46,456 nucleotides of DNA from Armatimonadota bacterium (GTDB lineage: Bacteria; Armatimonadota; DTGP01; JAKQQT01): NCBI GenBank assembly GCA_036504095.1, contig DASXVS010000056.1, positions 1 through 46,456 on the forward strand, in the 5' to 3' direction. Every line of letters begins with the position of its first letter. Positions within the stretch are counted from its first letter, which is position 1. The notes under the pieces were generated by a model, which was not told the DNA's origin, did not search any database, and saw only the letters and a list, made by a program, of their open reading frames with translations. This document shows positions 1 to 46,456 of the stretch, piece after piece. Both the position numbers and the translations under genes were made by a program.

Positions 1-111
1 GTCGAGCGGCTTTTTGCCTGGCTCGGCAACTACCGACGGCTTCTTGTGCGTCACGAATACCACTGGGATAACTTTCTCGGCTTCCTGCATCTTGGCTGTA
101 TGCTTATCCTG

Positions 112-618
112 CTACGGCAGGGTTTTTGAGATGGCTTCTAGTGTGATCGTCTCCTTCAATCCGCCGGGTGTCGGCGCAAGGTTGAGGTTGGCATTGCGCC
201 AAAGACCCGTCCATTTGGCGTCCGATGTCGTCGCCGATGTCAATACAGTTGACGTTCCGAGAGGACGGAACAACACGGCGCCTTTGTCCGTTTCCGCGCG
301 CACCCATCCGTCCGTGTCGGACGGCAGATAGGATCTCAGCGTATTGTGCTCATTGGCGCGGGTGAATCCGGCCTTTGTGGTGCTGGAGAGGGCCGTGTCT
401 ATGGGCTGCCAGGATCCGTCCGTCGCCTTGAAATGGATGGGCGCTCCATGGACTTCCACGCGGTTGGCGCCGTCGGCCAGAAGAAGGGTGCGGGAGTTCA
501 TCGTGCGCCGTTCGGCAAGTTCACGAACGGCGGGAGATTCAGGCCCTGCTAATGCAGGGGGGGGGGGGGCACAACAAAATGCTGCCATGCCAAATGCGAG
601 CGCGAACGGGTAACGCAT
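112..618 (-). CDS. Exported protein of unknown function, possibly truncated
   Basis: A 168-aa protein begins at ATG 618, 8-9 bases after a GGAGGC ribosome site. An in-frame ATG at 696 is possible but lacks such a site. The N-terminus is a signal peptide ([13 protein letters not shown], then Ala-Leu-Ala near residue 25). Part of the signal peptide is encoded by a run of 13 C on the coding strand (plus-strand G 557-569), giving four prolines; any slippage there changes the frame. The mature part has a DGSWQPIDT segment, a style I associate with N-terminal regions of large RHS/wall-associated bacterial proteins. The reading frame stops at TAG (112-114), yet the same frame then stays open for 37 codons to the window edge. 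The gene may therefore be the broken start of a longer one. Family assignment is weak. Confidence 0.5.
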
Positions 619-686
619 ACTGCCTCCATCGTAACGGTCGTGCAGCGAGTGCGAAGCGGCAACCGGCTCAAGTTGCCTCATGAACA

Positions 687-715
687 AGGCTACCAAACAA
701 ACGGGAAATTGTCAA
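687..715 (-). promoter_or_regulatory. Candidate sigma-70 promoter for the exported protein
   Basis: On the minus strand a perfect -35 box TTGACA (710-715) is followed after 17 bases by TAGCCT (687-692), a weak -10 box. It lies about 70 bases upstream of the ATG at 618, which suits the gene reading leftward. Confidence 0.4.
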
Positions 716-809
716 TCGGCCGGAATCTATTACTTGCAGTAACGTATTCCGGGCTCTGATGCCGGATGCTCACATCCCGCCCCCACTCATGGAAAGACCT
801 ACATGAAAG

Positions 810-2621
810 GTGAGAGGTCGCTCTCCCGCCCGTTCATTACCGCGCGTGGCACACCCGCGTCTGGACATCTTGGCAGAAATCATGCTCGCAGCGCCCCGCA
901 GAAAACGACAACTGGGTGATATCTTCGTAGACTTCGGGCTGGTCACATCGGACCAGCTGGAAGTCGCCGTCGAACGCCAGCGCCAGTCCAAATCACACGT
1001 CTCCATCGGTGACGTCCTCGTATCGCTCAACATGGTCGGCGAAAAGGACAAAGTCCGCTGCCTGGCCGAGCAGTGGGGCGTCCCCTTCATGGACCTCGTG
1101 GAGTACCAGCCCGACCCGGACCTCATGCGCCTCATCTCTCAGGAGATGGCCCGCCGCCTCAAATGCCTCCCCATCGCGCAGACCGACGGCCGCCTCACGC
1201 TGGCCATGAAGAACCCGCTCGATATCTATGCCATCGATGAGGTCCGCCTTATCTCCGGCATGGAAGTCGATGCCGTCATCGCCAGCGAAGAAGAGATCGC
1301 CGCCGCCGTCGCGCACGCCTACCGGGATGATAACGACGTTTCCGATGCGGTTAATACCGCCATCGCTGACCTCAGCGTGGGCGACGATTTCGGCATTTCC
1401 ATCAACCAAAGCGACAAAGAGACCGACGAAGTCAGCCTCGACCAGCTGAAGAGCGCCGCCCAGGACGCCCCCGTGGTGAGGATGGTCAACCTCATCATCA
1501 CCCAGGCCATCCAGGAGAAAACGTCGGACATCCACATCGAGCCGATGAAGGACCACGTCCGCGTCCGCTATCGCATCGACGGCATCATGCAAGAAGGCAT
1601 GAAGCTCCCGAAAACGGCGCAAGCCTCGCTGGTTTCCCGCGTCAAGATCATGTCCGAAATGGACATTTCCGAAAAACGCGCCCCCCAGGACGGCCGCATT
1701 TCCCTGATTATCGACGGCAAAGAGTTCGATTTCCGCGTCTCGTCGCTCCCCAGCGTCTTCGGCGAGAAGATCGTCATGCGCATTCTCGACAAGTCCAGCA
1801 TCAGCATCGGCCTCAGCAAACTGGGCCTGCTGCCGGACATGATGGAGAAATTCGAGCAGGTCATCACTCGGTCGTACGGCATTATCCTGGTAACCGGGCC
1901 AACCGGCTCCGGCAAGTCCACCACCCTGTACTCCGTCCTGAACAAGATCAACACCGGTGACCGAAATATCATCACGATTGAGGACCCCGTAGAATATAAC
2001 CTGGCCGGGATAACCCAGGCCCAGGTAAATGTCCGCGCCGGCATGACGTTCGCCTCCGGCCTTCGAACCATGCTGCGGCAGGACCCGGACATCATCATGG
2101 TCGGCGAAATCCGCGACTCCGAAACGGCGCTGATTGCCACCGAAGCAGCGCTCACCGGCCATTTGGTCCTCTCGACCCTGCACACAAACGACGCGCCGGG
2201 TTCGATCACGCGCCTTGTAGACATGGGGATTGAGTCATTCCTCATTGCGTCGTCGCTGGCAGGGGTTATCGCCCAAAGGCTCTTGCGCACCATCTGCCCC
2301 AAGTGCAAAGAGGCGTACAGCCCTTCAAAGCAGGCAATGGTGAACCTCGGCCTGGAAGCGGACAGCAACGTTCAGTTTTTCCGGGGAAGAGGCTGCCCGC
2401 AGTGCAGGGGCACGGGCTACAAGGGGCGCGTCGGCGTGTACGAACTGATGTCCATCAACGACGAGATGCGCGAGCTGATCCTGAAGAAGGTTGGCGGGCC
2501 GGAATTGCAGCAAGCGGCGCTTCGCGGAGGAATGCGCACGCTGAGAGAAGACGCCATGGAGAAGATTCTCCTTGGCATTACCACCCTTGAGGAAAGCCTG
2601 CGCGTGCTCTACGTGGGCTGA
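810..2621 (+). CDS. pilB: Type IV pilus assembly / type II secretion ATPase PilB (GspE family)
   Basis: Cytoplasmic hexameric ATPase that powers pilus extension or pseudopilus assembly. The 603-aa product has the N-terminal GspE/PilB domain (about residues 35-170), then the motor domain with Walker A GPTGSGKSTT (363-372), Asp box ITIEDPVEYN, Walker B DIIMVGEIRD (427-436), His box STLHTNDAPG, and a tetracysteine zinc site (C496, C499, C529, C532) typical of assembly rather than retraction motors. The GTG at 810 follows GAAAGG; an in-frame ATG at 882 would give 579 aa starting MLAAPRRKR, which fits the family start better, so the first 24 residues are uncertain. pilT follows 74 bases later on the same strand. 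No inner-membrane platform protein (PilC) lies beside it. Confidence 0.93.
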   Translation: MRGRSPARSLPRVAHPRLDILAEIMLAAPRRKRQLGDIFVDFGLVTSDQLEVAVERQRQSKSHVSIGDVLVSLNMVGEKDKVRCLAEQWGVPFMDLVEYQPDPDLMRLISQEMARRLKCLPIAQTDGRLTLAMKNPLDIYAIDEVRLISGMEVDAVIASEEEIAAAVAHAYRDDNDVSDAVNTAIADLSVGDDFGISINQSDKETDEVSLDQLKSAAQDAPVVRMVNLIITQAIQEKTSDIHIEPMKDHVRVRYRIDGIMQEGMKLPKTAQASLVSRVKIMSEMDISEKRAPQDGRISLIIDGKEFDFRVSSLPSVFGEKIVMRILDKSSISIGLSKLGLLPDMMEKFEQVITRSYGIILVTGPTGSGKSTTLYSVLNKINTGDRNIITIEDPVEYNLAGITQAQVNVRAGMTFASGLRTMLRQDPDIIMVGEIRDSETALIATEAALTGHLVLSTLHTNDAPGSITRLVDMGIESFLIASSLAGVIAQRLLRTICPKCKEAYSPSKQAMVNLGLEADSNVQFFRGRGCPQCRGTGYKGRVGVYELMSINDEMRELILKKVGGPELQQAALRGGMRTLREDAMEKILLGITTLEESLRVLYVG

Positions 2622-2695
2622 AAGAGCATCCCGCCACAACGCCGTGGAACGGGATCCGGCACGGGTGATCCGCGCCGCTGATGAGGAGACAAGAG

Positions 2696-3790
2696 ATGAT
2701 CGCCGAACCGAATATCGCGCTCGCGGAACTACACCTGGACGACTTGCTGTCATACGCCATCCAGCATCGCGCCAGCGACCTTCACCTGACGGCAAACCTG
2801 CCGCCGATGGTTCGCGTTGACGGCAGATTACAGCGCTCCCCGTGGGACCACCTGCGGCCGAACGATATCCAGCGGCTGCTGTACGACATTCTGACGGGCG
2901 AGCAGATCCAGCGTTTCGAAGCGACTAACGAGCTCGATTTCTCCTACTGGATCGGAGAAGAGGCGCGTTTTCGCGGGAACATGTACCGGCAAAGGGGCTC
3001 GGTTGGCGCCGCTCTCCGCGCGATCCCGGTGAAGATTCCCTCGATGACCGAGCTGCATCTGCCCCGCATTCTGGAGGACCTGGCGAGCCTCCCAAGCGGA
3101 CTGGTGCTGATTACGGGGCCAACGGGAAGCGGCAAATCCACCACCCTCGCCTGTTTGATCGACATGATCAACTCAGACCGCGATTGCCACGTGATGACGG
3201 TTGAAGACCCGATCGAATATATCCACAAGCACCGCAAGAGCATGGTGAACCAGCGCGAACTTGGCACCGACACGAACTCGTTCGGCAACGCCCTCCGCGC
3301 CGCCTTGCGCGAAGACCCGGACGTTCTCCTCATCGGCGAAATGCGAGACCTTGAGACGATTCAGACCGCGCTCACCATGGCGGAAACAGGGCACCTCGTC
3401 TTCGCAACACTGCACACACGAAGCGCGGCACAGACAATCGACCGAATCGTTGACGTCTTTCCGTCTCATCAGCAGTCTCAGATCCGGACGCAACTCGCAT
3501 CCGGTCTGGAAGCGGTTGTGGGCCAGCAGTTGTGCTCCAAAGTGGGCGGCGGGCGCGTGGCCGCGTGCGAGGTTATGATGGCCTCCAGCGCGGTGCGCAA
3601 CCTGATCCGCGAGGGGAAGTCGTTCCAGATCCCGAGCGTCATCGAGACGAGTTCGCGCGTGGGGATGCAGACGATGGATAAAGCGCTTTCGGAATTGTAT
3701 CGCTCCGGCCAGATCACTCTGGATGAAGCGATGAGCCGCACCCTGGACCGGGACGCGTTGAAACGCCTGCTCGGCGGCGGGATGTACTGA
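2696..3790 (+). CDS. pilT: Type IV pilus retraction ATPase PilT
   Basis: Cytoplasmic ATPase that depolymerises pili for twitching motility. The 364-aa product has the PilT order of motifs: N-terminal PAS-like half with the ASDLHLT signature, Walker A GPTGSGKSTT, Asp box TVEDPIEYIH, Walker B DVLLIGEMRD, His box TLHTRSAAQT, and the C-terminal AVRNLIREGK motif that is diagnostic for retraction motors. It lacks the zinc tetracysteine of the upstream PilB. I place the start at ATG 2696 (MIAEPNIALAEL) because AGGAG (2684-2688) lies 7 bases before it; an in-frame ATG at 2681 overlaps that site. It is probably co-transcribed with pilB, so extension and retraction motors are made together. Confidence 0.95.
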   Translation: MIAEPNIALAELHLDDLLSYAIQHRASDLHLTANLPPMVRVDGRLQRSPWDHLRPNDIQRLLYDILTGEQIQRFEATNELDFSYWIGEEARFRGNMYRQRGSVGAALRAIPVKIPSMTELHLPRILEDLASLPSGLVLITGPTGSGKSTTLACLIDMINSDRDCHVMTVEDPIEYIHKHRKSMVNQRELGTDTNSFGNALRAALREDPDVLLIGEMRDLETIQTALTMAETGHLVFATLHTRSAAQTIDRIVDVFPSHQQSQIRTQLASGLEAVVGQQLCSKVGGGRVAACEVMMASSAVRNLIREGKSFQIPSVIETSSRVGMQTMDKALSELYRSGQITLDEAMSRTLDRDALKRLLGGGMY

Positions 3791-3890
3791 GGTTCGGGGC
3801 TGAGGGCCGAGATGCGAGGGCTGAGGGGCTGTGCGCACCACCTTCGCCATCCCGGCCCTCAGCCCTTTCCTCTCAGCCCTATCCTCTCAC
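3791..3890. repeat. Heptad-periodic palindromic intergenic element A
   Basis: Between the convergent pilT and GH4 genes the DNA repeats every 7 bases: from 3791 the units read GGTTCGG, GGCTGAG, GGCCGAG, ATGCGAG, GGCTGAG. The right half is the complementary series with CTCAGCC units. A perfect 12-bp inverted repeat (3797-3808 with 3854-3865) would fold the whole spacer into a hairpin, so it may act as a two-way transcription terminator. It belongs with the elements at 5188, 6003 and 7302. Confidence 0.65.
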
Positions 3891-5176
3891 CCCTGGAATT
3901 GCGGCAGCCAGGCCTCGTGCGCTGCGAACAACTCATCCACCATGCTCTGGATCTGACGGAGGTCCAGCATCGCGGCGGTGAGCGGATCGAGCGCGATGGC
4001 CTGGAATGCCTTCCGGGCGTTGCCCTCCAGCGCCGCCTCAACAGCCAGCGCCTGCACATTGATGTTGGAGCGGTTCAGCGCAGCCAACTGGTTCGGCAGA
4101 TCTCCCACGAAACACGGGTGCAGTCCCGCCTTATCTACCAGAATGGGCACCTCGACGCAGCATCCGTCGGGTAGGTTCTTGATGAGGCCTGCATTCGGCA
4201 CGTTTCCGTTGATGCGCGCCGGTATATTCGTTTCGCTGGCGCGGATGATCACGCTGGCGTATTCGAGTGAGCGTTTGATCTCCACAGGCTCCTCGCCCGC
4301 GGCCTGGCGCTTCACCTGGTCGTAGTGCGGCTGCCATCCGTCGCGGCAGAGGTCCAGGTAGTCCCAGCGCGGGGTGGCGAACTGCTCGATGAGGTCCTTG
4401 CGCTTGCGGAAATACGGCACGTACTCGCTCATGTGATGCGTGCTCTCGGTGACGTAGTAATCGAAGTGGCGCAGAACCTCGAAGCGTGTCTTGTCCTTCG
4501 CGAAAACCTCCGGGTCTTCCATCCCCTTCCGAATGATCGGATAGGCGTCACGCCCGTCGTACTCGTATTTCAGGTACCAGGCCATGTGGTTGATGCCGGC
4601 GCACCAGTAGGAAACCTTGCTGGAATCCAGGCCCAGGTAGCCCGCCAACTGCTCCGCGGTGCCCTGCACGCTGTGGCACAGGCCAACGGTCCGGATGGAC
4701 GTCGCTTTGGTGACGCCCCAGCAGTTGATCGCCATCGGATTGCTGTACTGGAGCATGATCGCATTGGGGCAGAGCTCCTCCATTTCCCGCGCGATGTCCA
4801 CCAGAACCGGCACGGTCCGCAGTCCGCGAAACACGCCGCCGGGTCCGAGGGTATCGCCAACGCTCTGGTCGATGCCGTACTTCAGCGGAATCGCGATATC
4901 GTGCTCAAATGGCGCGAGCCCGCCAACCTGGATCATCACGATTACATAGTCTGCGCCTTCGAGCGCCTTGCGGCAGTCCGTTGTGGCTTCGATTTTCGTG
5001 GGCAGATTGTTGTCCGCGACGACACGCCGTGCGAGCGATTCGATGACGCTGAGGCGCTCCGCATCGATGTCCATGAACGACAGCGTCGACTCACGCAGTT
5101 CGGGCCACGAGAGGATATCCAGGATCAGGTTGCGCGAGAAGACCACGCTTCCCGCGCCGATGAATGCGGTTTTCAT
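3887..5176 (-). CDS. GH4 family glycosidase (alpha-galactosidase/alpha-glucosidase type)
   Basis: Intracellular NAD+- and Mn2+-dependent glycosidase that cleaves by a redox-elimination route and acts on small imported glycosides. The 429-aa length is normal for GH4. The start MKTAFIGAGSVVFSRNL is the Rossmann NAD site. Other family motifs are LQYSNPMAIN, the metal-binding C167-H168 pair in GLCHSVQG, and N196-H197 in GINHMAW. Cys-His at this place is the pattern of MelA-like members. Exact sugar specificity cannot be read from the sequence. No Shine-Dalgarno site is visible before ATG 5176; a 19-unit heptamer array begins only 11 bases upstream, so the transcript leader is probably structured or very short. 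No transporter gene is adjacent. Confidence 0.9.
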   Translation of the reverse strand: MKTAFIGAGSVVFSRNLILDILSWPELRESTLSFMDIDAERLSVIESLARRVVADNNLPTKIEATTDCRKALEGADYVIVMIQVGGLAPFEHDIAIPLKYGIDQSVGDTLGPGGVFRGLRTVPVLVDIAREMEELCPNAIMLQYSNPMAINCWGVTKATSIRTVGLCHSVQGTAEQLAGYLGLDSSKVSYWCAGINHMAWYLKYEYDGRDAYPIIRKGMEDPEVFAKDKTRFEVLRHFDYYVTESTHHMSEYVPYFRKRKDLIEQFATPRWDYLDLCRDGWQPHYDQVKRQAAGEEPVEIKRSLEYASVIIRASETNIPARINGNVPNAGLIKNLPDGCCVEVPILVDKAGLHPCFVGDLPNQLAALNRSNINVQALAVEAALEGNARKAFQAIALDPLTAAMLDLRQIQSMVDELFAAHEAWLPQFQG

Positions 5177-5187
5177 AATGGGATCAA

Positions 5188-5320
5188 GTTTCGAGTTTCG
5201 AGTTCCTAGTTCCGGGTTTCGGGTTTCTGGTTTCGGGTTTCGGGTTTCGGGTTCCGTGTTCCGGGTTCAGGGTTCCCAGTTTTGGGTGCCGGGTCTCGGA
5301 ACTTGGGACTAGGGACTCGA
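5188..5320. repeat. Degenerate heptamer array, 19 units, consensus GTTTCGG
   Basis: Exactly 19 consecutive 7-base units can be read from 5188 to 5320. The clearest are GTTTCGA (twice), GTTCCTA, GTTCCGG, GTTTCGG (several), GTTCCGT and GTTCAGG, drifting to GACTAGG and GACTCGA at the end. The first 26 bases and the reverse complement of the last 26 are similar, so the array can fold back on itself. It abuts the start codon of the GH4 gene. It resembles in architecture the short tandemly repeated heptanucleotides (STRR) known from cyanobacteria, with different sequence. Confidence 0.85.
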
Positions 5321-5617
5321 AACCTACTCCGTCACTTTGATTGTAGTTCGCAAATGGGGTGGTTGGCCCGATGAAACGACGTGGCGCCGCTGGTGATGCC
5401 TGTGCGGGTTTCCGGCATGACGACGACGCGGTCAGCATTCCGGGGCAACAGGCGCCAAACAAAACGTGGGGATATTGGCTTTGTTCATGGTCCCGGTAAC
5501 ATTCTTTGCGAAGGGGCCGGACACTGTGTTTCGGCACGCCTGGGTGATTACCGAAAGTCCTCGCGCCCGGGTGGGCGCAGAAAGAGAACGGTCAGAGGGA
5601 TGAACCAAGGAACCTTG
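5321..5617. other. Spacer without a convincing gene
   Basis: I see no supported gene between the heptamer array and the small membrane protein. Reading frames that cross it have no ribosome site and no recognisable protein character. It should hold the promoter of the membrane protein gene; I could not pick out a clear one. Confidence 0.4.
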
Positions 5618-5917
5618 ATGGCGATCGCGTTTTGGATCCTCGCGGTGGCGCTGTTGATCACTGTCGTTTCGGCGTTTGCCGCCGCGGTGCCTCACATCCG
5701 CAGCAAAGAGCCGGACGTGCCGGGTACAATGGCGGCGGATTTCCTTCCCGGCTTCGCGCTGATGATGCTGGCGCTGCTGGCGCCCGGCGGCCGGGGAATG
5801 ACCGTGCAGACGCTCGCGCTCTTCACGATTGCATCCGGCGTCACGATGTACGCGGCGATACGGTTCGGGTCTCTCTCCCATACGAGCTCGGAGAAGAACG
5901 ATCCCGACCGGAAGTAG
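5618..5917 (+). CDS. Small integral membrane protein
   Basis: A 99-aa protein of unknown function. I choose ATG 5618 because AAGGA lies 6 bases upstream; an in-frame ATG at 5600 would add MNQGTL. Three hydrophobic stretches are visible: AIAFWILAVALLITVVSAFA (1-22), FLPGFALMMLALLA (about 48-62) and TLALFTIASGVTMYAA (about 73-88), ending in a charged tail (SSEKNDPDRK). This suits a three-helix inner-membrane protein. A strong hairpin follows 54 bases after the stop, so it is probably a single-gene unit. Confidence 0.55.
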   Translation: MAIAFWILAVALLITVVSAFAAAVPHIRSKEPDVPGTMAADFLPGFALMMLALLAPGGRGMTVQTLALFTIASGVTMYAAIRFGSLSHTSSEKNDPDRK

Positions 5918-5970
5918 CCACGAGGCCCTCGAGGTGAAGGCCGCCGATCAGCGTCGCGGGCGGCAAAATG

Positions 5971-6003
5971 CGGTCCCGGCCCTTGTAAGGAGGGCCGGGG
6001 CCG
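5971..6003 (+). terminator. Rho-independent terminator after the membrane protein gene
   Basis: Arms CGGTCCCGGCCCT and AGGGCCGGGGCCG pair over 13 positions with one G-T wobble around a 7-base loop, and are followed by TTT. The hairpin lies 54 bases after the stop codon at 5917. Confidence 0.7.
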
Positions 6004-6067
6004 TTTCGGGTTTCAGGTGGCGGGTGTCGGCTGTCTGGCCGGAGCCCGGCGGCTGACACCCGCAACC
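6003..6067. repeat. Heptad-periodic palindromic intergenic element C
   Basis: From 6003 the sequence runs in 7-base units: GTTTCGG, GTTTCAG, GTGGCGG, GTGTCGG, then falls back through GCTGACA and CCCGCAA. The halves 6016-6032 and 6051-6067 pair at 15 of 17 positions. The first two units match the consensus of the large array at 5188. It sits directly after the stop codon of the minus-strand gene ending at 6072, where it could serve as that gene's terminator. Confidence 0.6.
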
Positions 6068-6071
6068 TGGT

Positions 6072-7178
6072 CTATTCTTCGCGCGAGGCGCTGTTGCCCT
6101 TTTCCTCGGTTGCGGCCGGCAAATCTAGTTGGTCGCTGACCTTCCACCCCGGAGGCAAATAGCATTGGAGGTCCGGAAATACCTGCATCGCACTCCAGAC
6201 ACTTGGGGCGTTGTCTGGGTGTACGTATAGCGTGCCTCTGAGCCTGCAGCAAGACCAGTCCCACGAGTGCGGCACCATCACCAGACCCGAGATTCGCGAC
6301 GATTTACCACTACGGAACAGACCGTTCGTTTGGCGGTGAGCGATTCCGCCGCCGCCAGGCCGAAGACGATCGAACGTGAACACCTCATCGCCGTAAAGCA
6401 CGTTCGCCATCGTTTCTGGCCGGATCATCAGTTCCCAAACCGCCTGAAGAACCACCAGGTTCACCTGGCTGCGCCCTGGCGGGCGGGTGAATGTCTTGCC
6501 GGCTTTGCTCAGATCAGTGTGGACGGCTTTCCTCCTCACCGCTGTATTGATCTCACGCATCAACCCATTGGACGCGCTATACGCATCGATCACGCCAACT
6601 TCCATATGGCTGAGACGACTGCATTCACTGACACCATATTTAACAATGGGATTCACGGGGTCAGGCCAGCAATATGACAGAATATCCAAATCGTGTGTCG
6701 GTGGAGCCGGGCATAGGCTTCCAACTTCAGCTTTCAGGTGGGTCAGGAATCGATCCGCGTCTTGCCGCTGGATCCTATCCGATAGCCAGTAGTGCAACAA
6801 CCAAGGCATTGATATGAATTGCAATCGCGCTTCGCACCTGCGTTGGAAATGGTCCTTTGCATCCCGACTCTCAAGCGAGCGGAGGCGTTTGACCTGGATG
6901 TCCAATCGCGTTCCGTCGGCAAAGCACCGGAAGTCAGGCGGTCGACTCTCGGTGTCCGGTTCGTACTCGACATTCGTGATCGATTCGTTAGCGAGTAATT
7001 CGCAGCACACCCCTGCCTCTAGCAGGACATCCATAGCTGCCTCGCCGCTCCGAGTGATCACGTTTTGGACAAGCCGATCGAATCCCGCCTTGTGGATTGC
7101 ATTGATGAGGGAGTTCAAGGATCCCAACCGTACGGGATCATCCACTATGCCGGGGAAATCGGTGAACGAACGATGCAT
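6072..7178 (-). CDS. Putative PD-(D/E)XK-fold nuclease, uncharacterised
   Basis: A 368-aa protein I do not recognise as a named family. The N-terminal part carries a pattern that fits a restriction-endonuclease-like core: E60 in a helix (CELLANE), then P81-D82 in RPPDFRCF, then D93-I-Q95-V-K97 in RLDIQVKRL. This is the Glu / Pro-Asp / (D,E,Q)-x-Lys layout of PD-(D/E)XK enzymes, in the QxK variant. No signal peptide or membrane segment is seen, so it is cytoplasmic. The rest (100-355) is rich in Trp and Cys without a clear motif. The last residues EEKGNSASREE copy the end of ppdK at the DNA level. No good ribosome site precedes ATG 7178. Codon use is less GC-biased than the neighbours, in keeping with recent acquisition. 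Role in defence is inference only. Confidence 0.5.
   Translation of the reverse strand: MHRSFTDFPGIVDDPVRLGSLNSLINAIHKAGFDRLVQNVITRSGEAAMDVLLEAGVCCELLANESITNVEYEPDTESRPPDFRCFADGTRLDIQVKRLRSLESRDAKDHFQRRCEARLQFISMPWLLHYWLSDRIQRQDADRFLTHLKAEVGSLCPAPPTHDLDILSYCWPDPVNPIVKYGVSECSRLSHMEVGVIDAYSASNGLMREINTAVRRKAVHTDLSKAGKTFTRPPGRSQVNLVVLQAVWELMIRPETMANVLYGDEVFTFDRLRPGGGGIAHRQTNGLFRSGKSSRISGLVMVPHSWDWSCCRLRGTLYVHPDNAPSVWSAMQVFPDLQCYLPPGWKVSDQLDLPAATEEKGNSASREE
6079..6108. repeat. 30-bp direct repeat, copy 1 (end of nuclease-like gene)
   Basis: Identical over 30 bases to 7360-7389, at the 3' end of ppdK, 1281 bp away and in the same orientation. The TCTA that includes the stop codon is also shared at both places after a 4-base difference. 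In both genes the repeat is read in the same frame as EEKGNSASR, just before the stop. Confidence 0.95.
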
Positions 7179-7252
7179 TCGGTGAAGTCAGGCATTTGGC
7201 ATCGGTGCTCCATTGTTGGAATCAACGTAGCAAACAGCCCAGCACAATCACA

Positions 7253-7287
7253 AACGGCGGGCGGACCGAGTTGGTCCGCCCGCCGTT
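7253..7287. terminator. Strong hairpin, probable bidirectional terminator
   Basis: Perfect 15-bp arms (7253-7267 and 7273-7287) close a 5-base loop GAGTT. The plus strand continues CTTT and the minus strand TTTGTGATTGTG, so it can end transcripts from ppdK leftward before the nuclease-like gene. It lies inside the segment bounded by the 30-bp direct repeats. Confidence 0.75.
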
Positions 7288-7301
7288 CTTTGGAAGACTG
7301 A

Positions 7302-7350
7302 GGCTGGAAGTTGGAGGTTGGAATCCAGCTTCCAACCTCCAACTTCTCAC
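7302..7350. repeat. Heptad-periodic palindromic intergenic element D
   Basis: Seven-base units GGCTGGA, AGTTGGA, GGTTGGA, a turn, then TTCCAAC, CTCCAAC, TTCTCAC. Positions 7307-7323 and 7330-7346 form a perfect 17-bp inverted repeat with a 6-base loop. It starts 3 bases after the ppdK stop codon, in the same relation to ppdK as element C has to the nuclease-like gene. Confidence 0.75.
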
Positions 7351-7352
7351 TT

Positions 7353-10025
7353 CTACTTGTCGCGCGAGGCGCTGTTGCCCTTTTCCTCGATCGCCGCCTG
7401 GGCCGCCGCGAGGCGGGCTACCGGGATGCGCTTCGGGGAGCAAGAGACGTAGGTGAGGCCCAGCTTGTGGCAGAACTTCACGCTGTCCGGCTCGCCGCCG
7501 TGCTCGCCGCAGATACCGAGCTTGATCTTCGGGTTCACCTTCTTGGCGTCTTCAACGCAGATCTTCATCAGGCGGCCGATGCCCTTCTGGTCGATGGTGT
7601 CGGTCGGGTCGTTCTTAAAGATCTGCTTGTCGATGTACAGCGGCAGGAACTTGCCGGCGTCGTCGCGTGAGATGCCGTAGCCCATCTGCGTCAGGTCGTT
7701 GGTGCCGAAGGAGAAGAACTGGGCTTCCTTGGCGATCTCGTCCGCGGTCAGGGCGGCGCGCGGGATCTCGATCATCGTGCCGATCATGTAGTCGACCTCA
7801 ATGCCCTCCGCCTTCATGGTCTTCTTCGCGACCTTGATGAGCTGGGTCTTGAGGTAGGTCAACTCGGTCACGGTGGCGATCAGCGGGATCATGATCTCGG
7901 GATGAACGTCGATACCGGCCTTCTTGACCTCGCAGGCCGCGCCGATGATGGCGGCGATCTGCATGTTCACGATCTGCGGGAAGTAGATGCTCAGGCGGCA
8001 GCCGCGCAGGCCCAGCATTGGGTTCTGCTCGTGCATGTCTTCAACAGCGGCCAGAAGTTTGCTGGCCTTGGCCATAGCGGTTCCGCTGGCATTGCTGTCC
8101 ATCATCTGGCGCATTTCCATCTTCACGGTGTCGGCGTGGGGGAGGAACTCGTGAAGCGGCGGGTCGATGAGACGGATGGTAACCGGCTTGCCGTTCATGG
8201 CGCGGAAGATGCCTTCGAAATCCTCGCGCTGAAGCGGGAGGAGCTTGTCGATGGCGGTCTGGCGGCCGGCGTCATCTTCGGCGAGGATCATGTCCTGCAC
8301 GAGAGCGGCGCGGTCTCCAAGGAACATATGCTCCGTGCGGCAAAGGCCGATGCCTTCGGCGCCCAGGGCGATGGCGTCCAGAGCGTGCTCCGGCGTATCG
8401 GCGTTGGCGCGAACGCCAAGCTTGCGATACTCGTCGCACCAGCCCATGAAGGTGCCGAAATCACCGGTCATCGTGGCGGGTTCGGTTTCCAGTTCGGTGT
8501 TGTACACCAGGCCGAGCGTGCCGTCAAGCGTGATGATGTCGCCTTCCTTCACAACCACGCCGTTAGCCGTGAACTGGCGGGCGGTTTCGTCGATCTTCAC
8601 CGCGCCGCAGCCGCAGACCGTGGGGATTCCGTACTGGCGGGCTATAAGAGCCGCGTGGCTCGTGCGGCCGCCGAGGCTGGTGAGGACGCCCTTGGACGCG
8701 AGCATTCCACCCAGGTCGTCCGGGTTGGTCTCCTTGCGGACGAGGATGACTTTCTTGCCTTCGGCCGCGTAGGCGATGGCGGTTGCGGCGTCCAGGGCCA
8801 CGTGGCCGGAGGCGCCGCCGGGGCCGGCGTTCAGGCCCTTGGCGATTTCCTTGATGCCCTTCGCGCTTTTGATGCGCGGGTGGAGCAACTGCTCGAGGGC
8901 TTCCGGCGGAACGCGGACCAGGGCCTGTTCCTTCGTGATGAGGCCTTCGTTCACCTGATCGATGGCGATCTTCACCGCGGCAACGCCCGTGCGCTTGCCG
9001 GAGCGGCACTGCAGGATGAAGAGACGACCCTTCTCGATGGTGAACTCGATGTCCTGCATGTCGTGGTAATGAAGCTCGAGGTTGCGCGCGATGTCCGCGA
9101 ACTGCTTGTAGATGGCGGGGAACTCACTCTCGAGCTCGGCGATTTCTTCCGGGGTCCGCACGCCGGCGACCACGTCCTCGCCCTGGGCGTTCTTCAGGAA
9201 CTCGCCGAACAGCTTGTTCTCGCCGTTGGCGGCGTTGCGGGTGAAGGCCACGCCCGTGCCGCAGTCATCGCCCATATTTCCAAAGACCATGGACTGGATG
9301 TTCACGGCGGTGCCCAGGTCGTGGGCGATCTTCTCGCGGTTGCGGTAGATGACGGCGCGCTCGTTGTTCCAGGACTTGAACACGGCGACTACCGCGAGTT
9401 CCAACTGCGTGAGCGGGTTCGTCGGGAAGTCATCGCCCGTCACGTCCTTGAAGTACTTCTTGTAGAGCTCACACAGATCCTTCAGGCCGGCCGCGTCAAC
9501 TTCGGTATCCACCTGGGCGCCGGTCTTGGCTTTCAGGGCGTCGAAGATGACTTCGAAATGGTGTTTGGCGAGCTTGGGATAGTCGCTGGAAAGGACGATG
9601 TCGCTGAACATCATGAGGAAGCGGCGATACGCGTCGTAAGCGAATCGCTCGTTGCCGGTTGCGGCGATGATGCCCTTGAGGGAGTCTTCGTTCAGGCCGA
9701 GGTTGAGGACGGTATCCATCATTCCCGGCATGGAGAACTTGGCGCCGGAGCGGACGGACACCAGAAGCGGGTTTTTCGCGTCACCCAGCTTCTTGCCCAT
9801 GTCCTTCTCGATGACGGCAAGCGCCTTCATAACGTCGTCCCACAGTCCGTCGGGCAAGCGCCCGAGCTTCGTGTACTCGTTGCAGGCTTCGGTTGTGATC
9901 GTAAATCCGGCGGGCACCGGCAGGCCGATATTGGTCATTTCGGCCAGGTTGGCGCCCTTGCCTCCGAGGAGGTCACGCATCGAGGCGTTGCCCTCTTTGA
10001 AAAGATAAACTTGCTTCTTAGACAT
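7353..10025 (-). CDS. ppdK: Pyruvate, phosphate dikinase
   Basis: Interconverts pyruvate, ATP and phosphate with phosphoenolpyruvate, AMP and pyrophosphate in central carbon metabolism. The start MSKKQVYLFKEG at ATG 10025 follows AGGAGA about 10 bases upstream and gives 890 aa, the normal size. Domains in order: N-terminal ATP-grasp (KGANLAEM, SVRSGAKFSMPGMMDT), central swivelling phosphohistidine domain with the catalytic His in GGRTSHAALIARQYG, and the C-terminal PEP/pyruvate barrel with SFGTNDLTQMGYG and the reactive Cys in LGICGEHGGEP. A longer frame to 10157 lacks support. The final codons (EEKGNSASRDK) lie in a 30-bp repeat also found at the end of the neighbouring nuclease-like gene. 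A palindromic heptad element and a GC-rich terminator follow. Confidence 0.97.
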   Translation of the reverse strand: MSKKQVYLFKEGNASMRDLLGGKGANLAEMTNIGLPVPAGFTITTEACNEYTKLGRLPDGLWDDVMKALAVIEKDMGKKLGDAKNPLLVSVRSGAKFSMPGMMDTVLNLGLNEDSLKGIIAATGNERFAYDAYRRFLMMFSDIVLSSDYPKLAKHHFEVIFDALKAKTGAQVDTEVDAAGLKDLCELYKKYFKDVTGDDFPTNPLTQLELAVVAVFKSWNNERAVIYRNREKIAHDLGTAVNIQSMVFGNMGDDCGTGVAFTRNAANGENKLFGEFLKNAQGEDVVAGVRTPEEIAELESEFPAIYKQFADIARNLELHYHDMQDIEFTIEKGRLFILQCRSGKRTGVAAVKIAIDQVNEGLITKEQALVRVPPEALEQLLHPRIKSAKGIKEIAKGLNAGPGGASGHVALDAATAIAYAAEGKKVILVRKETNPDDLGGMLASKGVLTSLGGRTSHAALIARQYGIPTVCGCGAVKIDETARQFTANGVVVKEGDIITLDGTLGLVYNTELETEPATMTGDFGTFMGWCDEYRKLGVRANADTPEHALDAIALGAEGIGLCRTEHMFLGDRAALVQDMILAEDDAGRQTAIDKLLPLQREDFEGIFRAMNGKPVTIRLIDPPLHEFLPHADTVKMEMRQMMDSNASGTAMAKASKLLAAVEDMHEQNPMLGLRGCRLSIYFPQIVNMQIAAIIGAACEVKKAGIDVHPEIMIPLIATVTELTYLKTQLIKVAKKTMKAEGIEVDYMIGTMIEIPRAALTADEIAKEAQFFSFGTNDLTQMGYGISRDDAGKFLPLYIDKQIFKNDPTDTIDQKGIGRLMKICVEDAKKVNPKIKLGICGEHGGEPDSVKFCHKLGLTYVSCSPKRIPVARLAAAQAAIEEKGNSASRDK
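7360..7389. repeat. 30-bp direct repeat, copy 2 (end of ppdK)
   Basis: Partner of 6079-6108, identical over 30 bases. This copy encodes the extreme C-terminus of pyruvate phosphate dikinase, just beyond its folded barrel, so it is likely the original copy and the other the duplicate. Confidence 0.95.
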
Positions 10026-10262
10026 TACTGACTCTTCTCCTGATAGTGCGGGATGTCCGCGGGGGAGCCACCGGCGTGGATAACCGGCCTCCCCGATTGC
10101 CATTGATTGGAAATTCAAACCCATGTATGATAGACCCCCTGACGGGGGCAGGGGCAATGGGTGTGCAGAGACTCATAAGTGGCGAGGGGGCGCTCCGAGG
10201 AAGAGGGAGGCAGCGAACGGGCGACTTCTGCCGCGTTGGCTAAACGCAGGCGGGGGCTGGCA

Positions 10263-10280
10263 GGCCGGCGAAGGCCGGCC
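10263..10280 (-). terminator. Possible terminator of the ABC transporter cluster
   Basis: A 7-bp GC-only stem (GGCCGGC with GCCGGCC) closes a GAAG loop, about 40 bases after the permease stop codon on the minus strand. There is no T-tract, so the call is tentative. Between here and ppdK (10026-10262) I see only a small CCCCC/GGGGG hairpin near 10134-10147. Confidence 0.35.
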
Positions 10281-10319
10281 AATTATCGGCGGCTCGCATC
10301 CAAGCGGAGAATGGTCGAC

Positions 10320-11087
10320 CTACCGAAGCGCCTTCTGGAACGACGTGACCGTGAGCGAGACGAAGACCACGAAGAGCACCGACGATGCCACGAAGCCCTC
10401 CCAGATGGCCGGGTTCGCCCAGTTCGACAGCACCAGCGCGCGAACCCCCTCAATGACGTACGTCACGGGGTTGTAGCCTGCCAGAAGCGCGAACGTCTTC
10501 GGCAGTAGCTGCTTCGGCGCCTGGGAGGTGGTGATGTACAGGAACGGGAATACGAGGATGAACATGGACTGCACGAGCCGGGCGTTCTGGGTCCGCAGCG
10601 CCGCGATCATACTGATGCAACTCCACGCCATGGCGAACAAAATGAGCATTGCGAAGATCGCCACGATCCCAAGAAAACCGGTGTTGAACTTCACGCCGAT
10701 CGCCAGCAGAAGGACCACCACAATCGCTCCCTGTAAGGTCGCCTGTATCGCCACCTCGGTCAGCCGGCCGAGGACGATGGCGAGGCGATGGATGGGCATG
10801 ATCAGCAGTTTTTTGAAGTACCCATTGGTGATGTCCTGCACGAGTTCGATTCCCGCATTGCCCGCAGCGAAGAAGACGGCCGTGAATATGGCAACCGGCG
10901 CAATGAACTGCTTGTAGGAGACGTGGGGAAAGCCCTTCACCTGCGCGAACGCCTGCAGCGACGCCGCATTTACAGCGAAGAAGAAGAGCGGCATGAAGAG
11001 CGACGGCAGCAACGCCAGCATCGGCCGCCAGATCTGCTTTGTACTGCGCACAGACAGGTAGAACCAGTCGGAAAAGAAATCTTTCAT
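10320..11087 (-). CDS. ABC-2 type transporter permease
   Basis: Inner-membrane subunit of a drug, lipid or polysaccharide exporter. From ATG 11087 (MKDFFSDWFYLSVRSTKQI) it has 255 aa, the usual ABC-2 size; an upstream in-frame start at 11135 would overlap the ATPase gene. Six hydrophobic stretches are visible, including LLPSLFMPLFFFAV, PVAIFTAVFFAAGNAGIELV, LGIVAIFAMLILFAMAW and FILVFPFLYITTSQAP, with the FL.GYNPVTYVIEGVR-like segment before the last helix that is typical of the family. It starts 11 bases after the ATPase stop, so the two form one exporter. Substrate is not evident. Confidence 0.88.
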   Translation of the reverse strand: MKDFFSDWFYLSVRSTKQIWRPMLALLPSLFMPLFFFAVNAASLQAFAQVKGFPHVSYKQFIAPVAIFTAVFFAAGNAGIELVQDITNGYFKKLLIMPIHRLAIVLGRLTEVAIQATLQGAIVVVLLLAIGVKFNTGFLGIVAIFAMLILFAMAWSCISMIAALRTQNARLVQSMFILVFPFLYITTSQAPKQLLPKTFALLAGYNPVTYVIEGVRALVLSNWANPAIWEGFVASSVLFVVFVSLTVTSFQKALR

Positions 11088-11097
11088 GGGTTTGTGG

Positions 11098-11886
11098 TTA
11101 CCGGGCGCGCGCATACGGGTCCGGAGCGTTCGCATTGACCTCTTCGTCCGCCAGGTTGCTTCCCGTCGTCTTCAGGAAGACGTCTTCGAGGCTGCTCGCG
11201 TTATGCTCTGCCAGCAGGTGCTGGAGGGTGCCTTCCGTGACGATGCGGCCCTGGTCCATGATCGCGATGCGGTCACAAAGCGCCTCGGCCTCCTCCATAA
11301 AGTGGGTCGTCAGAAAGATGGTCATACCGTCGCGATTCAACTGGCGCAGGTGGCCCCAGATCAGTTGGCGCGCATGCGGGTCGAGGCCGGTTGTCGGCTC
11401 GTCGAGAAACAGGACTTGCGGATTGTGTATGAGCGACAGGGCCAGGTCGAATCGGCGGCGCATTCCCCCCGAATACGTTGATGCGAAGCGCTTGGACACC
11501 TTCTCAAGCTCAACGAGTTTGAGGAGTTTGCGTATCTGGGCGTCGATCTCATGCGGCGGCATGTGGTAGAGGCGGCCATGAAGCCGGAGCATCTCCTCCG
11601 CGGTCGCGGTTTCGTCGAGCCCCACTTCCTGCATCGCGAAGCCGACGCGCTTATAGATCTCGTTCGGGTGTTCGCTGAGGTCGAAACCATCGATGACAAT
11701 GCGTCCGCTCGTCTTTTTGACGAGGTTGACGAGCATGTTCATCGTGGTGGACTTGCCGGCGCCGTTTGGGCCCAGGAAACCGAAGAACTCACCGCGCTCC
11801 ACGGAAAATGACACCCCGTCCACGGCACGCGTACCTGTGGGATAGACCTTCACCAGGTCCTGGACTTCGATGATCTGAGAACTCAT
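11098..11886 (-). CDS. ABC transporter ATP-binding protein (DrrA-like)
   Basis: Nucleotide-binding subunit for the permease encoded just downstream. The 262-aa product has Walker A GPNGAGKST, Q-loop, signature YSGGMRRRFDLALSL, Walker B VLFLDEPTTGLDP and switch His in TTHFMEEAEALCD. The GMRRR signature and the long C-terminal tail after residue 225 suit the drug-export (DRA) branch. AAAAGG precedes ATG 11886. The gene begins 27 bases after the alpha-galactosidase gene, so the exporter probably shares a transcript with the serine hydrolase and glycosidase upstream. Confidence 0.93.
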   Translation of the reverse strand: MSSQIIEVQDLVKVYPTGTRAVDGVSFSVERGEFFGFLGPNGAGKSTTMNMLVNLVKKTSGRIVIDGFDLSEHPNEIYKRVGFAMQEVGLDETATAEEMLRLHGRLYHMPPHEIDAQIRKLLKLVELEKVSKRFASTYSGGMRRRFDLALSLIHNPQVLFLDEPTTGLDPHARQLIWGHLRQLNRDGMTIFLTTHFMEEAEALCDRIAIMDQGRIVTEGTLQHLLAEHNASSLEDVFLKTTGSNLADEEVNANAPDPYARAR

Positions 11887-11913
11887 ACACCTTTTAGCCC
11901 CGATTTGCGGCCG

Positions 11914-13950
11914 TTAGTTCCTTGCGGAGCGCCCAGCAGGCTCCAGTCTGAGTATGGTGCTCTCTGCCGGATCCAGAGCGATCACCGTGGTTCCAGAGGC
12001 ACGCCAGGTGCGTCCGCTCCACAGGTCCGTGACCTGGTACGGACCGCGGAGCAGCCCCGCGCGGGCTAAATCCACACGCTTCGTGGCTCCGTCCTTGCCG
12101 TCGAAATTGAAGATTGCGAGGTAGTGGGCAGCGCGGGATTCGAGCGTCAGGACGTCCGGCGCCTTGCTGCCCGTGTTCCCCTCCAACGGTCGAAACGGGC
12201 GGCCGAGGCGCGCGACGGCATTGATCGCGGGATTCGAGAACCAGGTTTCCGCCAGGCGCTGTCCTTCCGGCTTTGTGAGATCGTCGCCTATCAGGAAGAC
12301 CGTTCCGGCGACGGCTCCGGACGTCACGCGGCTCCGGTTTTCAGCGGCGCTATGCCCCTCCAGAACGAGGTGGTCGGGATCGTTATACGCGTAAAGGCGT
12401 CCGCTCATCCACCAGCCGTACGCCGCCGAATTCATCACGTATTCCGTCTCGCCGATGCCGCCGAAACTGTCGCAGGACACGCGCCGGGCGTGAGCGTACC
12501 GGTATGGGAACAGCGGCGCAATCGACTCGCTGACGAACATCGTCCACCCGATCCGGTTCAACAGGTAGCGCATGCCGCTGTTGTACGCCTGGATTCCGGT
12601 CTGGACGGACCTGTCGAAATGAACGCCGTTCGCCGAGCCGCCTTCAAGCGCGCCGTGGGTGAGAAAATCGAGCTTGATGTAGTCGAAACCGAGGGTCTTG
12701 AACCGGTCGATGAAGTGGTCGATGCGGCCGCGTGTCCCGGGGTGGGTCGGATCGAGCGCCATGCCGCCATCCATGGAAATGGGTGAGCCCGCCTTGGTCC
12801 GCGTCACGATGTCGCTGTACACGTACTTCGTGCCCTCGACGCGTTGCGAGAGGTTTTTGCCCCAGTAGATGAAGGGCGACCAGTAGATTCCCGCCTTCTG
12901 GCCGTTCGAATGTACGTGGGTTGTGAACTGCTTCAACTCCGCATCGCTCAGGTTGTCCCAGTACGAATCGAGATTGACGTATGTGGCTCCCCGGTTGTTG
13001 AAACCGAGGGGCTGGAGGCGCCGCGCGAGGTAATCGGATGTCCCGGCCGCTTTGGCGTAGTTGAGGCCAGCCTGCACCTTGCCCCAACTGTTCCAACCGA
13101 ACGGCACGCCGCCCGTCCATTTCCGCGCCGGCGCCTCGGCGGCGTTCGCCGCCGCGAAATCCTCCATACCGGCGCGCCAGTCCGAATAGAACCCCACAAG
13201 GACCTTCGGCGAGAGTATGCGGTTCCCCGCCACGGCGCCGTGCGGTTCCACGTCGTGCGTCCCGCCGTCCGCCACGCCGCCAAAGACCCTGAGATCGTTC
13301 AGCCGGCTGCCGCTGCCGGAAAAGGCGACGGCGGTTTTCCAGGTATCGTGCGTCACGGAACCCACCACGATGCCGTTCCGGCTGGCGTTATCGTAGAACG
13401 CGCAGACCTCGTAGCTGACGCCGCCGGATTTCCATGGCGATGCATCGTAGCGAGCCCACTTGTCATTGTCGAACGGCACCTGCAGCGCTCGCACATCGAT
13501 ATGTCGAGCGAGCTCCAGCGCGCCGGGCGTGTCGTCCACCAGCGGGGCCATCCAGTTGGAGCGCAGTCCCACGCCGGCGAGTTCAATACGCAGGAGGACC
13601 GAACGACCATCGCGCAGGGTGAACCGCTGCCTCATGGTCGGCAACCCGCTCGCCGTGAGCGTTACAACCGTTTCCGGGCCGTTGGTGGCCGCCATCCGGA
13701 CCCTGTAGTCCTTGCTGGTGAGGTAACGGCCCCCCACTCGGGCGGCGCCGTAGAAACGCGCTATCCTGCCCACCTGGCTCGAGGAGAGACTCGCTATACC
13801 TGTGTGGAGATCGTACTCAAGGCAGATATCTCCGCGGCGAAGCGTGAAAGTTTGCTCTGCCCGTTTCGCGGTGGATGCCGGCGCGGAATCGGCGCGCCCC
13901 GCGAGGAGCGTCACCAGCGCCAGCGTCAAAATGGCTGCGGTCCGCTTCAT
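11914..13950 (-). CDS. Exported alpha-galactosidase-like glycosidase (clan GH-D)
   Basis: A 678-aa secreted enzyme with a signal peptide (LTLALVTLLAGRADSA). An N-terminal beta-rich domain (about 35-270) precedes a (beta/alpha)8 barrel that opens with GWNSWG (285-290) and carries the nucleophile Asp428 in YIKLDFLTHG; this strand motif is that of clan GH-D (GH27/GH36). A C-terminal beta-sandwich ends the protein, with YLAIFNFDGKDG and a final DPAESTILRLEP typical of the clan. It should release alpha-linked galactose or a related sugar from plant-type glycans, outside the cytoplasm. ATG 13950 overlaps the stop of the serine hydrolase gene by 4 bases (ATGA), indicating coupled translation. Confidence 0.85.
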   Translation of the reverse strand: MKRTAAILTLALVTLLAGRADSAPASTAKRAEQTFTLRRGDICLEYDLHTGIASLSSSQVGRIARFYGAARVGGRYLTSKDYRVRMAATNGPETVVTLTASGLPTMRQRFTLRDGRSVLLRIELAGVGLRSNWMAPLVDDTPGALELARHIDVRALQVPFDNDKWARYDASPWKSGGVSYEVCAFYDNASRNGIVVGSVTHDTWKTAVAFSGSGSRLNDLRVFGGVADGGTHDVEPHGAVAGNRILSPKVLVGFYSDWRAGMEDFAAANAAEAPARKWTGGVPFGWNSWGKVQAGLNYAKAAGTSDYLARRLQPLGFNNRGATYVNLDSYWDNLSDAELKQFTTHVHSNGQKAGIYWSPFIYWGKNLSQRVEGTKYVYSDIVTRTKAGSPISMDGGMALDPTHPGTRGRIDHFIDRFKTLGFDYIKLDFLTHGALEGGSANGVHFDRSVQTGIQAYNSGMRYLLNRIGWTMFVSESIAPLFPYRYAHARRVSCDSFGGIGETEYVMNSAAYGWWMSGRLYAYNDPDHLVLEGHSAAENRSRVTSGAVAGTVFLIGDDLTKPEGQRLAETWFSNPAINAVARLGRPFRPLEGNTGSKAPDVLTLESRAAHYLAIFNFDGKDGATKRVDLARAGLLRGPYQVTDLWSGRTWRASGTTVIALDPAESTILRLEPAGRSARN

Positions 13951-15038
13951 GGGGTTCGGGAAAGGGGCGCAAGGTCAGGGATGTACCTTGCGGCAATCCC
14001 GCGCGCGATCGAGAACGTGTCGGCGCCGGCCAGGTTGCAGAGCACGATGACACTGAGATGATCTTCGGGGAACCGGAGGATCGTCGAACCAAACCCGGAC
14101 GAATGCGATCCGTTGTGATCCTGGTAGGAGTGGCCTGCCATGCTTCCGATGTCCCAGCCGTATCCGTAGTGGCTCATCGTTCCGTCGTTGAGGCGCGCCG
14201 GGGTCCACATCTCCTTGCGGGTCTCCGTTCGCAGCAGGTGGCCTTTGGAAAGGGCGATGTCCCATTTCGCCAGGTCGCGAACGGTCGAGAGAATCCCCCC
14301 GCCGGGGTAGCCCAGCACCGTCGGCGCTATGTAGTCACCGTTCACCCAGCGTATGCCCTCCATCTTGTAACCCGCAGAGCGGTGCGGCACAATTTCCGAC
14401 CACGAATAGATGCTGGTCTCAGTCATTCCCAACGGCTCGAAGATGCGCTCGCGCAGCCAGTCCCCGTAAGGCTTGCCGGTGACTTTGCGGATGATCATGC
14501 CGACGAGCAGGTAGTTGGTATTGCTGTACTGATACCGGTCGCCGGGCGTGAAGTTGAGGGGCCGGGCCGCCGCCGCTTTCAGCACATCCTCGTCGTCAAC
14601 GTCGAGGCGCAGGCTCTGGGTGGGCTCGTTGATGTAGTCCTTGATGCCGGAAGTATGCGTGAGCAGGTGGCGAACGGTGATGTCCTTCCATGCCGCCGGA
14701 ACGCCATCGAGGTACCTGGAGATCGGATCGTTCACCGAGACCCGGCCATCCTCCACGAGCATGAGCAGGCCGGCCGCGGTGAAGGACTTGGTCATGGACT
14801 GGATTTGAAACACCGTGTCGGGTGTAACAGAGGTATTCTGCTCCAGGTTGGCGAAGCCGTAGCCGGCGACTTTCGCTATCCTGTCGTTCCGGATAACGGC
14901 GATGGAGACGCCGGGAATGTGGCGGCCCTTCATCTCGGCGCGGACATAATCGTCCACCTTGTCGGCGCGGCAATTGGCGGCGGCAAGCGCGATCCCCGCG
15001 AAAACGAACGCTCCGGCACAAACGAGGGACAGGCGCAT
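13947..15038 (-). CDS. Exported serine hydrolase, class C beta-lactamase/PBP-like fold
   Basis: A 363-aa protein with a signal peptide ending near Ala-Asn-Cys-Arg-Ala-Asp (about 25). It has the three active-site motifs of the beta-lactamase class C / D-alanyl-D-alanine carboxypeptidase fold: Ser81-Met-Thr-Lys84, Tyr171-Ser-Asn173, and HSSGFG near residue 320 in place of the KTG box. The last replacement and lack of resistance context suggest an esterase or peptidase rather than a true beta-lactamase. First gene of the minus-strand cluster that continues with the alpha-galactosidase (4-base overlap) and an ABC exporter. ATG 15038 follows a GGAGG site (in GAGGTATTCCC, with CTGGAGG). Confidence 0.88.
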   Translation of the reverse strand: MRLSLVCAGAFVFAGIALAAANCRADKVDDYVRAEMKGRHIPGVSIAVIRNDRIAKVAGYGFANLEQNTSVTPDTVFQIQSMTKSFTAAGLLMLVEDGRVSVNDPISRYLDGVPAAWKDITVRHLLTHTSGIKDYINEPTQSLRLDVDDEDVLKAAAARPLNFTPGDRYQYSNTNYLLVGMIIRKVTGKPYGDWLRERIFEPLGMTETSIYSWSEIVPHRSAGYKMEGIRWVNGDYIAPTVLGYPGGGILSTVRDLAKWDIALSKGHLLRTETRKEMWTPARLNDGTMSHYGYGWDIGSMAGHSYQDHNGSHSSGFGSTILRFPEDHLSVIVLCNLAGADTFSIARGIAARYIPDLAPLSRTP

Positions 15039-15240
15039 GGGAATACCTCCAGAAAGCGGCTCACTGCGAATGATGGTGTCGGCTTCGGGCTCCCGAACTC
15101 AAGCGGCGAGCGAAAATGGGTACGCCGCATTTCCGAAGTTGCAGGGCATCGGCCGTACATAATGACCGTGACCGGGGTCTCCGGGCCCCGTCGCGCGCTG
15201 CGCACCGGCACGCGCGTATCTCACAATCGGAGGCGGTACC

Positions 15241-17733
15241 ATGTTGATCTCGGGCGGCTGGGGTATGGGCTGGTTGCTGGCGCTCGCCGCCGTGTTGGCG
15301 CTCGGCGCGATCGGCGGATCCGAAGGCGCCGGGACGCGTGTTGATCAAATCGCGGATAGAACCGCGAAATGGGAGCGCCACGCGGGGCTGCTGACCACAT
15401 GGCATGACCGCGAGGCCGGCCGGATATGGCTGCTTGTCCCACCACCCACCGATCGCGCGGGCACCGTGGGCGTGTTCATCTATGCGGAAAGCCTCAGCAC
15501 CGGAATCGGCAACGTGGCGGTTGGGCTCGACCGCGGCGAAATCGGGCGCACATTCGTCGTCCGCCTGCGCCGCGTCGCGGGCAGACTCCTCTTTGAAGCG
15601 ACGAATACCAGCTTCCAGGCTGTCTCGGAGAACCCGGCCGAACGCGCGTCCGTCTCACAATCGTTTCCGCCATCCATCCTGTGGGCCGGCCCGGTTGAGG
15701 CCGTTGACCGCGATGGTTCGGCGCTTGTGGACATCACGTCATTCATCGTGCGGGATGCCCGTGACGCCACGGCCAAGCTCGCAGACCAGGGGGGATACGC
15801 GCTGGATGCCAATCGCAGCGTTCCGGACCTGGAGAACTGCCTCGCCTTCCCGGACAACCTCGAGTTTGAAGCCATCCTCACGTTCGGATCGCCAAAGCCG
15901 GGGAAGAGCGTTACGGAGACGACGCCCGCACCGCCATCCGTTACGCTCGTCCAGCACCACTCGCTCGTGCGGTTGCCGGATGCCGGATACCGGCCGCGCG
16001 CCTTCGATCCGCGTTGCGGTTCGTACAGCATCCCATTTGTGAACTTCTCTGCGCCGCTTGACGGGCCTCTCGAGGTTCAGCACGTGGAGCGGTTCCGGCT
16101 ACAGAAGGCGGATCCCCTCGCTGAACGCTCGCGGGCAGTGAAGCCGATCGTTTACTACCTCGACCCGGGTGTCCCGGAGCCGATCCGATCGGCACTGCTG
16201 GACGGAGCAAGGTGGTGGGAGAAAGCGTTCGAGGCGGCGGGGTTCATCGATGGTTTCCGCGTGGAGATGCTCCCGGACGGGGTGAATCCGCTGGACGCAC
16301 GCTATAACGTCCTCGAGTGGATACACCGCACGACGCGTGGTTCGTCATTCGGGCGCACAATCACCGATCCCCGAACGGGTGAGATCATCAAGGGGCACGT
16401 CATTCTGGATTCGCAGCGCCTGCGGCAGGTACGCCTCGTTTTCGAAGGGCTCGCCGGCGCGGACAGGACCGGCAGCGGCGCTCCGGACGATCCAATCCAG
16501 CTCGCCTTGAGCCGCATCCGCCAACTCGCGGCGCACGAACTCGGCCACACGCTCGGCTTCGCGCACAACTTCGCGGCCAGTTCAACGCCGGATGGCGGTT
16601 CCGTGATGGACTACCCCGCGCCGCGCGTCGATATCACGCCAGATGGCGATCTCGATTTCACCCACGCATACGGGGTTGGCCTCGGCCCGTGGGACATACA
16701 GGCGGCGCGCTATTCATACACCGAGTTTGCGCCCGGCGCGGAAGAAGCGAACGGATTGCGGGACATCCTGGCTGATTCCGCCAAACGCGGCCTCCTCTTC
16801 ATCGCCGACGGCGATACGCGCGGCGCCGAGTCCGCCAACCCGCGCGCTTCCATGTGGGACAACGGGACGGACCCGGTCAACCAGCTTCAGCACGAGATGC
16901 GCGTTCGTCGGATCGCTTTGGACCGCTTCGGGCAGCACAACGTGAAGCCCGGCACACCGCTCGCGCGCCTCGAGGAGACCCTGGCGCCTGTGTATTTCCA
17001 CCACCGTTACCAGGTAACGGCGGCGCTGAAAGTGATCGCGGGGATCGACCACGGCACCGCGTTCCGCGGTGATCCGGCGCCGGTGGTGCGGATGATTGAC
17101 GCGGATCGGCAAAAGAAAGCCCTGGACGCTCTGCTTGGATGCCTCGCGCCCGCGGAGCTGGACGTGCCGGAGAGCGTCCTCGAACTCCTGGCGCCTCGGC
17201 CGTATGAGTCGGACCGCAACACCGAGATGTTCCCCAGCGCCACGGGGCCGGCCTTCGATGCGTTGGGCGCCGTCCGAAGCGCCGCGGAGATGGTTGTCGC
17301 TGGGCTCCTTAACCCCGAGCGCTGCGCCCGGCTGGTCGATTTCCATCGCCGCCGCACGGATTTGCCCGGCCTCGAAGACATTTTGCACGCATTGACGGCT
17401 TTCGTTTTCGACGATGCAGCCATTGCCCCGCGCCTGGCCGAGGTGCGGCGGGCGACACAGGAGGTCGTTGTTGGCGGGCTCATCAGGTTGTCGGGCAATG
17501 CGACGGCGCCCTTAGCGGTCCGGTCGCGCGTGGACGCCGCGCTGACCCGCCTTCGAAATGACTTGACCGCCGATCCCGGATCCGACGAGACTCAGGCAGC
17601 CTTTAGTGGAACCATTGCCGGCCTCATCGGCCGCCACCTTACCCGCCCGCTCACGGCGTCCCCCGAACCTCCCGCCGCCCCTGTGCCTCCAGCCGGTGCG
17701 CCGCTGGGCTCGTGGGGCGAGGACGCCGTGTAG
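15241..17733 (+). CDS. Zinc-dependent metalloprotease with DUF5117/DUF5118-type architecture
   Basis: An 830-aa exported metallopeptidase. A signal sequence or anchor (GWGMGWLLALAAVLALGAIGG) is followed by the N-terminal beta-rich domain and a metzincin-like catalytic core with the full zinc motif HExxHxxGxxH at 432-442 (HELGHTLGFAH). A downstream SVMDYPAP gives the Met-turn. The order and spacing match the large bacterial zinc-dependent metalloproteases carrying DUF5117 and DUF4953. Substrate is unknown. GGAGG lies 8 bases before ATG 15241. The gene is divergent from the serine hydrolase and ends 7 bases from the convergent esterase gene, with no room for a separate terminator. Confidence 0.9.
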   Translation: MLISGGWGMGWLLALAAVLALGAIGGSEGAGTRVDQIADRTAKWERHAGLLTTWHDREAGRIWLLVPPPTDRAGTVGVFIYAESLSTGIGNVAVGLDRGEIGRTFVVRLRRVAGRLLFEATNTSFQAVSENPAERASVSQSFPPSILWAGPVEAVDRDGSALVDITSFIVRDARDATAKLADQGGYALDANRSVPDLENCLAFPDNLEFEAILTFGSPKPGKSVTETTPAPPSVTLVQHHSLVRLPDAGYRPRAFDPRCGSYSIPFVNFSAPLDGPLEVQHVERFRLQKADPLAERSRAVKPIVYYLDPGVPEPIRSALLDGARWWEKAFEAAGFIDGFRVEMLPDGVNPLDARYNVLEWIHRTTRGSSFGRTITDPRTGEIIKGHVILDSQRLRQVRLVFEGLAGADRTGSGAPDDPIQLALSRIRQLAAHELGHTLGFAHNFAASSTPDGGSVMDYPAPRVDITPDGDLDFTHAYGVGLGPWDIQAARYSYTEFAPGAEEANGLRDILADSAKRGLLFIADGDTRGAESANPRASMWDNGTDPVNQLQHEMRVRRIALDRFGQHNVKPGTPLARLEETLAPVYFHHRYQVTAALKVIAGIDHGTAFRGDPAPVVRMIDADRQKKALDALLGCLAPAELDVPESVLELLAPRPYESDRNTEMFPSATGPAFDALGAVRSAAEMVVAGLLNPERCARLVDFHRRRTDLPGLEDILHALTAFVFDDAAIAPRLAEVRRATQEVVVGGLIRLSGNATAPLAVRSRVDAALTRLRNDLTADPGSDETQAAFSGTIAGLIGRHLTRPLTASPEPPAAPVPPAGAPLGSWGEDAV

Positions 17734-17740
17734 GCAGCGA

Positions 17741-18640
17741 CTACCCCGCTTTGAGCATGCCGAGGTTCTGCAGCCAGTCTTTCAGCAGCGACGGCCACGT
17801 GGCGTCCGGCGCGTAGCGATTCAGTCCCATGCCGTGCGGCCCGGCGCGGTAGATATGGAGTTCCGCGGGCACTCCGGCTTTACGGAGCGCAGTGTAGAAC
17901 ATAAGGCTGTTCTCCACCGGCACCGCGTCGTCGTTGGTAGTGCTGAACAGGAATGTGGGCGGCGTATCGCGCGTCACGTGCTGCTCGGGGGAGTTCTCCG
18001 CGATGAGCGCCGCCGGCGCATTCGGTCCCAGCAGATTGTCACGCGACCCCGTATGAGTGTACGGCGACGTGAGCGTGATGACGGGGTACGCCAGCACGGC
18101 GAAATCCGGACGGCTGGTGACGCGGTCCAGCGGATCGGCGGCATTAGGCACGGCGTTCACCCATTTGGTGGCCGCGGACGCCGAAAGGTGCCCTCCTGCG
18201 GAGAAGCCCATGATGCCGATGCGCTTCACGTCGATCCCCAGGTCCTTCGCGTTCGCGCGCAGGTATCGGATCGCGCGTTGCGCGTCGCCGAGAGGGATCG
18301 GCTGCTTGTAGTCCGGGGCGTGGCGATAGCGCAGGACCGCCGCCGTAACACCGAACGAGGCGAACCATCGGGCGACCTCGTGGCCTTCGTGGTCAATCGC
18401 GAGCATGCCATACCCGCCGCCCGGGCAGACGACGACCGCCGCGCCGTTCGCCGTGCCGGCTGCAGGACGGTAGATGAAGAGCGCGGGGCGATCCGACTCC
18501 GCCTTGCCAAGCGCTCCCGGCGCCCCGTTCGGCCAGATCGCAACCTCGGGTGGCACGCTTGCCGGCGGCGTTTGTGCCGCCACGCCGCCGATTCCCACGA
18601 CAGATGCCGCCGCCAGTGCCGCCAATTGCCTGCATATCAT
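17741..18640 (-). CDS. Exported alpha/beta-hydrolase, acetylxylan-esterase-like
   Basis: A 299-aa secreted esterase or lipase. The signal peptide (ICRQLAALAAASVVGIGGVAAQ) is followed by the oxyanion-hole motif PGGGYGML (73-80), nucleophile Ser147 in GFSAGGH, acid Asp237 or Asp238 in STTNDDAVPVENS, and His269 in AGPHGMGL. The GGGYG and GFSAGGHL pairing is typical of bacterial esterases that remove acetyl or feruloyl groups from xylan (BD-FAE-like). It fits beside the arabinofuranosidase and alpha-galactosidase encoded nearby as part of hemicellulose use. Confidence 0.88.
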   Translation of the reverse strand: MICRQLAALAAASVVGIGGVAAQTPPASVPPEVAIWPNGAPGALGKAESDRPALFIYRPAAGTANGAAVVVCPGGGYGMLAIDHEGHEVARWFASFGVTAAVLRYRHAPDYKQPIPLGDAQRAIRYLRANAKDLGIDVKRIGIMGFSAGGHLSASAATKWVNAVPNAADPLDRVTSRPDFAVLAYPVITLTSPYTHTGSRDNLLGPNAPAALIAENSPEQHVTRDTPPTFLFSTTNDDAVPVENSLMFYTALRKAGVPAELHIYRAGPHGMGLNRYAPDATWPSLLKDWLQNLGMLKAG

Positions 18641-18788
18641 CGTTGAGTCCTCCCTCTCTCCAGTATGTTACCGGTCTTCCGGCCAGGTCAGGCCATCCGG
18701 GCGGGAACCACCGGCAGGCTCACTGAGTATACCCGTAGACACGATTCCCTTGCGGCGAATTCGCCCGATCCAACCAAGGAGTACAGAT

Positions 18789-19742
18789 ATGGCAGAAAAG
18801 AAGATCATCGCCGTTCTCGGCGCTACGGGGGCGCAGGGCGGCGGGCTCGTACGCGCCATCCTCGACGACCCCGGCGGCGGGTTCGCCGTTCGGGCTATCA
18901 CCCGCGACGCCGGCTCGGACAAGGCAAAGGCACTGGCGGACGCCGGCGCGGAAGTCGTCTCGGCCGATCTGGACGATCCTGAAAGCCTGAACAGCGCGTT
19001 CGACGGAGCGTACGGCGCCTACTGCGTTACGTTCTACTGGGCGCATTTCTCGCCGGAGAAGGAACTCGCCGAGGCCGCAGCCTTGGCCCGGGCGGCGAAG
19101 CAGACGGGCTTGCAGCACGTTATCTGGTCCACGCTGGAAGACACCCGCAAATGGATCCCGCTGGACGACAACCGGATGCCCACGCTCATGGGCAAGTACA
19201 AGGTTCCGCATTTCGACGCCAAGGGCGAGGCAAACGCCTACTTCACGGAACAGGGCGCGCCCACAACGTTCCTGCTCACGTCCTTCTACTGGGACAACTT
19301 CATCTCCTTCGGCATGGGCCCGCAGCGGGGCCCGGACGGTACGCTGGCCATCACCATGCCGATGGGTGACGAGAAGCTTCCCGGAATCGCCGCGGGGGAC
19401 ATAGGCGGGTGCGCCTACGGCATCTTCAAGAGGGGTGGCGAGTTCATCGGCGCGACGGTGGGAATCGCAGGAGAACTCCTCACCGGCGCGGAGATGGCGG
19501 CCGCGCTCTCTAAGGCCCTGGACGAACCGGTGCGGTACAACACGGTGACGCCGGAGACATTTCGCCAATTCGGCTTCCCGGGAGCCGACGACCTGGGCAA
19601 CATGTTCCAGTTCAAACGCGACTTCGCGACGTATTTCTGCGGCGTCCGCAACCTCGACACGGCGCGCTCGCTCAACCCGAAACTGCAGACGTTTGCGCAA
19701 TGGCTGGATGCGAACAAGGCCGCCATACCGATCGACAGATAG
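18789..19742 (+). CDS. NmrA-like NAD(P)-binding protein
   Basis: A 317-aa cytoplasmic protein of the atypical short-chain dehydrogenase superfamily. AAGGAG (18776-18781) sits 7 bases before ATG 18789. The N-terminus IIAVLGATGAQGGGLVRAIL is the NmrA dinucleotide-binding motif (GxxGxxG); the middle has TFYWAHFSPEKELAEA and IWSTLED, and the last third resembles the NmrA/HSCARG cap. Such proteins bind NADP(H) as redox sensors or act as quinone or isoflavone-like reductases. The true role here is not evident. It converges on the GH51 gene with a 109-base spacer in which no clear terminator is seen. Confidence 0.9.
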   Translation: MAEKKIIAVLGATGAQGGGLVRAILDDPGGGFAVRAITRDAGSDKAKALADAGAEVVSADLDDPESLNSAFDGAYGAYCVTFYWAHFSPEKELAEAAALARAAKQTGLQHVIWSTLEDTRKWIPLDDNRMPTLMGKYKVPHFDAKGEANAYFTEQGAPTTFLLTSFYWDNFISFGMGPQRGPDGTLAITMPMGDEKLPGIAAGDIGGCAYGIFKRGGEFIGATVGIAGELLTGAEMAAALSKALDEPVRYNTVTPETFRQFGFPGADDLGNMFQFKRDFATYFCGVRNLDTARSLNPKLQTFAQWLDANKAAIPIDR

Positions 19743-19851
19743 GTCACCCGACGGTTTCATCCCGCGCATGATGCGGCACGACCGGCGTCTCGCAGGTCCC
19801 ACTGCGGGGAACCGGCGGGACGCCGATCGTACCGTGATATCGGAGCCTTGC

Positions 19852-21882
19852 CTACCCCTTCTTCAGGCGAATCACGGTCACGCTGGCGGGAGGAAACTGG
19901 AATTCCAGCTTGCCGCCGGCGGGCCGCGCGTCCGTTTCGACCGGCTTCACGGCCTCGGGGTGCTCCTCATTGTTGGAGTCGGTGATCCGTTCAGAGCTTA
20001 ACGTCTGCGCCTTGCCTGGCCCGGTGAAGCCGGCCACCGATATGGTTGCCGAAATCGGTCCGTCGATACGCCGGTTCACGCAGAAGAGGACTAAGGTTTC
20101 GCCGGACTCATCAAGCGCCGCGACGACGTCGAGATATGGGACGTTCGGGATGTTCGGGATCCGCGTGTTCCCCTCCTCCACGTCGTACTGCGCAACCTTC
20201 ACGGTGGCCGGCGCGACGCGCGCGGCGCCGGCGGACGCGTACATTCGGAACGCCCAGTACGACGGTGTGCCGAACGCCTGACCCTTCGCCTTGTGGATTC
20301 CGTGGAAGTCCATCAGGCCGGTCATGGTGGAAACGGGGACGATGTCCGTATTCCGCAAGAACGTGTTCAGCAGGCCGCCTACGATCACCGCGCCGCCCAT
20401 ATTGGTGAACGACGGCACACGATCCGCCGGACCGTGGAAGAGCCATTCTGAGAAGGCTATCTGCGCGCGGCCCTTCCACCGGGGATCCGCCTCGAACTGG
20501 GCGTTCATTTCCTTGAGATGCCGTTCCAGGCCGATCGGCAGCGCGAAACCGGACAGGGTTACGAAATTGTTGGTTGCGTTCGGCTTCCGGACGTCACCCA
20601 CCCCGTCGACGAAATGCGTGGCGAACAACTGGAATGTCTCGGGCGGCAGTTTCATCAACTCCGCGTTCCAGCCCCGGAAGTTGTCCGGATCCGCGCCGGT
20701 GGCGATCAGGCGCGCCTTCGGGTCGACCTCGCGGATGGCCTTCGAGAACGCGCCCGTCCGTGGCTCCAATTCCGAGAAAGCGGGGTAGCCGATCTGCCAG
20801 CCCGCACCCCACAGTTCGTTCCCCAGTTCCCAAAGGGCGCCGCCGTTGCGATCTCCCCATTTCCTGCTCACGTAGGCCACCCACTCGGCGGCCTCATGGG
20901 GTGTGCCGCTGCCGAGGTTCACGGCGATCTGAGGCTGCGCGCCCACCAGTTCGCACAAGCGGAGGAATTCGTCGGTTCCGAAGTGGTTGTATTCGGGGAA
21001 CCCCCAACTCTGGTTGATCATGCTCACACGCTTGTCCAGCGGCCCCATGCCGTCCTTCCAGTGGTACCCGGACGTGAAATTGCCTCCGTACCTGATGACG
21101 GTCGTCTTCATGTCCTTGCACAGCGCCAGCACGTCCGGATCCATGTAGTCCACGTGGTCGGCCGGGTAGAGCATCACCTGGTCGAGCGACGCGCGTCCGC
21201 CGTTTTTCAGCACGATCACGAAATCGGCGGGCTGCAACGGCGCCACTGCGCCGGCCGGAAGCTCCAGCGTGAACCCGTACTTCGTCCAGCCTTCGCCCTT
21301 CATTTCGACAGTGGAACGGCAGTGAACCACGGCCGCCTCGTCGCGTTTCCGGAACGAAACCTCCACGTGCCTGTCGCCGGACTGGTATTTGGCGTAAAAC
21401 CAGCCCACGTACTTCGTCGTCCGGTGGACCGGCAGGAAGACCTCCTGGCGGACACCCGTCTCGGCGTCCGGCAGCGCCATCACGAACAACGAGCGGAAGC
21501 TGTTGTACGCGTCGCCGAATCGCGGTTCGTAGCGCCACCCTTGATCGTCGTGCAGGGGCTGCCACGGCAGCGGGAGTCCGATCTCAGAGGCTCGGTTAAG
21601 CGCCGGGTTGCGGTCCGTCATCCGGCGGATGGCGCCGGCGCTGGAGAGGTAATCCTCGAAGGACGGGTTTTCCAGGATTTCCGCGGACAGGCCGCCCTGG
21701 ATGCTGCGACCGATGGGCTCGAGGAACGAACCGAAGATCGTGCGCGGTATCGTCGCGCCGGACGGCCTCGTGACGTCCACTTCAACTTGCGCCGTGTTTT
21801 CCGGCGTCTGGGCGACCGCCGCGAGACACGAGACTCCAACCAACAGGAGCACGACGACGGTGCTCCAGGCACTCTGGGACAT
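19852..21882 (-). CDS. Exported alpha-L-arabinofuranosidase, GH51 family
   Basis: A 676-aa secreted enzyme that removes arabinose side chains from arabinoxylan or arabinan. Start ATG 21882 follows GGAGGG and gives a signal peptide (STVVVLLLVGVSCLAAVAQ); a longer frame reaching 22005 is not supported. Motifs: FGSFLEPIGRSIQGG near the N-terminus, a carbohydrate-binding-like insert (about 110-245), VIRYGGNF, the acid/base Glu356 in ELGNELWG, and the likely nucleophile Glu479 in AFSEW. The C-terminal beta-sandwich runs from about 570 and ends PPASVTVIRLKK. The insert makes it longer than the 500-aa intracellular GH51 enzymes. Confidence 0.9.
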   Translation of the reverse strand: MSQSAWSTVVVLLLVGVSCLAAVAQTPENTAQVEVDVTRPSGATIPRTIFGSFLEPIGRSIQGGLSAEILENPSFEDYLSSAGAIRRMTDRNPALNRASEIGLPLPWQPLHDDQGWRYEPRFGDAYNSFRSLFVMALPDAETGVRQEVFLPVHRTTKYVGWFYAKYQSGDRHVEVSFRKRDEAAVVHCRSTVEMKGEGWTKYGFTLELPAGAVAPLQPADFVIVLKNGGRASLDQVMLYPADHVDYMDPDVLALCKDMKTTVIRYGGNFTSGYHWKDGMGPLDKRVSMINQSWGFPEYNHFGTDEFLRLCELVGAQPQIAVNLGSGTPHEAAEWVAYVSRKWGDRNGGALWELGNELWGAGWQIGYPAFSELEPRTGAFSKAIREVDPKARLIATGADPDNFRGWNAELMKLPPETFQLFATHFVDGVGDVRKPNATNNFVTLSGFALPIGLERHLKEMNAQFEADPRWKGRAQIAFSEWLFHGPADRVPSFTNMGGAVIVGGLLNTFLRNTDIVPVSTMTGLMDFHGIHKAKGQAFGTPSYWAFRMYASAGAARVAPATVKVAQYDVEEGNTRIPNIPNVPYLDVVAALDESGETLVLFCVNRRIDGPISATISVAGFTGPGKAQTLSSERITDSNNEEHPEAVKPVETDARPAGGKLEFQFPPASVTVIRLKKG

Positions 21883-22029
21883 GGTGCGCAGACCCTCCGC
21901 TGGGACGTGGGTCCTCGGTTGAGCCGGGGCCCGTATGACACGACCCACTATAGGAATCCGCGACGCCGCCGGCCTATCCCACTTCTGTAGCGCTGCGGCG
22001 CTCACCGCCCATCGATTCGACGCCCGCCC

Positions 22030-22605
22030 TCAGACGAACAGGGTCGTCTTACTGGATGCGGCCTCGCCGAGAAACTTGCCCACTCCCGCCAGGGCCAGGC
22101 CCGGGTAATCGATCATCTCGTCCTTCGAGAACCCCATCAGACCCATGCTCATCTCGCAGACATATATCTTCACCCCCGATTCCGCCGCCTGCCCGATCAA
22201 CTGCTCCAGGGAGAAGACGTTCTTCTTGCGCATCAGACCCTTCATCATGCCGGTGCCGAGCCCGCCCATATGCATGCGGCCCAGTTTGAGCTGGCGAGAA
22301 CCCGTGGGCAGCATCCAGCCGAACATCCGGGAGATGATATCCTTGCCGCGGGGCCGTTTGGCCGGGTCTCGCAGCGCGGGCGTCGCCCAGAACGTGAAGA
22401 ACATGACGACCTCTTCGAACATGGCGGCCGCTCCCGTGGCGATGATGAAGGCCGCCAGCAGGCGGTCCAGATCGCCGCTGAAGACGACCATCGAGAGCTT
22501 ATCCTCCGGCAGCGACGACGTTCTGATGTCGTCAACCTGAGCCTGCAGATCGCACAACTGACGTTGCAGATCCCGGACACCGGTCGTTTCAATCATTTCC
22601 GTCAT
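22030..22605 (-). CDS. DsrE-family sulfur-relay-like protein
   Basis: A 191-aa protein of the DsrE/DsrF/DsrH-like superfamily. AGGAGG lies 7 bases before ATG 22605. An N-terminal coiled-coil-like stretch (about 8-28) precedes the alpha/beta domain starting KLSMVVFSGDLDRLLAAFIIATGAAAM-like (split here by its turn) and reaching the conserved Cys150 in IYVCEMSMGLMGFS, the position that carries sulfane sulfur in related proteins. A Met-rich, basic middle (about 95-125) is a feature of the membrane-linked branch. It is encoded 40 bases after a TusA-like gene, a pairing known from sulfur transfer systems. Confidence 0.85.
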   Translation of the reverse strand: MTEMIETTGVRDLQRQLCDLQAQVDDIRTSSLPEDKLSMVVFSGDLDRLLAAFIIATGAAAMFEEVVMFFTFWATPALRDPAKRPRGKDIISRMFGWMLPTGSRQLKLGRMHMGGLGTGMMKGLMRKKNVFSLEQLIGQAAESGVKIYVCEMSMGLMGFSKDEMIDYPGLALAGVGKFLGEAASSKTTLFV

Positions 22606-22644
22606 AACGATGCCTCCTGCCGGCACAACGCCGGGTAACCACGA

Positions 22645-22896
22645 TCACTTTCGCCGCGTGACGAAAAGGCTTCGATATCCGTCCTTCGACAGGCTGCCCA
22701 GATATTGCTGCCCCGTCTTCTTGCACCACGCCGGGATGTCCTCCTGGCTGCCGGCGTCGCTCGACCGGATCTCCAGCGTCTGCCCTACTCCAACCCCGTC
22801 GATTGCCCTGCGGGCGGCCAGCAGCGGCCCGGGACATGCGACGAACCGCGCGTCAACCACGCTATCCGGTACTACAGCATTCAGTTCCGCCGTCAT
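22645..22896 (-). CDS. TusA-like sulfurtransferase
   Basis: An 83-aa cytoplasmic sulfur carrier. The conserved Cys21-Pro-Gly-Pro motif (ACPGPLLAARRAI) holds the persulfide. The following beta-alpha-beta order with LEIRSSDAGSQEDIPAWCKK is typical. ATG 22896 has an ideal site GGAGGTGAT. The first gene of a two-gene unit with the DsrE-like protein, so sulfur may pass from one to the other. A second Cys (in AWCKK) occurs in many members. Confidence 0.92.
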   Translation of the reverse strand: MTAELNAVVPDSVVDARFVACPGPLLAARRAIDGVGVGQTLEIRSSDAGSQEDIPAWCKKTGQQYLGSLSKDGYRSLFVTRRK

Positions 22897-22997
22897 GAAT
22901 CACCTCCAGATGGTTCCGCGCGTCGCGGGCCGGCCCCCAACGCGGCAAAGTCTCGAACCGCACCCGCCTCGCGACGCTCACAGATACCAACACCGAT

Positions 22998-23026
22998 AGC
23001 GTACCATAAGTTCTTGACTAAGTCAA
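22998..23026 (-). promoter_or_regulatory. Promoter with palindromic site before the TusA/DsrE unit
   Basis: On the minus strand TTGACT (23021-23026) and TACGCT (22998-23003) are separated by 17 bases. The -35 box lies in a perfect palindrome, TTGACTTAGTCAA (23014-23026), inside a stretch much richer in A and T than its surroundings. A repressor or activator could bind there. About 100 bases separate it from ATG 22896. Confidence 0.5.
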
Positions 23027-23075
23027 TAGTTTTAGTAAGGTACTAGCTGGGGATGCGGCGGGCCGGGACGCGAAA

Positions 23076-23113
23076 ACGGTGCAGGAGGCGCGTTCACGCC
23101 TGCACTGCACCGT
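23076..23113 (-). terminator. Terminator of the prepilin-like gene
   Basis: Arms ACGGTGCAG and CTGCACCGT enclose an inner GGCG/CGCC hairpin. On the minus strand the stem is followed by TTTTCG. It lies about 50 bases after the stop codon at 23162. Confidence 0.6.
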
Positions 23114-23161
23114 CTTGAGGGGTTCTATGTCAGTTAATCGCGCCTCGGCGCGCTGAATGAT

Positions 23162-23938
<777 letters not shown>

Positions 23939-24042
23939 TTTCACGGGCTCCATAATTGCGGATTTTCGAACGAGATTATGCCTGGCGCCCGATACAGGGA
24001 GACCGCAAGCAACCCTGCCGCAGCAACCATGCTCTGCCATAA

Positions 24043-25599
24043 TCAAGGCCCCGCGATGAGGCCCATGGCCATCTCCGCGATGTAGTCGGCGTCCAGCAGG
24101 TCAACCTTGCCGTCTCCGTAGCGGACGCCCCTGGAAGTGATGTAGATTCCCGCCGGACCGACGGGCGCGATGTCGCCCGGAAGCGGGTCCGGCGTGATCT
24201 CGAGGGTAGTCTGAGCGAGCCCCGTGCCGCCGGCGATGGTGTAGTCGCCGGGACCGGCGAAGGCGCGAAGCCTCTGATTTCCGCCATCCAGAGCGTAGAC
24301 CCACCCTTCCGCGTCGGTCGCCACGTCGCGCACGGGACTGCCGAGTCCTTCGATAACCGCTTCCGATTCGTTGAACGCCGTTGACGCCCGGAATACGCGG
24401 CCGTCAGTGGTGCTCAGGAACAGGTAATCGCGGGGCTCATCGATGGATATGCCGTAATACCCGGTGGAATTCGGGGGAAGCGTCGCGAGAAGCGAACCCG
24501 TGGCGCCGAACTTGTGCGCGTCATCCATCGTGGTGCTGACCATATACGAATTGCCCAGGGAGTCGCGGACGAAGTCCTGTATCCACGTAGAACCGGTGAA
24601 ACCGGCCACAAGCGTCGGCGCAACGGAGGTGGCGGTCGCGTCGGCCGGGATGGTGCGTACCCAGAGCGAGTTCCCGGGAGCGAGGTCTTCTTCCGTCGTG
24701 TAGATTGTGCGCGTTGCGCCGGCGCCCTCCACCCAGACGCTGGAGACGCTGCCGTAGATGGATGTGCCGGCAGAGGTCTTCACAAGGCCGGTGCCGGACC
24801 GCGATCCGCCCGCTGGCGCTGGATACGCGAACACAGCCTGCACATTTGTTGCATCGGGCGCCGCGACGAAGAGCGCGGAGTGCGCATCGCTGGCGTCCGT
24901 AATATACAACCGCTCATCGGGGGCGACGTGAACCCGGAACGGACTGTTGGTGGAGGCTGCCCAGGGGCCCAGCGTTCCGATGTCCGCGTTGGCCGCCCGT
25001 GGAGACGCATACATGGGGGTCAGGTCGGGATTGAGGACGTACACGCCCTCCTGCGTGGTGCGCGCTCCCACTGTGCCGGCGGCGCCCTCGGCAACGTAGA
25101 TCAGCCCGTGATGCACGCCGCCCGGAACGCGATTAATGTCGATGCCATTGGCGTTTGTGAACTTGAGGTTGGAATCATCCGAGGCGCTGACCTCGAAGTA
25201 GTCCGTCGCCGAGATTTCCACGCCGCGGGCCACCACCGAGACGGTGTACACGCCGGGAGGCGGCAAATCCGGCCCGTAGAACAGCACCGTGTTCGCGCCC
25301 GGCAACGCACCCGCCTCGCCAGGATAGCGCGTGACGGTCTTTGTGCCGCCAGCTGAAGTGAACTTGATGTCCACGCTTTGCAGCGCGCCGGGAACGTTCA
25401 GCCCGTCACCGCCGATGGAGTACGAAAGGCTCACACCGGTCGACGGCGACGCAGCGGGGGCTGTCAATGTCACGTTGGTCACAAAGATGCGAAGATCGCC
25501 GCAAAGCGCAGGGGAAGCGGCGCCGGCCAGGCATACCATGGCGGCCCCAAGCGCTATCAGGCGGGGGAAAGCCTTCCGCGAATTGGCCGACGGTTTCAT
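24043..25599 (-). CDS. Secreted beta-propeller-like protein with short dockerin-like end (paralog 1)
   Basis: A 518-aa exported protein. ATG 25599 follows GAGG; the signal peptide is LIALGAAMVCLAGAASPALC. An Ig-like domain (about 35-150) is followed by a beta-propeller-like region with repeating segments such as NGIDINRVPGG, DERLYITDASDAHSALF, GSVSSVWVEG, EEDLAPGNSLW, RDVATDAEGWVYALD. The C-terminus RYGDGKVDLLDADYIAEMA is half of a type I dockerin-like calcium motif (GDGKVD-L-DA). The protein is colinear with that at 27514, with perhaps half the residues identical by eye. It probably stays at the cell surface or is shed; the ligand is unknown. It is divergent from the phosphatase gene. Confidence 0.8.
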   Translation of the reverse strand: MKPSANSRKAFPRLIALGAAMVCLAGAASPALCGDLRIFVTNVTLTAPAASPSTGVSLSYSIGGDGLNVPGALQSVDIKFTSAGGTKTVTRYPGEAGALPGANTVLFYGPDLPPPGVYTVSVVARGVEISATDYFEVSASDDSNLKFTNANGIDINRVPGGVHHGLIYVAEGAAGTVGARTTQEGVYVLNPDLTPMYASPRAANADIGTLGPWAASTNSPFRVHVAPDERLYITDASDAHSALFVAAPDATNVQAVFAYPAPAGGSRSGTGLVKTSAGTSIYGSVSSVWVEGAGATRTIYTTEEDLAPGNSLWVRTIPADATATSVAPTLVAGFTGSTWIQDFVRDSLGNSYMVSTTMDDAHKFGATGSLLATLPPNSTGYYGISIDEPRDYLFLSTTDGRVFRASTAFNESEAVIEGLGSPVRDVATDAEGWVYALDGGNQRLRAFAGPGDYTIAGGTGLAQTTLEITPDPLPGDIAPVGPAGIYITSRGVRYGDGKVDLLDADYIAEMAMGLIAGP

Positions 25600-25809
25600 C
25601 ACGTGCACCTCGAGGTGTCTGAGCGGTTGACAGCGATCATCCCGGAGCATCACGCGCGGCAGCCCTATTGGGCCCGCCATCGGGCGCAACGCCTCATCGC
25701 CATCAATTATAGGAACTTCGTTTCGCTCTGTGCTAAAATTCGTGTGACAGGCGAAAGGTCTGTTGCCCCGGACGGTCCACATGGGATTGCCGGGAAGGAG
25801 ATCCGTCAC

Positions 25810-27270
25810 ATGCTCAGCTTCCGCAGATTCCCGATCCGCGCGACTCTCCTCACCGCCTTGGCCGCATTGGCCTTCGGCATCGGTCTGGCGCACTCCGCAT
25901 CCGCTCAGACCACTGTCAGTGTCGTGAAATACCCCTACCTTCTGTGGGTTACCGAAACCGAAGCCACGGTGATGTGGGAAACCGATTCAGCCGTTGCCGC
26001 CGCGGTGACTTTCACACCGGCGACCGGGACGCCCACGGTGGTCAACGTGCCGGCAACGGATACCGTCGAGCAGGCAAAGGCAACGTCTCTTTCGCGCGGG
26101 ACCCGCTACACCTACTCCGTGGACATACCCGGGAAGCACCTCGGCGACGGCGCGTTTACCACCGACGATCGCACCGCAACCAAAGTGACATTTGGCGTCA
26201 TCGGTGACAATCGGACGAAGCCGGACAATTTCCTCAACCTGAACACGCGGATGATGCGCCGCAACCCAGAACTGATCGTCAATGTCGGCGACGTGGTGAC
26301 CAGCGGGCCGATAGTTTCCCAGTGGAACACCGAATTCTTCACGCCCAGCAAGGATGTGTTCCGCTATGCGCCCTGCTACGTTTCGATCGGGAACCACGAA
26401 GCCAACACGCCGCTTTTCCGCCGTTTCCTTCCGTATCCTGAGACCATCACCGGCAACCCGGTGGAGAGCCGCGGCCACTATTTCGCGCACTATCGCGGCA
26501 ACTGCGCCTTTGTAGCGTTTGACGATTACTACAGCCTCTCGCCCGGCAGCCCGCAGTACGTATGGCTGCAGCAAACCCTTTCCTCTCCGGCTTTCCAGAG
26601 CGCGACATGGAAGTTCGCGTACTGCCACGAGCCGGCGTATTCCGACGGCTGGCCGGGATATGACGGCACGCCGGCGGTTCGGGATTACATCGTTCCGCTG
26701 CTCGAAAAGGCAGGCGTGGACGCGTTCTTCAACGGGCACACCCACTCCTACGAGCGGGCCATCGTGAATAACGTGGTCCACATGATCAACGGCGGCGGAG
26801 GCGCCGGCGACGAGTCCTGGGGCAGGAACTGGCCGCAGACCGTGAAGTATGGACTGATACTGCAGTACAGCACCGTGCAGGTGGACGGAGACAAGATGAC
26901 CGTCACCTGTTACGACGACTCCAATAAGGTGTTCGACCGACTGACGCTGCAGAAGGGCGCCGCGCGAACGCTTCCGGGCGCTCCGGTATTCGTGCGCCCA
27001 CCGGTATCGGGCCGGACGGGACGACAGATGGTCACGCTGAAATATCCATCCGGGTCCGGCCAAAGATACCGCTATCGGGTGGCTATCAAGGAGCGGACGA
27101 CCGAGGATGGATTCTGGGAGCCGACGATCGTTATGTTCGACCCGACCGTGCCCATTTCGCTGCCGGTGGATTTCAAGACGCCCGGCACGTATCACGTGAT
27201 GGCTCAGGCGCTTGACGCCCAGTATCTGGCCTCCGGCTGGGTGGAGTCCGGTCCCATCACCATTCAGTAG
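25810..27270 (+). CDS. Exported purple-acid-phosphatase-like metallophosphoesterase
   Basis: A 486-aa secreted phosphoesterase. AAGGAG precedes ATG 25810; the signal peptide ends ...AHSASAQ (residue 33). An N-terminal fibronectin-type domain of the purple acid phosphatase kind (about 38-118) leads into the calcineurin-like core with all metal ligands: Asp133 (VIGDN), Asp161 (NVGDVV), Asn195-His196 (GNHE), His273 (YCHEPAY), His310 and His312 (NGHTHSYER). A further beta-sandwich (about 395-486) ends the protein. It would release phosphate from organic esters outside the cell. It is flanked by the two paralogous propeller-like proteins. Confidence 0.92.
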   Translation: MLSFRRFPIRATLLTALAALAFGIGLAHSASAQTTVSVVKYPYLLWVTETEATVMWETDSAVAAAVTFTPATGTPTVVNVPATDTVEQAKATSLSRGTRYTYSVDIPGKHLGDGAFTTDDRTATKVTFGVIGDNRTKPDNFLNLNTRMMRRNPELIVNVGDVVTSGPIVSQWNTEFFTPSKDVFRYAPCYVSIGNHEANTPLFRRFLPYPETITGNPVESRGHYFAHYRGNCAFVAFDDYYSLSPGSPQYVWLQQTLSSPAFQSATWKFAYCHEPAYSDGWPGYDGTPAVRDYIVPLLEKAGVDAFFNGHTHSYERAIVNNVVHMINGGGGAGDESWGRNWPQTVKYGLILQYSTVQVDGDKMTVTCYDDSNKVFDRLTLQKGAARTLPGAPVFVRPPVSGRTGRQMVTLKYPSGSGQRYRYRVAIKERTTEDGFWEPTIVMFDPTVPISLPVDFKTPGTYHVMAQALDAQYLASGWVESGPITIQ

Positions 27271-27513
27271 AACACAATCGGGCCAACCGTCTCGCGTTCG
27301 ATGGCGCGGGTCAGGACGGTGGGCCACTCAGCGCACATTCCCCGGGCTGCGGGTTACGGCGTTGGCCGGGAATGTGCACCAATGACAATCAGCGCCACGA
27401 GGGACATGGGGGCGGCCTTTTTCGTGCCCCATGCGCCTTCGCGGTCGAACCCTGGAGCGAGAACGACTTCGATCCGGTCGCATTGCGACCACTCTATACA
27501 CAGGGAGTATTGT

Positions 27514-29064
27514 ATGAATGTATGGAAACGGCACTGTGCCAACCGCTGCGCGATTCCTCTTGCGGTGGGCGCCCTTCTCCTCTTCACCGGCTCGATGGCA
27601 TTCGCCGGCTCTTTCGCCATCAAAGTCTCCAACCTGACGCTAGGACTGACGGTCCTATATCCGGGCCAGAGCACAACGCTTTCCTACACCCTGGCCGGAG
27701 CCGGGGCGAACGTGGCCGGCGGCATCGCCAACGTGAAGATCGACTTCCTGAGCGGCAGCACCTCGGTAAAGACGCTCACCATCCCCGGTGGAAGCATTGG
27801 CGCCACGCCCGGGGCCAACACGGTTACCCTTAACGCCGCGGACATCCCTGCGGGCGGCCCTTACGCGATTCGCGTGACGGCCACGGGAGGGTCCGTGACC
27901 GCCACCGGATACATCCCGGTGAGCAACCCCAACGACCCCAATATGCAGTTCAACAGCCCGAGAGGCATTGACATCAACCGCATTACGGGCAGCCCAAACA
28001 AGGGCCGCATCTACGTCACCGAAGGCGCGGGCGGCTCGCTGGCCAACCGCACAACGGTCGACGGCGTTTACATCCTCAATCCGGATCTCACCCCGGCGTT
28101 CGCGACGCCGAAAGTGACCAGCGCCGACATCGGCGCTCTGGGACCGTGGGCCGCATCCGCGAACAGCCCGTTCCGCCCCTCCGTGACGCCGGACGGAAGC
28201 ATCCTCATCACCGACGCCAGCGACCCGCACTGCGCGCTGTTCGCCGCGGACGCCAACGGCGATAATCCCAAGGCGTTCTTCGCCTATCCCTACCCTGTCG
28301 GCGGCAGCCGGGACAACAACCTGGTTTACGATTCGCTGAATACGCCGCTCTATGGCAGTGTCAGCAACGCCATTGTCGAGGGCACGGGCACCAGCCGCGT
28401 GGTGTACACGTCTGACGAGGACCTGGCGCCGGGCAACAGCCTTCACAAATACGCCATCGGAACCGGCACGCAGGACCTCGCCATCGTTCCGACGGGCGTA
28501 ACATCCTTCTCCGGCGTCAACTGGTACGAGGACTTTGCGAGGGATTCAGCAGGGAACTTCTACCTGGTCAGCGATGCCACGGACGACGCCAATAAACTGG
28601 ACGCGAACGGCAACCTCGTGGCGACGCTCCCATCTACCGGCACGCTATATATGGGCATCTGCATCGACGAGGCCCGCGACATGATCCTCATCGGCGGCGA
28701 GAACGGCACCGTTTACCAGACCAATAAGGCATTTACCACCGTGACCCCGCTCTTCACCGGGCTCGGCAGTCTCGTACGAGACGTGGCGATCGACCCGGAA
28801 GGCTGGGTCTACGCCGTGGACTCGACGGATGCCACCCTGCACGTATGGGCGCCCGCGGGAACCTATGCGATCCCCAACGGGGCGGCGGACGGCAGCCAGA
28901 CGCTCACAATCGTCGCGTCCCCCGTGCCTGGCGACGTATCTCCCATCGGTCCCACCGGGCTGTTTGTGGGGCCGAACGGAAAGCGCTATGGCGACGCTAA
29001 AGTCACCGTTCAAGACGCCGTCGAGGTCCTCCGGATCGCCGCGGGACTGGAGATGGGGCCGTAG
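27514..29064 (+). CDS. Secreted beta-propeller-like protein with short dockerin-like end (paralog 2)
   Basis: A 516-aa exported protein, colinear paralog of the one at 24043. CAGGGAG lies 6 bases before ATG 27514. Signal peptide AIPLAVGALLLFTGSMAFAG. Matching segments include RGIDINRITG, GVYILNPDLTPAF, SADIGALGPWAAS, ITDASDPHCALF, EDLAPGNSLH, RDVAIDPEGWVYAVD and PGDVSPIGPTGLFV. It ends GDAKVTVQDAVEVLRIAAGLE, one half of a dockerin I-like duplicated motif with the calcium loop changed (GDAKVT). The 243-base leader upstream shows no clear promoter. A perfect hairpin terminator follows. Function unknown; cell-surface display of a propeller sensor or hydrolase is possible. Confidence 0.8.
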   Translation: MNVWKRHCANRCAIPLAVGALLLFTGSMAFAGSFAIKVSNLTLGLTVLYPGQSTTLSYTLAGAGANVAGGIANVKIDFLSGSTSVKTLTIPGGSIGATPGANTVTLNAADIPAGGPYAIRVTATGGSVTATGYIPVSNPNDPNMQFNSPRGIDINRITGSPNKGRIYVTEGAGGSLANRTTVDGVYILNPDLTPAFATPKVTSADIGALGPWAASANSPFRPSVTPDGSILITDASDPHCALFAADANGDNPKAFFAYPYPVGGSRDNNLVYDSLNTPLYGSVSNAIVEGTGTSRVVYTSDEDLAPGNSLHKYAIGTGTQDLAIVPTGVTSFSGVNWYEDFARDSAGNFYLVSDATDDANKLDANGNLVATLPSTGTLYMGICIDEARDMILIGGENGTVYQTNKAFTTVTPLFTGLGSLVRDVAIDPEGWVYAVDSTDATLHVWAPAGTYAIPNGAADGSQTLTIVASPVPGDVSPIGPTGLFVGPNGKRYGDAKVTVQDAVEVLRIAAGLEMGP

Positions 29065-29086
29065 CGGAGGTCACCGCTTGCCAACC

Positions 29087-29128
29087 ATGCAGAATGGGCC
29101 GCCCGTACATGGGCGGCCCATTCTGCAT
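29087..29128. terminator. Bidirectional terminator, perfect 18-bp stem
   Basis: ATGCAGAATGGGCCGCCC (29087-29104) and its exact complement (29111-29128) enclose the loop GTACAT. It lies between two convergent genes, 23 bases after one stop and 16 before the other, and can end both transcripts. Confidence 0.8.
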
Positions 29129-29143
29129 CCGTCGTGCTGCGGT

Positions 29144-29902
29144 TCAGCGGGCCGTCTTGCGGCGGCGGAGCATTGGCAGAACGCCAACGGCAAGGAATGC
29201 CAGGGAGGAAGGTTCCGGGATATTGGCGCCCCCGAGGGTGGCAATCTCGCTGTCGCTGAGAACGCGATCCTCGAAAGAGAACCTCGAAAGCGAGCCGGCG
29301 TTGGTCTCGCCGTCATTGTCCGTCAGAATCTCGAAGGTCGGATCGAGGGACCAGCGTCCGTCAAGTCCGGAACCCAGCGTCTGCGTTCCGACGAGAGAAC
29401 CATCGACGTACTTCTTGAGAGTGCTGTTGGCCAGATCGAACGTGAACATCAGGCGATACCAGGTATCGGTCTGGATCGACCCGTCGTAGACTCCACTGAT
29501 TCCGAGACCGCCGGAGCCGTCGCGGAAAAGGTCGCCGTCGTTGGTATTGCTCGTGTTCGTCTGGAAGAGTGACGCATAACCGGAGGCGTTGATGAACTTG
29601 ATGTCGTAGCCCAGCGTGTACTCGTTAAGATACGCGCCACCGCCATTCGCCGGGGCGTTGGTGGTGACGACGAGCCCCTGAGTATTGGTGGCCGCAGGGA
29701 AATTGTACACGCCCGAGGGCGCACCGTTGATCACGTCTGTGCCGAAGGTGCCGAAAGGATTGCCCATGAACAGGCCCATCTGGGCCGGTCCGGTGGAGGA
29801 AAAATCGCCGGGAGCGTCAAAATTGAAGACGCTGAGAGCGGCGGAAGCAGAGCCCGCTACGAGAACCGAAGCGAGCATCGCGACAGTGGTTCGGAGTGTC
29901 AT
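29144..29902 (-). CDS. PEP-CTERM protein with LamG-like domain
   Basis: A 252-aa exported protein. The signal peptide is TTVAMLASVLVAGSASAA. A concanavalin/LamG-like domain (about 25-215) has NEYTLGYDIKFINASG, TDTWYRLMFTFDLANSTLKKYVDG and FSFEDRVLSDSEIATLGG. The C-terminus IPEPSSLAFLAVGVLPMLRRRKTAR-type tail is a PEP-CTERM sorting signal: Pro-Glu-Pro, a hydrophobic helix, then a basic cluster. An exosortase (EpsH/XrtA-like, not in this window) would process it for attachment or release with surface polysaccharide. Ligand unknown. Confidence 0.92.
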   Translation of the reverse strand: MTLRTTVAMLASVLVAGSASAALSVFNFDAPGDFSSTGPAQMGLFMGNPFGTFGTDVINGAPSGVYNFPAATNTQGLVVTTNAPANGGGAYLNEYTLGYDIKFINASGYASLFQTNTSNTNDGDLFRDGSGGLGISGVYDGSIQTDTWYRLMFTFDLANSTLKKYVDGSLVGTQTLGSGLDGRWSLDPTFEILTDNDGETNAGSLSRFSFEDRVLSDSEIATLGGANIPEPSSLAFLAVGVLPMLRRRKTAR

Positions 29903-30455
29903 AAGACGTAGCCTCTAACTAACCCATGTGCGTGAGTGCAAGAGGCAGACGCAGACCCCGGCAAGCGTGCTGCCGGGCTCTGGCGTACTGCATGCGCCAA
30001 CAGATAATCAGTGGGGCGAAGCCATCGGGACACCAGGTTGTCACCGAATTCGCCCCGCGCCGGCTAACAGCACGGCGCCGGTGGCCCGTGAACGACGCCG
30101 AACGTGGCGGGCACCCAGAATCCGCCTTGGAGTTCGGTCGCACACGCGATTCCTCAGGAGAAGGCCCGTCCGTTGCGTCGGACGCGCGAACAGGGTTCCC
30201 CATCACGTATTTTCGTGCACAAATTGTGCCAGTAAGCTTCCAGGCACAAGCACGGCAACCCGCGCCGGCAAGGTGTCCTAATGCGATTCACAGATCCGGG
30301 AGGCCCATGTAGGCACGGGTGTGCGACATGGTGTAATATAATTGATAAAGGTGTGTTTCGCCCTGGCCCAGGACAAGCGGCCGCGTTCGGGCCGCGCATC
30401 GCCCGGTGGAACTGCTGAAAACGGCGGCGGGGCTCGCCGCGAGAGGGGTCTGGAT
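29903..30455. other. Divergent intergenic region, no gene supported
   Basis: This 553-base gap separates the PEP-CTERM gene (leftward) from a prepilin-like gene (rightward). Frames that cross it are Arg- and Pro-rich with no ribosome site. The only strong signal is TATAAT at 30337-30342 in an AT-rich patch, about 115 bases before ATG 30456, without a recognisable -35 box. Confidence 0.4.
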
Positions 30456-31262
30456 ATGAAGACGCGTGCGCAGGAGGGGTTCACCCTCATCGAGTTGCTC
30501 GTGGTCATCGCGATCATCGCCATACTGGCGGCGATACTGTTTCCGGTGTTCGCGAAGGCACGGATGCGCGCGCAACAGGCCACGTGCATTTCGAACATGA
30601 AGCAGATCGGCCTGGCGATGACTCAATACGTGACCGATGCCGAGGACCACTTCCCCGCGTGGAACCCGCCGGGGCTCAAGACATTCATCAGCGTCGAGGA
30701 TTTCAAGGCAACGTACGAGAACGCACTCTATTTCGGTGGGGGCGTGGACATCCTGTCGCCCACCGGGGAGAAGGCGACCATCTCCCTGCAACTGGACCCC
30801 TACATCAAGTCCCGAGCCATCTGGGCGTGCCCCGCCGACTTCGGGCTGTACAGCATCGGTGACGGATGGCCGGGTGGCGCGAAGACACCGCTCTCGTTCA
30901 AGGACTGGCGGCTTCGAGCCGACCGGACGAAGAAGATCGGCGTCAGTTACGGCTACCGTGCAACGAACATCACCAACCCCGGATCGGCGGGCGGCGGCCA
31001 GGACAACCCCTATCTCAACAGGGTGGACCCGGCCGGGATTGCACTTGCGGCGTACTCCACCTCGGCGGTCAAACGGCCGTCCGACCGCGCCATGTTCTGG
31101 GATATGCGGGCGTGGCACGCCAGCAGCAAAAGCTCGACCGGCGCCGAGGTAGGCAACGGCAAGATCCAGATTCTATTCATCGACGGGCACGTAGCCACGG
31201 TGGCAACGAACCAACTGGGCTCAAGCGCCGCGTACTACTGGTCGGACTTCCGGGCGAATTGA
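30456..31262 (+). CDS. Prepilin-like protein with DUF1559-type C-terminus
   Basis: A 268-aa pseudopilin-like protein. ATG 30456 follows GAGAGG. The leader and helix are [20 protein letters not shown] with a classical Gly-Phe cleavage site, then [20 protein letters not shown]. The C-terminal half has CPADFGLYS and ends with [14 protein letters not shown], the DGH motif of the group. Related to the gene at 23162 but diverged outside the helix. The precursor would be cut by a prepilin peptidase (not in this window) and inserted in the inner membrane. Confidence 0.9.
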
Positions 31263-31327
31263 GGGGTGGGCCGTGCAGTTATGCGCAGTGCGACCGCGGT
31301 TCGCGAATTACATTGGACTAAACCGCC

Positions 31328-31714
31328 TCAGCCGCCTCCCGTTCGGTGCTGATAGAGGCAGAACACATTGCCCGCCGGATCGCTGATACGGGCGGTTGTT
31401 TCCGGCGCATCGGTGGCGATCGGCTGAACCAGTTCGCCTCCGTGAGCGATGACCGCATCAACCGTTTCGGCCACGCTGTCAACCATGATCGAGACGAGGA
31501 GCCCAGGCTCCGATGACGGTTTTCGGCCTGTCACCCATGTGCCGCTCACTTCACCCACCGAGTCATCAAAGGCGATATCGCCGTCACCCCGCTCTCTGAC
31601 GTGCCAGCCGAAGACCTCCTCAAAAAAGGAGGCAGAACGCCTAATGTCATCGGCCGGAATCTCGATGTAGCATATCTTGCCGTTCCCAAACGTGGGATGC
31701 GTACCGCTGTCCAT
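31328..31714 (-). CDS. VOC-superfamily protein (glyoxalase/bleomycin resistance fold)
   Basis: A 128-aa cytoplasmic protein. AAGGAG lies 9 bases before ATG 31714. The paired beta-alpha-beta-beta-beta fold is visible: GKICYIEIPADDIRRSASFFEEVFGW in pieces, then VDSVAETVDAVIAHGGELVQP and ISDPAGNVFCLYQH at the end, with the usual D-P-x-G-N motif. The COG3324-like subgroup has no fixed reaction. The gene follows a DoxX gene by 34 bases on the same strand and is probably co-transcribed. Confidence 0.9.
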   Translation of the reverse strand: MDSGTHPTFGNGKICYIEIPADDIRRSASFFEEVFGWHVRERGDGDIAFDDSVGEVSGTWVTGRKPSSEPGLLVSIMVDSVAETVDAVIAHGGELVQPIATDAPETTARISDPAGNVFCLYQHRTGGG

Positions 31715-31748
31715 TTCCGGAACTCCTTTCGCATGCGGTCCTTCGCTT

Positions 31749-32171
31749 TCACCCCCCGTTTGCTGCGCCACACCTCTTCCGCCGGATCAGCGCATCCAGG
31801 CTCCAGTCGCCGCCACCGTAGGCCGCCATAAACAGGTATATGAAGCAGAAGAGAATCGCCGGTTCACCGTGATTCAGGACCGGAAAGAAGGCTTTCGGGG
31901 CGTGGAACTGCCAGTAGGCGACGGCCATCTCGCCAGCCAGCACGAAGGCCACCGGACGGGTGAAAAGCCCAAGCGCGATCAGAACACCACCGAAGACCTC
32001 CAGCACGCCGCCAATCCATGGCTGCGTGCCAAACTGCGCTGCCCCAACGTGTGGCAGCATACCACCGAACCAGCCGAACAGCTTCAGACTTCCGGACTCG
32101 GCGAAGAGCAGACCAGTGATCACCCTCAGAAGGAGATACGCCGCGGAAATTGCCTTAGCCCTGTTCATCAT
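31749..32171 (-). CDS. DoxX-family membrane protein
   Basis: A 140-aa inner-membrane protein with four predicted helices: ISAAYLLLRVITGLLFAESG, PWIGGVLEVFGGVLIALGLF, PVAFVLAGEMAVAYWQFH, and AILFCFIYLFMAAYGGG. The R-x-x-x-G-x-x-F-x-x-x-G-x-x-K start and the GExAxAY-like segment are DoxX signatures; the family is linked with quinone-dependent oxidation and oxidative-stress complexes. AAGGAG is 5-6 bases before the paired ATG codons at 32171. Downstream lies the VOC gene. Confidence 0.9.
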   Translation of the reverse strand: MMNRAKAISAAYLLLRVITGLLFAESGSLKLFGWFGGMLPHVGAAQFGTQPWIGGVLEVFGGVLIALGLFTRPVAFVLAGEMAVAYWQFHAPKAFFPVLNHGEPAILFCFIYLFMAAYGGGDWSLDALIRRKRCGAANGG

Positions 32172-32432
32172 TTGACTCCTTTGCGCGTTGTCAGGAATTC
32201 GGCGCGGCGTCCAGACGACTGGTTTTCGCCCAACCCCACTCCCGGATCCAGCGTTCCGTGGTACTCGAACGTTTGGACGATCCACCCATGTGGCGTGAAT
32301 CCACGAAACCCGCCGCCGGAAGGGCGTGAAACCGGACAGCCCCAGCTGCCTCCGTAAACGCGCGCCGAAGCGCTAGAAGCGAGCAGGAGAAAGGGCGCCG
32401 GATCGTCCTGTATCTCCATTTCCCCCGTTTAT

Positions 32433-32873
32433 TCAGACTCTAATCTGACGAACGGAGAGTGCTGCGAGGCGGCCCAGGTCTTCCTCGCTCTGCATGGCGC
32501 GCCATTCGCGGTGAAGGCTCTCACGGAAAGCGAGGACAGAATCACGGGAGGGGTCGAAACCGTCGGGGAGACCAGCGGCGGCGTCCCTCAAGGCATCGAG
32601 GGAGGCTTCCAGCGCCTGAATGGCGTAACTGCGATGGCCCCACTGGGCCATCTGACGGGCGATCAGGAAGCGGGCGAGCCCTTCCGCTAGGCGGGCGACT
32701 AGCCATTCCGGCTGCCCCACGGAGGCGCGGCGAACGGCCGTGGCCCGATCAAGGATGGTGTAGGCCTCATCCGCGAGGGCCGCGTCCTGGGCTGGCGACG
32801 CGTTCCAGACACGCGCAATATCGCTGGCGACATCTGCCGTATGGCCTGGACTGAGCGCTGAGGGAACGCTCAT
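32433..32873 (-). CDS. Helical protein of unknown function in a PIN operon
   Basis: A 146-aa protein, almost entirely alpha-helical by eye (AYTILDRATAVRRAS, WLVARLAEGLARFLIARQMAQ, YAIQALEASLDALRDAA). ATG 32873 overlaps the stop of the 58-aa gene by 4 bases. A sequence Arg-Gln-Met-Ala-Gln-Trp-Gly-His gives an R-x6-H spacing like the active site of HEPN RNases, though this alone is weak. It could be the third member of a toxin-antitoxin cassette or an unrelated gene. I do not recognise a family. Confidence 0.5.
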   Translation of the reverse strand: MSVPSALSPGHTADVASDIARVWNASPAQDAALADEAYTILDRATAVRRASVGQPEWLVARLAEGLARFLIARQMAQWGHRSYAIQALEASLDALRDAAAGLPDGFDPSRDSVLAFRESLHREWRAMQSEEDLGRLAALSVRQIRV

Positions 32874-33046
32874 CGTGCGGGCGTCGTGGTCTGTTGCTTA
32901 GCGGATGTCAGGTTGGCGCGCATCGCGGCGGTTCGAGCGCCCCAGTATGCGGCTTCCTCCTCGACGGACAGGTCTTTGAGGCGCTCGCGTACAGCGTTGG
33001 ACGCATCCCGTTTCATCTTCACGCAGTCAAAAGTCTTCTTCTTCAT
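32870..33046 (-). CDS. 58-aa partner protein of the PIN gene, candidate antitoxin
   Basis: A small basic protein, MKKKTFDCVKMKRDASNAV to the end QQTTTPAR, with a central RERLKDLSVEEEAAYWGART. ATG 33046 lies inside the last codons of the PIN gene (20-base overlap), and its stop overlaps the next start by 4 bases, so the three are translated as a unit. Short K/R-rich proteins with a VEEEAAYW-like motif placed directly after PIN genes occur in several phyla and are thought to be antitoxins. That role is inferred from position. Confidence 0.65.
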   Translation of the reverse strand: MKKKTFDCVKMKRDASNAVRERLKDLSVEEEAAYWGARTAAMRANLTSAKQQTTTPAR

Positions 33047-33500
33047 CCGATACCATCTCCAAGGGCGAGTGAATGCCTATCTCATGATACCCGCACAGTA
33101 CGTTGACAGCGTTGTATCGGGGCACTTTGTCGAAATGCACGATGTGCTTGAAGTTCCAGCTCACGATGAAATCGCATCGTGACGTTGTTGCCGCGGCAAC
33201 GTGCAAAGCATCTGTCCACGATCGTGCTGCAACCACGCCCGCTTCAACGTACCGGGATCGGAGGTCGAGGGTATCCGCGGTGATATCTATGATTTCAGCA
33301 GTTAGTCGAAGCCGTTCGAAAAGATCTTGCACGCGGAGCGGCGCAAACCGGATCTCGTCTTCCACCAGAGCTGATGTGACCAACGCGAAACGACCGTGCT
33401 CGACAAGGGACACGAACCGCTGAGAGGCATCTTCGAACTCCTCGTCGAAAACACCTCCGAACACCGACGTGTCTGCATACACGCGTGGAACATATCGCAT
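33027..33500 (-). CDS. PIN-domain protein, VapC-like ribonuclease toxin candidate
   Basis: A 157-aa PIN protein with the four acidic active-site positions: Asp10 (VYADTSVFGG), Glu47/Glu49 (VEDEI), Asp97 (WTDALHVAAAT) and Asp110 (CDFIVSWNFKHI). The last motif, with SWNFKH, marks a PIN subgroup whose partner follows downstream rather than upstream. TGAGGT lies 5 bases before ATG 33500. It begins 8 bases after kdsD on the same strand, so it may be read through from the Kdo genes. It would cleave RNA when free of its partner (family knowledge). Confidence 0.85.
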   Translation of the reverse strand: MRYVPRVYADTSVFGGVFDEEFEDASQRFVSLVEHGRFALVTSALVEDEIRFAPLRVQDLFERLRLTAEIIDITADTLDLRSRYVEAGVVAARSWTDALHVAAATTSRCDFIVSWNFKHIVHFDKVPRYNAVNVLCGYHEIGIHSPLEMVSDEEEDF

Positions 33501-33508
33501 CTCGTACC

Positions 33509-34510
33509 TCAGACAAGTCCGGCTTGCAGCAGGTCTTTGAGCATCAGCATTCCGACGGGGCGGCCTTCGGCGTCAACGACGGGCATGTCGCCGACGCGCC
33601 GGGTCTTGCCTTCGATGGCCGTTGTCCGGCTTTCGAAGGTATGCAGGCCTTCCGCCGCGAGGTCGTCCGGCCGGACGGTGAGCGGCATTTTGGTGACCGC
33701 TTCCGAGACCGGCTTGCTGAGCGCCGAGGCATCCTTGAGGAGCTGGCGGCGGACGTCGCCGTCCGTCACGAGGCCGGTCAAGCGGCGATCAGCATCTACT
33801 ACGCACGCGGCGCCCGCGTTTGCGTTGGTGATGGCGAACATGGTGTCCAATAACGACGTTTCGCCGTGCACGATTGCCAGATCGTCACCGGTCCGCATGA
33901 CATCGCGAACGCGCAGCAGCAGGCGCCGGCCCAGCGCGCCGGCGGGGTGAAGCATCGCATACTGCTCCGTCGTGAAGCCGCGCGCCTCCATCGTGCAGAG
34001 GGCGAGAGCATCACCCAGCGCCAGGGCGCAAGTGGTGGTACTGGTCGGCGCGAGATTGTGCGGGCAGGCTTCTACCGCCACGGAAGCGTCGAGCACCACG
34101 TCCGCCTTTTGCGCCAGGGTGGATGTTGTGTTGCCCACGATCGCGATCAGCGGCGCCCCCACGCGCTTCACGGCGGGAAGGATCCGCAGGACCTCTTCGG
34201 TTTCGCCGCTGTTCGAGATGGCAATGACCACGTCGGAGCCCGAGACCACGCCCAGGTCACCGTGAACGGCTTCCGCGGGGTGAAGGAACAGGCTCGGCGT
34301 GCCCGTTGAGGAGAGCGTGGCGGCGATCTTGTTGCCGACGTGACCTCCCTTGCCCATCCCGGTGACAACCGCCTTACCTGACGTATCGAGAAGGAGTGCC
34401 ACCGCGCGATCGAACTCACCGTTCAAGCGTCCGGCCATGGCAGTGATGGCGTCCGCTTCCATGCTCAGGAAATGGCGGGCACGATTCGCCCACTGCGGTT
34501 GGTCAGCCAC
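33509..34510 (-). CDS. kdsD: D-arabinose 5-phosphate isomerase (KpsF/GutQ family)
   Basis: Converts ribulose 5-phosphate to arabinose 5-phosphate, the first step of Kdo synthesis for LPS. The 333-aa product has the SIS sugar-isomerase domain (about 30-175; [22 protein letters not shown] in two pieces, [11 protein letters not shown]) and two CBS domains (about 205-330; [38 protein letters not shown]). The start overlaps the end of kdsA by 8 bases, so the two are coupled and supply successive enzymes of one pathway. Confidence 0.96.
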
Positions 34511-35324
34511 GTGCGGCCTCCCGGATACGCAGCGCGCTCACCAGCAGCGGCTCGAGTTGGTCCAGCGGCCATTGTGTCGCGGCGTCCGACCAGGCTTTGT
34601 CCGGATCCGGGTGGACCTCCATAAACAGCCCATCGACCCCAACGGCCATTGCCGCGCGGGTGAGCGCCGGGATGTGCTCGCGCATGCCTCCGCTGGAGGT
34701 GCCGGAACCGCCCGGCAGTTGGGCGCTGTGGGTGGCGTCGAACACGACCGGCCAGCCGAACGAGCGCATCACCGGCAGCCCCCGGTAATCCACCACGAGG
34801 TTGTTGTAGCCAAACGTTGCTCCGCGCTCCGTGAGCATGATGCCCGCCGCGCCGGCCCCTTCGAGTTTGGCGACCGCGTTCTTCATGTCCCACGGGCTCA
34901 GGAACTGGCCCTTCTTGACATTGACCACCTTACCCGTGGCAGCCGCCGCGAGCAGGAGGTCGGTCTGACGGCACAGGAACGCCGGGATCTGGAGGACGTC
35001 GCAGACTTCAGCGACCGGAGCCGCCTGGCAGCTCTCGTGGATGTCGGTCAGAACGGGCAGGCCAAATGCGTCTCTCACGTCTCGAAAGATGGCCAGACCT
35101 TCGTCGAGGCCGGGCCCGCGCGGGCCTGCACCGGACGTGCGGTTGGCCTTGTCAAACGAGGCCTTGAAGATGTAGCCGATGTCCAGCCGATCGCAGACGG
35201 CCTGGGTCTTCTCGGCAACGGCAAGGCACAGGTCTCGTGTTTCGGCCATGCACGGGCCGGCGATAAGGAACAGGCGATCGGCGCCGGCAGTGACGGGTCC
35301 AATGGGGAAGTTGTGAATGTTCAT
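34503..35324 (-). CDS. kdsA: 3-deoxy-8-phosphooctulonate synthase (Kdo-8-phosphate synthase)
   Basis: Joins PEP and arabinose 5-phosphate to give Kdo 8-phosphate. The 273-aa length and motifs are standard: [87 protein letters not shown]. The Asn rather than Cys in the VNVKKGQF-side metal position suggests the metal-independent class, judged by eye only. ATG 35324 overlaps the stop of the HEPN-like fusion ORF by 4 bases. With kdsD it shows the cell makes Kdo and hence an outer membrane with LPS. Confidence 0.97.
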
Positions 35325-35689
35325 GTCAGGGACATGATAGCAGGGCGACGGCTACGCGCCGACTCCACGTCACACGACCAGTCACCGCATTGATTATGGT
35401 AAGCCCAATCGATGAGCGCTAAGGCGCACGCAGCGCCTAGAATCAGGCCCCACCGCATCCAGGGAACTGCGACCTTGTGTTCCGGCTGTGCCCTACGTGC
35501 TATGGTTATCGCGCCAATGCACCACACCACGGGCACGACTGGCAGCAATGGCGTTCTCCAGAGCACGCCCGTAAGCCCCACCGCGGTCAGGGCTGTACGA
35601 AATGCGACACCTCCTGTGAGCAGATGGCGCGCTTTGTCGTCATCATGCGCCTTTCGCAGCAGCAAGAGCGCCTGTTCCATCCAAGGCAT
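35321..35689 (-). CDS. Chimeric ORF: HEPN-like N-terminus joined to a membrane segment
   Basis: A 122-aa frame that overlaps the 3' end of the MNT gene by 47 bases. Its first residues ([17 protein letters not shown]) look like the start of the HEPN protein that normally follows such an MNT gene. Instead of the HEPN helices and R-x4-6-H site, three hydrophobic stretches follow ([51 protein letters not shown]). The most likely history is deletion of most of the HEPN gene with fusion to a membrane-protein fragment. The stop overlaps the kdsA start (ATGA), so ribosomes leaving it could feed kdsA. Confidence 0.45.
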
Positions 35690-35996
35690 ACATCACCTTG
35701 CCTTCCCTGAGGGCGTCGTACAGGTAGGTCCCCGGAAAACTCGCCCAAGACGATAGCGTGTACTCCTCGCTTGCTACGAACACATCGGAATTGATTCCCG
35801 TCGGGCTCAGGGACCTCTGCAACCGCACCATCTCTGCGTTCTTGTTCGACAATTCACGCTCGATAACCAGGAAATCCACGTCACTGTCTTCGCGGGCGTC
35901 GCCGCGGGCGTACGAACCGAAAAGGATGACCTTCAACGGATTCGCTTCGCGCACCAGTATGTCCACAGCCTGCTGTATCTGCTCGTTGGTAAACAC
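35643..35996 (-). CDS. MNT-type minimal nucleotidyltransferase, antitoxin-like
   Basis: A 117-aa nucleotidyltransferase of the MNT group, which modifies HEPN RNase toxins. The catalytic core is complete: Gly27-Ser28 in ILFGSYARGDA and Asp39-Val-Asp41 in DSDVDFLV. A GTG start at 35996 follows GGGAG. Its expected HEPN partner downstream is reduced to a short N-terminal stub, so this copy may be an orphan antitoxin or act on another HEPN protein, for example the HepT-like protein at 45450 (speculative). Confidence 0.85.
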   Translation of the reverse strand: MFTNEQIQQAVDILVREANPLKVILFGSYARGDAREDSDVDFLVIERELSNKNAEMVRLQRSLSPTGINSDVFVASEEYTLSSWASFPGTYLYDALREGKVMYALDGTGALAAAKGA

Positions 35997-36046
35997 TGCC
36001 AGCTCCCTATAGAGAGATTAGCATCGGCCGATTTGAAACGTCCGCT

Positions 36047-37873
36047 TCACTTCCACTCCGCCAACGGCTTGACGTCGGGCGAACCCGGTTCGCCCGCGCC
36101 GGGGGAGAGGAGCACCACCACGCGGGCGCTCGACGTCTTGTCCGGCAGGCGAACGAGCAGTTTGGTGATGCCCTTGTTGGGGTTCTCCTTTGAGCCCTGT
36201 GTGGTCACGCCCACTTCGAAGCGAGCATTCGCAGGGGACAGTATGCGGGCCGTGAGGGTCTTTCCGGAACGCTTAAGCGTGGCGGTGGCGCCCGAGACCG
36301 AGACCTCGGCCTCCGTGTGCATCATCCAGACGTACTCGAGTGGCCTAGGCGCCGTCAACTCGTCCTGGATCAGCACGTCCCGCCTTCGGAGGAGGGCGAT
36401 TCCGCGCTTCACTGTCGTCGCCTGCTTCGCATAGCCGGCGGAGAGGTCGGCAACGGCGAAGGCGCGTTGCGGTGTTGAGGAAAACGCGATAATCGGCGCT
36501 TTCGCCTTCTCCGCCTGGTTCGCGCCGTCCAGCAAGATGGTATTCTGGCCTTCGGTTTTCAGCCGGTAGTACGTGAAGCGCTGCTTACCGAAGTAGCCGG
36601 GCAGATTGTAGTCGTCGCTTCCGAGTTCCACCGCCCAGCGCACGCCATCGGCGTCCACCACGAAAGTCCCGAGGTCGAGGTGGCTATGGTTAGCCGCGTT
36701 GTCACCTCCCTTGAAGCCAACGAACGTGGCGTTGGGGTCGTCCCACGCGGTTAGGAAGAAAGCAGCCTGAATGCCCTTGTAGTACGCGTCCAGCGGTTCC
36801 TTATCGTCGACCGGCCCTTTGCCCTCCGGAGCGTACCACAGCACGTCGAGGGCGTTCGACCCGTTGGCCGAATGGCGCTCGATCCAGGCGTCCAAGGGCT
36901 GATGATACCGGCGCGCCATCCACATCAGGATCGGTGTGCCCCCTGCCTTGTCGCCCGCGTCCGCAAAGTTGAACGTCCGCCCGGTAGGACCGGCGAAATG
37001 CAGCCGAAATAGGCCCGATTCCTTGAACCCGGCGGCTTTGCTCAGTCCGAAGTCGGTCCCCAAAGCCGATTCCAATGCTGCAAGCATGTAGACGTTGTAG
37101 TCGGTGGCGTAGGTCCAGTAGCCGGGGCCCTCCGCCCAACCACCATCCGGCGCATAACTGGCCATCGCCATCGGAACGTTCTTCACGGCCTGCGACACAA
37201 TGTAGGCCGCGAGATCCGGCTCTTCGTCCGCGACGGCGAGCGCGCCGATCGTCATTCCGCCGTTGCAGACCTGGTTCCAATTGAAGGCGGAGGTCGTCCA
37301 CCAACCCTTCGCTCGATAGACCTTCTCGCCCTCTCTCAACCCAAGATTGACGATGGCTGTCCGGATGGTCTTCCTATCGTCGCGGTTAAGCGTGTCGTAC
37401 AGCCAATCGTACCCGATCGCCATCGCGTGGGTCATCTCCGCGACGTCCAGGAAATGGCTGGGGTTCCAGTCTTTGAAGGCACAGGCGGTAAGCATCTCGG
37501 TGCGCGCACGATCGGCGAAGCGCTTATCGCCATCGAGGCGGTACATCAGGGCGAGCGCGTAGATGCGGTTCATGGCGCGGCGGCTCTGCGTGAGGAGGCG
37601 CGGCCCGATGAGGACGTGCTCCACGGGTGGCTCTGTGAGATACTGCTCGGCCGTCGCCCGCAGCTTGTCCCGCCACTCACGGGCCTGCGGGTATCGGGCG
37701 ATCATATCCTTGCAGCGCTGCAAGTCCGAATCGAGGCCGATTAGCCGCGGGTGGCCCGGTCTGAGTGTGCTGAGCATGCCACGTTCCCGAGGGTTTGGCC
37801 GAGACGTTTGAGCCTTCGCGTATCCCGTAACGGTGATTAGAATAGCGCAAACCACCAACGAACCGACTCTCAT
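36047..37873 (-). CDS. Exported heparinase II/III-family polysaccharide lyase-like protein
   Basis: A 608-aa secreted protein. Signal peptide VGSLVVCAILITVTGYAKAQ. An (alpha/alpha)-toroid (about 40-370; NWNQVCNGGM, YAPDGGWAEGPGYW, NFADAGDKAGG) precedes a beta-sandwich with the heparinase motif NHSHLDLGTFVVDADGVRW in pieces and ELGSDDYNLPGYFG. The Asn-His-x-His pair and Tyr residues suit the lyase active site. Substrate could be alginate, a heparin-like or other uronate polymer; the sequence does not decide. It stands alone between the MNT gene and gdhA. Confidence 0.88.
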   Translation of the reverse strand: MRVGSLVVCAILITVTGYAKAQTSRPNPRERGMLSTLRPGHPRLIGLDSDLQRCKDMIARYPQAREWRDKLRATAEQYLTEPPVEHVLIGPRLLTQSRRAMNRIYALALMYRLDGDKRFADRARTEMLTACAFKDWNPSHFLDVAEMTHAMAIGYDWLYDTLNRDDRKTIRTAIVNLGLREGEKVYRAKGWWTTSAFNWNQVCNGGMTIGALAVADEEPDLAAYIVSQAVKNVPMAMASYAPDGGWAEGPGYWTYATDYNVYMLAALESALGTDFGLSKAAGFKESGLFRLHFAGPTGRTFNFADAGDKAGGTPILMWMARRYHQPLDAWIERHSANGSNALDVLWYAPEGKGPVDDKEPLDAYYKGIQAAFFLTAWDDPNATFVGFKGGDNAANHSHLDLGTFVVDADGVRWAVELGSDDYNLPGYFGKQRFTYYRLKTEGQNTILLDGANQAEKAKAPIIAFSSTPQRAFAVADLSAGYAKQATTVKRGIALLRRRDVLIQDELTAPRPLEYVWMMHTEAEVSVSGATATLKRSGKTLTARILSPANARFEVGVTTQGSKENPNKGITKLLVRLPDKTSSARVVVLLSPGAGEPGSPDVKPLAEWK

Positions 37874-37942
37874 GGTTTCTCCCTGACCATTGTCCCTGCG
37901 GGACCAGGCATCCCCCGAAGCGCGGTCGCAGGCCAGCGGCGC

Positions 37943-39223
37943 CTACGGATAGATGCCTCTGACGCGCAGGGCGTCCGCGGCGCGGCCGACACCCAGGGCC
38001 AGCGCGGCGGTTCGCAGATCGACGTTCAGGCTGCGTGACGTGTCGAACATCTGCTTGTACGAATGCCGCATTTTGGCGTCCAATGCGTCGTTCACCTGGT
38101 CCAGCGTCCAGAACAACTGGCTGATGTCCTGAACCCACTCGAAATAACTGACCAGCACGCCACCGGCGTTCGCCAGGATGTCCGGCACAACCGTGATCCC
38201 GCGCTGGTGGAGCACCACATCGGCCTCGCTGGTAATGGGGCCATTTGCGCCTTCCACGATGAGCTTCGCTTGTATGTGCGCGGCATTGGCCCTCGTGATC
38301 TGGTTCTCCATCGCGGCCGGGATGAGCACGTCGCAGGGCAGCAACAGCAATTCAGAGTTGGTGATGATCTCGCCGCCGGCATACTCCGTCACCGGCCTGC
38401 CGTTCGAGACGTGCTGAACCAGCGCCGGCACATCCAGCCCCGCGGGGTTGTAAAGCGCTCCGAAGACGTCCGACACCGCGATAATCCTGGCGCCCATGTC
38501 CGCCGCCGTTGCCGCAACGTTCTGCCCCACGTTTCCGAACCCCTGTACGACGATGGTGCTTCCCTTGATGGATGAACCGGCGTCCGAGAGAGCCGAGTCC
38601 GTGACGACCGCTATCCCGCGGCCGGTCGCCTCACGGCGTCCCAGGGAACCGCCCAGGTCCGGGTACTTGCCGGTGACGCACGACAGGGTTGTAACGCCCT
38701 TGTTCATGCTGTAGGTATCCGCAATCCACGCCATCTCGCGCGGGCCGGTGCCCATGTCGGGCGCGAGGATGTCCGTGTTGGGGCCGAACACCGGTGTGAG
38801 TTCACTGGTAAATCGGCGTGTGACGCCTTCGAGTTCGCGGACGCTGAGTATATGCGGATCGCACTCTACGCCACCCTTGCCGCCGCCAAACGGAACGTCG
38901 ATGATCGCACATTTCCACGTCATCAGCATCGCCAATGCGCGCACCTCGTACAGAGACACCGATGGGTGGTACCGGATGCCTCCCTTGAACGGCCCGCGGC
39001 CTCCGTTGTGATGGACCCGATATCCGCGGAAAATCCGGATGTCGTTGTCGTCCATCCGCACGGGGAACTCGGTGATGAACTCCATCTGCATCGCGCCGAG
39101 CACGCGGCGGAGCCATGGTTCGAGGTGAATGACTTCCGCGGCCTTGGCCAGGCGCGCCTGGGCATCATCGAACATCACGCGGTCATCCTTCTGTTGTGTA
39201 GTGGGTGGGGCTGTGGCAATCAT
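37943..39223 (-). CDS. gdhA: Glutamate dehydrogenase (Glu/Leu/Phe/Val family)
   Basis: Catalyses reversible oxidative deamination of glutamate to 2-oxoglutarate in the cytoplasm. The 426-aa length is that of hexameric GDH. Motifs: GGRGPFKGGIRYHPSV (substrate loop), CAIIDVPFGGGKGGV with the catalytic Lys, APDMGTGPREMAW, and the Rossmann site VVQGFGNVGQNVA. AAGGAG precedes ATG 39223. Cofactor preference cannot be stated with certainty. It is likely a single-gene unit. Confidence 0.96.
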   Translation of the reverse strand: MIATAPPTTQQKDDRVMFDDAQARLAKAAEVIHLEPWLRRVLGAMQMEFITEFPVRMDDNDIRIFRGYRVHHNGGRGPFKGGIRYHPSVSLYEVRALAMLMTWKCAIIDVPFGGGKGGVECDPHILSVRELEGVTRRFTSELTPVFGPNTDILAPDMGTGPREMAWIADTYSMNKGVTTLSCVTGKYPDLGGSLGRREATGRGIAVVTDSALSDAGSSIKGSTIVVQGFGNVGQNVAATAADMGARIIAVSDVFGALYNPAGLDVPALVQHVSNGRPVTEYAGGEIITNSELLLLPCDVLIPAAMENQITRANAAHIQAKLIVEGANGPITSEADVVLHQRGITVVPDILANAGGVLVSYFEWVQDISQLFWTLDQVNDALDAKMRHSYKQMFDTSRSLNVDLRTAALALGVGRAADALRVRGIYP

Positions 39224-39281
39224 ATGTGTTGCGCTCCTTGAAACTCGGCCGGGCTTTCACATCAATATGGCGCTTCCCGGA

Positions 39282-39731
39282 TTAAATCATCAACGATATG
39301 TAGTTCAACTGGCCCACGTGGTAGGCGGTGTGGCGGACGATCTGCATCGCGAACCACAACGCATCCTGGTGGCCCTTGACCACAGGGCCAAGCGGTTCCC
39401 AGTCCGTCGCGCAAACGGCGTGCAGGCGCTTGGGCGGGAGGTCACGAAACACGGTGCGCACCCGGTCCAGCGATTCGTCGATGACCGCCTTGAGGGCGGC
39501 GCGGGAAATATCCTGGTAGAACGTCGGCCGCTCTCCGGAGTCCCCGGTTTCCATTCTGTTTGCATACGCGATGTTGCCCCGCGCGATGTGAAATGCAACC
39601 GCCGCTGCGGACGGGTTCGCGGGCGTCGGGTTCCAGTGCAAACGCGCGTCCGGGATTTCCTCCAGAACGGCGTTCAACGCGTCATAGGTCTCCACGAACT
39701 GCTTCCACACGGGTTTCAGTTCTTCGATCAT
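39282..39731 (-). CDS. DinB-superfamily protein
   Basis: A 149-aa four-helix-bundle protein. GGAGGA lies 5 bases before ATG 39731, which is preferred over an upstream frame to 39785. The putative metal-binding His triad is complete: His48 (VAFHIARGN), His134 and His138 (RHTAYHVGQLNY). DinB/YfiT-like proteins are thiol S-transferase-like or damage-inducible proteins of diverse role; no specific function can be given. Confidence 0.9.
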   Translation of the reverse strand: MIEELKPVWKQFVETYDALNAVLEEIPDARLHWNPTPANPSAAAVAFHIARGNIAYANRMETGDSGERPTFYQDISRAALKAVIDESLDRVRTVFRDLPPKRLHAVCATDWEPLGPVVKGHQDALWFAMQIVRHTAYHVGQLNYISLMI

Positions 39732-39832
39732 CGTTTCCTCCAGGGTTAGACATTGCTGCGGGACGCGGAGCGGACCACGGGCCATCCTCCGGCGCTCACC
39801 AACCCGGTCAGACCTCCCTTGATTCGCGACAC

Positions 39833-40174
39833 TTAGTTGTTCCAGCCCTCATCCCGGCACAAGGAAATAGCGATCGGGCGCGGCAGGGCGAGTCCGGCCG
39901 ATACCTGCATCGCCTTGAATATCCCGACCGGCACGACGCATCCGCTGCAGCACCCCTTTAGCGAAGCGCGTGCGGCCCTGTGGATCTCCCCGTCATAGCC
40001 GGCCACAATTTCCGAATACGCGTCCACCGCCGGCAGCCTGCCCGCAAGCCCCTGTATGTTCTCACACGGCGAGGTTATCTGAAATCGGAAGTTTTGATCA
40101 TCTTCGCAAGAGGCGGAAACGTCCGTCACGAATCCGCAGACGCCTGCGTCTATGGTCGCATTGGTGACTCTCAT
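39833..40174 (-). CDS. Cysteine-rich protein of unknown function in the arsenic cluster
   Basis: A 113-aa protein with seven Cys (13, 23, 37, 75, 76, 79, 106), including a GCCSGC cluster that could bind a soft metal, arsenite or an iron-sulfur centre. AGAGGGGA precedes ATG 40174. It lies 16 bases after the small redox protein gene and is the last gene of the ars-type run, so it may serve in metal handling or as a redox partner. I recall similar small Cys proteins beside ArsP-type permeases but can name no family with certainty. Confidence 0.7.
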   Translation of the reverse strand: MRVTNATIDAGVCGFVTDVSASCEDDQNFRFQITSPCENIQGLAGRLPAVDAYSEIVAGYDGEIHRAARASLKGCCSGCVVPVGIFKAMQVSAGLALPRPIAISLCRDEGWNN

Positions 40175-40190
40175 CGTTTGCCGTCCCCTC

Positions 40191-40424
40191 TTACGCCTTC
40201 AGCAGGGGCGCGATCTCCTGCGCCGAGGGAATCCTCCCCGCCAGCACGACCTTCCCGTCTACCACCAGGGCCGGAGTGCTCAACACGCGAAACTTCACGA
40301 TCTCGCGGATATCCTCCACCTTTTCTATTTCGGCATCGACGCCCAACAACTCGACCGCGGCCTTCGTGTTCTCCGTCAGGCGCTTGCAGTTGGCGCAGCC
40401 GGTTCCAAGAATCTGTAGTTTCAT
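40191..40424 (-). CDS. Small thioredoxin-like redox protein (TM0996/MTH895 type)
   Basis: A 77-aa thioredoxin-fold protein with redox site Cys10-Ala-Asn-Cys13 (GTGCANCKRL) and the cis-Pro in STPALVVDG. It belongs to the minimal-thioredoxin group commonly encoded next to ArsP/UPF0718 permeases. It starts 16 bases after the permease stop. It probably passes electrons or thiols to the arsenical-handling proteins of the cluster. Confidence 0.9.
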   Translation of the reverse strand: MKLQILGTGCANCKRLTENTKAAVELLGVDAEIEKVEDIREIVKFRVLSTPALVVDGKVVLAGRIPSAQEIAPLLKA

Positions 40425-40440
40425 GTTTCTGCCTTTCTGT

Positions 40441-41505
40441 TTAGAACAATGCGTTGAAGAGGTAGCCGACCAGGATGATGCCGGCGGCTACCACGCCGAC
40501 AAACGTCGCTATGAGTCTCGGGCGCAGCACCCGGCGTAGGATGATGGTCTCGGGGAGCGACAGTCCGATGACGGCCATCATGAAGGCCAGGACCGTGCCC
40601 AGGGATGCGCCCTTCTCCAGCAGCGCCTGCACGATGGGCACGACGCCCGCCGCGTTGGAGTACATCGGCACGCCCAACAGCACGGCCGCCGGCACGGACC
40701 ACCATGCCGATTTTCCCATCAGGTGGGCCATGGCGTCCGTGGGGACGTAACCGTGGATGCCGGCCCCCACCGCGATGCCGGCGAGCACGTATATCCACAC
40801 CTTGCCGACGATGTCCCGCACGGCGGTGACGCCGCCGCGGACACGATCGGGCCACGAGAGGGTTTCGCCCTCGTACGCGGCGCCGGACGCCTGGAGTTCG
40901 TAGACCCACGGCTCCACGTGCTTCTCCATATGGAGACGGCCGATGACCCAGCCCGACACGATGGCGATGGCGAGGCCCGTGGTAACGTACGTTGCGGCGA
41001 CCTTGAACCCGAAGAGGCCGAACAACAGCACCACGGCAACTTCGTTGATCATCGGCGCGGCGATGAGAAACGAAAACGTGACCCCCAGCGGAACACCGCT
41101 TTCAACGAAGCCGAGGAACAGAGGGATCGCCGAGCAGGAGCAGAACGGGGTCACGATGCCGAGCGCCGCCGCCATAACGTTGCCAACGCTTTCACGTTTG
41201 CCGGCGAGGATGGCGCGTGTCCGCTCCGGAGTGAAGAAGGTCCGGATGATGCCCACAAAGAAGACGACCAGCACCAGCAGCATCAGGACCTTCGGCGCCT
41301 CGAAGACGAAGAACTCCACCGCGAGCGCCAGGCGCCCGGCGGCCAGGCCGAGAACGTCGTACGTGAACCATTTCGAGAACGGGGCCAGCTGGTTGTAGAG
41401 AACGTACCAGAGAACACCCAGCCCCAGCGCCAGGCAGATGGCGCGTAGAGGCACGCGTTTCGCGGCCGCCGCCCGTTTCCCGACGGATGTTTGAACTGTC
41501 GACAT
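40441..41505 (-). CDS. ArsP-type permease (COG0701), organoarsenical/arsenical efflux candidate
   Basis: A 354-aa integral membrane protein with about eight helices. The family hallmark TPFCSCSAIPLFLGF is present, along with SFLIAAPMINEVAV and GVPMYSNAAGVVPIVQAL. Members of COG0701 export trivalent organoarsenicals such as methylarsenite or roxarsone forms. GAGGA lies 4-5 bases before ATG 41505. It has its own TATAAT promoter after the arsR hairpin, and is followed by the small thioredoxin and the Cys-rich protein. Confidence 0.88.
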   Translation of the reverse strand: MSTVQTSVGKRAAAAKRVPLRAICLALGLGVLWYVLYNQLAPFSKWFTYDVLGLAAGRLALAVEFFVFEAPKVLMLLVLVVFFVGIIRTFFTPERTRAILAGKRESVGNVMAAALGIVTPFCSCSAIPLFLGFVESGVPLGVTFSFLIAAPMINEVAVVLLFGLFGFKVAATYVTTGLAIAIVSGWVIGRLHMEKHVEPWVYELQASGAAYEGETLSWPDRVRGGVTAVRDIVGKVWIYVLAGIAVGAGIHGYVPTDAMAHLMGKSAWWSVPAAVLLGVPMYSNAAGVVPIVQALLEKGASLGTVLAFMMAVIGLSLPETIILRRVLRPRLIATFVGVVAAGIILVGYLFNALF

Positions 41506-41518
41506 CGTGTCCTCGATT

Positions 41519-41543
41519 CTATTTGGCCGAAAGACCAATTATA
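41519..41543 (-). promoter_or_regulatory. Promoter and possible ArsR operator before the permease
   Basis: On the minus strand TATAAT (41538-41543) is followed by an imperfect inverted repeat, TAATTGG then CCAAATA, ending at 41519. The word GCCAAATAG in the right arm occurs again, inverted, in the promoter at 43168-43196. No clear -35 box is seen, which is common where an activator or repressor controls the gene. Binding by the ArsR encoded next door is inference. Confidence 0.5.
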
Positions 41544-41554
41544 CAGGCAATCGA

Positions 41555-41578
41555 GAGGCACGCGCAGGGGCGTGCCTC
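41555..41578 (-). terminator. Hairpin between arsR and the permease gene
   Basis: GAGGCACGC and GCGTGCCTC form a 9-bp stem with a 6-base loop, 8 bases after the arsR stop codon. There is no T-tract, so it may only reduce read-through or protect the upstream mRNA end. Confidence 0.5.
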
Positions 41579-41586
41579 AAGCAGGA

Positions 41587-41898
41587 TCAGGCGGCGCAGG
41601 CCATTTCGGCGCGGTCGGCGTCGAGGACGGCTTCCACACAGCCGAAGAACTGGGTGATGCACGGGACGCGCAGGCGGTAGAAGACCTGGAGGCCCTGCTT
41701 TCGGTCGATGACGAGCCCGGCCGCCTTCAGCACCGACAAGTGTTTTGAAATCGTGGACATATCGGAACCGACGATGGCCTGCAAGTCGCAGACGCAAATC
41801 TCGCCTTTCGCCAGGGCATCCACCATCATCAGGCGGCTGGGATGCCCCAGCGCCTTAATAATCCGCGACCGCTTCTCATAATCCGCCTTGTTCATCAT
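41587..41898 (-). CDS. arsR: ArsR-family arsenite-responsive repressor
   Basis: A 103-aa winged-helix repressor. I take ATG 41898 (MMNKADYEKR) as start; the frame also reaches a TTG at 41913. The helix-turn-helix is DLQAIVGSDMSTISKHLSVL-like and the preceding EICVCDL holds Cys35 and Cys37, the As(III)/Sb(III)-binding pair of classical ArsR. An extra C-terminal Cys (MACAA) could be a third ligand. The gene starts within 20 bases of the ArsG stop. It should control this cluster and release DNA when arsenite binds (family knowledge). Confidence 0.95.
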   Translation of the reverse strand: MMNKADYEKRSRIIKALGHPSRLMMVDALAKGEICVCDLQAIVGSDMSTISKHLSVLKAAGLVIDRKQGLQVFYRLRVPCITQFFGCVEAVLDADRAEMACAA

Positions 41899-41916
41899 CT
41901 GATCAGTTCCCAACCT

Positions 41917-42612
41917 CTACACCGCAACGCCAAAATCGTAAATGAGCGTGTAACAGACTCCCACCGCCAGAAAGATAAGAGCTGTGGCGCGCCGGGCCCA
42001 AACCTCGATGGCCGCCAGCCGCTCGAACACCGTATGAAGTGAGCGCGTACCCATCGCCACGAGAATCGCGAATACCAGCACGGGTACCGCCGTGCCTATA
42101 CCATACAGCGAGGGCAGAACGATCCGTGACCCGTGCTGAAGCGCGAGCGGGACCAGACTGCCAAAGAACAACGCGGCCGACATTGGACAAAACGACAGCG
42201 CGAAGACCACCCCCAAGAGCCCGGCGCCCCAGACGCCACTTCGCTCCGCGCGACCCTGAAATCGCCCGCTCAGGGCCACACCCGGCAATCGGAACCGCAC
42301 AATTTCGAGGAGCAGGATACCCACTACGATGAGCAGCGGACCCAGCAGACGGTTCAAGGGCTTCTGGAGAAATTGCGCCAGATCCGGGACGGACAACATG
42401 CTGGCAACCAACAGTATACCCAGTGCTGAGTAGGCCAGCATCCGGCCCCCCGTGTACAGCAGTCCCGAGAGGAGCACCTGGCCCGGGTTCCCCATGCGGT
42501 TGCCCACAAACGAGATGGCGACGATGTTCGTGGCCAGCGGGCAAGGACTGATCGAGGTCAGAACACCCAGCCAGAGGGCCGCAAGGAATGCCGGAAGGGT
42601 TGCCTCCATCAC
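41917..42612 (-). CDS. arsG: ArsG-type membrane transporter (CcdA/DsbD-like fold)
   Basis: A 231-aa inner-membrane protein with six helices of the cytochrome-c-biogenesis (CcdA/DsbD) fold. Conserved Cys in SISPCPLATNI (Cys24) and SFCPMSAALFFGS mark the paired thiol site. Together with the ArsF-type protein upstream and ArsR downstream it matches the arsFG pair described in arsenical resistance islands, where ArsG is annotated as an aromatic arsenical efflux permease. ATG overlaps the ArsF stop by 4 bases. Transport of electrons rather than arsenicals is an open alternative. Confidence 0.8.
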   Translation of the reverse strand: MMEATLPAFLAALWLGVLTSISPCPLATNIVAISFVGNRMGNPGQVLLSGLLYTGGRMLAYSALGILLVASMLSVPDLAQFLQKPLNRLLGPLLIVVGILLLEIVRFRLPGVALSGRFQGRAERSGVWGAGLLGVVFALSFCPMSAALFFGSLVPLALQHGSRIVLPSLYGIGTAVPVLVFAILVAMGTRSLHTVFERLAAIEVWARRATALIFLAVGVCYTLIYDFGVAV

Positions 42613-43112
42613 TTCGCCTTGAGGCTGGCCTTTACCTCGTCGCGAACGTAACTCTTGAAGGCCGCTTCATCACGCAGCAGGGTCCAGACCTTGTCCAGGT
42701 TTTTCCACTTGGCTTCCTTACCGTTGCGGACATCCGAAAGCACCACGGACTTGGTGAAGAGTTTGTAGTCCTTCATATAGTGCTCGTTGCCCGCCGTCTC
42801 CACGTTCACCACGCGCCATTCCAGCCGGCCGGCCTTCAGTTCGGCGGGGAAGTTATCCCGGATGGCCTTGTTCGTCCACGCCTCGATGGTGCGGCAGGAT
42901 GCGCAACGGTAGTTGCCGTGAAAGTAGTACGCGATCAGCTTCCGCTGCAGCCTGGGCTCAGATTTTGCGGTAGATGAAAGCCTGGCGTTCGCAACGGAAA
43001 TCAGGGGGCCGCCATAACAGGCCGCACCCCTGGGCTTAGGCGTGAGCGCGTTGTACGCGAGAGCGCCCGCGATGGCGAATGCGATAGCCTTACCGATCGA
43101 CTTGATAATCAT
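42609..43112 (-). CDS. arsF: ArsF-type thioredoxin-like redox protein
   Basis: A 167-aa exported or membrane-anchored protein. A hydrophobic N-terminus (AIAFAIAGALAYNAL) precedes a thioredoxin-like domain with Cys70-Ala-Ser-Cys73 in YYFHGNYRCASCRTIEAW. This motif marks the ArsF family, which is proposed to reduce nitro-aromatic arsenicals with ArsG. First gene of the minus-strand cluster, expressed from the promoter at 43168-43196, and translationally coupled to arsG. Confidence 0.83.
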   Translation of the reverse strand: MIIKSIGKAIAFAIAGALAYNALTPKPRGAACYGGPLISVANARLSSTAKSEPRLQRKLIAYYFHGNYRCASCRTIEAWTNKAIRDNFPAELKAGRLEWRVVNVETAGNEHYMKDYKLFTKSVVLSDVRNGKEAKWKNLDKVWTLLRDEAAFKSYVRDEVKASLKAK

Positions 43113-43167
43113 TTGCCTGCGTGTCCTCCCTGCACGCCAGCCTTACGCGGCCGGTGTATCTATGGCC

Positions 43168-43196
43168 ATTGTATGGCTGTTTTGCCAAATAGTCAA
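43168..43196 (-). promoter_or_regulatory. Strong sigma-70 promoter of the arsenic cluster with possible operator
   Basis: On the minus strand TTGACT (43191-43196), a 17-base spacer and TACAAT (43168-43173) differ from consensus at one position each. Overlapping the -35 box and spacer is an imperfect dyad TTTGAC-TATTT-GGCAAA. Its CTATTTGGC core also occurs (inverted) before the permease gene at 41519. These are the best candidates for ArsR binding in the window. Confidence 0.65.
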
Positions 43197-43399
43197 ACAC
43201 TCGGCGGTTCCGTTGGGTCGTCGGTATCCCTCGATCGCGGATGCATGCCTCCGATCGAAGTGGCGGCTTGGTGACAACGCTTCAAACCTTAAGCTCGTAC
43301 GCCTTTTCGAAGCCGGACCGCTATGATTCCTTAACGCCGGGCGGGAGGGCAGCGCATTGTGCAAGCGGTGTGGACGGCGCGGTCATCGAGGTGTGAAAG

Positions 43400-43909
43400 A
43401 TGAGACTTAGGGAGGCTTTGACGCTCATTGGAGCGGTTGCCCTGGGTGGTTGCAGCCAGATCATGGAGCCGGGCTACGACCCGTTGGGGGGGCCCTACGA
43501 CGCCAACGTCGAGCGCCTGAAGGCGGCCGTGTTCGAACACGAAAGCCCCATCGAGTTCACGATCTCCGATTCCCGCAACAACCGGTTTCAGCCGGGGCTC
43601 AGCATCCGGGCGAAAGCCGCTGTGCGGGCCGGAACCAGGTTCGAAGTTTGGGCCGTCGTGGCCGACGAAAAATGGCGGGCCAACGAGACCGAATGGGATC
43701 ACAACACTGTCAGGTGGTGCCTCGCTCCGGAGCCCGGTGACGGAACAACGGTAGCCCCTGATACGGAACGGCGTCGCGGATACCGGATGGTGGCGCAGTA
43801 CCGTGTGGAGAAGCCAGGCGTGTACCGGTTGACGTGCCGGGAGCGTCCGCGGGGCGCTGAGTCCGCTGCCCCGATCCGCGAGGAATCGGTTCGAATCGTC
43901 GTCGAGTAA
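43400..43909 (+). CDS. Lipoprotein of unknown function
   Basis: A 169-aa exported protein with a lipobox: ALTLIGAVALGGC, lipidated at Cys18. The mature part is predicted as beta-rich (IEFTISDSRNNRF, SIRAKAAVRAGTRFEVWAVVADEKW, YRMVAQYRVEKPGVYRLTCRE), suggesting one Ig-like sandwich. It ends 11 bases before the next gene on the same strand, so the two probably form one unit. I recognise no family. Confidence 0.7.
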   Translation: MRLREALTLIGAVALGGCSQIMEPGYDPLGGPYDANVERLKAAVFEHESPIEFTISDSRNNRFQPGLSIRAKAAVRAGTRFEVWAVVADEKWRANETEWDHNTVRWCLAPEPGDGTTVAPDTERRRGYRMVAQYRVEKPGVYRLTCRERPRGAESAAPIREESVRIVVE

Positions 43910-43920
43910 GGGGTCGAAGC

Positions 43921-44427
43921 ATGCTCACCGTCGCGCATGTGCTCGTGGGCGGAACGATCGGCAATGAGATCCGCCGCGCGCGGTACGCTCTCCCACTCGC
44001 CTTTCTCAGCCACTATGCCCTCGACACCGTGCCACACTGGAGCAACTGGGCGGTGTTCTTCCCGACCGTCGCCAACCAATACAGCGCGGAGGTGATTGGG
44101 GCGGTAGTTGATGTCACGCTTGCTGCCGGCCTGATCCTCGCCTCGACCCGGGGAAGGGCCAACCGTGCGCTGATCCTCTCATCGGCCGTGTTCGCCGCGG
44201 CGCCGGACGTGGACAACCTGCCAATCATCGGGACGTGGATGCGCGCATCGCCCGCCACCGCCCGGATCGTCGCCTTTCACCACAACATCCAGACCAACAT
44301 CGCTCCGTCTCAATGGCTGTTGGGTGCGGGCCCCCTCGCGCTCATCGGCGCACTTGCGTGGTGGTCGTTTCGGCGATCTGGGAGAATGAACCACGGAGTC
44401 ACAGAGAGCACAGCGGAGAAAGGGTGA
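43921..44427 (+). CDS. Membrane protein, metal-dependent hydrolase-like (YdjM/DUF457-like)
   Basis: A 168-aa inner-membrane protein. The N-terminus AHVLVGGTIGNEIR and the motif AFLSHYALDTVPHW carry the His and Asp residues of the membrane-bound metal-dependent hydrolase-like group; AAPDVDNLPI and FHHNIQTNIAPS are also typical. Helices: ALPLAFLSHYAL, VIGAVVDVTLAAGLILA, WLLGAGPLALIGALAWWS. The last 13 residues (NHGVTESTAEKG) are encoded by an intergenic repeat and are probably an accidental extension. Confidence 0.7.
   Translation: MLTVAHVLVGGTIGNEIRRARYALPLAFLSHYALDTVPHWSNWAVFFPTVANQYSAEVIGAVVDVTLAAGLILASTRGRANRALILSSAVFAAAPDVDNLPIIGTWMRASPATARIVAFHHNIQTNIAPSQWLLGAGPLALIGALAWWSFRRSGRMNHGVTESTAEKG
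44389..44425 (+). repeat. Dispersed-type intergenic repeat (ACCACGGAGTCACAGAGAGCAC)
   Basis: The bases AACCACGGAGTCACAGAGAG and the following CACAGCGGAGAAAGG belong to a purine-rich word family (disease-free CCACGGAGnCACAGAGnnCACAG) that I recall as scattered between genes in many environmental bacteria. Here it supplies the final codons and stop of the membrane protein gene. Confidence 0.45.
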
Positions 44428-44504
44428 AGCGCGGTCCGCGTCTCACCGCGATGCTACCACGAACCCTGTGAGCGGGCCTACGCTCCCAAGGCGCCGGTTG
44501 GGCT

Positions 44505-44885
44505 TCATACCAACGATATGCTGCCGACGCGGAAGTCGACCGTCAGGAGTCGCTCCCGTAGGAAATCGAGTCCAAGCAGTCCATCCACTGTGGCGGAGGG
44601 TGGCAAAGTATGCGCGACCACTGCAAGCCCCTCCAGCTCCATCCCGAATGCCTCCATTCGGTCAAGCGTCAGGCGAGGTAAATACTCAACCCCGCTGCCA
44701 GTCGTAACTTGAACACGATCACCCGAAGCGGCGGGATCATAACCAATCGCAACCAGAATCGCCGGTCGCACGAGCGTGCTCGTTGCGCCGGTGTCCAGCG
44801 CCAGGCGGGCTTCCTATTGGCCGGCCGGTCCCCAAATTGTCGCAGTGACGACCACGAGGCCGGATCTGGGATCGAAAGCACTCAC
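44505..44885 (-). pseudogene. Retropepsin-like aspartic protease, interrupted by TAG
   Basis: The frame from GTG 44885 reads SAFDPRSGLVVVTATIWGPA and then hits TAG at 44814-44816 (codon 24). Directly after it, in the same frame, come ARLALDTGATSTLVRP, the clan AA active-site Asp-Thr-Gly, and later DGLLGLDFLRER, the conserved C-terminal Gly-Leu-Asp motif. Apart from the stop the gene is full length (about 126 codons). A start after the stop would leave the Asp-Thr-Gly out unless a non-ATG codon were used; the first ATG-like start downstream gives only 88 aa. GTGA overlaps the stop of the upstream frame. Readthrough is possible but unproven. Confidence 0.75.
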
Positions 44886-45108
44886 AAGATGACCGCCGCG
44901 TCGTGGGGAATCGAACCGGTGTATAGAGTCGCGCCGTGTCGAGGGCGAACCGCAAGCATCTCGCGATCCACTTCGTCACGATCCTTGCTATGGAAGAGGA
45001 CCTTGCCCTTCACGATTTCCCGGTTCTCATCCAGTTCCGGGTCTTCCAGCAGAACCAATCAGACTCGAACTTCTCGAAAACCGTCGCCAGTGTCATCACC
45101 TCACCCAT
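44882..45108 (-). pseudogene. Small partner gene of the retropepsin, frameshifted
   Basis: From ATG 45108 (GGAGG 7 bases before) the frame reads MGEVMTLATVFEKFESDW, then derails at 45053-45057. In the -1/+2 frame the expected continuation VLLEDPELDENREIVKGK, then VLFHSKDRDEVDREML and ATLYTGSIPHDAAVIL to TGA 44882 is intact. Adding a single G in the GG of the SDW codon restores one 75-aa protein. Such small proteins with a YTGxIP end precede retropepsin-like genes in several phyla (recalled, not searched). The loss of one base could also be a sequencing error. Confidence 0.7.
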
Positions 45109-45127
45109 ACGCCAACCTCCAGACGCA

Positions 45128-45157
45128 ATGAAGGGGAGCCGTTGGGCTCCCCTTCAT
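45128..45157 (-). terminator. Terminator of the thiC remnant
   Basis: A perfect 13-bp stem (ATGAAGGGGAGCC and its complement) with loop GTTG lies about 20 bases after the thiC stop codon. It is likely the original thiC terminator, though a T-tract is lacking. Confidence 0.65.
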
Positions 45158-45177
45158 GTTAGCAAACGCACTTCGTT

Positions 45178-45919
<742 letters not shown>

Positions 45920-45923
<4 letters not shown>

Positions 45924-46303
45924 AGATCAACCCCCGATCGCTCAATGGCTTCCCTGATTGATCCCTGCAACTCCTCGATGTCGACCACATCCACCGAGCG
46001 TCCTCCCAAAAGGGCATCTACATCGACCCATGCGGCGTACAGGGCTGCTCCACCGATACCCTCTACGGCCAGATCCACATCGGTCCGACAGTCAAACCAC
46101 TCCCGATGGGCCAGCGAGCCGAAGAGGACTACACGCGTTGCCCCGTATTTGGTCTTGAGAAGTGTGGCGGCTTCTTTCGCCTTGGCGATCAAACGGTCCC
46201 GTTCCGCGACCTCCTCCGGCGACAGAACGGGCTCGGGACGCTGCTTCAGCGCCTCGATGTACGGCTTCCAGCCTTCCGGCCCAAGTTCCAGCGCGGTGGC
46301 CAT
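45920..46303 (-). CDS. MNT nucleotidyltransferase antitoxin (MntA-like)
   Basis: A 127-aa nucleotidyltransferase. GGAGG lies 8 bases before ATG 46303. A leader segment with GPEGWKPYIEALKQRPEP, typical of this MNT subgroup, precedes the catalytic Gly62-Ser63 (VVLFGSLAH) and Asp75-Val-Asp77 (RTDVDLAV). It would add AMP to the HepT-like protein encoded next, the gene overlapping by 4 bases. A longer frame to 46390 runs into the group II intron and is not the gene. The intron 3' end lies only 12 bases upstream of the start codon, so its own promoter is cut off unless one exists in the intron. Confidence 0.88.
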
Positions 46304-46315
46304 CGCCTTGCCTCC

Positions 46316-46388
46316 AATCGGGTAGGCGGGGTCGTTACCGGCCCCGCCTCCCACACCACCCGGCATGCGGGTCCGCACCGGGCGGTTC
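46316..46388 (-). ncRNA. Group II intron domains V and VI
   Basis: On the minus strand 46388-46354 forms domain V: ACCGCCCGG pairs with CCGGGTGGT, then a 2-base bulge and a TGCG/CGCA tip with a GACC loop. Next, 46353-46316 is domain VI: AGGCGGGG pairs with CCCCGCCT, and a bulged A (46323 on the complement) stands 8 bases from the 3' end, before GGG/CCC pairing. The intron ends CCCGATT at 46316. This bulge is the branch-point used in lariat formation. The intron's 5' part lies beyond the window. Confidence 0.88.
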
Positions 46389-46456
46389 ACTCAGACTTAA
46401 GCGCGTGGTATCTCTCCGCGAGAGACGAGAATCCCATCTGGATGAGCTTGGCGTTA
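46387..46456 (-). CDS. ltrA: C-terminus of group II intron reverse transcriptase/maturase (partial)
   Basis: Only the last 22 residues are in the window: NAKLIQMGFSSLAERYHA and LKSE before TGA (46387-46389). The ending L-x-x-M-G-x-x-x-L-A-x-R-Y-x-A-L-x-S-E is what I expect of intron-encoded proteins, and the stop overlaps the first bases of domain V, the usual layout. The rest extends beyond the right edge. Confidence 0.75.
   Translation of the reverse strand, partial: NAKLIQMGFSSLAERYHALKSE

Follow-up and report, generated by a model that had tools for sequence, protein, structure and literature searches.

In the 46,456-nucleotide stretch of Armatimonadota DNA analysed here (the window), the gene for pyruvate phosphate dikinase (ppdK) and a second reading frame of 368 amino acids both terminate in EEKGNSASR, with homologous stop codons. 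How did the end of a conserved protein gene come to close another reading frame? The explanation we favour, with a probability of about 0.6, is that the locus is an integrase-less insertion, similar to a cis-mobilizable element (CIME), which site-specific recombination placed in the 3' end of ppdK and which is bounded by att-like sequences.

The repeated end of ppdK

The features of the locus are as follows.

7353–10157, reverse strand: ppdK, pyruvate phosphate dikinase (Pfam PPDK_N, PEP-utilizers, PEP-utilizers_C)
7387–7406, reverse strand: attB-like motif GCGGCCCAGGCGGCGATCGA in the ppdK 3' end, 19/20 to the published PvCTn motif GYSGCNCARGCKGCHRTHGA (PMC11005914)
7352–7398, reverse strand: proximal repeat copy R1, attL-like, 47 bp with the exact 30-mer at 7360–7389; the functional ppdK tail
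7307–7346, unstranded: heptad-type hairpin after R1, 17-bp perfect stem
7253–7287, reverse strand: terminator-like stem after ppdK, 15-bp perfect stem
6072–7178, reverse strand: 368-amino-acid predicted PD-(D/E)XK nuclease (cargo), from homologue residues, GC3 and weak fold matches
6071–6117, reverse strand: distal repeat copy R2, attR-like, 47 bp with the exact 30-mer at 6079–6108; gives the nuclease reading frame its C-terminus and stop codon
6014–6069, unstranded: hairpin after R2, 26-nucleotide arms, 81% complementary
5971–6003, unstranded: terminator-like stem between R2 and the convergent gene at 5381–5917

A preliminary description of the locus reported identical 30-bp direct repeats bounding a 1281-bp segment and a shared protein end. 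Coordinates and both reading frames bear this out: the 30-mers are exact, lie 1281 bp apart from start to start, and are nested in a 47-bp match of 87% identity (41/47 bases), while the DNA flanking the two copies differs. By chance, ~5e-10 exact direct repeats of 30 bp spaced within 2 kb would be expected in the whole window. Identity at wobble positions, also reported, holds within the 30-mer; beyond it, however, six of the 47 positions differ, including two synonymous codon changes. The C-termini read ...AAIEEKGNSASRDK for ppdK and ...AATEEKGNSASREE for the 368-codon frame, each followed by its stop codon. The probable start of ppdK is at 10025 (MSKKQVYLF...), within a reading frame open to 10157, and orthologues were present in 39 of 41 relatives.

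The description had asked for further copies of the 30-mer and had allowed for a peptide sorting tag. When the 4.68-Mb genome was searched with the first 21 bases of the 30-mer, allowing up to three mismatches, only two matches were obtained, both of them the copies at this locus; an EEKGNSASR-type tail is moreover the normal ppdK C-terminus across the family in the relatives compared, and a tag was therefore rejected. The hairpin noted after each copy was found again, in each case followed by a terminator-like stem. Heptad-type repeats are frequent in this genome, other contigs included, and are not element-specific. No integrase-type gene adjoins the repeat, as had been stated, and the 368-codon gene is the sole substantial open reading frame between the copies, with no integrase, relaxase or conjugation genes.

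The gene between the repeats

The last ~14 codons of this gene are the ppdK tail copy, in frame. Its GC3 is 0.64, against 0.78–0.85 in neighbouring genes, and the candidate active-site pattern E54, P81-D82, Q95 and K97 (QxK95-97) is invariant across three homologues. One homologue (in genome G231) lies directly behind hsdM-hsdS, and another (in G146) adjoins serC. Because of the low GC3, the conserved PD-(D/E)XK-type residues and the homologue behind hsdM-hsdS, the cargo is probably a restriction-like nuclease gained by horizontal transfer, and it may serve in defence. The order of secondary structures in a weak structural model (pLDDT 53) fits an alpha-beta-beta-beta-alpha-beta core, and the best Foldseek matches were Hjc and RecU, themselves weak (E about 0.3). 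The protein resembles Hjc/RecU-like PD-(D/E)XK nucleases in its conserved E, PD and QxK residues, but differs from them in having no sequence match in Pfam, NCBIfam, PADLOC, PHROGs or the PDB. Searches of plasmids, phages and viral contigs returned nothing, and a scan of genome contigs returned only the G231 homologue.

The ppdK 3' end as an integration site

The 3' end of ppdK is the attB of PvCTn-like conjugative transposons of Bacteroidota, whose insertion produces imperfect attL/attR repeats, regenerates the stop codon and commonly brings in restriction-modification cargo (PMC11005914). R2 starts 9 bases inside the corresponding motif of the window, and the distal copy in a second Armatimonadota genome, G174, starts at the same place, on the same codon. 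In three IMG/VR records (L150, L152 and L158) a phage integrase gene (Phage_int_SAM_5) immediately follows ppdK, and in prophage record L151 a 26-bp copy of the ppdK tail lies ~57 kb away as attR. These integrase-bearing prophages belong to another phylum than the window genome. The islet in the window is like the PvCTn-like transposons in its target gene end, attB motif, imperfect direct repeats, regenerated stop codon and restriction-like cargo; those elements, however, are large and carry a site-specific integrase and conjugation genes, both absent between the window repeats, whereas the islet spans 1.28 kb, holds one gene and resides in another phylum.

Displaced tails that bracket small cargo downstream of ppdK were found in four more Armatimonadota genera (G019, G056, G148 and G174), the cargo comprising AbiU/HNH, VapBC-like, EEP-like nuclease and VOC-like genes. 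Two pairs of congeners are informative. An HNH-murA-mreB block follows ppdK at +75 in G176, which has no insertion, and at +1344 in G174. One ppdK tail precedes a MarR gene in G057 and three do so in G056, with different cargo; as far as +56, the proximal end and terminator of G056 share 94% identity with G057, and this end therefore does not look replaced. Tandem tail copies occur in G056, G148 and G019. A repeat of the terminal gene fragment was detected downstream of 4/92 ppdK genes and of 0/325 other genes, the control setting aside three full tandem paralogues. Together with the published attB, the ppdK prophages and the position of the repeat start, these parallels and congener contrasts support the proposal, made in the preliminary description, that DNA was inserted into the end of a gene, leaving att-like sites derived from the target.

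The copies are not uniform. They start near the attB motif in the window genome, in G174, in G056 R3 and in G148 R2, and 40–120 bp upstream of it in G148 R3, G056 R2 and G019. By BLAST, the copies of the window genome, G019, G056 and G148 were closest, or tied closest, to the ppdK of their own genome. In G019 the differences between tail copies by codon position ([1,2,8] and [2,0,12]) are mostly third-position or synonymous, so both tails were once functional, an observation that also agrees with site-specific insertion. Further candidates were set aside: a tail match in G246 is a repeated terminator stem, an orphan ppdK fragment near an integrase in G120 (L054) has a geometry unfit for a simple attR, and matches of 21–24 bp in G008 and G042 are very short and were taken as chance.

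With regard to neighbouring genes, PIN domains were present in 5/128 open reading frames near ppdK and 0/68 far from it, which is suggestive only of toxin–antitoxin enrichment directly behind the gene. HNH genes recur there, in G019 with ppdK fragments and in G246 with repeated terminators, and the site in G041 holds a decayed companion gene. In the nearest relative, G001, VapBC-like genes and pyrF follow ppdK, which makes it uninformative as an empty site; the genes flanking the window locus were found behind no other ppdK gene. A motif scan of ~115 Armatimonadota flanks revealed no integrase within ~7 kb of ppdK, G040 excepted. The G040 integrase was rejected as ppdK-linked, since it seems to neighbour a tRNA gene and is separated from ppdK by moaA. 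Across 291 Armatimonadota genomes, a search that gave no positive-control match returned no homologue of the integrase used at ppdK in Bacteroidota. The window genome as a whole has 10 matches to PF00589, the tyrosine recombinase family.

Origin of the islet

Under site-specific recombination, foreign DNA with a single restriction-like nuclease gene would have entered ppdK within its final ~50 bp, at the attachment site used by tyrosine-recombinase elements of Bacteroidota. The insertion would split the end of ppdK; the left edge of the element, R1, would supply a working tail and leave the enzyme intact, while the host's original tail, presumably R2, would be pushed 1.28 kb downstream, where it now closes the nuclease frame. 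To judge from the sequence, the agent was probably a recombinase. The element could be the deletion remnant of a larger one (a CIME) or a mini-element using a recombinase in trans, and we prefer the internally deleted or decayed element as more economical than the satellite mobilised in trans that the preliminary description put forward. Classical CIMEs, of which streptococcal examples occupy the 3' ends of fda, rpsI and rpmG, measure 1.2–13 kb with cargo and are known to form tandem accretion arrays (PMC7563491, PMC5704250). Like them, the islet is flanked by att-like direct repeats that come from the end of the target gene, lacks recombination and transfer genes, and occupies the 3' end of a conserved protein-coding gene, a site that integrative elements use, although those examples are all in another phylum; the tandem arrangements in G056 and G148 resemble accretion arrays. 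It differs in that no ICE, IME or integrase was found at ppdK in the phylum, and in that each insertion carries one or two genes.

The absence of ppdK-adjacent integrases and of a Bacteroidota-type homologue, the variable starts of the copies, their closeness to the resident ppdK and the seemingly unreplaced G056 end all weigh against this explanation. The variable starts and the closeness to the resident gene would instead fit a course without recombinase, homology-facilitated illegitimate recombination, in which a related strain contributes DNA that includes the nuclease gene and that strain's ppdK 3' end. This DNA recombines homologously inside ppdK on one side and joins illegitimately on the other, within the old tail, which is left behind. 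The two G019 tails would then be functional ends of related strains. One-sided homologous and illegitimate integration is documented (PMC3240628), and long, variable target duplications have been reported for restriction-modification genes (PMC3031569, PMC1643837; Nobusato 2000, discussed in PMC3031569). The window is similar to these in having a putative defence-type gene between tens of bp of duplicated host sequence and no transposase; they hit various targets, however, whereas the site here is a single gene end and a known attB. Such a course leaves unpredicted the same-codon starts of the window genome and G174 within that motif, and unexplained the restriction to ppdK among the genes tested. 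We regard it as less likely than site-specific insertion, yet a genuine rival.

Homing-like self-insertion, in which the nuclease (or the HNH enzymes at this position in other genomes) cuts near the ppdK 3' end and repair of the break then copies its gene into the site, would account for the recurrent HNH genes and the decayed G041 companion. Cargo at the site is mostly non-nuclease (VapBC, VOC, TspO), however, and the homologues of the window nuclease sit elsewhere, making this very unlikely. That both copies lie on one contig makes misassembly conceivable, but the differing flanks, the confinement of the 30-mer to this locus, the ordinary ppdK character of the tail and the distinct composition of the cargo leave hardly any room for an assembly error, a local tandem duplication or a convergent peptide tag in place of an insertion.

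A broader idea, which we consider rather improbable, is that in Armatimonadota cassettes of one or two genes without an integrase (toxin–antitoxin, nucleases, VOC-type) accumulate at the ppdK 3' end, each ending in a ppdK tail and often having a terminator of its own. A recombinase whose gene lies elsewhere would mobilise them in trans, forming an integron-like array with a host gene end as its recombination site. As regards the favoured site-specific insertion, the locus would extend an attachment site described in gut Bacteroidota to a phylum that has been little studied, in which ppdK 3' ends repeatedly acquire very small cargo, several of them of defence or toxin–antitoxin type, without an integrase. 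Displaced ppdK tails provide a simple genomic scar by which such islets may be found and delimited, and they raise a testable question, namely which agent moves one-gene units into the ppdK site.

Repeated ppdK tail and the nuclease-like gene

In the window, ppdK and a 368-aa ORF whose start lies ~170 bp beyond the ppdK end were found to share a C-terminal tail:

7353-10157 (likely start 10025), minus strand: ppdK, ending in AAIEEKGNSASRDK before the stop codon
6072-7178, minus strand: 368-aa ORF, predicted PD-(D/E)XK nuclease gene, ending in AATEEKGNSASREE before the stop codon

The two tails share 30 bp exactly, as direct repeats at 6079-6108 and 7360-7389 (spacing 1281); over the 47-bp stretch that contains them, identity is 87%. 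The chance expectation of such repeats within 2 kb, in the window, is ~5e-10, and the bracketing of the 368-aa gene is a real finding. No third copy was detected in the genome (21 bases searched, ≤3 mismatches), a search that the preliminary description had proposed; the hairpin it placed after each copy is present in both cases, with a terminator-like stem. The tail belongs to ppdK, because the ppdK genes of the nearest relatives end in similar tails (EEKGGSAQRDK in G001, EEQGKDVQRDK in G006), and on this comparison the proximal copy (RDK-stop) is the conserved form. The nuclease homologue of genome G231 has a different C-terminal end and aligns to the window ORF only up to ~residue 305; therefore the last ~14 codons of the ORF are ppdK sequence in frame. 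Intergenic heptad-type tandem repeats and hairpins occur at 3790-3890, 5184-5330, 6014-6069 and 7307-7346, reminiscent of short tandemly repeated repetitive elements; several other contigs of the same genome carry related sequences.

Searches of Pfam, PADLOC, NCBIfam, PHROGs, PDB sequences, plasmids and phages gave no hit for the 368-aa protein. Two homologues were found in the phylum, one (G231, 34%) starting on the final base of hsdS, itself 3' of an hsdM-type gene, and one (G146, 22%) standing alone and adjoining serC. All three proteins share E54, P81-D82, Q95 and K97, residues that conform to the PD-(D/E)XK nuclease pattern. The best fold matches of a weak structure model (pLDDT 53) were Holliday-junction resolvases of the same superfamily (E ~0.3), and GC3 is 0.64 in the gene versus 0.78-0.85 in its neighbours. 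Together, the invariant residues, the homologue behind hsdS, the fold matches and the low GC3 point to a likely restriction-like defence nuclease of foreign origin. At the G231 locus (L050, contig C210, 4057-7990), the nuclease homologue follows an hsdM-like gene and hsdS in one operon-like row; no hsdR was seen up to the contig end, 1 kb further on, and the homologue may take the place of the restriction subunit.

Displaced ppdK tails in Armatimonadota

The ppdK 3' flanks of ~115 Armatimonadota genomes were each searched for copies of their own ppdK end. Cargo was named by sequence resemblance (VapBC, VOC, EEP and TspO by eye, with a family search for some only). G019 carries several displaced tail pieces, separated by AbiU and HNH genes. 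Two displaced copies were found in G056, where they follow VapBC-like and VOC-like genes, and two in G148, where an EEP-like nuclease gene and a decayed region precede them; G174 has one, after a 177-aa gene. In G246 only the ppdK terminator stem is repeated, between XRE and HNH genes. Terminal-fragment repeats were present for 4 of 92 ppdK genes versus none of the 325 non-ppdK genes examined in these flanks (p ~0.002 by hand calculation, slightly flattering as the window is one of the four); three matches in the control set were full tandem paralogues.

Behind ppdK in G019 (L039, C13:136000-155999, at 7994-15725) lie AbiU, two companion-HNH pairs, XRE and DJ-1. This array holds four ppdK pieces, two of which begin at one ppdK position (-150) and differ from ppdK almost only at third codon positions. 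In G246 (L057) a premature TGA interrupts the ppdK tail (EEKG*GASRDK), and the terminator stem recurs from +1 to +2.2 kb, where it closes each of two consecutive cassettes (XRE; HNH). An orphan ppdK 3' fragment with no gene upstream (G120 C9, L054, 10449-10640) is, among those compared, closest to ppdK of other genera, and an integrase gene lies ~5.5 kb off. G033 has two similar ppdK copies, each at the end of a contig (L040, C12; L042, C2), which reflect either duplication or an assembly effect.

Congeners provide with/without comparisons for this kind of event, though not for the window locus; G001, the sole family relative, has different neighbours there. An HNH-murA-mreB block starts 75 bp after ppdK in G176 and at +1344 in G174, where the extra DNA comprises the 177-aa gene, the tail copy, which begins at the codon where the window copy does, and a VOC-like gene; G178 has a TspO-like gene in the matching slot. 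Similarly, the same MarR gene is preceded by one ppdK tail and a ParDE-like pair in G057 and by three tails in G056.

The ppdK 3' end as an attachment site in Bacteroidota

PvCTn-like conjugative transposons of Bacteroidota integrate at the ppdK 3' end, at a 20-bp attB (GYSGCNCARGCKGCHRTHGA), leaving imperfect direct repeats and regenerating the stop codon within three residues; restriction-modification genes are frequent cargo (PMC11005914). The window ppdK has this motif at 7387-7406 with one mismatch, and the repeat starts nine bases inside it. ppdK was also found at the edge of IMG/VR records. A 493-aa phage integrase lies directly 3' of ppdK in the three Bacteroidota prophage records checked (L150, L152, L158), and another record (L151) has a 26-bp ppdK tail copy ~57 kb away, in the position expected of attR. 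These four records, L157 and L160 are Bacteroidota prophage records beginning or ending near ppdK.

Origin of the islet

We favour, with a probability of about 0.6, site-specific insertion at attB in the ppdK 3' end, whereby the integrase would have been lost afterwards or lacking from the outset. The result would resemble a cis-mobilizable element (CIME); these retain att sites without recombination genes, lie at the 3' end of a protein gene, may measure only 1.2 kb and also form tandem arrays (PMC7563491, PMC5704250). The first description was right about an insertion that has target-derived ends and contains no integrase; mobilization in trans as a satellite may have occurred. Against a CIME-like origin, no ppdK-linked integrase was found in the ppdK 3' flanks of the ~115 genomes, the tail-copy start points are spread (four near the attB motif, four 40-120 bp upstream), and the G056 proximal tail does not look replaced, because, like its terminator, it matches its G057 counterpart. 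Variable starts would be accounted for by a rival route, in which one end of the insert joins by homologous recombination and the other illegitimately (PMC3240628, PMC3031569), as would the synonymous differences among the G019 tails. This route, which we consider the less likely, leaves unexplained that the window and G174 copies begin at the same codon, at a known attB.

No earlier report of such insertions in Armatimonadota was found in the literature searched. Both the element type and the site are already known.
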